From: Acidimicrobiales bacterium
GTDB taxonomy: Bacteria; Actinomycetota; Acidimicrobiia; Acidimicrobiales; CADCSY01
Reading direction: 5' to 3'
Assembly (NCBI GenBank): GCA_035512495.1
Contig: DATKDW010000036.1
Location: forward strand, 1 to 40,142
DNA: 40,142 bases
Below the pieces are notes generated by a model. That model was given only the letters and a program-made list of their open reading frames with translations. It made no database searches and had not been told where the DNA came from. This document shows, piece after piece, positions 1-40,142 of the stretch (position 1 is the first letter of the stretch; every line of letters starts with the position of its first letter). A program made the position numbers and the translations under genes.

Positions 1-1
1 G

Positions 2-577
2 ATCTCCTGGGCAGGCAATTACCTCATCAATCCGTGGGACGACGACGGACTCGTCGACATCAAGCAGTGGCCGCGGTTCCGCGCCTACCTGGAGCAGAAC
101 GGAGATCGGGTCAAGGCTCGCCACACGGCCGCGAAGGCGCCCGATCGCTGGTGGAAGACGATCGATCGAATGACTCCCGGGCTCCGCACCACGCCGAAGC
201 TGCTGCTGCCGGAGATGAAGGCGTCGGCTCACCCGGTGCTAGACGAAGGCCACTATTACCCGCACCACAACCTGTACTACGTCACGTCATCCGGCTGGGA
301 CCTCGAAGTGCTCGGCGGGCTGATGCTCTCCGACGTGGCAAACCTGTTCATCGGCGCCTACTGCGTGAAGATGCGCGGAGGCACCTACCGGTTCCAGGCG
401 CAATACCTCCGCCGGATCCGCGTGCCCGATCCCGCCAGTCTTCGACCGGCGGATTGCAAGGCGCTGGTGACGGCGTTCGGACACCGCGACGTTGAGGCGG
501 CGACCGGCGTCGCCTGCCGGGCCTACGGCGTCGACCGTCACGTGCTGTCCACCGGCCGCCGTGCAGAGGTCGCGTAG
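2..577 (+). CDS. Eco57I-like N6-adenine DNA methyltransferase, C-terminal part
   Basis: The frame is open from base 2, so this is the last ~191 residues of a larger protein whose catalytic part (NPPY motif) lies outside the window. What remains looks like the C-terminal target-recognition region of Eco57I/TaqI-type adenine methyltransferases: a W-rich stretch with RWWKTIDR, then KLLLPEMK, then HYYPHHNLYYVT, and finally the segment GTYRFQAQYLRRIRVP, which in this family closes the specificity domain. It would transfer methyl groups from SAM to adenine at a sequence-specific site. The next gene, a restriction-endonuclease-like protein, starts 3 bases after the stop, so the two probably form one restriction-modification operon. 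The family call rests on remembered motif patterns. Base composition is visibly less GC-rich than the rest of the window, consistent with acquired DNA. Confidence 0.7.
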   Translation: MSWAGNYLINPWDDDGLVDIKQWPRFRAYLEQNGDRVKARHTAAKAPDRWWKTIDRMTPGLRTTPKLLLPEMKASAHPVLDEGHYYPHHNLYYVTSSGWDLEVLGGLMLSDVANLFIGAYCVKMRGGTYRFQAQYLRRIRVPDPASLRPADCKALVTAFGHRDVEAATGVACRAYGVDRHVLSTGRRAEVA

Positions 578-580
578 CCC

Positions 581-1459
581 GTGACAACTATGGACGAGCT
601 CTGGGATGCGTTCGGCGAGGTCCTCGCGGCGCGACCTGCGACCTCACCATGGGTCCACGATGGCGATGGCAGCAGGACGTTCGACCCCGACTTCGACGCC
701 CTCGCCTCGCTGATCTCCATCCCGATCGAGGCTGGAAGCGAGTCGCAGACCGGCCGGCTGGCGAAGGCGATCGACGCCTGGACGGCGAACGAGCTTCGTC
801 GAGCGGGCTTCGACGAGGACGAGGTTTGGCCCCGGCTGACGAAGCCGCGGGTTCTGCCTCGCGATCTCGCTCTCTACCTGCGCGGGTTGCCGACGAAGGA
901 GCGGGCGGCAGCGGAGGCGCGCGTGCTCGCCAACAAGACGGTGGCCCCGTCGGATGCGCGGGTGCTCGGCCGGGCCTACGTCAAGCAGGTCGATGTGCTG
1001 ATCGCTCAGTGGTCGCGGGGGCCCGAGCTCCTGGTGTCGACCAAGAGCATGGTCTCCTCGTTCCGGAACAACCTGCCGAATCGATTCGAGGAGTCCTACG
1101 GCGACGCAAAGAACCTTCGCGGCCGTTATCCACTCGTTTCAATGGGCTTCCTGATGCTGATGCGATCCACCGTGGCAGACGAGCCGGGAACGCTGGAGCG
1201 AGTCACCGACATGCTGAGAAAGCTCCGCGACGACCAGGACGTGTACGACGCCACCTGCCTCGTCCTCGCCGAGTGGACTGATCACCCTGACTACGGCGGC
1301 GTCGTGATTTGCCAGGACCTCGTGCCGATCGACCTGGCTGCCGGTGGGTTTCTCGGCCGACTTGTGGACGCGGTGGTGGACCGCACTCCGATCGACATGC
1401 ATGTTCCAGTTCGGGAGCTCCGCGAGCATCGAGAGCTTGATGTCGAGGAAGATACGTAG
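581..1459 (+). CDS. Putative type II restriction endonuclease of an R-M pair
   Basis: This 292-residue protein starts at a GTG 3 bases after the methyltransferase stop. Its middle contains GPELLVSTKSMVSSFRNN followed by LPNRFEESYGDAKNLRGRYP. The NN..NR.EE..G.A pattern right after a beta-strand ending in Lys-Ser resembles the active-site region of XhoI/PaeR7I-type PD-(D/E)XK nucleases, where the strand carries E-x-K. Here the matching triplet reads S-T-K, so the canonical acidic residue is not where expected. An acidic residue upstream (E in GPE, or D in VDVLI) may take its place, or the enzyme may be inactive. Position and motif pattern suggest the restriction partner of the preceding methyltransferase. 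The recognition site cannot be told from the sequence. Confidence 0.5.
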   Translation: MTTMDELWDAFGEVLAARPATSPWVHDGDGSRTFDPDFDALASLISIPIEAGSESQTGRLAKAIDAWTANELRRAGFDEDEVWPRLTKPRVLPRDLALYLRGLPTKERAAAEARVLANKTVAPSDARVLGRAYVKQVDVLIAQWSRGPELLVSTKSMVSSFRNNLPNRFEESYGDAKNLRGRYPLVSMGFLMLMRSTVADEPGTLERVTDMLRKLRDDQDVYDATCLVLAEWTDHPDYGGVVICQDLVPIDLAAGGFLGRLVDAVVDRTPIDMHVPVRELREHRELDVEEDT

Positions 1460-1527
1460 AAGGCCGCGGCGGATCGGAGATCGGGTCAGGTCGAGGCCAA
1501 GGTCGAGCGACTCAAGGAGAATCCCTT

Positions 1528-2160
1528 ATGGCCGAAGGTAAGGTCCCCTACGTCACAGCTTCGGGCAACGTCACGAAGGTGCTGGAGAAGATCCAGCCAG
1601 CGGCGACGCCTGAGCGGTTTACTCACGACTTCCTCTCAACCAAGCTCAGCATGACCGGTGGCAGCGCCCGGCCCGTCATTCCGTTCTTGAAGCGGACGGG
1701 CTTTCTAGGAAGCGACGGCGCTCCCACAGAGCGGTACAAACAGTTTCGGTCGTCGACGAAACGCGGCATGGCCGCGGCTGACGCGCTCCGTCAGGGGTAC
1801 AAGGCCCTCTACGAAGTGAACGAGTACGCACACGACCTCGACGACAAGAAGCTCAAGGACCTGATCATTCAGGTGACAGGGGCGGAGACTGGGAGCTCGA
1901 CGGTTGGTGCGATCCTCGGCTCGTTCCGCGCTCTGCAGGCCTTCGCGAGCTTCGACGCGGTTCGCAGCGACGATGAAACTCCGGAGGATGGCGGTGACGA
2001 TGGACTCGCCGACGGTGAGCCCCCCGCTGCTGGCAACGAGATTCGGCTCCCATCGGGTCTGAGCGTCGGCTACACGATCAATCTCCACCTGCCGTCGACC
2101 TCGGATGTGGCGGTCTTCAATGCGATATTCAAGAGCCTCCGCGAGAACCTCCTGCAGTGA
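1528..2160 (+). CDS. DUF5343 family protein
   Basis: The 210-residue product begins MAEGKVPYVTASGNV and continues with the DUF5343 layout: an N-terminal winged-helix-like part (about residues 5-70) with FLSTKLSMTGGSARPVIPFLKRTGFL, then helices to about residue 150. A variable acidic linker follows (EDGGDDGLADGEPP) and then a short C-terminal strand region (INLHLPSTSDVAVFNAIFKSL). The ATG is preceded by AAGGAG at good spacing. The gene overlaps the HEPN gene by GTGA, so the two are translationally coupled and probably work together. The biochemical role of DUF5343 is unknown. The pairing with a HEPN protein suggests an antitoxin, sensor or DNA/RNA-binding partner, which is inference. Confidence 0.75.
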   Translation: MAEGKVPYVTASGNVTKVLEKIQPAATPERFTHDFLSTKLSMTGGSARPVIPFLKRTGFLGSDGAPTERYKQFRSSTKRGMAAADALRQGYKALYEVNEYAHDLDDKKLKDLIIQVTGAETGSSTVGAILGSFRALQAFASFDAVRSDDETPEDGGDDGLADGEPPAAGNEIRLPSGLSVGYTINLHLPSTSDVAVFNAIFKSLRENLLQ

Positions 2161-2750
2161 AGGTGACGCCTTCCGAGCACGTGCTCAAGCTGTTCTTCCT
2201 GTCGAATCAGCTGGTCGAGCATGAGCTCGACCGCGTCGAGAGGGAGTTCGCCGTGGACCTTCGCAGGTCGCATGTGCAGACCGTCGCAACCGACGAGGAC
2301 TACTACCCACAACTCGACCATGCCTTGCGCGCCGAGGCAGCCGAGATGGCCCCTCATTACGAGACCTTCTATGCGCTCGAGAACTCCATCCGAGGGATCG
2401 TCGCTGAGTCGCTTGAAGGCGATGGGGGCGAGGCCTGGTGGGATGTAGGACGGATTCCACCAAACATCAAGTCCGAGGCCGAGGCTCGGCATCAACGTGA
2501 AGTCGATACGGGTATGACTCCCCGCAGCGTCGACCTGATTGACTACACCACCTTTGGGGAGCTCGGCGAGATCATCAAGACGAACTGGGATCTGTTCGGC
2601 GCGCTCTTCTCGAGCAAGAAGGCGGTGGAGAAAGTGATCTCTAGTCTCAACTCCCTTCGAGGACCGATTGCTCACTGCAGCGGTCTCGCTGAGGATGAGG
2701 TGGTCCGACTTCGCCTCACCGTCCGTGACTGGTTCCGGCTGATGGAGTAG
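2157..2750 (+). CDS. Swt1-family HEPN protein, putative RNase/toxin
   Basis: The 197-residue protein starts at a GTG that overlaps the stop of the DUF5343 gene. Its C-terminal half carries a HEPN signature: helix with FYALENSIRGIVAESL, then YTTFGELGEIIKTNWDLF, then the R-x4-H motif in SLRGPIAHC (R168, H173), the catalytic pair of HEPN RNases. The segment ENSIR and the spacing match the Swt1-type HEPN domain. By family analogy it would cleave RNA when unleashed, giving growth arrest or abortive infection. Its coupling to DUF5343 and the adjoining restriction-modification genes point to phage defence. No transmembrane or signal segment is visible. Confidence 0.7.
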   Translation: MKVTPSEHVLKLFFLSNQLVEHELDRVEREFAVDLRRSHVQTVATDEDYYPQLDHALRAEAAEMAPHYETFYALENSIRGIVAESLEGDGGEAWWDVGRIPPNIKSEAEARHQREVDTGMTPRSVDLIDYTTFGELGEIIKTNWDLFGALFSSKKAVEKVISSLNSLRGPIAHCSGLAEDEVVRLRLTVRDWFRLME

Positions 2751-3029
2751 ATCGTCGGCCGACGCCCATCCTCAGGTCGACGCGATGGACCGACCGACTC
2801 CGAGTTGACGTGGGGTGAGGGTCGCAGTCCCCCCTCCGACACGCAGTTCCGGGAGCCATCCCGGTGGTGGGGGTCAAAGTTGACTCCCCGGGTCGAGCCC
2901 CGCTCCGAGTGCCAATGAGGCCCTCGACGACAGCCGCCGCCAGGCACCGCTGACGGTGCGGTGGCGGCGTCGCCGCGCCCGGATCCGGCCGCGATTGCCA
3001 CGCCGGGGTGGTTGCAGACGGTCGATCCG
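2751..3029. other. Intergenic stretch with no recognised gene
   Basis: Together with the doubtful remnant that follows, this forms about 770 bases without a secure gene between the HEPN gene and the HTH-MNT gene. ORFs seen on either strand here are low-complexity, Arg/Pro-rich and lack ribosome binding sites. GC content rises sharply relative to the preceding genes, so the edge of the acquired segment may lie here. No direct repeat or integrase remnant was seen. Confidence 0.4.
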
Positions 3030-3496
3030 ATGGCCGTCTCCAACCGCACCCGCACCGCACAGCACCGTCACCGTCGCGTCGCCGCGAAGGAGGCGACGGT
3101 GGCGCCCCTGGTACCCGACAACCGTCCGCTCGCCGAGGCCTTCGCGCTGCCCGTCGCCCCGGCGATGGCCGCCCCCGACTGGGTGCTCGACGTCGTGACC
3201 CTCGATGAGGACGGCCGGGTCAACCTCGGCGACGCCGCCCACCTCCACGGTTGGGATGAGCGCACCGCCCTCGTCGTCGAACAGTCCGGGGCGTGGCTGC
3301 GGGTCACTCAAGCGGCTCGCGATGTCCCGGGAGCGGCGCGTCTCGGGGCTCGTCACCGGTTCCCGGTCCCGCTTGTGTGGCGTCGACTGCAGGGCCTGGT
3401 GGTCGGCGACCGGATGTGCGTGACCACCGCCGTCGGCGACGACGCGTGCCGTTGGGCGAGCGCCTCAGCATCACGCGCGTGGGATACGCATGGTGA
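3030..3496 (+). pseudogene. Possible AbrB/SpoVT-like gene remnant
   Basis: The frame is open from 2961 into the MNT gene without a stop. Between 3100 and 3450 it reads like a real protein: a strand pattern with LDEDGRVNLGDAAHLHGW followed by TALVVEQSGAWLRV, and a second similar unit RHRFPVPLVWRRLQGL with VVGDRMCVTTAVGDD. This recalls the D-x-x-G-R-(x)-x-L pattern of AbrB/SpoVT-type swapped-hairpin DNA-binding domains. The sense reading fades after GDDACR. Another frame continues as LGERLSITRVGYAW and stops at 3494-3496, as if one base were lost near 3451. It may be a decayed regulator, the N-terminus of a fusion with the downstream MNT domain, or an accident of composition. The start at 3030 is arbitrary. 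Confidence 0.28.
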
Positions 3497-3510
3497 TAAT
3501 CTGGGTTATC
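3495..3510. promoter_or_regulatory. Inverted repeat GATAA-N6-TTATC before the HTH-MNT gene
   Basis: GATAATCTGGGTTATC is a perfect 5-bp inverted repeat with a 6-bp spacer, 14 bases upstream of the ATG at 3525, and its left arm contains the -10-like hexamer GATAAT. AT-rich arms stand out in this GC-rich DNA. A likely role is an operator for the HTH domain of the gene that follows, giving autoregulation as in many toxin-antitoxin operons. This is inference from position only. Confidence 0.4.
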
Positions 3511-3524
3511 GAAATGGGGCAGTC

Positions 3525-4043
3525 ATGACTGGAGAGGCGGTGAAGCAGGAATTGGCGGCCGTCGCGCGGTGCCGACGGTCGCTCGACCGCGCCTCCAGAG
3601 GTGAACGGCTGGCGCGCGCGAGGCTCGAAGCTGCGATGGTGCGGGCAGCCGTGGCAGGGGCTTCCCAACGTGAGATCGCCGCCAAGGCCTCCGTCTCCCA
3701 GCCCTACGTCCACCGGGTGGTGACCGAACGTGCAGGTCGATTCGTTCCTCGCAGCGACCTCGGCTTCCTGCTCGCCGCCAACCGGGTCACGATCCGGCGG
3801 GTGCTCGATCGGCAGGGCATCCGGGAGGCGTCGGTGTTCGGAAGCGTGGCGCGTGGCGAGGACGGGCCCGGTAGTGACATCGATCTGGCGGTGGAGATCC
3901 CCGAGGACATGGGGCTGATCGCCTTGGCGAAGGTCGAGCGTGAGCTGACGGCACTTCTGGATGTGGGTGTCGAACTGGTCCCAACGCGCCTCATGAAGCT
4001 CGACGTTTGGAGCGCTGCGGCCACGGACCTGGTTCCGCTGTGA
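3525..4043 (+). CDS. HTH-MNT nucleotidyltransferase (MntA-like antitoxin)
   Basis: The 172-residue product has two parts. Residues about 36-66 form a helix-turn-helix (AAVAGASQREIAAKASVSQPYVHRVV). Residues about 80-165 are a minimal nucleotidyltransferase with the signature G106-S107-VARG-x5-S117-D118-I-D120, the metal- and nucleotide-binding site of MNT proteins. In MntA/HepT systems the MNT protein AMPylates the HEPN toxin partner and so neutralises it. The stop overlaps the start of a HepT-like fragment (GTGA), which fits this pairing. The ATG was chosen because the HTH-MNT unit starts just after it and an inverted repeat lies directly upstream. The frame stays open upstream to 2961, so a longer fused form cannot be excluded. 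Confidence 0.75.
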   Translation: MTGEAVKQELAAVARCRRSLDRASRGERLARARLEAAMVRAAVAGASQREIAAKASVSQPYVHRVVTERAGRFVPRSDLGFLLAANRVTIRRVLDRQGIREASVFGSVARGEDGPGSDIDLAVEIPEDMGLIALAKVERELTALLDVGVELVPTRLMKLDVWSAAATDLVPL

Positions 4044-4243
4044 GGAGATCAGACCTCGAGCACGTGGCGGCGGCGCGAGAGCACCTCGCCGCCCTCCGCC
4101 GCCACCTGGAGCGAGGTGATCTCTCCGACGACACGATCTTCGACGCGGTGTGCATGCGCTTGTCGGCCGCGATCGAGAGCGTCGCCATGGTCGATGAGTC
4201 CCGTCGAGCCACGAACGACCCTCGAACACCACGTCCCACCTAG
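4040..4243 (+). pseudogene. HepT-like HEPN toxin, truncated
   Basis: A GTG overlapping the MNT stop opens a 67-residue frame. Residues 1-50 look like the N-terminal helices of HepT-type HEPN proteins: RRSDLEHVAAAREHL, then a second helix with DDTIFDAVCMRLSAAIESVAMVDE. Intact family members continue with a segment of the type WGMRNRIAHGY that carries the R-x4-6-H RNase motif. Here the reading turns into Arg/Pro-rich filler (RRATNDPRTPRPT) and stops, and neither of the other two frames down to 4420 shows the missing motif. The toxin therefore appears cut off before its active site. Bases 4247-4423 after it hold nothing I recognise. Confidence 0.55.
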
Positions 4244-4423
4244 ACGTTCGCGACCTACACCTAATGAGAGCCATCCCGGGCCCGATCGACAGGCGCCTGG
4301 CGCCGGGTAGGCAACTACTGGACGGCGTTTGTCGGCTACAACGTCAGCCTCGCCCGCGCCCTGCCCGAGCCGTTCCTCTGGGCCCTGCACACCATCCTCG
4401 GCGGCCGATTCCCCTGATCGCCG

Positions 4424-7400
4424 TCAGCCCGAGGGCCCGCGGTCGGCGAAGGCCGCGGCGGAGTCGGCCACCTCGACCTGGCCGATCGACCGCGCGACGC
4501 GCTCGGCCTCGGCGGCGAGCCCGGCGGCGCGGTCGGCGTCGCCGGGGCCGTTGCGGGCCGCCAGCAGACGGGCCCACCAAAGGCGGGTGCGCGTGGCGAG
4601 CGCGGGCGCACCGAAGGACTCCTCGAGCTCCAGGGCGGCGGCGAAGCGGGCGTCGGCGGCGTCGAGCTCGCCCAGGAGCAGCTCGGTCATGGCGAGGTAG
4701 CGGTCCACCGCACCCAGGCAGTGCACGCCCCACGCCATCACCTGGAGCTGACCGGAGTAGGGCAGCAAGAGTGGGTGCAGCTCGGCGGCGGCCGACCGGT
4801 CGCCGAGCAGGGCGCACGTGTCGGTGAGGTCGACCAGGCTGGCGCTGAAGAGGAGGTCGCGCGGCACGGCGGCGAGGCCGCCCGCCGTCAGCCACCGGAG
4901 GAGCCCCCGCGCCTCGTCGTGCTCGCCCGACGCGACCAGGGCACGGGCGAGCAGCGTCTGGAGGGCGACGAGGTCGGGGGTGCCCGCCACGGCGTCGCGC
5001 ACGATGGGAACGAGGCCGGCGGCCTGGCCGCGCTCCAGGCCGATCCGAAAGGCGAGCCCCGCCCAGGAGTTCTGGAAGTTGACGTCGTGGGGCGCCATTT
5101 CCAGCAGCACAGCGGCCCGCTCCTCGGCGTCATCGAAACGGCCCTCGGCCAGCGCCAGCATCGCCTGCCACATCGCGGTCATGGTCTTCGGGAGCCGCCC
5201 GACTCCGGGGCGTCCGGCGACGTCGAGGCAGTCGGCGACTGCCTGGTCTGCCGCGGCCCGGTCACCGGCCTGGACGGCGAGGACCACCTCTATCCGGCTC
5301 CGAGGGAAGGCGTTGAAGACCTGGACGGCCTCGGGGGCACGCCTCTCGACCTCGAGCATGTGATCGAGCACGGCCCGTTGGGCGGCGAGGCCGGGCGTGC
5401 CCTGGAGGACGCTGGCGTGCACGAAGACGGCGCTCAGTACGTCATCGGGTGGGGCCGCGTCCGAGAGCATCTCGACGGCCTCGGCGGCGTCGGCGGCGGC
5501 GACCGCGCCCAGGTTCTGATTCACCGCCCGGTACAGGGCGCGGGCCGACAGCAGCGTCGCGCGCAGGAGGCGCTCGTCGCTGCCCAGCGCCTCGATCGCC
5601 TCGGTCAGGAGGTCGCCGACGACCGGGTCGGGCACGCCGGCCTGGGCCCAACTGGCCCGGATGAGCACGGCCCGGGAAAGGCTGGGAGCGTCGCCGGCTT
5701 CGCGGGCGAGGGCGATCGCTTCGTCGGCGATGGCCTTCGCGCGGTCGACGTCGCCCGCGTACTGCGCCGCGGTCGCAAGGCCGCGCAGGACGTCGGCCCG
5801 CAGTGCCGGGGAGGGGTCGTCCACCAGCTCGAGCGCGGCCATCGCACGCTGGCCGATGGCCGTCCCCTCCTCGAAGGCGAGGTGAAGCCAGCTCTCGTCC
5901 ATCGCCTGCATGGCCCACGAGATCGCCAGCTTGGCCGACTCCGCAGTGATGCCGGCGCAGAGGTGGTGGGCCACGAGCGCGGGCGGCACCCCCGGGCGAG
6001 CCGCCAGTGCCTCGCCGACCCGGCGGTGCAGGCGGGCCTGGCGCGCCGCGGTCAGCTCGGCCAGCAGCGTCTGGCGCACGAGGGAGTGGGAGAAGACGAA
6101 GCGGCCCGCCGGGCCGGACTCGTCCACGAGGCGCGCGGCGACGGCCTCCTCCACGGCGTCGAGCAGGTGGTCGGGCTCGCCGGCGTCGGGCACGGCCTCG
6201 AGTGTCTCCAGGTCGAACTCGCGCCCGACGACGGCGGCCGTGGCGAGCGCCCGGTTGGCAGCGTCGGACAGGCGCGACAGGCGCCGGCCGACGACCTCCC
6301 GCACGCCCTCGGGGATCCCCATGGCGGCGACGGCCCCCGTGGCGGTCCAGGTGCCGCCGACCTGCGCGAGGGCGCCCACCTCGACGAGGTGGTGCAGCAC
6401 GTGCTCCACGAAGAACGGGTTGCCCTCGGTCTCGCGGTGGATGGCCTCGGCCAGCTCGGCGCCCCGCTCGCCCAGGGCCTCCCCAGCGGCGGCGTCGAGG
6501 TACGCGGCGGTCCCCTCGACGGTGAGCCCCGTGAGCGAGAGGCGCACGACTCCCGGGGCGCGGCGCAGGTCGGCGAGCACGCCGGCGAGTGGGTGGGTCC
6601 GGTCGAGGTCGGTGTCCCGGTATGTGGCGACGACGAGGACGGCGGCCGGGCGGGGGTCACGCACCAGGTGACGCAGCAGCAGGAGGGCGGGCGCGGCCCC
6701 CCAGTGGACGTCGTCGAGCACCAGCACCACGGGACGGTGGGCGGTCACGTCGACCAGCATCTGGCCCACCGCGTCGAACAGGCGCAGGCGCTCGCCCTCC
6801 GGGTCGGCGCCGACGCCGGTCGCGTCGATGACCGGCGCCTCACCGAGCTCGGGGAGGAGCCGGGCGAGATCGCTTCGGCGGGCCTTGCCGAGCGGTGCGC
6901 CGAGCTCGGTGCCGGGCGCGTGCCGCAGGGCCTCCTCGAAGGGCTGGTAGGCGGCCGCGACCTCCTCGTCGCAGCGACCCCACAGCACGGATGCGCCCTC
7001 GGCGTGGGCGGCGCGGGCCAGCTCGCCGACCAGGCGGGTCTTGCCCACCCCCGGCTCGCCAGCCAGAAGCAGGGTCCGGCGCTCACCCGCTGCGGCCTGC
7101 TTCCAGGCACCGAGGAGCTCGTCCAGCTCGGCGTCGCGGCCCACGAGGAACCCAGTACCGGCCTGCTCGGCCGCGGGCGGGAGGGGAGGCTGGTCGGGGT
7201 CGGCAGTCGGCGACCAGGCAAGCTCAACCACCGTGGTGGGAGCGTCGAAGCCCTTCAGGTGGCGCTCACCGAGGAGGGCGAAGGTGTGGTTCCCGCGGTC
7301 ACCGACGAGCATCGGGACCAGCCCGGACAGCAGCACCTGGCCCCCCTCGGCGGCTCCGCAGAGCCGGGACGCCTCGATCACGGGCGGCCCGTACCAGTCG

Positions 7401-7789
7401 CCGTCCTCGGGCGTGGCCTCACCGCACGCCACGCCGACCCGGACCGCCGGGCTACGGGGGTCGCGCCGGCGCAGTCGGGTGACGGCTTGCTGGACGGCGC
7501 CGGCGCACGCCACGGCGTCGGCTGCACTGACGAACGTGGCGAGCACGCCGTCGCCGGTGGACTTCACCTCCTCGCCGTGGTGGGCACCCAGGGCGTCGCG
7601 CACGGCGGCGAGATGTGTCCGGCGGATCTCGTCGTATCCCTCTGCGCCGTGGCGCAGCAACTCGGTCGACCCAACGAGGTCGGTCACGAGCACGGTGATC
7701 GTCGTCGTCGCACCGGGCACGGCCGCCCTTCCCGAAATCCTCAGCAGCTCAGCGTAGCGCTCCACCTGGTGACGGCGCCCCGCTGACAT
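4424..7789 (-). CDS. Cyclase-domain / AAA ATPase signalling protein with TPR-like tail
   Basis: The 1121-residue protein has three parts. Residues ~28-192 are a class III nucleotidyl cyclase domain with both metal Asp residues (D37 in VTDLVGST, D80 in STGDG), the substrate Lys K76 and Asp D131 (DWYG). The transition-state Asn of the VNxAxRL motif is Ile138, while Arg142 is kept, so cyclase activity is doubtful. Residues ~215-600 are a STAND/LuxR-type ATPase: Walker A GEPGVGKT (244-251), Walker B VVLVLDD (354-360). The rest is helical, Ala/Leu-rich repeats of TPR type. No C-terminal LuxR HTH is visible. It probably integrates a signal through the repeats and ATPase. It lies downstream of the helicase and small protein on the same strand, with a G-rich ribosome binding site before the ATG. 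Confidence 0.85.
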   Translation of the reverse strand: MSAGRRHQVERYAELLRISGRAAVPGATTTITVLVTDLVGSTELLRHGAEGYDEIRRTHLAAVRDALGAHHGEEVKSTGDGVLATFVSAADAVACAGAVQQAVTRLRRRDPRSPAVRVGVACGEATPEDGDWYGPPVIEASRLCGAAEGGQVLLSGLVPMLVGDRGNHTFALLGERHLKGFDAPTTVVELAWSPTADPDQPPLPPAAEQAGTGFLVGRDAELDELLGAWKQAAAGERRTLLLAGEPGVGKTRLVGELARAAHAEGASVLWGRCDEEVAAAYQPFEEALRHAPGTELGAPLGKARRSDLARLLPELGEAPVIDATGVGADPEGERLRLFDAVGQMLVDVTAHRPVVLVLDDVHWGAAPALLLLRHLVRDPRPAAVLVVATYRDTDLDRTHPLAGVLADLRRAPGVVRLSLTGLTVEGTAAYLDAAAGEALGERGAELAEAIHRETEGNPFFVEHVLHHLVEVGALAQVGGTWTATGAVAAMGIPEGVREVVGRRLSRLSDAANRALATAAVVGREFDLETLEAVPDAGEPDHLLDAVEEAVAARLVDESGPAGRFVFSHSLVRQTLLAELTAARQARLHRRVGEALAARPGVPPALVAHHLCAGITAESAKLAISWAMQAMDESWLHLAFEEGTAIGQRAMAALELVDDPSPALRADVLRGLATAAQYAGDVDRAKAIADEAIALAREAGDAPSLSRAVLIRASWAQAGVPDPVVGDLLTEAIEALGSDERLLRATLLSARALYRAVNQNLGAVAAADAAEAVEMLSDAAPPDDVLSAVFVHASVLQGTPGLAAQRAVLDHMLEVERRAPEAVQVFNAFPRSRIEVVLAVQAGDRAAADQAVADCLDVAGRPGVGRLPKTMTAMWQAMLALAEGRFDDAEERAAVLLEMAPHDVNFQNSWAGLAFRIGLERGQAAGLVPIVRDAVAGTPDLVALQTLLARALVASGEHDEARGLLRWLTAGGLAAVPRDLLFSASLVDLTDTCALLGDRSAAAELHPLLLPYSGQLQVMAWGVHCLGAVDRYLAMTELLLGELDAADARFAAALELEESFGAPALATRTRLWWARLLAARNGPGDADRAAGLAAEAERVARSIGQVEVADSAAAFADRGPSG

Positions 7790-7831
7790 GGTCTGAATCT
7801 CCCCCGGTGCGTAAGCGGTGGGGACGATCCT

Positions 7832-8167
7832 CTACCCGGGTTCGACGACGACCCAGCCCCGACGTTGCAGCTCCGCAGCGAGCATCTCGGCGGGGAGCTT
7901 GCGCAGGACGCGCTCGTTGTTGGTCAGCCGGGGCGCCGGTGGGGGCTGCGTGCCCTCGCCATCGCCCGACTCGGCCTCCCGGAGCAGCTGGTCGATGAAC
8001 GCCGTCGCCTCGTCGGTGGTGAACTTCCCTCCGGCCTGGCGCTGGGTGAAGCCCATCGGGCCCCGGGCGTCACGGAAGTCCACGTGGCCGGCCTCCTGGA
8101 GGAGGCCGAGCAGCTCCTTGATCTGCCGGGCCGAGGCCGGAGGCCCCGATTGCTGGCCGAAGGCCAC
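7832..8167 (-). CDS. Small conserved hypothetical protein
   Basis: This 111-residue protein starts at GTG only 9 bases after the helicase stop and ends 42 bases before the cyclase/ATPase gene, so the three are probably cotranscribed. It has helix-forming segments (SARQIKELLGLLQEAGHVDFRDA and TTDEATAFIDQLL), a disordered Pro-rich linker, and a C-terminal part NNERVLRKLPAEMLAAELQRRGWVVVEPG. There is no signal peptide or membrane helix. I do not recognise a named domain. The location next to an RNA helicase hints at an RNA-linked or accessory role, but nothing in the sequence proves it. Confidence 0.65.
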   Translation of the reverse strand: MAFGQQSGPPASARQIKELLGLLQEAGHVDFRDARGPMGFTQRQAGGKFTTDEATAFIDQLLREAESGDGEGTQPPPAPRLTNNERVLRKLPAEMLAAELQRRGWVVVEPG

Positions 8168-8176
8168 GGCGGAGCC

Positions 8177-9700
8177 TCAGCGCCCCGAGCGGCGGCGTGG
8201 CGGCTGCTGACCGGCGCGGGCGGCGAGCTCGGCACGGGTCCGGGCGGGGGCGTTGGCGCCCCCACGACCGCCGCCGCCGGAGCGACCCCCGCGCTTGGGC
8301 GCGCCGCTCGTGGCCGTCGTGCTCTTGGTGCGGGCGCTTCGCCGGCCGCTGTTCCCGCGAGGCTGGCGGACCGGCTCGTCGACGACCACCGGGGGGGTGA
8401 CGTAGGGGGCCGGAGGGCCGACGAGCTCGCCGATCTCGGCGGCTCCCGGTTGGACCGTGACGGTGCTGGGGCGGATCCCCGCCTGCTTGGCGAGGTTGCG
8501 CACGTCGCGGGCCTGGTCGGGCATGGCCAGGGTGATGACGGTGCCCCCCGCCCCGGCTCGTGCCGTGCGACCCGAGCGGTGGAGGTACGCCTTGTGCTCG
8601 GTCGGCGGGTCGACGTGGACCACGAGGGCGATGTCGTCGACGTGGATGCCGCGGGCGGCGATGTCGGTGGCGACGAGCACGCGGGCGCTCCCGTCGGTGA
8701 ACGCCGCCAGGTTCTGCTCGCGCTTGCGCTGGCTGAGGTTGCCGTGGAGGTCGACGGCCGGGATGCCGGCAGCCGTGAGCTGCTTGGCCAGCTTCTTGGC
8801 GGTGTGCTTGGTCCGCATGAACAGCAGGCTGCGCTCGTGGCCGGCGGCGAGCTCGTGGACCACCTTGGGCTTGTCGGCGGCGCTGACCGAGAAGACGTGG
8901 TGGGTCATCGTCGACACCGGGGCGACCACGGGGTCGACCGAGTGGGTGGTGGGCTCGTGCAGGTAGCGGCGGACGAGCACGTCGACACCGTTGTCGAGGG
9001 TGGCCGAGAACAGCATCCGCTGCCCGTTGCCGGGGGTCTGGTCGAGGATGCGCTTCACGCACGGGAGGAACCCGAGGTCGGCCATGTGGTCGGCCTCGTC
9101 GAGGACGGTGATCTCGACGGCCGAGAGGTCGCAGTGACCCTGGCCGATGAGGTCCTCCAGGCGGCCGGGACAGGCGATGAGGATGTCGACTCCGCGTGCG
9201 AGCGCCTTGACCTGGGGGTTCTGGCCGACACCACCGAAGACGACCGTGGAGGTCAGCCGGGCGGCGTTGGCGAGCGGCGCGACGACGGCGAGCACCTGGT
9301 TGGCCAGCTCGCGGGTGGGCACGAGCACGAGGGCGCGGGGCTGGCGGGCCCGGCGGGACCCACCGGTCAGGCGGCTCACCATCGGGAGGCTGAAGGCCAG
9401 GGTCTTGCCGCTGCCCGTGCGACCACGGCCGAGGACGTCGCGTCCGGCGAGGGTGTCGGGCAACGTGGCCACCTGGATGGGGAAGGGCGACTCGATCCCC
9501 TGACGCACCAGCTCGGCGACGAGCGGGGTCGGGACGCCCAGGCTGGCGAAGGTGGCGTCGGGGTCGAGCACGACCGGAGGGGTGGGTGTCGCGGTGGCGC
9601 GGGGCCGGCCGGGGGCGGAGTGGCGGTCGGTCGCGGGCCGCGACGGGCGACCGGCATGGTCGGGGCGGCGCCGGCGGCGCGGTCGGTCAGGCGTGGTCAT
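8177..9700 (-). CDS. DEAD-box ATP-dependent RNA helicase
   Basis: The 507-residue protein carries the full DEAD-box set in order: Q-motif region (SPFPIQ), Walker A GRTGSGKT, motif Ia PTRELANQ, motif II VLDEADHM, motif III SAT in LFSATL, and motif VI HRSGRTARAG. It unwinds short RNA duplexes using ATP, typically in ribosome assembly or cold adaptation. The N-terminus is Arg-rich and Pro-rich. The tail is basic and Gly/Arg-rich (GGRSGGGGRGG), which usually adds unspecific RNA affinity. The ATG at 9700 is preceded by GAAGGA at proper spacing. The frame runs on upstream, but only as compositional noise. It is the first gene of a probable three-gene unit and is divergent from the FAD oxidoreductase across 136 bases. 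Confidence 0.92.
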   Translation of the reverse strand: MTTPDRPRRRRRPDHAGRPSRPATDRHSAPGRPRATATPTPPVVLDPDATFASLGVPTPLVAELVRQGIESPFPIQVATLPDTLAGRDVLGRGRTGSGKTLAFSLPMVSRLTGGSRRARQPRALVLVPTRELANQVLAVVAPLANAARLTSTVVFGGVGQNPQVKALARGVDILIACPGRLEDLIGQGHCDLSAVEITVLDEADHMADLGFLPCVKRILDQTPGNGQRMLFSATLDNGVDVLVRRYLHEPTTHSVDPVVAPVSTMTHHVFSVSAADKPKVVHELAAGHERSLLFMRTKHTAKKLAKQLTAAGIPAVDLHGNLSQRKREQNLAAFTDGSARVLVATDIAARGIHVDDIALVVHVDPPTEHKAYLHRSGRTARAGAGGTVITLAMPDQARDVRNLAKQAGIRPSTVTVQPGAAEIGELVGPPAPYVTPPVVVDEPVRQPRGNSGRRSARTKSTTATSGAPKRGGRSGGGGRGGANAPARTRAELAARAGQQPPRRRSGR

Positions 9701-9836
9701 GGAGGGTTCCTTCTGCGTGTGTGGGGTCAGGGTGCACGCACCGTGTGCGACACCCGAGCGCCGGCACCAAGGCAGAAGCTCGTTCTCGATCGTACCGGGA
9801 GGGTGGTCAGAACTCGCGATCAGGTCATCAGGCAGG

Positions 9837-11111
9837 ATGCAGGGCGTGGACATCGTTCGGGAACCTGCCCGCGACGTGCCGGTGGTCGCCCGGCCCGACG
9901 TGCTGGTCGTGGGTGGGGGCGCAGCGGGCATCGCCGCCGCCACCGCGGCCGCCCGCCGGGGGGCGGACACCATGTTGGTGGAGGGCTCCGGCTTCCTGGG
10001 CGGCCTGGCGAGCCTCGGCCTCATCAACCTGCTGCTCACCATGGACGACGGCGCCGGCACCCAGGTGGTGGCCGGCATCTGCCAGGAGGTGGTGGACCGG
10101 CTGGAGGCGGGAGGCCACGCCCGCTTCCCGTCGGCAGAGGAGTGGAACCGTGACGATCCCGCCCTCGTCGACCACTGGCGCCGGTGGGGCCTGGTCTGGG
10201 GCGCCCCGCCGGAGGCCGTGCGCTACTCGGTGGCCTTCGACCCCGAGGCGTTCATCGACGTGGCCCACGACCTGCTCGGCCAGGGGCAGGTCCGCCTGCG
10301 CCTGCACACCTGGTTCGCCGACGTCCTGCTCGACGGGGGCGGGCGGATCGACGCCGTGCTGGTGGAGTCGAAGGCCGGTCGCGAGGCCATCTGTCCGTCG
10401 GTGGTGGTCGACGCCACCGGCGACGGGGATGTCTTCGTGGCTGCCGGCGCCGAGCACGAGCGTGTCGCCACGCCGGCCCACCTCTGGTTCCGCGTCGGCG
10501 GCGTCGACATGGACGAGGCGGAGCGGGAGCCTGGGCTCTGGTTCCGCACCACCGGGGCGGGGCGGGTCCTCGTCCCCTGGGGTCCGGGCGAGGGCCGGGT
10601 CGACGCATGCGACCCGGATCAGGTGACCGAGGCGCTCGTCACCGGACGGGTGTCCGGCCGGGCCGCCTTCGAATCCCTGCGGGCCGGTGCGCCCGGGTTC
10701 GCCGATTCCTGGCTCGACGACCACGCCCGGCTCCTCGGGGTGACCGAGAGCCGGCGGCTCGTGGGCCACCACGTGCTGACCAAGGAGGAGGGTGACGTCC
10801 GCTTTGCCGACTCGGTCGCCCAGACCGGGCACTGGACCCGGCGAAAGGTCGTCTACGACGTGCCCTACCGCTGCCTGCGGACGCCGGTGTCGTCGAACCT
10901 CCTGGTGGCGGGGCGCTGCATCTCGACCACGCGCTACGTCCATCAGGCCACCAAGGAGATCCCGGCGGCGATGGCGACGGGGGAGGCCGCCGGTGTCGCC
11001 GCGGCGCTGGCCGCTCCCGGCGGAGACGTGCACGCCGTCGACGTGGACGCCCTGCGGGCCGACCTGCGCGCCGGCGGGGCGATCATCGGCGGCGACGGCG
11101 TGGGCCGTTGA
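9837..11111 (+). CDS. FAD-dependent oxidoreductase (PF12831-type)
   Basis: The 424-residue protein opens with a Rossmann dinucleotide-binding fold: VLVVGGGAAGIAAATAAARRG (GxGxxG near residues 26-31), followed by an acidic strand end in LVEGSGFLGG. The later motif VVVDATGDGDV and the C-terminal LLVAGRCISTTRYVHQ...EIPAAMATGEAAGVAAA are typical of FAD-dependent oxidoreductases of the FAD_oxidored family. The segment FLGGLASLGLINLLL matches that family too. The substrate is unknown. There is no signal peptide and no Fe-S cysteine motif. The ATG at 9837 has a weak GGCAGG before it. GTG at 9846 is an alternative start. Confidence 0.85.
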   Translation: MQGVDIVREPARDVPVVARPDVLVVGGGAAGIAAATAAARRGADTMLVEGSGFLGGLASLGLINLLLTMDDGAGTQVVAGICQEVVDRLEAGGHARFPSAEEWNRDDPALVDHWRRWGLVWGAPPEAVRYSVAFDPEAFIDVAHDLLGQGQVRLRLHTWFADVLLDGGGRIDAVLVESKAGREAICPSVVVDATGDGDVFVAAGAEHERVATPAHLWFRVGGVDMDEAEREPGLWFRTTGAGRVLVPWGPGEGRVDACDPDQVTEALVTGRVSGRAAFESLRAGAPGFADSWLDDHARLLGVTESRRLVGHHVLTKEEGDVRFADSVAQTGHWTRRKVVYDVPYRCLRTPVSSNLLVAGRCISTTRYVHQATKEIPAAMATGEAAGVAAALAAPGGDVHAVDVDALRADLRAGGAIIGGDGVGR

Positions 11112-11120
11112 GGTGGTCGG

Positions 11121-11792
11121 TCAGCTCCGCTGGCTCGGGTCGTTGAAGACCACGGTGACGCGCTCGTAGCCGAGGGAGCGCAGCATCGTCTCCAGCATCT
11201 CCCGGGTGTTCTGCTCTGCCCGCTCGCGGAGGCCCGACTGACGTGCCGCCTCGGCCAGCTCGTCGGCTGCGAGCAGGTACAGCTCCCGCTCCGAGGTCGG
11301 GCTGTCGGAGAGGACCGAGCCGATCCGGTCGAGAGCGCCGCGTTCACGGTTGATGACGAAGCTGCGTTCGGGCTCGATCACGGGATCGGCCAGCTCCGCG
11401 GCGGGCAGGGTGATGCGCACCGTTCGGCCGTCCTCGCTGACCTCGATGGCGTCCTCGTCGAGCCCGGAGAAGTCGACCCCGGCCGCGACGTTGCCCCCCG
11501 CCAGGAAGGTGGTGCGCTCGCCCCGGATGAAGGTCGGGACGAAGCGGGTGCGGTCCTCGACGTCGACGATGACCTGGAACTGGCCCGTTGCCGCCCGGTA
11601 CTCGCTCAGGTCCCCGATCGCCTCCAGGAGCGAGGGTTGGGTGCGGTCGACCCGCTCCGAGCGAAAGGGGTTGCTGATGGAAGGAAACATTCCGACCACC
11701 CAGCCGGCGGCGACGAGCACCATCACCGCCACGAGGGCGAGGCTGACCACTCGGCTGAGGACGGGGCGGCGGCGGGAGGAGTCTTCTCTCAC
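11121..11792 (-). CDS. DUF4230 membrane-anchored protein
   Basis: The 223-residue protein has one N-terminal transmembrane helix (about residues 14-36, VVSLALVAVMVLVAAGWVVGMF) after a short basic start, so it is probably anchored with the bulk outside. The rest fits DUF4230: LLEAIGDLSEYRAATGQFQVIVDVE, then ERTTFLAGGNVAAGVDFSGL, a strand with RTVRITLPAAELADPVIEPE, and a C-terminal helix with AEQNTREMLETMLRSLGYERVTVVF. Function of the family is unknown. It is convergent with the FAD oxidoreductase (9 bases apart) and divergent from the first PPOX gene, sharing a 127-base upstream region with it. Confidence 0.8.
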   Translation of the reverse strand: MREDSSRRRPVLSRVVSLALVAVMVLVAAGWVVGMFPSISNPFRSERVDRTQPSLLEAIGDLSEYRAATGQFQVIVDVEDRTRFVPTFIRGERTTFLAGGNVAAGVDFSGLDEDAIEVSEDGRTVRITLPAAELADPVIEPERSFVINRERGALDRIGSVLSDSPTSERELYLLAADELAEAARQSGLRERAEQNTREMLETMLRSLGYERVTVVFNDPSQRS

Positions 11793-11872
11793 GGAGACCC
11801 CCTACCCAGCTTCGGGACGTCGCGACCGCCCCGGGAGGTGCGAAGGGCGGTGACCCTCGGCGCCACCGGGAG

Positions 11873-11886
11873 GACCTTGGACTCTG
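11873..11886 (+). promoter_or_regulatory. DosR-like box, copy 1
   Basis: GACCTTGGACTCTG ends 33 bases before the PPOX start at 11920. It fits the pattern GACCNNNGRCYCTG found four times in the promoter regions of this USP/PPOX block. The core resembles the dormancy regulator DosR site (GGGACTTNNGNCCCT type). The match to a known regulator is inference. Confidence 0.5.
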
Positions 11887-11919
11887 ATCGCTCGGGGGCG
11901 CCGAGCGGATGATGGCGAC

Positions 11920-12351
11920 ATGGACCTCGACAGGAACGGTCGCGAAGTGCCCGGTCGGGACGAGTGCATGCGTCTCCTGGGCACCGCCACCGTGGGGCGG
12001 GTCGCCATCACGTCGCGTGCCCTCCCGACGGTCGTGCCGGTCAGCTTCTTCATCGACGGTGACCGGATCGTCGTGCGGGCCTGTGAGGGCGGTGAGCTCG
12101 AGGCAGCCACGGCCGAGGCCGTCGTCGCCTTCGAGGCCGACGACCTCGACCCCAGCGGCGAGCGGGGTTGGAGCGTGGTGGTCATCGGTGTCGCCCGGCC
12201 GATCTGCGATGCCGCCGAGCTGCTGGCGCTGCGAGCCACCCCGGTCGGCCGGTGGATGCTCGACGGGAGCGCTCGGATCATCGAGATCTCGACGGATCTC
12301 GTCACGGGCCGCAGGATGGTGCCGGCGATGACCGACGTCTACCTCGGCTGA
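11920..12351 (+). CDS. PPOX-family (pyridoxamine 5'-phosphate oxidase-like) flavoprotein, paralog 1
   Basis: The 143-residue split-barrel protein begins DLDRNGREVPGRDECMRLL and shows the short PPOX layout: GTATVGRVAITSRALPTVVPVSFFID, then DRIVVRACEGGELEAAT, then VVAFEADDLDP, then GWSVVVIGVARPI. Such proteins bind FMN or F420 as dimers and often serve in redox or stress physiology. It is a clear paralog of the minus-strand gene ending at 15558, with about the same length and block order. A DosR-like box lies 33 bases upstream. The phosphotransferase/kinase gene follows 29 bases later and is probably in the same operon. Confidence 0.82.
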   Translation: MDLDRNGREVPGRDECMRLLGTATVGRVAITSRALPTVVPVSFFIDGDRIVVRACEGGELEAATAEAVVAFEADDLDPSGERGWSVVVIGVARPICDAAELLALRATPVGRWMLDGSARIIEISTDLVTGRRMVPAMTDVYLG

Positions 12352-12380
12352 CGTCGTTGGCCGGCGGGCCCGGAGGAGCG

Positions 12381-13883
12381 ATGCGACCAGGTGGCGGTGG
12401 ATCGGTGAGCGACGACGGGTCCTCTGTCGACGTCTCGCCCGCGGTCGCCGAGACCCACTCCGGGGTCGTCTTCCTGCTCGGCGACCGGGCCTACAAGCTC
12501 AAGAAACCGCTCGACCTCGGATTCCTCGACTTCACGACCCGTGAGGCCCGCCAGGCTGTCTGTCGCCGAGAGGTCGAGCTGAACCGGCGTCTGGCCCCCG
12601 ACGTGTACCTGGGGGTGGCCGACGTCACGGGCACGTCGGGCGAGCTCTGCGACCACCTGGTGGTGATGCGTCGCATGCCGTCCAGCCGTCGCCTGTCGAC
12701 GCTCGTGACGGCCGGGGTCGATGTGGACGACCAGGTCGATGCCGTGGCACGGACGATGGCGTCGTTCCACGGTCGGGCCGAACGGTGTCCAGCTGCCGAT
12801 GCCGCGGCCGCAGCGGCGGCGGCGGCCGGCCGCTGGGCGGCGAACACTGCGGTGCTGCGGAAGGAGGCTGGCCGCCTGGTCCCCGCGGAAGACGTCGAGC
12901 GGGTGGACGCCCTCGCGGCGAGGTACCTCGCCGGCCGGAGTGAGCTGTTCGAGCAACGGGTCCTGGCCGGTCGGGCGTGCGACGGCCACGGCGACCTGCT
13001 GGCCGACGACATCTTCTGCCTCGACGACGGCCCGCGGATCCTCGACTGCATCGAGTTCGACGACGAGCTCCGGTACGGCGATGGCCTCGCCGATGTCGCC
13101 TTCCTGGCCATGGACCTCGAGCACCTCGGTCGGCCGGACCTCGGTACGCGCCTCCTCGAGGTGTATCGGGCCGCCGCCGGTGACGAGTGGCCGGCGTCGC
13201 TCGCTCACCACCACATCGCCTACCGGGCACAGGTCCGCGCCAAGGTGGCGACGATCCGGGCCGGCCAGGGTGGCGAGGGCGCGGGGGAGGAGGCAGAGCG
13301 GCGCCTGACCCTGGCGCGTCGACACCTCGAGGCGGCCCGAGTGCGACTCGTCCTGGTCGGTGGCCTGCCGGGCACCGGCAAGTCAACCCTTGCTGCCGGG
13401 ATCGGGCGTGCCCTCGGCGCCGTGGTGCTGCGGACCGACGAGGTCAGAAAGGAGCTCGCCGGCCTGCCCGCTACCCAGCCCGCCGGCGCCGCTTACGGCG
13501 AGGGGATCTACCGGGCCGAGCACACCGCCGCGGCGTACCGGGAGGCGCTGGCCCGTGCCGGCTCGGCCCTACGCTCCGGCGAGACCGTGGTGCTCGACGC
13601 GTCGTGGTCGCAGGCGCGCCACCGCGGGTGGGCGCGGGAGACGGGCGCCGGCACGAACAGCGACGTCGTCGAGCTGCGCTGTGACGCCCCGGTCGAGGTG
13701 ACCTCCGCCCGCCTCCTGGCGAGGGCCCGGCAGGGAGGCGACGCCTCCGATGCCGATCCAGCCATCGGGGCGGCGATGGCATCGGACCGCGACCCGTGGC
13801 CGGAGGCGACGACGGTGGACACCGCCGCCGATCCCCGAGCGGCGCTCGACCTCGCCCTGGCCGCCGTCTCCTCGTTGCAGTAG
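12381..13883 (+). CDS. Phosphotransferase / P-loop kinase fusion (Rv2004c type)
   Basis: The 500-residue protein fuses two nucleotide-binding modules. Residues ~15-300 resemble aminoglycoside-phosphotransferase-fold kinases: YKLKKPLDLGFLDF, the catalytic loop H203-G-D205-LLADDIF, and the metal-binding DCIEFDDELRYGD. Residues ~320-500 are an AAA_33-type P-loop kinase with Walker A GLPGTGKS (328-335) and a later LLARARQG helix. Mycobacterial Rv2004c, a DosR-regulon member, has this same architecture and is next to a universal stress gene, as here. The substrate is unknown. The ATG follows GGAGGAGCG. GTG at 12405 is an alternative. It is convergent with the USP gene that ends at 13907. Confidence 0.82.
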   Translation: MRPGGGGSVSDDGSSVDVSPAVAETHSGVVFLLGDRAYKLKKPLDLGFLDFTTREARQAVCRREVELNRRLAPDVYLGVADVTGTSGELCDHLVVMRRMPSSRRLSTLVTAGVDVDDQVDAVARTMASFHGRAERCPAADAAAAAAAAAGRWAANTAVLRKEAGRLVPAEDVERVDALAARYLAGRSELFEQRVLAGRACDGHGDLLADDIFCLDDGPRILDCIEFDDELRYGDGLADVAFLAMDLEHLGRPDLGTRLLEVYRAAAGDEWPASLAHHHIAYRAQVRAKVATIRAGQGGEGAGEEAERRLTLARRHLEAARVRLVLVGGLPGTGKSTLAAGIGRALGAVVLRTDEVRKELAGLPATQPAGAAYGEGIYRAEHTAAAYREALARAGSALRSGETVVLDASWSQARHRGWARETGAGTNSDVVELRCDAPVEVTSARLLARARQGGDASDADPAIGAAMASDRDPWPEATTVDTAADPRAALDLALAAVSSLQ

Positions 13884-13906
13884 ACGAGCTTCGACCCACG
13901 GCTGCC

Positions 13907-14560
13907 TCAGGAGGCGTGCGCAGCGACGCCGTCGGTCCCCACGGGTGCCGACGGCTCGGCCACGAGGAGGATCGGGACGCTGACGGCACGGGAGAGCTTC
14001 GCCGCCACGCTGCCGAGCAGCGCCTTGGAGAGCCCGGCGCCCCTGGCCCCGGCCACGAGCAGGTCGTAGCCGTTGTCGATGGCGTAGCCGGTGAGGGCGT
14101 CGGCCACCCGCCCGTTGAGGACGATCGCCTCCGTGACCGGCATCGGGGACTGGCTCATCGCCCGCTCGAGCGAGCGTCGGGCCCCGAGGTTCTCGGACTC
14201 CCACTGGGGACCGCCGCCGGCGGCGTCGTAGTCGATCACCGCGGCGAGGGTGAGCCGGCCGATGCGGTCGTCGAGCATGTCGACCACCCGGCGCAGGGCT
14301 GCCTCGCTGTGGGTCGAGCCGTCGCAGCCCACCAGGACGTCGACCCTTCCGCCACCCATCGCCCCCGGAGATGCGACCAGCTGGACTCCGTACTGGCCTT
14401 CGCCGTGGGCGGCATCGACGGCGAGCGCGATCGCGAAGGGGCCGAAGCCGAGGCCGAGGCCGAGCCACGGGACCAGGCTGTGGCCGCGGCGGCGCATGGC
14501 CAGCGCCAGGACGACGCCGGTGGCGAACCAGAGCACGAGGAAGACCAGGAGCGTCGTCAT
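13907..14560 (-). CDS. Universal stress protein with N-terminal membrane helices
   Basis: The 217-residue protein starts with two hydrophobic segments (LLVFLVLWFATGVVLALAM and WLGLGLGFGPFAIALAV, with a short charged turn between), then a single UspA domain from about residue 60: VDVLVGCDGSTHSEAALRRVV, with GARGAGLSKALLGS near the end. The ATP motif G-2x-G-9x-G(S/T) is nearly complete, with a spacing of 8 instead of 9. The membrane part places the USP domain at the inner face, unlike the usual soluble form. A DosR-like box lies 34 bases upstream on this strand. The longer frame upstream of the ATG at 14560 is Arg/Pro-rich noise. The gene is divergent from the second USP. Confidence 0.8.
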   Translation of the reverse strand: MTTLLVFLVLWFATGVVLALAMRRRGHSLVPWLGLGLGFGPFAIALAVDAAHGEGQYGVQLVASPGAMGGGRVDVLVGCDGSTHSEAALRRVVDMLDDRIGRLTLAAVIDYDAAGGGPQWESENLGARRSLERAMSQSPMPVTEAIVLNGRVADALTGYAIDNGYDLLVAGARGAGLSKALLGSVAAKLSRAVSVPILLVAEPSAPVGTDGVAAHAS

Positions 14561-14594
14561 GGCCCCATCATCGTCCTGGCGCGGTGGGTGCCGG

Positions 14595-14608
14595 CAGGGT
14601 CTTTGGTC
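14595..14608 (-). promoter_or_regulatory. DosR-like box, copy 2
   Basis: Read on the minus strand, GACCAAAGACCCTG lies 34 bases upstream of the membrane USP start at 14560 and fits GACCNNNGRCYCTG exactly. It shares the 158-base divergent region with copy 3. Confidence 0.45.
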
Positions 14609-14645
14609 GTCATCGGAAGGGACTGCGCGCCCCATTGGGGCTCGT

Positions 14646-14659
14646 GACCTTCGACTCTG
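14646..14659 (+). promoter_or_regulatory. DosR-like box, copy 3
   Basis: GACCTTCGACTCTG ends 59 bases upstream of the tandem USP start at 14719. Only two of its 14 bases differ from copies 1 and 4 combined, and its 3' neighbour GGCC continues the resemblance to copy 4 (GGTC). Confidence 0.5.
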
Positions 14660-14718
14660 GCCGCGCCCCACCAGGGGCCGCATCCTCAGGGTGTGTCAGA
14701 TCTCCAGGAGGCAATGCG

Positions 14719-15516
14719 ATGATCAGCGGATTCCTCGTCCCACTCGACGGCTCCACGCGAGCCGAGGCCGCGCTCGGTCCGGCCGGTGCGCTGGCCCGAC
14801 GGCGAGGCGTCAAGGTCGAGCTGTTGACGGTGGTCCCGTCAGATGACGACCGTCAGGCACTCGAGGAGTACCTGAGCGAGGTGGGGGAGCGCACGTCCCT
14901 GCCGTTGGCGGGGAGGGAGGTGGTGGTCGGTGGCGACCCCGCCGAGGTGATCCTGCAGCGCGCTGAGGGGGTGCCGGGAACGATCGTCTGCATGGGGACC
15001 CACGGGCACGGCATGGTCCGACGTCTCTTCCTGGGCACCGTGAGCGAAGTGGTGGTGCGGGGGGCCGATCGGCACGTGCTGCTGGTGGGGCCCCGTTGCG
15101 CCGAGCGCCTCACCTTCGGCCGGGTGACGGCTTGCCTCGACGGCTCATCCCTCGCCGAGCGGGTGCTGGCGCCCGCCGCCGAGTGGGCCGAAGCCCTCGG
15201 TGTTCCCCTGTGGCTGGTCCAGGCGACCGGCGGTGAGATGCCCACCAGCCGGGGGGACCTCGTGGAGAGCGCCTACCTCCAGCGCACTGCCCGGCAGGTG
15301 GAGGCCGAGGGCAAGGTTGACGTCGAGTGGGACGTGCTGCACGGGACCGACCCCGCAACGGTGATCACGGACCACGTGTCGGGGTCGCCCGGCTCGCTCG
15401 TCGCGCTGACCACCCACGGTCGCTCCGGCATCCAGCGCGCCGTGCTGGGCAGTGTGGCCATGCAGGTGGCCCACGACGCGACCTCACCCCTCCTCGTGCT
15501 CCACCCACGGGACTGA
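14719..15516 (+). CDS. Tandem universal stress protein (two UspA domains)
   Basis: The 265-residue protein contains two USP folds. Domain 1 (residues ~1-130) starts MISGFLVPLDGSTRAEAAL and has the ATP-binding motif GTHGHGMVRRLFLGT with exact G-2x-G-9x-G(T) spacing. Domain 2 (~135-265) starts TFGRVTACLDGSSLAERVL and ends TTHGRSGIQRAVLGS, with the first Gly replaced by Thr. Tandem USPs of this kind are common in the mycobacterial dormancy response. The ATG has a near-perfect AGGAGG 8 bases upstream, and a DosR-like box lies 59 bases before it. It is convergent with PPOX paralog 2, 41 bases away. Confidence 0.88.
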   Translation: MISGFLVPLDGSTRAEAALGPAGALARRRGVKVELLTVVPSDDDRQALEEYLSEVGERTSLPLAGREVVVGGDPAEVILQRAEGVPGTIVCMGTHGHGMVRRLFLGTVSEVVVRGADRHVLLVGPRCAERLTFGRVTACLDGSSLAERVLAPAAEWAEALGVPLWLVQATGGEMPTSRGDLVESAYLQRTARQVEAEGKVDVEWDVLHGTDPATVITDHVSGSPGSLVALTTHGRSGIQRAVLGSVAMQVAHDATSPLLVLHPRD

Positions 15517-15557
15517 GAGGCCGCACCGCCGGCTGGGCGCCCCTGATCGCGCCGAAG

Positions 15558-15977
15558 TCAGACGCCGAGCCGTCGCCCGGTGACCATCTCGGTCGAGATG
15601 GCGATGATGCGTTCGTCGTCGCCCGGGGCCCAGCGCGGGATCGGTGTCGTCGCCAGGTCCTCCAGCTCGGCCGGGTCGTCGATGACCCGTGCCATGCCGG
15701 TGACGACGACGCTCCAACCCGAGTGGTCGAAGGGATCGAAGTCGTCGACCTCGAAGGCGACGACGGTGTTCCTGGAGGCGGCTTCGAGCTTGGTGCCGTA
15801 GCCGGTCCGCACGAGGATCCGGTCGACGTCGAGGAAGAAGTTCACGGGGAGGACGACCGGCAGTGCACCCGAGGTGAGGCCGATGCGCCCGAGGCGGGCT
15901 CCGGCGAGCAGGCGCAGGCACTCGTCGCGCTCGAGCACCGTGAGGCTGTTCCGGTCGAGGTCCACGGCGGGAAGCAT
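15558..15977 (-). CDS. PPOX-family flavoprotein, paralog 2
   Basis: The 139-residue protein matches paralog 1 block by block: DLDRNSLTVLERDECLRLL, GRIGLTSGALPVVLPVNFFLD, DRILVRTGYGTKLEAAS, VVAFEVDDFDPF and GWSVVVTGMARVI. It is a split-barrel flavin- or F420-binding protein of unknown substrate. The ATG at 15977 lies 22 bases downstream of a DosR-like box read on the same strand. The frame continues far upstream through the P450 locus, but that is antisense noise. The divergent neighbour is the P450 gene, 156 bases away. Confidence 0.82.
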   Translation of the reverse strand: MLPAVDLDRNSLTVLERDECLRLLAGARLGRIGLTSGALPVVLPVNFFLDVDRILVRTGYGTKLEAASRNTVVAFEVDDFDPFDHSGWSVVVTGMARVIDDPAELEDLATTPIPRWAPGDDERIIAISTEMVTGRRLGV

Positions 15978-15999
15978 CGGCGACCGGTCGCTCGCCGAC

Positions 16000-16013
16000 C
16001 AGGGCCGAAGGTC
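16000..16013 (-). promoter_or_regulatory. DosR-like box, copy 4
   Basis: Read on the minus strand, GACCTTCGGCCCTG lies 22 bases upstream of the PPOX start at 15977. The surrounding GGGACCTTCGGCCCT is an almost perfect dyad and the closest of the four to the published DosR consensus. Confidence 0.52.
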
Positions 16014-16133
16014 CCTTTCCGGGCCCCGGCGCCGCGGCACGCGTGCGCGAGGAGGACCAGGTGCGCGACGATGAGACGGATCCAGCCCGGTGTCTCTAGG
16101 GTCTGCGATGAACCACGTCCGAGGGGGCCTGCA

Positions 16134-17360
16134 GTGACCACGACCGATCCGACGCCCAGCTGGGCCGACGACTACGACATCTTCGATCCGCGCTACGTCT
16201 CCGACCCGTTCCCGATCTGGGACGAGCTCCGCCAGGAGTGTCCGGTGCCGCACACCGAGCGCTGGGGTGGGTCCTGGATGCCGACCCGCTACGAGGACGT
16301 CTCCGCCGTGGCCCACGACACAGACCACTTCTCCTCGCGGGAGGTCCTGGTGACGCCGCCGCCCGAGTACGACGGGGGCGAGGGTGAGGAGATGATGCTG
16401 GCGCTCGGCGGCGACGTGTCCGCCCCGCCGATCACCTCCGACCCGCCCGAGCACCAGTGGGCCCGGCGCCTCATCCTGCCGATGTTCGCCCCCAAGGCGG
16501 TCGAGAAGTACGAGCCGATCACCCGGGACCTGTGTCGCAGCCTGGTGGAGGAGATGCTCCCGGCCGGCCGGGGCGACGCGGCGGTCGGGTACTCGCAGCA
16601 GATCCCGGTCCGGATCATCGCCAAGATGCTCGGCATCCCCGACTCCATGTCGGACACCTTCACCACCTGGGTGCGGGGAGCGCTCGAGATCGGTGCCACC
16701 GACCCCGCAGTGCGCCAGCAGGCGTTCAAGGAGATCATCACCTACCTCTTCGAGGAGCTCGGCAAGCGCAAGGAGCACCCTGGCGACGACATCATCTCCG
16801 AGCTGCTCGCCGCCGAGGTCGACGGCGAGCCCGTGCCCGACTTCCACATCCTCGGCACCGGCATGCTCATCTTGATCGCCGGGATCGACACGACCTGGTC
16901 GGCCATCGGTTCGGCCCTGTGGCACCTCGCCACACACCCCGAGGACCGCCGTCGCCTGGTTGCCGAGCCCGAGATCATGCCGCTCGCGGTCGAGGAGCTG
17001 CTGCGGGCGTACTCGCCGGTCACCATGGCCCGCGTCGTCAAGCAGGACGCCGAGGTCAACGGCTGCCCGATGAAGGAGGGCGAGCGGGTGCTCCTGTCGT
17101 TCCCCTCGGCCAACCGCGACCCGGAGGTCTTCGAGCGGGCCGACGAGGTCATCCTCGACCGGGCCAAGAACCGTCACATCGCCTTCGGCGCCGGCATCCA
17201 CCGCTGTGCAGGCTCGAACCTCGCCCGCATGGAGCTCCGGGTGGCCATCGAGGAGTGGCTCCGCGTGGTCCCCGAGTTCTCCCTCGAGGAGGGCCGGGAG
17301 GTCACCTGGGCCGGCGGCCAGGTGCGCGGCCCCCGCTCCCTCCCGGTGGTGTTCTCATGA
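16134..17360 (+). CDS. Cytochrome P450
   Basis: The 408-residue soluble P450 has all landmark motifs: I-helix AGIDTTW (A249-T254, oxygen activation), ExxR as E288-L-L-R291, and the haem loop FGAGIHRCAG with the thiolate ligand C358. It would hydroxylate a hydrophobic substrate. The nearby acyl-CoA synthetase, MaoC and SDR genes suggest lipid or sterol metabolism in the cell, but the substrate cannot be read from the sequence. The GTG start follows GAGGGGGC. Its stop overlaps the ferredoxin start (ATGA), so electron donor and P450 are made together. The NADPH-dependent reductase is not in the window. Confidence 0.95.
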   Translation: MTTTDPTPSWADDYDIFDPRYVSDPFPIWDELRQECPVPHTERWGGSWMPTRYEDVSAVAHDTDHFSSREVLVTPPPEYDGGEGEEMMLALGGDVSAPPITSDPPEHQWARRLILPMFAPKAVEKYEPITRDLCRSLVEEMLPAGRGDAAVGYSQQIPVRIIAKMLGIPDSMSDTFTTWVRGALEIGATDPAVRQQAFKEIITYLFEELGKRKEHPGDDIISELLAAEVDGEPVPDFHILGTGMLILIAGIDTTWSAIGSALWHLATHPEDRRRLVAEPEIMPLAVEELLRAYSPVTMARVVKQDAEVNGCPMKEGERVLLSFPSANRDPEVFERADEVILDRAKNRHIAFGAGIHRCAGSNLARMELRVAIEEWLRVVPEFSLEEGREVTWAGGQVRGPRSLPVVFS

Positions 17361-17554
17361 AGGTGCGCGTGATCGACGACAAGTGCCAGGGCCACGGCCG
17401 TTGCTACTCGCTCGCCCCCGACCTGTTCGAGAGCGACGACATCGGCAACGCCGTGGTCCGCGGCGACGGCACCGTCGCCCCGGGCAGGGAGGACGACGCC
17501 CGCCTCGCAGCCGACAACTGCCCCGAGTTCGCCATCGAGATCGACGAGTCCTGA
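17357..17554 (+). CDS. CxxHxxC-type ferredoxin, P450 partner
   Basis: The 65-residue protein carries C10-QG-H13-GR-C16 and C55-P56, i.e. Cx2Hx2C(x)nCP. In classical 3Fe-4S ferredoxins the second position is Cys or another residue. The His variant is known from actinobacterial ferredoxins encoded next to P450 genes. It would pass electrons to the P450 whose stop codon it overlaps. It is strongly acidic (DDIG, REDDAR, EIDES), as expected for a redox partner. A strong hairpin directly downstream probably ends the operon. Confidence 0.92.
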   Translation: MKVRVIDDKCQGHGRCYSLAPDLFESDDIGNAVVRGDGTVAPGREDDARLAADNCPEFAIEIDES

Positions 17555-17563
17555 GGCGCCGGC

Positions 17564-17596
17564 CCGCCGGCACGGGTTCCTGGCGCGTGCCGGTGG
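17564..17596 (+). terminator. Hairpin after the P450-ferredoxin operon
   Basis: CCGCCGGCACG (17564-17574) pairs with CGTGCCGGTGG (17586-17596), 11 pairs including one G-U, around an 11-base loop. It begins 9 bases after the ferredoxin stop. The tail that follows (GTTTCCTTCAGTTTCG) is only moderately T-rich, so an intrinsic terminator is likely but not certain. Confidence 0.45.
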
Positions 17597-17644
17597 CGCG
17601 CCCGGTTTCCTTCAGTTTCGACCATCGGTGCCGATGAGAAGACG

Positions 17645-20122
17645 GTGGGTGACCTGTCCGAAGAGCTCCGGGCCCGGGTGGACCTCACCTCCGACGTCCC
17701 GGCACCCGGTCGTCTCGGCCAGATCGCCCGCCGCCTCGAGAGCCGGCTCCTGCAGCGGCTCCCCGCCGCCGTGGTCCTCGTCGACGACCAAGGCGTCGTC
17801 GTCTACTGGAACGACGAGGCCGGACGGATGTACGGGCGTCCTGCGGCCGATGCGCTCGGCCGGCCCGTCGTCGAGCTCGACATCGGCCCCAGCGGGACCC
17901 CCGAGGCGGCAGCCATCGTGCGCACCGTGTTCAGGACCGGTCGGTGGGAGGGCGACTACGAGGCGCGCCGCGTCGACGGGTCCGTCGTGCCGGTGCACGC
18001 CACCCTCGAACGCATCGACGACGACGAGATCGACTTCCACGGCGTCGTCGGCGCGTCGGTGGACATCAGTGAGCGCCGCCAGCTCGAGCAGCACCTGGCC
18101 TTCCAGGCGCTGCACGATGAGCTGACGGGTCTGCCCAACCGTCGGATCTTCGTCGAGCACCTCGAGAACGCCCTCTCCCGGAGCGCCGGCACAGGCCGCC
18201 GGACGGCGGTGATGTTCATCGACCTCGACGACTTCCGATCCATCAACGAGCGGATGGGCCACGAGGTCGGCGACGAGGTCCTCCGTGCCGCGGGCGCTCT
18301 CATCTCCGCGGTCCTGCGCGCGGGCGACATCGTGGCCCGCTTCGGTGGGGACGAGTTCGTCGTCTGCTACAACGACCTCGAGGATGCCGCCGAGGCCTAC
18401 GCCGCCAGCGAGCGGATCCTGAAGGTGCTGTCAGCGCCGTTCCGGGTCGACGGGGTCGAGCTCGTGGTGTCGGCCACCGTGGGCGTCGCCCTCTCCCAGG
18501 GCGATTCGCGAGCCGAGGGGCTCGTCCGCAACGCCGATTCTGCCATGTGCGCGGCCAAGCTCGAAGGCAAGGGGCGGGTCGAGCTCTTCGACCACGCCGT
18601 GCAGGAGGAGTCCCGGCGCTGGCACGGCCGGGTCGTGGAGCTCAAGCGTGCCATCACCGGCGGCGAGATCGAGGCCCACTTCCAGCCGGAGATCGCTCTC
18701 GACACCGGGGAGATCGTGGGCTTCGAGGCCCTCGCCCGTTGGGCCCACCCGGCGGAGGGCATGGTGCAGCCCGACGACTTCATCGCCACCGCCGAGGAGA
18801 GCGGTCTCATCAGCGCGATCACCGAGGTGGTCATGGCAGCTGCGTGTCAGCTGGTGACGGCCTGCCTCGAGCTCGCCCCGGAGCGCTTCCTCACCGTCGC
18901 CGTGAACGTCTCGCCACGCCAGCTCTCCGATCCGGACCTCCCCGGACTCGTGCGCTCGGCCATCGAGGCGGCCGACATCCCGGCGGGGAGGATCTGCCTG
19001 GAGGTGACGGAGTCGGCCCTCGCCAACGCCAACGCCGACGCCGCCGCCGCTGCCCTCCGGCAGCTCAAGGGGATCGGCGTGCAGATCGCCATCGACGACT
19101 TCGGGACCGGATACTCCTCCCTGAGCCGGCTCCACCGCTTCCCGCTCGACTACCTGAAGATCGACCGGAGCTTCATCGCCGGGATGACCCACCGCCCCGA
19201 GGACGGGGTGATCGCCTCAGCGGTCCTCGGGCTGGCCCACACCTTGGGGCTCCAGACGATCGCCGAGGGGATCGAGGACGAGGAGCAGGTCCGCCGGCTC
19301 GTCGCCATGGGCTGCAAAATCGGCCAGGGCTACCTCTGGAGCCGGCCGCTACCGCTGCCCGAGGCCATTGCGCTGATCACGGGTGGCCAGTCGCCCGCCC
19401 CGTCGAACGAGGCCGAAACCACCCCATGGCCGGTGGCGGGGGCGGAGGAGGTGGCCGACGCCACCGATGACGTAACGACCGTCCTCGCCCAGATGGCCCA
19501 CGAGATGGCCGGACCGCTGACCGTCATCACCGGTCACGCTGAGCTGATCACCTCCGTGGACGACGCCGAGCTGCACGCGCTGTCGGGCGCCGCCATCCTG
19601 CGTGCCGCCCGGCGGGCGACGGCCGCACTCGACCACGTGCGCGACGTCGCCGCGCTCGATGCGGGGACGCTGCGGATCAGCCAAGCACCCGTGGGGATCC
19701 GCGAGGTGGTCGACGACGCCCAGGCCTCGCTGGAGCTGCCCGACGGCCTGGTTGCGGTCGACCTTCCTGATGCCACCGTCGACGGTGACGCCGACCGCTT
19801 GGTCTCGGTGTTCGCCAACCTCTTCTCCAACGCGCTCAAGCACACGCCGGCGGGTACGGCGGTGCGGGTCCACGGCACCGTCGGGCCGGAGACCCTCAGC
19901 GTGCACGTGGTCGACGACGGGCCCGGTGTCCCGGCCGAGCTCAGCGGCCTGATCTTCCGGAAGTTCGGCCGGGCCCACCGGCGGACCAAGGGGACCGGCC
20001 TCGGGCTCTACCTCGCCCGGGGCATCGTTCGGGCCCACGGTGGCGAGCTCTCGCACCGCCCTGCACCCGGTGGAGGTTCCGACTTCGTGGTGGAGCTCCC
20101 GCTCTCGCGCCACGATCGCTGA
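17645..20122 (+). CDS. PAS-GGDEF-EAL-histidine kinase hybrid
   Basis: The 825-residue cytosolic protein joins four modules. A PAS domain (~30-145; VVLVDDQGVVVYWNDEAGRMYG) is followed by a GGDEF cyclase with intact GGDEF at 234-238 and an RxxD inhibitory site at 225-228. An EAL phosphodiesterase follows, with EAL at 361-363 and the expected NVSPRQ, EVTES, IDDFGTGYSSL, KIDRSFI and GQGYLWSRP. The last module is a histidine kinase with phospho-accepting H619 (MAHEMAGPLTVITGHAEL), N-box NLFSNALKHTPAG, DDGPGVP and GTGLGLYLARGIVRAHGG. It could both make and degrade c-di-GMP and phosphorylate a response regulator. No receiver domain or partner regulator is next to it. The GTG start is the first in frame. 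There are no membrane helices, so the signal is internal. Confidence 0.92.
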   Translation: MGDLSEELRARVDLTSDVPAPGRLGQIARRLESRLLQRLPAAVVLVDDQGVVVYWNDEAGRMYGRPAADALGRPVVELDIGPSGTPEAAAIVRTVFRTGRWEGDYEARRVDGSVVPVHATLERIDDDEIDFHGVVGASVDISERRQLEQHLAFQALHDELTGLPNRRIFVEHLENALSRSAGTGRRTAVMFIDLDDFRSINERMGHEVGDEVLRAAGALISAVLRAGDIVARFGGDEFVVCYNDLEDAAEAYAASERILKVLSAPFRVDGVELVVSATVGVALSQGDSRAEGLVRNADSAMCAAKLEGKGRVELFDHAVQEESRRWHGRVVELKRAITGGEIEAHFQPEIALDTGEIVGFEALARWAHPAEGMVQPDDFIATAEESGLISAITEVVMAAACQLVTACLELAPERFLTVAVNVSPRQLSDPDLPGLVRSAIEAADIPAGRICLEVTESALANANADAAAAALRQLKGIGVQIAIDDFGTGYSSLSRLHRFPLDYLKIDRSFIAGMTHRPEDGVIASAVLGLAHTLGLQTIAEGIEDEEQVRRLVAMGCKIGQGYLWSRPLPLPEAIALITGGQSPAPSNEAETTPWPVAGAEEVADATDDVTTVLAQMAHEMAGPLTVITGHAELITSVDDAELHALSGAAILRAARRATAALDHVRDVAALDAGTLRISQAPVGIREVVDDAQASLELPDGLVAVDLPDATVDGDADRLVSVFANLFSNALKHTPAGTAVRVHGTVGPETLSVHVVDDGPGVPAELSGLIFRKFGRAHRRTKGTGLGLYLARGIVRAHGGELSHRPAPGGGSDFVVELPLSRHDR

Positions 20123-20210
20123 GGGGGCCGCGGCACCATCCCCCAGAGTCGGGAGTCCGATCCGACGGAATGGATGGGACATCGGGCCGGCGGTTGGGCA
20201 TGCTGGCGGC

Positions 20211-21968
20211 ATGGCGAACGGAGGACAACGACCGCGCGCGCTCGTGCGCACCGCGCCCTACCTCCGGCCCTATGCCCCCCACATGGTCGTGGTGGTGGTG
20301 ACGTCGATGATCTCCTCCGCCTCGATGATCGCCCTTCCGCTCATCGTGAAGGTGGTGATCGACGGGCCGTTGCAGGACGGCGACCGCGGCGCGGTCGTGC
20401 GCTGGTCGACCCTCGCCGCGGGGCTGGCGGTGGCAGAGATGTTCCTCGCGTTCGTGCGACGAACGCTGCTGGCCATCATCTCCACCGGGATCGAAACCCG
20501 ACTCCGCGACGACCTCTACGCCCAGCTGCAACGCCTCGACGTCGGCTTCCACGACCGGTGGCAGTCGGGCCAGCTCCTCTCCCGGGCCATGACCGACCTG
20601 GCGATCATCCGCCGCTTCGTGGGCTTCGGCGCGGTGTTCTTCGTCCTCATCACCATCCAGGTGGTGGCGATCTTCGTCGTCCTCATGACGCTCCACGTGC
20701 CGCTGGCGCTGCTGACCTTCGCGGCGGCGGTGCCGGTGCTGGTGCTGTGCCGGCGCTTCGAGCGGGACTACCACGCGGTGGTCCGCCGCATCCAGGACCA
20801 GACCGGCGACCTCACCACCTCGATCGAGGAGGGGGCCCGTGGGCTTCGGGTGCTGAAGGCCTTCGGCCGTTGGCGTGAGGCGCACGCCGCCTACACCGAG
20901 CGCTGCCAGGAGATCCACGACACCCAGATCGAGCGCATCCGGCTCCACACCAAGTTCGTGTGGCTGCTCGGGATCGTCCCCAACCTCACCCTCACGGGGA
21001 TCCTGCTGGCGGGCGTCTTGGCGGTCGGGTCCGGCGGCCTCAGCCTCGGGGGTCTCGTGGCCTTCGTCTCCTACGTCCTCATGTTGACCTTCCCCCTCGA
21101 GCTCCTGGCGTGGATCATGGCCATGGCAGGCGAGGCGGAGAGCGCTGCGGTGCGCGTCTACGAGGTGTTCGACACCGAGCCGGCCGTGGCCGACGCCCCC
21201 GGTGCCGAGGACCTCGACGTGGTGCGAGGGACGGTGCGCTTCGAGGGAGTGGGGTTCCGGTACCCCGAGAGCGAGCGCACGGCTCTGGCCGGCATCGATC
21301 TCGAGGTGGCGCCCGGGGAGACCATCGCGGTCGTGGGGGCCACGGGGTGCGGCAAGACGACGCTCGTCACGCTCCTGACCCGGCTCCACGACCCGACCTC
21401 GGGTCGGATCACCCTCGACGGCCACGACCTGCGCGACCTCACCATCCGCAGCCTGCGCCGCAGCGTGGGCGTCGCCTTCGAGGAGCCGACGCTGTTCTCC
21501 GCCTCGGTCCGGGAGAACCTGCTGATGGGCCAGCCCGATGCCAGCGAGGAGGACGTCCTCGCTGCCCTGGAGGTGGCCCAGGCCGGCTTCGCCCTCGACC
21601 TCCCGTGGGGGCTCGACACCCGGATCGGCGAGCAGGGGCTGTCGCTCTCGGGTGGCCAGCGCCAGCGCCTGGCCCTGGCCCGGGCGATCATCGGACGCCC
21701 GCCGGTCCTCGTCCTCGACGACCCGCTGTCGGCCCTCGACGTCCACACCGAGGGCCTGGTCCAGGCTGCCCTGCGGCCCCTGCTCGCCCAGAGCACGGTC
21801 TTCCTCGTGGTGCACCGGCCCTCGACGGTGGCCCTGGCCGACCGGTCGATCCTGCTCGACGACGGCCGGCTCGTGGCGGTGGGGGACCACCACGACCTGC
21901 TGCAGCGGGAGCCGCGCTACCGGGCCGTCCTGAGCGAGGCAGCCGAGGACCTGGAGGCGACGGCGTGA
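20211..21968 (+). CDS. ABC exporter half-transporter, degenerate-site subunit
   Basis: The 585-residue protein has a six-helix membrane domain (residues ~25-320) and an ATPase domain (~335-585). Walker A is GATGCGKTT and the signature is LSGGQRQRLA. The Walker B end reads LDD, with D504 where the catalytic Glu should be, and the Q-loop reads FEEPTLFS instead of carrying Gln. The H-loop His is present (VVHRPST). This is the pattern of the degenerate half of heterodimeric exporters such as BmrCD or TM287/288. The next gene overlaps by GTGA and supplies the complementary half. The substrate is unknown: drug or lipid export is the family norm. The ATG at 20211 has only a weak ribosome binding site. 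Confidence 0.92.
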   Translation: MANGGQRPRALVRTAPYLRPYAPHMVVVVVTSMISSASMIALPLIVKVVIDGPLQDGDRGAVVRWSTLAAGLAVAEMFLAFVRRTLLAIISTGIETRLRDDLYAQLQRLDVGFHDRWQSGQLLSRAMTDLAIIRRFVGFGAVFFVLITIQVVAIFVVLMTLHVPLALLTFAAAVPVLVLCRRFERDYHAVVRRIQDQTGDLTTSIEEGARGLRVLKAFGRWREAHAAYTERCQEIHDTQIERIRLHTKFVWLLGIVPNLTLTGILLAGVLAVGSGGLSLGGLVAFVSYVLMLTFPLELLAWIMAMAGEAESAAVRVYEVFDTEPAVADAPGAEDLDVVRGTVRFEGVGFRYPESERTALAGIDLEVAPGETIAVVGATGCGKTTLVTLLTRLHDPTSGRITLDGHDLRDLTIRSLRRSVGVAFEEPTLFSASVRENLLMGQPDASEEDVLAALEVAQAGFALDLPWGLDTRIGEQGLSLSGGQRQRLALARAIIGRPPVLVLDDPLSALDVHTEGLVQAALRPLLAQSTVFLVVHRPSTVALADRSILLDDGRLVAVGDHHDLLQREPRYRAVLSEAAEDLEATA

Positions 21969-23884
21969 GCGGGCAGGGGAGCGACCAGCTGGGCTGGGGC
22001 ACCGGCGAGCCCGACGAGGTGCACGAGGTCGCGCCCGACGCGCCCCTCGACCTCACCGGCGACGAGGCGGTCGACGCCTGGCGCGGCGTGAAGGTCGACG
22101 ATGTCGAGGAGGTCACCGGTGGCCTGGCCGGCCTGCTGCGCAGCCGCAGCCGAGCCCTCCTCACCGACCTCGTCCGCCCGCACCGCCGCGCCCTGGTGAT
22201 CTCGTCGGCCCTCATCGCCCTCAGCATCCTCTGCCAGCTCGCCCTCCCGTGGCTGATCCAGCGTGGGATCGACGACGGGCTCCCGCCGCTGCTGCCCGGT
22301 GGTGACGGCAGCCTCCGCCCTCTCCTGATCGTCGTGGCCGGGATCGGCCTCGCCACCGTGGTCGGTGCAGTCGCGTTCAACGGGTTCCTGCTCATGCTCG
22401 GACGGGTCGGCCAGGACGTGGTGCTGGAGATCCGCCTGCGCCTCTTCGCCCACTTCCAGCGCCTGAGCATCTCGTTCCACGAGCGCTACACCTCGGGTCG
22501 CGTCATCTCGCGACAGACCTCCGACGTGGAGGCGATCGCCGACCTCCTCGGTCACGGACTGATCAACCTCATCTCCTCGGGGCTGCTCATGGTCGGGATC
22601 GGGGTTGCCCTCCTCCTGCTCGACCTCCAGCTGGCGCTCGTGATCATCGCCGCCTTCCCGGTCCTCATCGCCCTCACCCGCTGGTTCCGCAGCCACGCCG
22701 AGCGGGCCTACCGGGAGACCCGCGAGGCGGTCGCCTTGGTCATCGTCCACTTCGTGGAGAGCCTGGGCGGGATCCAGGCGGTGCACGCCTTCCGCCGGGA
22801 GCCCCGCAACCAGGAGATCTTCGAGCACCTCGACGACCGGTACCGGGCGGCCAACCTCTGGAGCCAGCGCCTGGGGGCGCTCTACGGGCCCGGTGTGCAG
22901 GGCATCGGGCGCCTCATGACCGCCTTGGTCCTCCTCTACGGCAGCTTCCGGGTGCTCGACGGCGACGTCACTGTCGGCGTCCTCGCTGCCTTCCTCCTCT
23001 ACGTCCGGCGCTTCTTCGCGCCCATGGAGGAGCTGAGCCAGTTCTACAACCTCTTCCAGGCGGCGTCGGCTGCCCTCGAGAAGCTCTCGGGCGTCCTCGA
23101 CGAGGCGCCAGGGGTGCCCGAGCCCACCCTCCCGGTGCCGCTGGCGCATGCGGCCGGCGAGATCCGCTTCGAGGGAGTCCGCTTCGCCTACCGCGACGCC
23201 ACCGTGCTCCCCGACCTCGACCTCGAGATCCCGGCTGGTCAGACAGTCGCGCTCGTGGGGGCCACCGGTGCGGGCAAGACCACCGTGGCGCGGTTGGCGG
23301 CGCGCTTCTGGGACCCCACCGGCGGGCGGGTCCTCCTCGACGGCCACGACCTGCGTGACCTCGCGGAGCACGACCTCCGCCGGGCGGTCGTCACGGTCAC
23401 CCAGGAGGGCTTCTTGTTCTCCGGGACGGTGGCCGACAACATCCGCCTCGGACGCCCTGGCGCCAGCGACGACGAGGTCGTGGCCGCGGCGACGGCCATC
23501 GGCGCCTCGACCTTCATCGAGGTCCTGCCCGATGGCTACGCCAGCGACGTCCACCAGAAGGGCGCCAGGCTCTCCGCAGGCCAGCGCCAGCTCGTCTCGT
23601 TCGCTCGAGCGTTCCTCGCCGACCCGGCCGTGCTGATCCTCGACGAGGCGACCTCGTCGCTCGACGTGCCATCGGAGCGCCTCGTCCAGCACGCCCTGCG
23701 GACGCTGCTGCGAGACCGGACGGCGGTGATCATCGCCCACCGCCTCACGACGGTCGAGATCGCCGACCGGGTGGTCGTGCTCGACCAGGGGGAGGTCGTG
23801 GAGGACGGATCCCCGACCGAGCTGGTCGGTGGCGGCGGCCGGTACGCCGCCCTCCACCGGGCCTGGGCCGACAGCCTCGTCTAG
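21965..23884 (+). CDS. ABC exporter half-transporter, consensus-site subunit
   Basis: The 639-residue partner starts at a GTG overlapping the previous stop. It has an unusual ~60-residue acidic N-terminal extension (GEPDEVHEVAPDAPLDL), then six membrane helices, then an ATPase domain with Walker A GATGAGKTT, Q-loop TQEGFLFSG, Walker B LILDE with catalytic E561, and H-loop AHRLTT. Its signature is LSAGQ (A538) rather than LSGGQ. Together the two subunits would form one intact site (this Walker B with the partner's LSGGQ) and one degenerate site (partner D504 with this LSAGQ). It is convergent with the GGDEF gene and their ends overlap by 4 bases. Confidence 0.93.
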   Translation: MSGQGSDQLGWGTGEPDEVHEVAPDAPLDLTGDEAVDAWRGVKVDDVEEVTGGLAGLLRSRSRALLTDLVRPHRRALVISSALIALSILCQLALPWLIQRGIDDGLPPLLPGGDGSLRPLLIVVAGIGLATVVGAVAFNGFLLMLGRVGQDVVLEIRLRLFAHFQRLSISFHERYTSGRVISRQTSDVEAIADLLGHGLINLISSGLLMVGIGVALLLLDLQLALVIIAAFPVLIALTRWFRSHAERAYRETREAVALVIVHFVESLGGIQAVHAFRREPRNQEIFEHLDDRYRAANLWSQRLGALYGPGVQGIGRLMTALVLLYGSFRVLDGDVTVGVLAAFLLYVRRFFAPMEELSQFYNLFQAASAALEKLSGVLDEAPGVPEPTLPVPLAHAAGEIRFEGVRFAYRDATVLPDLDLEIPAGQTVALVGATGAGKTTVARLAARFWDPTGGRVLLDGHDLRDLAEHDLRRAVVTVTQEGFLFSGTVADNIRLGRPGASDDEVVAAATAIGASTFIEVLPDGYASDVHQKGARLSAGQRQLVSFARAFLADPAVLILDEATSSLDVPSERLVQHALRTLLRDRTAVIIAHRLTTVEIADRVVVLDQGEVVEDGSPTELVGGGGRYAALHRAWADSLV

Positions 23885-25164
23885 GACTCGGGTGCGGCTG
23901 CTGAGGAGGAGTTGGCGATGACGACGCGGTCCCGCCCGTCGCGCTTGGCCTGGAAGAGGGCGCCGTCGGCCGCGGTGATCAGGTCGGGCAGCTCGTCGCC
24001 CCAGACGCCGGCGGCCACGCCGAAGCTGGCGGTGAAGCCGATGCTTCCCTGGTCGACCTGGGCGAGGGCGAGGGCCTCCCGGAGGCGCTCGGCCACGAAC
24101 ACCGCTCCGTCGGCATCACAGTCGGGCAGGACCAGGACGAACTCCTCGCCGCCGTAGCGGCACGCCAGGTCACCGGGTCGCAGCGACCTGGCGAGGACCG
24201 TCGAGAACTGGCGGAGGGAACGGTCCCCGGCGTCGTGACCGTGGGTGTCGTTGAGCCGCTTGAAGTGGTCGAGGTCGGCGATGACGACGGCGAAGCCGTG
24301 GCCCTCGTGGGTGAGCTCGCGGACGGCGTCCTCCAGGCTGCGACGGTTCAGGAGGCCGGTGAGGGGGTCGGTGGCGGCTTGGACCTCGGAGCGGGCGAGG
24401 GCCCGGATCATCCCGATGCGGGCGCCCGCCTGGTTGGCAATGGTCTCGAGGCCGATGATCGTCTCGGTGTCGGGGGGCCGGTCGGCGGGGCCGGTGGCGT
24501 GGAGGACCCCGACGGTGTTGCCGAGGATGGTCACCGGGACGCAGGCCGCCGCCCGGTCGCCCCCGGGTCGACCACGGAGGTGCGGGCAGGCGTCAAGCTC
24601 CTCGCCTGAGCCGAACACCAGGGTCTGGCCCCGGCGGACCGCAGCGCAGCCGTGGGGGGAGGTGACACCGCAGCCGGGGTTGCCACCTTCGGGGTGTGAC
24701 GCAACCAGGTGCAGATGGGCGCGGGAGGAGTCGGCAAGGAGCAGCTCGGCGGGCGTGGTGGCGTTGACCACGCCGAACGCACGCGTGATGACGGCGAGCG
24801 CGTCGTCCTCGCCGTCGGCCATCTCGAGGGCCCGGTGCAGGCGGCCGTCGAGCTCTTGGCGGCGGGCCTCGGTGACGAGCTTCTCCTCGCGGGCGGCGGT
24901 CTCGGAGTCGGAGGCGGCGATGGAGCGCTGGAGGGGACGGCCGACGAATGCCATCTCCATCACCGCGAAGAGGGGGAGGAGGATGACGGCGATCACGACG
25001 ACCCGGACGAAGAAGCTCTCGAGCCCCAGCAGCTCGGCCACCAGCGTGCCCGCCAGGTAGGCGAGGAGGGCGAACCACGACAGGAGGCGGGAGACCTCCA
25101 CGACCTCCTTCCACGCCGGCCACGCTGCCCGTGCCCTCGCAACCCGCGCTCGCATCTTCCTCAT
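23881..25164 (-). CDS. Membrane-anchored GAF-GGDEF diguanylate cyclase
   Basis: The ~427-residue protein has two N-terminal membrane helices (LLSWFALLAYLAGTLVAELLG and FFVRVVVIAVILLPLFAVMEMAF), a coiled segment, a GAF domain and a C-terminal GGDEF domain. The cyclase signature is GGEEF, preceded five residues earlier by the RxxD inhibitory site (RPGD). It should make c-di-GMP and be product-inhibited. The GAF part holds several Cys residues (GCGVTSPHGC, DACPHL, AAACVPV) that could bind a metal or haem, which is inference. The start is uncertain: ATG at 25164 is used here, GTG at 25218 and ATG at 25155 are alternatives, and none has a good ribosome binding site. Confidence 0.85.
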   Translation of the reverse strand: MRKMRARVARARAAWPAWKEVVEVSRLLSWFALLAYLAGTLVAELLGLESFFVRVVVIAVILLPLFAVMEMAFVGRPLQRSIAASDSETAAREEKLVTEARRQELDGRLHRALEMADGEDDALAVITRAFGVVNATTPAELLLADSSRAHLHLVASHPEGGNPGCGVTSPHGCAAVRRGQTLVFGSGEELDACPHLRGRPGGDRAAACVPVTILGNTVGVLHATGPADRPPDTETIIGLETIANQAGARIGMIRALARSEVQAATDPLTGLLNRRSLEDAVRELTHEGHGFAVVIADLDHFKRLNDTHGHDAGDRSLRQFSTVLARSLRPGDLACRYGGEEFVLVLPDCDADGAVFVAERLREALALAQVDQGSIGFTASFGVAAGVWGDELPDLITAADGALFQAKRDGRDRVVIANSSSAAAPES

Positions 25165-25240
25165 GACAACGCAACGGCGGGATCGGGCGAGAACTTGACC
25201 AAGAAGTCGATTCGTCACCCTCCGTGGTCGACTCCGCGCT

Positions 25241-25280
25241 TCGGGCTCACCAGCGGGTGGCTTGGGTAGGGTGAGCCCGA
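25241..25280. repeat. Perfect 11-bp inverted repeat before the acidic-peptide operon
   Basis: TCGGGCTCACC (25241-25251) and GGTGAGCCCGA (25270-25280) are exact reverse complements around an 18-base spacer. The repeat lies 51 bases upstream of the peptide start at 25332, and a -10-like TAGGGT (25267-25272) overlaps its right arm. It may be an operator dyad over the promoter, or a leader hairpin. Confidence 0.5.
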
Positions 25281-25331
25281 CCGCGGGCGCCCGTCATGGG
25301 CGAGTCCGACGAGCCGACCGAAAGGGACCCC

Positions 25332-25520
25332 ATGGCCGACGTGATCACCGGACTGTCCGACGATGACATCCGCACCGAGTGGCAGAGGACCACCATGGCA
25401 GGGGGCGACGACGACGCCACCGACACCGGCGCCGACGGGGCCGACACCGACGACGACGCCTCCGACACCGACGACGACGACGACGCCTCCGACAGCGACG
25501 CCGACCAGACCGACTCCTGA
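25332..25520 (+). CDS. Asp-rich small peptide, candidate RiPP-like substrate
   Basis: The 62-residue product has a leader-like N-terminus (MADVITGLSDDDIRTEWQRT, with the only Arg residues) and a C-terminal tail of about 38 residues built only from Asp, Ala, Thr, Ser, Gly and one Gln. I count 23 Asp in total. The tail shows imprecise repeats of the type D-A-S-D-T/S-D-D. ATG at 25332 is chosen because AAAGGGA sits 5 bases before it; ATG at 25296 lacks such a site. The stop overlaps the presumed CTG start of a JmjC-type hydroxylase. A precursor peptide whose Asp-rich core is oxidised by that enzyme is a plausible role. Metal or cation binding by the tail is another. Both are inference. Confidence 0.7.
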   Translation: MADVITGLSDDDIRTEWQRTTMAGGDDDATDTGADGADTDDDASDTDDDDDASDSDADQTDS

Positions 25521-26716
25521 GCGCGCCCACCTCTGCGCTGGGACGCTGCGTCGGCGACGTCGAGGCCTTCGTCGCCGGCTGCTTCGGTGAGGCGCCTCAC
25601 CGCTGGCGCGACGATCAGGCCTTCGACGACCTCCTCTCGCTGGCCGACGTCGACACCGCCATCACCGGGGGCGGTCTCCGGCGCCCGGCCGTCCGCCTGG
25701 TCCGGGCCGGTGACGTGGTCGACCCGTCGACCTGGACCCGGCGGGCGCGCACGGGCGCCACCTCCATCGACGACCTGCTCGACCCTGCGCGGGCCCTCGA
25801 CCTCTTCGCCGGCGGCGCCACCATCGTCCTCCAGTCGCTGCACCGTTGGTGGCCGGCCGTCCGCGCCCTGTGCCGGGACCTCGAGGTGGAGCTGGGGCAC
25901 GCCGTGCAGGCCAACGCCTACCTGACACCGGGTGGGGCGACGGGGCTCGCCCCCCACCACGACACCCACGACGTCTTCGTCCTCCAGGTGCACGGCACCA
26001 AGGACTGGACCGTGCGCAGGCCCGTGACCCGGGCCCCGCTGGCGCGGCAGCGCTCCGACCACGCCGAGGCGGCGGCGCAACCGGTGCTCTTCGAGGCCTC
26101 GCTGGCGCCGGGCGACGTCCTCTACCTGCCGCGGGGGTTCGTGCACTCGGCGAGCGCTCAGCGGGGCGTGTCGCTCCACCTGACGGTCGGGGTGCTGGCG
26201 ACCACCGCCGCCGATGTCCTTCGTCGACTCGTCGATCGGGCCACCGACGACGCCCGGTTCCGGAGGACCCTGACCCCCGGGTGGCCTGGCGACGCAGCGC
26301 TTGCCGCCGCCGAGGTAGCGGGCGTCGTCGCCGACCTGCGCCGGTGGCTTGACGACGTCGACCCGACGGCGGTGGCCGACGAGCTCGGGCAGCGCTTCTG
26401 GGCAGCGCGGAACCCGCTGCTGGGTGGCCACCTCGCCGAGCTCGCCGGCCTCGCGGCGCTGGACGACACCACCGAGGTTCGCCTCCGGCCGTCGTCGCCG
26501 ATCCTGCGCGACGCCGACGACGGACGCCTGGTGGTGACCCTCGGTGAGCGCCGCATCGACCTGCCCCCCGCCCTCGCCCCTGCCCTCGACCGCCTGCTCG
26601 ACGGCTCAACCCGACCGGTCGGTGACCTCGCCGACCTGCTCGATGCCGGCAGCCGCCTCGTGCTGGTGCGCCGCCTGGTGCGCGAGGGCGTCCTGGTCAC
26701 GGTGCCTGGTGGCTGA
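25517..26716 (+). CDS. JmjC-type cupin oxygenase (cupin_4 / ROXA-like)
   Basis: The 399-residue protein carries the Fe(II)/2-oxoglutarate facial triad of ribosomal-oxygenase-like cupins: H147-x-D149 in PHHDTHDVFVLQVHG and distal H210 in LPRGFVHSAS, with the strand KDWTV between and a winged-helix-like C-terminus (PVGDLADLLDAGSRLVLVRRLV). Family members (YcfD/RoxA) hydroxylate protein side chains, and enzymes in peptide clusters modify peptides. No ATG, GTG or TTG start exists near the N-terminus. The likely start is CTG at 25517, overlapping the peptide stop as CTGA, giving (M)SAPTSALGRCVGDVEAF. The end overlaps the next gene by 8 bases. Three overlapping genes in a row argue for one functional unit. 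Confidence 0.82.
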   Translation: MSAPTSALGRCVGDVEAFVAGCFGEAPHRWRDDQAFDDLLSLADVDTAITGGGLRRPAVRLVRAGDVVDPSTWTRRARTGATSIDDLLDPARALDLFAGGATIVLQSLHRWWPAVRALCRDLEVELGHAVQANAYLTPGGATGLAPHHDTHDVFVLQVHGTKDWTVRRPVTRAPLARQRSDHAEAAAQPVLFEASLAPGDVLYLPRGFVHSASAQRGVSLHLTVGVLATTAADVLRRLVDRATDDARFRRTLTPGWPGDAALAAAEVAGVVADLRRWLDDVDPTAVADELGQRFWAARNPLLGGHLAELAGLAALDDTTEVRLRPSSPILRDADDGRLVVTLGERRIDLPPALAPALDRLLDGSTRPVGDLADLLDAGSRLVLVRRLVREGVLVTVPGG

Positions 26717-27605
26717 CGCCCCGCGCTGCGCCTTCCTCTCCCGGGACCGCGACGAGGCGCTGCACGGCACCGCGTCCCGCGTGCAGCGGTGGCTGGTCGT
26801 GGAGCAGCCCGGACCATGGGGGAGGGAGGCCGTCGTCGAGAGCCGCCTGCCGGCCGAGGTCGGCCACGTCCTTCGGTCCATGGCCCGCCGCCTTGGCGTC
26901 CGCGTGCTCCTCGTCCGGCGGCCCGGATGGCGGCGCGGCGCGACCCGGCGCGTCTACGTCGCCCGGACGGCGCCCGACCGCCAGTGGATCGAGCAGCTCG
27001 ACCTCGCCGACCCCCGGGAGCTGCTCGACCTCGACCTCCACGCCGTGGCGGCCGACGACCCGCCGGGCCTCGGCGAGCCCGGGCCGAGCTCGGTCCACCT
27101 GGTGTGCACCCACGGGCGCCACGACGCCTGCTGCGCCGACCTCGGCCGGCCCGTGGTGCGTGCGCTCGACGACGCCGGCGTGGCGGAGGTGTGGGAGTCG
27201 TCCCACCTGGGCGGCGACCGCTTCGCCGCCAACCTGGTCTGCCTCCCCACCGGTACCTACTACGGGCGGGTCGCACCCGAGAGTGCCGCCGCCCTCGTGC
27301 GGGGGCACGAGGCGGGCGTGATCGACCTGGAGCACTACCGCGGCCGGTCGTGCCTCCCGCCCCTGGTCCAGTCAGCGGAGATCTTCGCCCGCCGTCATCT
27401 CGACGAGGTCCGCATCGACGGCCTCACGGTCACCGGCGTGACCGGCGGCGCCGGGTCGGCCGAGGTCTGCCTCGCAGGTGCCGACGGGCGGAGGATCATC
27501 GTGCAGGTGGTCAGGGAGCGAGCCGAGAGCGCCGTGCTCACCTGCAGCGCCGTGGGCCAAGGTCAGGCCTGGCGCTACCGGTTGGTCGACATCACCGACG
27601 GGTGA
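26709..27605 (+). CDS. Sucrase/ferredoxin-like thioredoxin-fold [2Fe-2S] protein
   Basis: The 298-residue protein fits the Suc_Fer-like family (yeast Apd1 type): an N-terminal CAFLSRDRDEALHGTA, then VHLVCTHGRHDACCADLG with C133, H135, H138, C141 and C142, then SSHLGGDRFAANLVCLP, where the family's His-Gly-Gly motif lies. Such proteins hold a [2Fe-2S] cluster with Cys/His ligands. A C-terminal part (~225-298) is variable. The GTG start lies inside the end of the cupin gene, so translation is coupled. A redox protein next to an Fe(II) oxygenase may keep its iron reduced, which is inference. Despite the family name it has no link to sucrose. Confidence 0.85.
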   Translation: MADAPRCAFLSRDRDEALHGTASRVQRWLVVEQPGPWGREAVVESRLPAEVGHVLRSMARRLGVRVLLVRRPGWRRGATRRVYVARTAPDRQWIEQLDLADPRELLDLDLHAVAADDPPGLGEPGPSSVHLVCTHGRHDACCADLGRPVVRALDDAGVAEVWESSHLGGDRFAANLVCLPTGTYYGRVAPESAAALVRGHEAGVIDLEHYRGRSCLPPLVQSAEIFARRHLDEVRIDGLTVTGVTGGAGSAEVCLAGADGRRIIVQVVRERAESAVLTCSAVGQGQAWRYRLVDITDG

Positions 27606-27611
27606 CCTGCG

Positions 27612-27641
27612 TTGTGCCCTCCCCCGGGAGATCGGTACGGT
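27612..27641 (+). promoter_or_regulatory. Possible promoter of the MaoC gene
   Basis: TTGTGC (27612-27617) and TACGGT (27636-27641) are spaced by 18 bases. Downstream, GGGGGC-ACAG-GCCCCC (27653-27668) can form a short hairpin in the leader or act as terminator of the preceding operon. The ATG is at 27689. Support is by pattern only. Confidence 0.25.
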
Positions 27642-27688
27642 CCGGGTCGAGCGGGGGCACAGGCCCCCACCGAGATCTGGGAGCCGGC

Positions 27689-28168
27689 ATGGCCAGCAAC
27701 GCCGAGAACGCGTACGAGCAGCTGAAGAAGACCGAGGGCACCGACGAGGGGACGGGCGACTGGTTCGTGATCGACCAGAAGCTCATCGACGGCTTCGCCG
27801 ACCTGACCCACGACCACCAGTTCATCCACGTCGACCCCGAGCGGGCCGCAGCGCTGACGCCGTTCGGCAGCACCATCGCCCACGGCTTCCTGACCCTGTC
27901 GATGCTCACCCACCTCGCCGGCTCGGTGCCGTCGAGCGGCGTCGGTCGCCTCGACGGGATCGTCATGGGGATGAACTACGGCTTCGACAAGGTCCGCTTC
28001 GTCAGCCCCGTCAAGGTCGACTCCAGGATCAGGGCGTCGAGCACGGTGAAGAGCGTCGAGCTCAAGGGTTCGAGCGTGCAGGTCACCAAGACCTACACCA
28101 TCGAGGTCGAGGGCGGGGAGAAGCCGGCCGTGGTCGCCGACTGGGTCACGCGGCTCTTCTTCTCCTGA
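27689..28168 (+). CDS. MaoC-like (R)-enoyl-CoA hydratase
   Basis: The 159-residue hot-dog-fold protein has the hydratase-2 active-site segment FADLTHDHQFIHVDPERAA, with the Asp and His (D-x4-H) that hydrate trans-2-enoyl-CoA, and the usual FGSTIAHGFLTLSML that follows. NodN/MaoC proteins of this length act as homodimers in fatty acid or polyketide-type metabolism. The ATG has GGGAG 7 bases before it. No obvious operon partner is adjacent: the upstream gene belongs to the peptide-oxygenase unit and the downstream one is convergent (4 bases apart). Confidence 0.9.
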   Translation: MASNAENAYEQLKKTEGTDEGTGDWFVIDQKLIDGFADLTHDHQFIHVDPERAAALTPFGSTIAHGFLTLSMLTHLAGSVPSSGVGRLDGIVMGMNYGFDKVRFVSPVKVDSRIRASSTVKSVELKGSSVQVTKTYTIEVEGGEKPAVVADWVTRLFFS

Positions 28169-28172
28169 CCGG

Positions 28173-30101
28173 TCAGGTCGGTGACGCCGTCGTCGACGCC
28201 TCCAGGCGCCGGAGGTCGGTGAGGGCGAGGGTCTCCTCCTCGAGGAGGGCTTCGGCGATGGCGTCCAGCAGGTCGCCGTGCTCCGCCAGGAGGTCTCGGG
28301 AGGCCATCAGTGCCCGGTCGAGGATGCGATCGACGGCGCCGGCGACCCGCTCGGCCTCGCTGCCCTCGAGGCGCTCCGGCTGCCGGAAGGCAACGCCGAG
28401 GTCGCTCATGCCGTAGTGCACCACCATGCGCGTGGCAAGGGTGGTGGCGGCCTGGAAGTCGCCGGCCGCGCCGGTGGTGTGGTCGCCGTCGAGGAGGTGC
28501 TCCTCGGCGGTACGGCCCGACATCTTCACCACCAGGGACGCCTCGGCCTCCGAACGGGTGAGGAAGCTGTCCTCGGTGCCGTCCATCCAGGTCGCGCCCC
28601 CCGCCACTCCCCTCGGCACGATCGTGACCGACACCGGGTCCCCGGCGGCCTCGAGCTTGAGGGCGGCCAGGGTGTGGCCGGCCTCGTGCCAGGCCGTGAT
28701 TCGGCGGTCGCGGTCGGTCACCGTGGCCGACCGGCGGGCTCGGCCGAGCATGGAGACCTGGAGGGCGGCGTCGAGGTGGGCGTCGGTGACGGCGGAGCAC
28801 CTCTCGCGGGCGGCCTGGAGGGCGGCTTCGTTGACCAGCTGCTCGAGGTCGGCGCCGGTCATGCCCGAGGTGCGTCGGGCCAGGCCGGCGAGGTCGACCT
28901 CCGGCGCGACCCGCCGGCTGGTGACGTGCAGTCGCAGGATCCGCTCGCGGCCGCCTCGGTCGGGGCTCGGCACCGTGATCCGGCGGTCGAACCGGCCGGG
29001 ACGGAGCAGGGCGGGGTCGAGGGTGTCGGCCCGGTTGGTGGCAGCGAGGACCACCACACCGGAGCCGGTGAAGCCGTCCATCTCGACCAGGAGGGCGTTG
29101 AGTGTCCCCTCGCGCTCGTCGGTCGACCCGTTGGACGGTCCCGCGCTGCGCGCCTTGCCCACCGCGTCGATCTCGTCGATGAAGATGATCGCCCCGCCCT
29201 GCTTTCGGGCACGGTCGAAGACGCTGCGGATGCGGCTGGCTCCCACGCCGACGAACGTCTCCACGAAGTCCGAGCCGGCCAGGGAGAAGAAGGGGACGCC
29301 CGCCTCGCCGGCGATCGCACGGGCGAGAAGGGTCTTGCCGGTGCCGGGCGCACCCTCGAGGAGGAAGCCACGGGGGGTGCGGGCGCCGGTGCCGGCGAAG
29401 CGCTCCGGGTCATGGAGCATCTCGGCGACCTCGCGGAGCTCGTCGACCACCTCGTCGAGGCCGGCCACGTCGCTGAAGCGCACGTCGGGGACCTCCACGG
29501 CCGACGACCGCTTGCGGTTCATCCGACCCACGCCGAGGCCTCCCTTGCTCCTCAGGAACAGGGCGAGGAAGGCGAGGATGAGCACGACGGGGACCAGAGA
29601 GAGGAGGAGGTCGGTCACGCGGGTGGGTGCGGCGTAGGGGACGGCGTCGACATCGACCCCGAGGGCGTCGAGGCCGGTCGTCAGGTCGCCGCCGAAGCTG
29701 CTGGGGTACCCGGCGATGGCCGAGGGCTCGTCGTCGCCCAGGTAGGTGATCTCGGCGATGCGGGCCATGTCGTCGATCGTCACGGCCGCCACCTCGCCCC
29801 GTTCGGCCTGGGCGAGGAGCTCCGAGGTGGTGACCTGTTCGAGCGCCGGGTCGTCCCCGCGGAGCAGCAGGGGGACCGCGACGGCGACGACGATCACCAC
29901 GACGGTCGCGGCGACCAGGGCCTGGCGCAGTCGGCCGCCGGGTGCCGGGCGGCGCTGGACGGTTCGCGCCGGAGCGTCGACGCCCCGGCGACGTCCCCAC
30001 CGAGGGATCGCGAGGGGGTTGCGGCGGGAACGGGAGCGCGCGTTGCGGAAGCGATCGGGAGGGGTGGCGCGCTGTTCGTGCATCACCTCACTATCGGTCA
30101 T
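28173..30101 (-). CDS. ftsH: FtsH-type membrane AAA metalloprotease
   Basis: The ~642-residue protein has a basic N-terminus, a first membrane helix ([20 protein letters not shown]), an external FtsH_ext-like domain, a second helix ([19 protein letters not shown]), then the AAA domain with Walker A GAPGTGKT (250-257), Walker B IIFIDEID and SRH ([18 protein letters not shown]). The M41 protease domain has the zinc site HEAGH (472-476) and the third ligand region [10 protein letters not shown]. It degrades misfolded membrane and some soluble proteins. Two ATGs are possible, 30101 (used here) and 30083. The latter has the better upstream GAGG. Divergence in the N-terminus suggests a second, specialised FtsH copy, which is inference. 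Confidence 0.9.
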
Positions 30102-30124
30102 CGACGGCCGACGTTGAGCGCGGG

Positions 30125-31480
30125 TCAGACCCACTTCCCGGGGTTGAGGGTGCCGAGGGGGTCGAGCGCCGCCTTGATCCGGCGGGTGAGCTCCATCACG
30201 TCGGGCCCGAGCTGGTCCATGAGGTGGGACGCCTTGAGCGAGCCGATGCCGTGCTCGCCGGTGACCGTCCCTCCGAGCTCGAGGGCCGCCCGCATCACCT
30301 CATGGAAGGCGGCCTCGGCCCGGGCCGACGCCTCGGGGTCGGAGGCGTCGAAGGTGACGAGGGGGTGCAGGTTGCCGTCTCCGGCGTGGCCGATGACGGG
30401 GATGGACGTGCGGTGGCGCTGGGCGATGGCCTCCACCGCCGCCACCAGGTCGGGGATCCGCGGGACCGGGACCCCCACGTCCTCGATGAGGACGGTGCCG
30501 AGGCGCTCGACGCAGGGGATCGCCATGCGCCGGGCGCCCATCAGGAGCTCGCCCTCGTCGAGGTCGTCGGTGACCGCGGTGTAGGTGGCACCTGCCGCTT
30601 CGCAGGCGGCGGCGATGCGCCCGGCGTCGCCGCTGCCCACGTCGGTCTGGCCGAGGAGGAGAGCCCCGATGCCGGGGTCGAGCCCCATCGGTCGGACCCG
30701 CTCGACGGCGGCGACCGCGGCGCGGTCCATGAGCTCGAGGGCGGAGGGGCGCAGCGCGGCCATGATCGTGGCGACGGCCCGGCCCGCAGCGACCACGTCG
30801 GCGAAGGTGGCGATCACCGTGGACACCGGCGGCGGGAGGGGGCGCAGCCGCAGGGTCGCCTCGGTGATGATGCCGAGGGTGCCCTCGGAGCCCACGATGA
30901 GGCGCTTGAGGTCGTAGCCGGCCACGTCCTTGACCGTGCGGCCCCCCAGGCGGACGGCGCGACCGTCGGCCAGGACGACCTCGATGCCGAGGACGTAGTC
31001 GGTGGTGACGCCGTAGCGGACGCAGCACAGCCCGCCGGCGTTGGTGGCGAGGTTGCCGCCGATGGAGCAGATCTCGAACGAGGAGGGGTCGGGGGGGTAC
31101 CAGAGCCCGTGCTCTCGGGCAGCCGCCTTGACCTCGGCGTTGAGGAGACCCGGCCCCACGGTGGCGAGCATCGCCGCCGGATCGACGTCGAGCGCCCGCA
31201 TCCGCTCGGTGGAGAGGGTGATGCAGCCATCGACGGCCGACGACCCCCCGGAGAGCCCGGTACCCGCACCCCGTGGCACGATCCCCACCCGGTGGCGGGC
31301 GGCGGCCGCCACCGTGGTCGAGACGTCGGCGGTGCAGGTCGCCCGGACCAGAGCCAGGGGCGTCCCGGCGGGCGCAGTCATGGCCCGGTCGTGCCGGTAG
31401 CCCTCGACCACGTCAGGGTCGAGCACCAGCACGCCCGGGGCAAGGGCGTCGGTCAGCTCGGCGAGGATGGGGTGCGTCAT
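30125..31480 (-). CDS. FAD-linked oxidase, GlcD-like (glycolate/D-lactate dehydrogenase)
   Basis: The 451-residue protein is a complete FAD_binding_4 (PCMH) plus FAD-oxidase_C enzyme. The flavin-binding loop PRGAGTGLSGGSSA is near residue 70, followed by GGNLATNAGGLCCVRYGVT and VVLADGRAVRLGGRTVKDVAGYDLKRLIVGSEGTLGI. The C-terminal HAGDGNLHPLVTFD and TVTGEHGIGSLK carry the catalytic His and metal-site residues. It oxidises a 2-hydroxy acid and passes electrons to a carrier or the quinone pool. Partner subunits (GlcE/GlcF type) are not nearby. It precedes the FtsH gene on the same strand by 23 bases, and is divergent from the peptide-binding lipoprotein. Confidence 0.9.
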   Translation of the reverse strand: MTHPILAELTDALAPGVLVLDPDVVEGYRHDRAMTAPAGTPLALVRATCTADVSTTVAAAARHRVGIVPRGAGTGLSGGSSAVDGCITLSTERMRALDVDPAAMLATVGPGLLNAEVKAAAREHGLWYPPDPSSFEICSIGGNLATNAGGLCCVRYGVTTDYVLGIEVVLADGRAVRLGGRTVKDVAGYDLKRLIVGSEGTLGIITEATLRLRPLPPPVSTVIATFADVVAAGRAVATIMAALRPSALELMDRAAVAAVERVRPMGLDPGIGALLLGQTDVGSGDAGRIAAACEAAGATYTAVTDDLDEGELLMGARRMAIPCVERLGTVLIEDVGVPVPRIPDLVAAVEAIAQRHRTSIPVIGHAGDGNLHPLVTFDASDPEASARAEAAFHEVMRAALELGGTVTGEHGIGSLKASHLMDQLGPDVMELTRRIKAALDPLGTLNPGKWV

Positions 31481-31505
31481 GGGGTCGTCCTTGCGGCGGG
31501 TACCC

Positions 31506-31580
31506 CATGCTCGCGCTGCGCCCGGCCGAGCCGGAGCGCCGTGGGGTGCCGCCCGTCACGGTCCATCACGCGCGAGCATG
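31506..31580. repeat. Inverted repeat CATGCTCGCG in the divergent promoter region
   Basis: CATGCTCGCG (31506-31515) and CGCGAGCATG (31571-31580) are exact reverse complements 55 bases apart. The right copy also forms the palindrome GAGCATGCTC (31574-31583). Such spaced dyads can bind a dimeric regulator that serves both divergent genes. Confidence 0.35.
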
Positions 31581-31598
31581 CTCCGAGGTGGTAGCCAC

Positions 31599-31651
31599 GA
31601 CACGCCTGCCATCAGGATGCAACTGCGGTCGCGCCCCACGCCAGGCGTGTC
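31599..31651. repeat. Inverted repeat GACACGCCTG before the lipoprotein gene
   Basis: GACACGCCTG (31599-31608) and CAGGCGTGTC (31642-31651) are exact reverse complements with a 33-base spacer, ending 17 bases before the ATG at 31669. The right arm overlaps a smaller dyad ACGCC-A-GGCGT. It could be an operator or a leader hairpin that exposes the ribosome binding site. Confidence 0.4.
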
Positions 31652-31668
31652 ACACGAGGGGGAAGAGC

Positions 31669-33357
31669 ATGTCAGAGGTCCAGCGAGTGCGCCGGCGCAC
31701 CGGATTCGCACGACTGGTCGCGCTGCTCGCAGCGCTGGCCCTCGTGGCCGTCGCCTGCGGTGGCGACGACGGCGGCAACGGTGGCACGGCGGGGGGCGAC
31801 GACGATCGCACCACCACCACCGAAGACCTAGGTGAGCCGGTACGTGGTGGCTCCATCGTCGTCGGGCTCGAGGCCGAGACCAACAGCTGGCTGCCCGGCG
31901 AGTACGCCGGCGCCAACAGCGGTCAGACCGTCGCCCTCACCTTCTACGACCCGCTCATCCAGCGTGACGAAGACGGTGTGCTCCGGCCGTACCTGGCCGA
32001 GTCCATCGAGGAGAACGACGACCTGACCGAGTGGACGCTCCGCCTTCGCGGGGGCATCAAGTTCCACGACGGCACCGATCTCAACGCCCAGGTGCTCAAG
32101 ACGATCTTCGACGAGTACCTCAAGGCCGAGGGAGCGACCACCGCCGGCACGCTGGCCACCGTCACCGAGATGCGGGTGGATGACGACCTCACCGTCACGT
32201 ACCTGCTGTCCGAGCCCAATGCTGCGTTCCCGGACATCCTCCAGGGCACCATCGGCTGGCCCTTCTCGGTCGAGGCGGCACGGGCTGCAGGCGCCGATGC
32301 CGGATCCCGTCCCGTCGGCACCGGTCCGTTCAAGTTCGAGCGCTGGACCCGTGACGACCAGCTCGTGGTGGTCCGCAACGAGGACTACTGGCGGGAGGGC
32401 CTGCCCTACCTCGATCGCATCACCTTCCGACCCATCCCCGACGAGGACACGCGTGTGCAGAGCCTCTTCTCCGGCGACCTCGACGCCATGCAGTCGCTCC
32501 GGGGCTCGGCCATCAAGCAGGTGATGGAGCGTGACGGCTACACCGCCCACCTCTCCACCGAGAACCTGACCGGTGCCTCCATCTTCAACACCCTGGTCCC
32601 GCCACTCGACGACGTCCGGATCAGGCGGGCGTTCGCAATGTCGCTCCAAGCCGACGACGTGGCCGCCGTGCTCGGTGACGACGGCTTGGTCGACGAGACC
32701 ACCCAGTGGTTCAGCACCGACAGCCCGTGGTGGTCCCAGCGGGTGGCCGACGCCTACCCCTCCTACGACCCCGATGGTGCGACCCAGCTGGTGGAGGAGT
32801 ACAAGAACGACCCGGAGCGCTCCGACGGCAAGGCGGTCGGCGAGCCGGTGACCTTCGAGTACCAATGCCCGCCCGACCCCAGCCTCATCGAGATCGCCCA
32901 GCTGGTGCAGGGGGCCGGGGCCACCATCGGCCTCGAGATCAACCTTGCACAGGTCGAACAGGCCGCCCACATCCAGGACGGCATCAACGGGGAGTACGAG
33001 GTCAACTGCTGGCGGGTGGGGAGCCAGGACGACCCCGCCACCACCCTCGGCAACGCCTTCGACGACCCCGAGACCCAGATCCTCAACTTCACCAACTTCA
33101 CCCACCCGGAGATCGACCGGCTGGTCGACGAGCTCAAGCGGACCGCCGACTTCGACGAGCGCTACGAGCTGGTCGAGCAGATCGGGCTCATCATCAACGA
33201 GCACGTGCCGGTGAGCTTCGGCGTGGGCACGCCCACCATGGTGGGCGTGCGCAACGCGGTGAAGAACGTGCCGGGGTGGACCTTCCCCGACGGCACGCGC
33301 GGCAACGGCCACCCGAGCGCCATCGCCCGCTTCGTCGAGGTGTGGCTCGAGGAGTAG
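31669..33357 (+). CDS. ABC transporter solute-binding lipoprotein (SBP_bac_5)
   Basis: The 562-residue protein has a lipoprotein signal: basic start (RVRRRTGFAR), hydrophobic stretch, and lipobox VAVA-C30, then a Gly/Asp/Thr-rich linker. The mature part matches family 5 binding proteins (OppA/DppA type): YDPLIQRDEDGVLRPYLAESIE, WTLRLRGGIKFHDGTDLNAQ, GTGPFKFERW, VVVRNEDYWREGLPYLDRITFRPIPDEDTRVQSL. It binds peptides or similar solutes outside the cell. No permease or ATPase gene is adjacent, so it must share a transporter encoded elsewhere. GAGGGGGAAGAG precedes the ATG. It is convergent with the acyl-CoA synthetase. Confidence 0.92.
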   Translation: MSEVQRVRRRTGFARLVALLAALALVAVACGGDDGGNGGTAGGDDDRTTTTEDLGEPVRGGSIVVGLEAETNSWLPGEYAGANSGQTVALTFYDPLIQRDEDGVLRPYLAESIEENDDLTEWTLRLRGGIKFHDGTDLNAQVLKTIFDEYLKAEGATTAGTLATVTEMRVDDDLTVTYLLSEPNAAFPDILQGTIGWPFSVEAARAAGADAGSRPVGTGPFKFERWTRDDQLVVVRNEDYWREGLPYLDRITFRPIPDEDTRVQSLFSGDLDAMQSLRGSAIKQVMERDGYTAHLSTENLTGASIFNTLVPPLDDVRIRRAFAMSLQADDVAAVLGDDGLVDETTQWFSTDSPWWSQRVADAYPSYDPDGATQLVEEYKNDPERSDGKAVGEPVTFEYQCPPDPSLIEIAQLVQGAGATIGLEINLAQVEQAAHIQDGINGEYEVNCWRVGSQDDPATTLGNAFDDPETQILNFTNFTHPEIDRLVDELKRTADFDERYELVEQIGLIINEHVPVSFGVGTPTMVGVRNAVKNVPGWTFPDGTRGNGHPSAIARFVEVWLEE

Positions 33358-33380
33358 CCCCGTGGGCGTCCCTGGCTGGC

Positions 33381-35057
33381 CTACGCCTCGCCGGCCATCT
33401 GGTCCCGCAGCTCGCGCTTGAGGATCTTCCCGGCCGGGTTCCGGGGCAGCTGCTCCCCCACGATGGTGATGCGGGAGGGCACCTTGAACGGCGCCAGGCG
33501 CTCGCCGACGTGGGCCTGGATCTCCTCCACCGTCAGGTCCAGGCCCGGTCGCGGGTACACGACGGCCGCCACCTCTTCGCCCAGGCGCTCGTGGGGAACG
33601 CCGAACACGGCGGCCTCGTACACCGCCGGGTGCTCGTAGATCGCGGCTTCGACCTCGGCGCTGTAGACGTTCTCACCGCCGCGCAGGACCATGTCCTTGG
33701 CACGGTCCTCGACGTAGACGAACCCCTCTTCGTCGACCCGGCCGATGTCGCCGGTGCGCAGCCAGCCGTCGACGATCGTCTCGGCGGTGGCCTCGGGCTT
33801 GCCCCAGTAGCCGCGGATGAGGTGCGGACCCTTGAACCAGATCTCGCCACGCTCGCCGCGCGGGAGGGCCCGGTCGTCGGCGTCGCGGACCTCGATCTCG
33901 AGGACCGGGGCGGCCCGGCCCGTGCTGGTGGGGTGCTCGGTGTAGTCCTGTCCCGAGTTCTGCGGCCCGTAGGCGTTGGTCTCGGTCATGCCGTAGCCGA
34001 TCGAGGGGCGACCCTGGACGAAGCTCGACGCCACCCGCTTGACCAGCTCGGGCGGGGCGGGAGCGCCGCCACCGCCGACGCTGACCAGGCTCGACGTGTC
34101 GAAGTCGCCGAAGCGGGGTGACTCGAGCAGGTCCCAGCTCTGGGTCGGCACGCCCACGAAGTTGGTCACACGCTCCCGCTCGATCAGCTCCAGGGCCCGC
34201 TCCGGGTCCCACTTGTACATGATCACGAGCTTGATGCCGGCGGAGAAGCACGAGAGCATCACCGGCACGCACCCGGTCACGTGGAACAGCGGGACGATGA
34301 GGATGAACGCCGGCGGGTCGTTGGCCGTGCTCGACTCCTCGGGCCTCCGCAGCCGTTGGATGGCGGTGCGGCACCCGAAGCCGAGCAGCGCCTGCACGAT
34401 GGCCCGATTGGTGGACACGGCCCCCTTCGGGCGCCCGGTGGTGCCCGACGTGTAGAGGATGGTGGCGTCGTCGTCGGGATCGACGTCGATGTCGGGCATC
34501 GGCGCGCCGAAGGGCAGCACCTCCTCCCAGCGGTGGGCGTCGATGTCGGCGTCGCCGGTCCGGACCGCCAGCACCTTGATGCCGAGGCGGGCGCAGGCGG
34601 GTGCGCCGCGCTCGACGCGCTCTCGGTCGGCGATGAGGACCGAGGTGCCCGAGTCCTCGAGGGCGTAGTCCATCTCGTCTTCGGTCCACAAGGCGTTGAG
34701 CGACACCGACACGCCGCCGACGGAGGTGATGGCGGCGAAGGCGATCACCCACTCGGGGTAGTTGCGCATGCCGATGGCCACGCGATCGCCCTTGGAGACG
34801 CCGTAGGTCTCCACGAGGAGGGTCGCGAGGGCATCGACGTGGCGCATGACCTCGTCGAAGCCCCACCGCTCGTCCTCGTAGACGAGAAAGGTGTCGTCAC
34901 CGCGCTTGCGGGCCGTGTCGAAGACTGCCCGGAGGCTCTCGGGGGCGTTCTTGAACGCGTTGAAGGAGGTGCCGTCGGCAGCCTGGACGCGTGCGATCTC
35001 GAACCGCTCGCCAGGGGCGGTCACCTGCGCCGCCGCGTCCTCGTAGCTCAGGGTCAT
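33381..35057 (-). CDS. Acyl-CoA synthetase (AMP-dependent)
   Basis: The 558-residue adenylate-forming enzyme has the A3 motif ILYTSGTTGRPKG near residue 200, the A5-like region GYGMTETNAYGP, A7 in GWLRTGDIGRVDEEGFVYVEDRAKDMVLRGGENVYSAEVE, and the C-terminal catalytic Lys in NPAGKILKRELR. It activates a carboxylic acid to its CoA thioester through an acyl-AMP. The chain length preference cannot be told. It is the third gene of a minus-strand unit after an SDR and the selenoprotein redoxin (73 bases upstream), so the operon may serve a lipid or aromatic degradation step. Confidence 0.92.
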   Translation of the reverse strand: MTLSYEDAAAQVTAPGERFEIARVQAADGTSFNAFKNAPESLRAVFDTARKRGDDTFLVYEDERWGFDEVMRHVDALATLLVETYGVSKGDRVAIGMRNYPEWVIAFAAITSVGGVSVSLNALWTEDEMDYALEDSGTSVLIADRERVERGAPACARLGIKVLAVRTGDADIDAHRWEEVLPFGAPMPDIDVDPDDDATILYTSGTTGRPKGAVSTNRAIVQALLGFGCRTAIQRLRRPEESSTANDPPAFILIVPLFHVTGCVPVMLSCFSAGIKLVIMYKWDPERALELIERERVTNFVGVPTQSWDLLESPRFGDFDTSSLVSVGGGGAPAPPELVKRVASSFVQGRPSIGYGMTETNAYGPQNSGQDYTEHPTSTGRAAPVLEIEVRDADDRALPRGERGEIWFKGPHLIRGYWGKPEATAETIVDGWLRTGDIGRVDEEGFVYVEDRAKDMVLRGGENVYSAEVEAAIYEHPAVYEAAVFGVPHERLGEEVAAVVYPRPGLDLTVEEIQAHVGERLAPFKVPSRITIVGEQLPRNPAGKILKRELRDQMAGEA

Positions 35058-35130
35058 GGTGAGTCCTTGGTCACTCGGGTGCTCCGGACGGTCTACCAGC
35101 CCTCGCGGGTGCCGCCATCCGCTCGAGCCA

Positions 35131-36225
35131 TCAGAGGTCGAGCTCCGGGTAGTAGCGCTCGGCGCCGCGCTGGCGGACCTCGCTGAGCCAGTCGCTCTCG
35201 TAGGGCCACTCGTGCTCCCGGCCCTCCACCGGCCCCTGCCAGAACCGCTCGAAGGGGCCGGTGCCGGGGGAGGCCATCGACCACGCCTGGCGCTTGTAGG
35301 AGAAGTTGTCGGGCTGCAGGCGGTGGGCCTCCCGGAAGTGGCCGATGGCCTCGTCCTCCCGGCCGCCCCGCCACAGGTGCTGGGCCAGCTCGAAGTGGGC
35401 CGCGCCCTCGGCCTCGGCGCGGCCGCGGGGGGCGGATCGGGTCACGACCTCGTCGGGGGAGAGGGCGTAGGGGCTCTCGGCCCCCCGGTCGACCCAGTCG
35501 CGGAGGGCATCCACGTAGGCCTCGGGGTCGGTCTGGATCTTCGAGGCCTCCACCACGATGTCGCGCATGTGCTCCGGGAAGCCCTCGGGTGGGGGACCAC
35601 CCCGCGGGCGGTGCTCGCCGGGGAAGGCAGGCTCGGCGGGCCGGACGACGACACCTTCCTCGTCGATCCAGATCCCGTTGGGGATGTTCACGACGCCGAA
35701 GCGCTCAGCCATGGCGTGGCCCACGTCGACCAGGGACGGGTGCTCTGGCGAGGCGGCCTCGATGTAGGGCCGGCACGCTTCGGGCCCCATCGTGTCCATC
35801 CCGACGGTGACGATCTCGAGGCCGAGGGGGTGGAGCTCGGAGCGCAGCGCCTGCCACACGGGCAGGTCACGGGCGCAGCCTCAATAGGGCGCCCAAGCGA
35901 CGAGGAGCACCTTCTGACCCCGGAGCGAATCGAGCCGGAACGGCCGGCCGTCGAGGTCGGGCAGCTCCAGGTCGGGGGCCACGGCCGACGGCAGGGCGTG
36001 GCCGCTCAGGGTGGCAGGGCCGAGGGCGGAGAGCCCCACGGCGTCGTCGGTCACGAGCGGCATGCCGAGGTGCTCGGCGACGGTCACCACATCGACCTCG
36101 CCGTCGGCCACGCCCTCGGGCAGCGGCACGCAGATCTCGCCCCGGCAGGCCCCCTCGGGCTTGAGGGCCCAGCCCGTGTCCGCTTCGAACGTCTCGACCG
36201 GGACGCGGAGGGTCTTGAGGATCAT
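35131..36225 (-). CDS. Redoxin-domain selenoprotein (TGA decoded as selenocysteine)
   Basis: The frame from ATG 36225 to the stop at 35131 has 365 codons and is interrupted only by TGA at codon 115 (35881-35883). Both sides are one ResA/TlpA-like redoxin: before it LPDLDGRPFRLDSLRGQKVLLVAWAPY, then Sec115-G116-C117, then ARDLPVWQALRSEL, later the conserved cis-Pro loop NIPNGIWIDEEG. The TGA falls exactly where the redox-active Cys of thioredoxin folds lies, giving WAPY-U-G-C. A stem-loop with the right distance for a bacterial SECIS follows. The C-terminal ~130 residues are TPR-like (LAQHLWRGGREDEAIGHFREAHRLQPDN). N-terminal C27 and C32 may add a second redox pair. Standard gene callers will split or truncate it. 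It lies 32 bases downstream of the SDR gene. Confidence 0.88.
35850..35866 (-). promoter_or_regulatory. Candidate bacterial SECIS stem-loop
   Basis: In the transcript, CCUGCC-CGUGU-GGCAGG forms a perfect 6-bp stem with a 5-base loop containing GU. The loop lies 21-25 bases after the UGA, inside the window in which SelB-dependent SECIS apical loops are found. Outer GCGC/GCGC pairs can extend the stem on both sides of an internal loop. It also encodes residues of the redoxin, as is usual in bacteria. Confidence 0.75.
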
Positions 36226-36257
36226 GACGGTCGACGCTACCGTCCGCGCCGGTGCCC

Positions 36258-37034
36258 CTACTTGGTGGTGGCGATGCCTCCGTCGACGGGGATGATCGTG
36301 CCGGTCAGGTAGGAGCCGGCGCGGGAGGCGAGGAAGATGGCGGTGCCGGCCATGTCGTCGGGGCGGCCGATGCGGCGGAGCGGCGCCGATGCGGCGATCT
36401 CGTCGCCGAAGCTCTCGAGGGTGGCCTTCATCATCTTGGACTCGAAGGGCCCGGGGGCGATGGCGTTGACGGTGATGTGCTGCTTGGCCAGCTTGCTGGC
36501 CAGCACGCGGGTCATCTGGTGGACCGCCGCCTTGGAGGCGGAGTACGAGTAGGTCTCCAGGCCGGGCACGTGGATGCCGTCGATCGAGCCGATGTTGATC
36601 ACTCGGGCGGGGTCGTCGTGGGTGCCGGCCGCGGCCAGCTGGGGGACGAGGAAGCGCGTGAGGTGGAAGACGCCCTTCACGTTGAGGTCGAGCACCCGGT
36701 CCCAGGCGGCGTCGTCGAACTCGGCCATGGGCGCACCCCAGGTGGCGCCCGCGTTGTTGACGAGGATGTCGAGGCGCTCCTCGCGCTCGCCCAGCTCGCC
36801 GGCCAGGCGGCGGCACTCCTCCTCGGTGGAGAGGTCGGCGGGGAGGGCGACGCAGGTGCCCGTCTCGGACAGCTCGGCGGCCACCTCCTCGCAGACGTCG
36901 GACTTCCGGGAGGAGATGTAGACCGTGGCTCCGGCCTCGACGAAGCCGCGGGCGATCATGAGCCCGATGCCCCGGCTGCCGCCGGTGACGAGCGCGGTCT
37001 TCCCCTCGATGGAGAACAGGTCGGTCCTGGACAT
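36258..37034 (-). CDS. SDR-family oxidoreductase (FabG-like)
   Basis: The 258-residue classical short-chain dehydrogenase has the NAD(P)-binding TGGSRGIG (17-24), the NNAG motif (LVNNAG, ~93-96), and the catalytic set N118, S150, Y164 and K168 (YSASK). The PG loop follows in APGPFESKM. SDRs of this type reduce or oxidise 3-oxoacyl or secondary alcohol groups. R21 and R43, near the cofactor site, favour NADPH, which is inference. The ATG is preceded by GAAGGAGA. It heads the minus-strand unit with the selenoprotein redoxin and acyl-CoA synthetase, and is divergent from the GH15 gene. Confidence 0.95.
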   Translation of the reverse strand: MSRTDLFSIEGKTALVTGGSRGIGLMIARGFVEAGATVYISSRKSDVCEEVAAELSETGTCVALPADLSTEEECRRLAGELGEREERLDILVNNAGATWGAPMAEFDDAAWDRVLDLNVKGVFHLTRFLVPQLAAAGTHDDPARVINIGSIDGIHVPGLETYSYSASKAAVHQMTRVLASKLAKQHITVNAIAPGPFESKMMKATLESFGDEIAASAPLRRIGRPDDMAGTAIFLASRAGSYLTGTIIPVDGGIATTK

Positions 37035-37111
37035 GTGCGGTCTCCTTCGTCGGTTCGTGGCCCGTGTCTAGTCGAGCGACGGGAGGGCCTCCGACGTGGG
37101 AACCTGGTCAG

Positions 37112-39025
37112 GTGAACGCGCCGCTGCCTCCGGCCGGACCGGGACCGTCCCCGTTCCCGCCGATCGCCGACTACGGGTTCCTCTCCGACTGCGAGGTCAA
37201 TGCCCTCGTCGCCCCGAGCGGCAACGTCGAGTGGCTCTGCCTGCCCCGGATGGACTCACCGAGCGTCTTCGGGGCCATCCTCGACCGTGACGCAGGCGGC
37301 TTCCGGCTCGGCCCGGCGGACGTGATGGTGCCCGCCGCTCGCCGCTACCTGCCGGGCACGATGGTCCTCGAGACCAGCTGGGGGACCAAGACCGGGTGGC
37401 TGATCGTCCGCGACGTGCTGCTGGTCGGGCCGTGGCACCACGACGACGACAAGTCACAGACCCACCGGCGGGCACCCACCGACTACGACGCCAGCCACGT
37501 GCTCCTGCGAACCGTCTCCTGTGTGATGGGCGAGGTGCAGCTGGTCCTCGACTGCGAGCCTGCCTACGACTACGCCCGCGCCGAGGCTCGCTGGAGACAC
37601 GAGGGCGACAGCTATCACCAGGGGGTGGCGACCGCCGAGGGGTGCGACCTCGAGCTGCGGCTGACGACCGACCTGCGCCTGGGGTTCGAGGGTCCGAAGG
37701 CACTGGCGCGCACGCTGCTCAAGCAGGGTGACACTCGCTTCGTGGCGCTCTCCTGGAGCGAGCACGGGGCGCCCGCGACCTACGACGAGGCTCAGGCCCA
37801 ATTGGTGTGGACGGCGCACCACTGGCAGCACTGGCTGGCGCGGGGCCACTTCCCCGACCACCCGTGGTCGACGCACCTGCAGCGCAGCGCCCTGACGCTC
37901 AAGGGCCTCACCTTCGCCCCAACGGGCGCGCTCGTGGCGGCGGCCACGACCTCGCTCCCGGAGACACCCGGTGGCGAGCGCAACTGGGACTACCGCTTCA
38001 CCTGGATCCGTGACTCGACCTTCGCCCTCTGGGCGCTCTACGCCCTGGGCTTCGACTGGGAGGCCAACGACTTCTTCTGGTTCATCACCGACGTGGCCGA
38101 GCGGGACCAGGAGCTGCAGATCATGTACGGGATCGACGGCGACCGCGACCTGCCGGAGGAGACCCTCGACCACCTCCACGGCTACGAGGGCGCCCGCCCG
38201 GTCCGCATCGGCAACGGCGCCCACGGCCAGGGCCAGCACGATGTCTGGGGGGCGGTGCTCGACGCGGTGCACCTCCAGGCCAGCAACCGCGACCGACTCG
38301 ACGACCGGCTCTGGCGGATCCTCACCCACCAGGTGGAGGCCGCGCTGAGCCACTGGCGCGAGCCCGACCGCGGGATGTGGGAGGTGCGGGGCGAGCCGCA
38401 GCACTTCACGTCATCGAAGATGATGTGCTGGGTCGCGGTCGACCGGGGCGCACGGCTGGCGCGCATCCGTGAGGACCACGAGCTGGCCGAGCGGTGGCAG
38501 GCGGCGGCCGACGAGATCCACCGCGACATCTGCGAGCACGCCCTCGACCAGCGAGGCGTCTTCACCCAGCACTACGAGACCAAGGCCCTCGACGCCTCGC
38601 TCCTGCTGATGCCGCTCCTGCGGTTCCTGCCCGCCGAGGACCCGCGGATCCGCGCCACGGTCCTGGCCATCGCCGAGGAGCTCACGGAGCAGGGCTTGGT
38701 CCTGCGCTACCGCACCGACGAGACCGATGACGGGCTCCCGGGCGAGGAGGGCTCGTTCACGATCTGCTCGTTCTGGCTGGTCTCGGCCCTGGTGGAGATC
38801 GGTGAGGTCGACCGGGCCCGGGCCCTCTGCGAGAAGCTGCTCTCCCTCGCCAGCCCCCTCGACCTCTACGCCGAGGAGATCGACCCGCGCACGGGGCGGC
38901 ACCTGGGCAACTTCCCCCAGGCCTTCACCCACCTTGCCCTGATCAACGCCGTCATCCATGTCATCAAGGCGGACGGCGGCGACGTGGTCGGCATGCGCTT
39001 GCCCCGGAGCGACCTCTCGCCATGA
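37112..39025 (+). CDS. GH15-family glucoamylase/trehalase-like glycosidase
   Basis: The 637-residue protein has the two-part GH15 layout: an N-terminal beta-sandwich (residues ~15-265; IADYGFLSDCEVNALVAPSGNVEWLCLPR) and an (alpha/alpha)6 barrel with ERNWDYRFTWIRDSTFALWALY and the catalytic region GEEGSFTICSFWLVSALVEIG (E545/E546). The ends NFPQAFTHLALINA are typical. Family members hydrolyse alpha-glucans, or trehalose in actinobacteria. No signal peptide is visible, so it is cytosolic. GTG 37112 is used as start; GTG 37064 in the same frame is possible. The end overlaps the next gene by ATGA. Confidence 0.9.
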   Translation: MNAPLPPAGPGPSPFPPIADYGFLSDCEVNALVAPSGNVEWLCLPRMDSPSVFGAILDRDAGGFRLGPADVMVPAARRYLPGTMVLETSWGTKTGWLIVRDVLLVGPWHHDDDKSQTHRRAPTDYDASHVLLRTVSCVMGEVQLVLDCEPAYDYARAEARWRHEGDSYHQGVATAEGCDLELRLTTDLRLGFEGPKALARTLLKQGDTRFVALSWSEHGAPATYDEAQAQLVWTAHHWQHWLARGHFPDHPWSTHLQRSALTLKGLTFAPTGALVAAATTSLPETPGGERNWDYRFTWIRDSTFALWALYALGFDWEANDFFWFITDVAERDQELQIMYGIDGDRDLPEETLDHLHGYEGARPVRIGNGAHGQGQHDVWGAVLDAVHLQASNRDRLDDRLWRILTHQVEAALSHWREPDRGMWEVRGEPQHFTSSKMMCWVAVDRGARLARIREDHELAERWQAAADEIHRDICEHALDQRGVFTQHYETKALDASLLLMPLLRFLPAEDPRIRATVLAIAEELTEQGLVLRYRTDETDDGLPGEEGSFTICSFWLVSALVEIGEVDRARALCEKLLSLASPLDLYAEEIDPRTGRHLGNFPQAFTHLALINAVIHVIKADGGDVVGMRLPRSDLSP

Positions 39026-40142
39026 AGGTCCTGGAGGTGGAGCTGCGCTGCGCGGAGCTTCCCCTGGTCGCGCCGCTGCGGGCTGCCCACGGCTCGACCT
39101 CGGTCCGTCGGGTCGTGCTCGTGCTGGCTCGCACCGAGGCTGGGGACGGCTGGGGGGAGTGCGCTGCCCTCGCCGAACCCACCTACACCTCCGAGCATGC
39201 CGCCGGCGCCCTTGCCGTCATGCGAGACCACCTGGTCCCGCGTCTCCTGGCGCTCGACGAGCTCGAGCTCGACGGCACCGGAGAAGCGTTGGCCGGGGTG
39301 CGTGGCCACCGGATGGCCAAGGCGGCGCTGGAGATGGCGATCCTCGACGCTGGCCTCCGTGCCGAGGGACGGTCGCTCGCCACCCACCTCGGAGCCGTGC
39401 ACGAGGTCGTGCCGGCGGGTGCGTCCCTCGGGCTCACCGACGACCCCGCGGCCCTCGTGGAGGAGGCCAGCGGGCTCCTGGCTTCCGGCTACCGCCGCCT
39501 CAAGGTGAAGGTGCGGCCAGGGTGGGACCACGTCCCCCTCGCCGCCCTGCGGGCGATCGGGAGCGACGTCACCCTGGTGGCCGACGGCAACGGGGCGTAC
39601 GGGCGTGGTGACCTCGACTGCCTGGTCGCGCTGGACGAGCTGGGCCTGGCGGCGCTCGAGCAACCGCTCGCGCCCGACGACCTCATCGGCCACGCCGAGC
39701 TGGCGCGGCGGGCGGCGACGCCGATCGCGCTGGACGAGTCCATCAGCTCCGCCGCAGGCGCCGAAACCGCCCTGGCGCTGGGAGCGTGCACGGCGGTGAG
39801 CGTGAAGGCGGGACGGGTCGGTGGGCTGCGGGAGGCCGTGGCCGTGGTCGAGCGATGTCAGGCGGCGGCTGCCCGCGCCTGGTGCGGGGGGATGCTGGAG
39901 ACGGGTCTGGGCAGGGCGGCGGCCCTGGTGGTCGCCGCGCTGCCCGGCATCACGGAGGCTGGCGACCTCGGGCCGTCCGACCGCTACCTGGCGCCCGACC
40001 TGACCGAGCCCTTCGTCCTCACCGACGGCGACCTGCCGCCAGATCCGGCCGCTGCAGAAGTCGCCGTAGAGGTAGTCACCGGCGAGCCCGGGGATGGCAG
40101 CGCCGCGGTAGACGTAGCCGCCGGTGACCGAGCAGTTGCCGT
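39022..40142 (+). CDS. menC: MenC-like enolase-superfamily enzyme, partial
   Basis: The protein, coupled to the GH15 gene by ATGA, is open to the end of the window. It has the full muconate-lactonizing-type active site: K161-V-K163, metal ligands D188, E213 and D238, and K262. The signatures KVKVRPG, ADGNG, EQPLAPDD and ALDES fit o-succinylbenzoate synthase or N-acylamino acid racemase, which share a fold. In menaquinone synthesis it dehydrates SHCHC to OSB. Homologous sequence ends near 40035. The remaining ~36 codons lack the expected end and, read on the other strand, encode a different protein. The true C-terminus is probably missing. Confidence 0.82.
   Translation, partial: MKVLEVELRCAELPLVAPLRAAHGSTSVRRVVLVLARTEAGDGWGECAALAEPTYTSEHAAGALAVMRDHLVPRLLALDELELDGTGEALAGVRGHRMAKAALEMAILDAGLRAEGRSLATHLGAVHEVVPAGASLGLTDDPAALVEEASGLLASGYRRLKVKVRPGWDHVPLAALRAIGSDVTLVADGNGAYGRGDLDCLVALDELGLAALEQPLAPDDLIGHAELARRAATPIALDESISSAAGAETALALGACTAVSVKAGRVGGLREAVAVVERCQAAAARAWCGGMLETGLGRAAALVVAALPGITEAGDLGPSDRYLAPDLTEPFVLTDGDLPPDPAAAEVAVEVVTGEPGDGSAAVDVAAGDRAVA
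40039..40142 (-). CDS. Fragment of a PQQ-type sugar dehydrogenase
   Basis: Minus-strand codons from 40140 to 40039 read GNCSVTGGYVYRGAAIPG followed by LAGDYLYGDFCSGRIW. This is a near-textbook match to a conserved segment of sorbosone/glucose dehydrogenase-like beta-propeller proteins (GGYVYRG, YLYGDFCSGRIW). Sense homology stops at the Trp and turns into the antisense of the MenC-like gene, so the fragment is open at both ends. The match is from memory of the family pattern. Confidence 0.5.

Follow-up and report, generated by a model that had tools for sequence, protein, structure and literature searches.

In a stretch of 40,142 nucleotides from an Acidimicrobiales bacterium (contig DATKDW010000036.1; the whole stretch is called the window here), a minus-strand gene with one in-frame UGA almost certainly encodes a genuine selenoprotein, a ResA/TlpA-like redoxin in which UGA-115 would be decoded as selenocysteine (Sec). 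Decoding of this codon as Sec is supported by the match of the joined protein to the curated family model NF041054, the sel genes of the same genome, the presence of either TGA or Cys codons at position 115 of homologues, and the fit of the downstream hairpin to the bacterial SECIS model. With this evidence the selenoprotein reading of the original prediction holds. The features of the gene are collected in Table 1.

Table 1. Features of the selenoprotein gene in the window
Feature	Position	Strand	Evidence
Complete selenoprotein gene, ResA-like WAxxUGC family	35131..36225	minus	TGA-as-Sec translation; NF041054 match
N-terminal domain, residues 1-78, with Cys27 and Cys32 (GACRGEICVP)	35992..36225	minus	Cys identical in 36/36 copies
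ResA/TlpA-like thioredoxin-fold domain, residues 83-196	35638..35979	minus	Pfam; PDB ResA/TlpA by sequence and fold
In-frame UGA, codon 115, putative Sec	35881..35883	minus	TGA or Cys codons in homologues
bSECIS-type hairpin, CCUGCC-CGUGU-GGCAGG	35850..35866	minus	Published-model fit; MFE; loop conservation
C-terminal TPR-like segment, residues 275-307	35305..35403	minus	TPR_2, E 3.4e-5, 24.1 bits

Translation of the minus strand from the ATG at 36225 to the terminal TGA at 35133-35131 meets a single internal TGA and gives a product of 364 residues when this codon is read as Sec. Re-reading of the minus strand bore out the positions originally given for the open reading frame, the TGA and the stem-loop. 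The WAPY-U-GC motif occupies residues 111-117 of the joined protein, in agreement with the family motif WAxxUGC. The joined protein scored 537.6 bits against NF041054 (WAxxUGC_long, "ResA-like WAxxUGC motif-containing protein"), an NCBIfam model with a curated cut-off of 300 bits, and the alignment covered profile positions 1-353 of 354 and residues 1 to 363 of the protein. The two same-frame open reading frames had been proposed to form one redoxin, and because both halves match this single curated full-length model, the split arrangement is not a chance one. Ordinary gene calling would split this WAPY-U-GC redoxin gene, as had been anticipated.

Within the joined protein, the Pfam families AhpC-TSA and Redoxin matched residues 82-196, and comparison with PDB sequences aligned ResA and TlpA structures to residues 83-198, placing Sec115 on the first active-site Cys. 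Fold comparison agrees with ResA/TlpA for the redoxin domain, the only part that the weak AlphaFold model supports (built from 7 sequences; mean pLDDT 57.5, with about 63-89 in residues 1-80 and poor quality near the active site). The TPR_2 match near the C terminus lies under Pfam's cut-off of 27 bits. The ResA model NF002854 gave 52.5 bits, below its curated cut-off of 170, and the CxxC active site of ResA/TlpA oxidoreductases is replaced by U-G-C, with the second thiol at +2, not +3.

A search of the source genome, a draft of 2.8 Mb in 97 contigs that is 96% complete, identified all of selA, selB, selC and selD, the set expected of a bacterium that makes selenoproteins. The selA gene is directly followed by selB on contig 25, and a tRNA-Sec with anticodon TCA lies at the end of a contig other than that of the window; within the window itself, Rfam and ARAGORN found nothing. 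SelD, encoded on contig 83 (L018:1501-2424) by a gene that carries a TGA in frame within GAGUAGK, is itself a selenoprotein. With a G+C content of 73-76%, the sel loci resemble the window (66-74%) in composition.

Across the class, 256 of the 395 genomes sampled had a selA match above the cut-off, and 111 of the 395 contained relatives of the WAxxUGC protein. Sec use is therefore common in this actinobacterial class, and the original description of Sec in an actinobacterial U-x-C redoxin as rare was overstated. The TGA form of the gene tracks selA: among 109 genomes of the class, selA was found in 89 of the 93 with the TGA form vs 1 of the 16 with only a non-TGA form (Fisher p 6e-14, uncorrected for phylogeny). 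The four TGA-form genomes without a selA match have listed completeness of 70-96%, and some of them may reflect assembly gaps. One genome, represented by locus L059 (G162:C34), is the sole one with only a Cys-form relative (WASWCGC) in which selA is nevertheless present. Its selA match (E 2.9e-181) is far stronger than any other in the class and may represent contamination or transfer.

The hairpin that follows the UGA has a perfect 6-bp stem and a 5-nt loop. It had rightly been described as perfect, but the distance of 18 bases originally given was counted from the U of the UGA; 14 nt separate the codon from the stem and 20 nt separate it from the loop. The published model of bacterial SECIS elements requires a 3-9 nt loop at a distance of 16-37 nt downstream of the UGA, a stem of 4-16 bp, a G among the first two loop bases, in most cases with G or U next to it, and an MFE of -7.5 or lower (PMC13188914). 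The window hairpin fits this model throughout, with G as the second loop base and an MFE of -16.5 kcal/mol for the 38-nt stretch that holds it. Compared with shuffled GC-rich sequence, however, it is mildly more stable and not exceptional (z -1.1 to -1.8), so its stability alone is no proof, and the proof lies in conservation among homologues. With the window's own copy excluded, all 53 Sec forms have G at the second loop position and G or T at the next, and 52 of them retain all five inner stem pairs. Among 16 Cys forms the loop rule G[G/U] holds in 6 and the stem in 9, although these counts are not independent because the two sets are drawn from different lineages. The loop-encoded residue is only Val or Gly in Sec forms; Ala, Leu and Gly are found among the Cys forms. 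In four related loci, CTG..CAG is changed to TTG..CAA, a synonymous and compensatory change that keeps the pairing and probably represents one event. The family thus offers a good comparative test of the bacterial SECIS rules, as matched Sec and Cys forms occur in one class, with the loop G and the stem retained where the codon is UGA and relaxed where it encodes Cys.

An alternative in which the UGA is read by ordinary suppression as Trp or Cys, or under a reassigned code, would accord with Cys being the residue in the non-TGA homologues. It is nevertheless most improbable, as TGA also serves as the ordinary terminal stop of the same gene, all four sel genes are present in the genome, the TGA form follows selA across the class, and only under TGA does the SECIS loop rule hold without exception. 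These observations argue for insertion of Sec at codon 115.

Codon 115 is TGA or a Cys codon in every homologous locus that was read, in line with what the original prediction had proposed to look for. Of 36 close copies, the window copy included, 34 have TGA and the other 2 have TGC. A further 34 more distant loci were hand-picked: the 14 chosen for lacking a stop all have TGC/TGT there, and the 20 chosen for TGA have TGA, with no other codon in any of them. Cys27, Cys32 and Cys117 are invariant in the 36 close copies. Decay of the downstream half was looked for, and the region after the TGA was instead found to be conserved through the last residues. The split that standard gene callers would produce, and the draft assembly of 97 contigs, might suggest that the gene has decayed and that the TGA is a real stop or a sequencing error, with the two ORFs unrelated or truncated. 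The homologues refute this explanation and leave it a negligible probability: the identical TGA recurs in 34 of the 36 close copies and in most of the distant ones, the downstream half is conserved, and Cys codons are the only alternatives.

Six relatives found by a contig scan are 56-77% identical and are titled Acidimicrobiales, Acidimicrobiaceae or Ilumatobacteraceae, with two implausibly titled Bifidobacterium instead. These relatives point to the same group for the organism of the window. The latter loci (L020 and L022) come from metagenome-assembled genomes titled Bifidobacterium breve, and their copies are nearly identical to the Acidimicrobiaceae/Ilumatobacteraceae loci L021 and L023; on this sequence likeness, the Bifidobacterium breve titles are probably wrong. 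The genes neighboring the selenoprotein gene in the window encode an SDR, an AMP-binding ligase, a GH15 and an SBP. No same-gene neighbors were found in the homologous loci, whose flanks are mostly short; only family-level matches of 28-32% occurred, in L019, L029 and L030.

In the proposed decoding, SelA would charge tRNA-Sec(UCA) using selenophosphate supplied by SelD. SelB would bind the hairpin immediately 3' of UGA-115 and deliver the charged tRNA so that translation passes the UGA. By its inferred chemistry, the product would be a thiol-disulfide oxidoreductase or peroxidase of the ResA/TlpA-like kind. Its Sec115 would act as the attacking nucleophile on the substrate and its Cys117 as the resolving thiol of a selenenylsulfide U-G-C center. 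The Cys27/Cys32 pair may pass reducing equivalents to or from this center. The protein is probably cytosolic, since no signal peptide was seen by eye in the joined protein. ResA and TlpA, unlike this predicted location, are not cytosolic. We tentatively raise the possibility, which we consider less probable than its converse, that Cys27/Cys32 and Sec115-Cys117 together make up a selenium/thiol relay within a single molecule of a cytosolic redoxin that bears a TPR. If true, such a relay would set the family apart as an enzyme type of its own and not merely a Sec version of ResA.

The description of the gene as an unannotated selenoprotein overstated its novelty, given the curated NCBI model and the UGC-type redoxin already present in the 2008 GOS survey. 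That survey reported "Prx-like (UGC-containing)" selenoproteins, counting 46 forms with Sec against 855 homologues with Cys, and found them more common in non-marine samples (PMC2398784). In a review of 2026, a "UGC-containing TlpA disulfide reductase family" is among the entries (PMC13188914). Both entries share the UGC motif in an AhpC-TSA/TlpA fold with the window protein; they are likened to it by description, not by sequence, and may include shorter relatives. A literature search on the motif name WAxxUGC, or on NCBIfam with selenoprotein, found no papers, and the deep-Sep paper makes no mention of ResA, TlpA, UGC or Acidimicrobi.

A second, shorter group of Sec-containing WASWUGC paralogues was observed in other genomes of the class (L069, L073, L078 and similar). 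The shorter paralogues (e.g., L069 and L078) have the same hairpin and the N-terminal Cys pair but the motif WASW-U-GC, and are about 30-42% identical to the window protein; two that were scored on NF041054 reached 276.9 and 236.8 bits, both below 300. ResA and TlpA (e.g., PDB 1st9, 4nmu and 1jfu) resemble the window protein in the redoxin domain, whereas the latter has Sec for Cys, U-x-C in place of C-x-x-C, extra N- and C-terminal domains and no membrane anchor seen by eye. With the members of NF041054, in contrast, it shares the whole length, the UGC motif and the N- and C-terminal extensions, with no notable difference. Because UGC-type redoxins have been on record since 2008, a full-length NCBI model exists and selA is common in the class, the gene is, as judged from sequence, a genuine but ordinary selenoprotein of an already catalogued family; its source actinobacterium is confirmed as a Sec user, and the gene itself is no surprise there.
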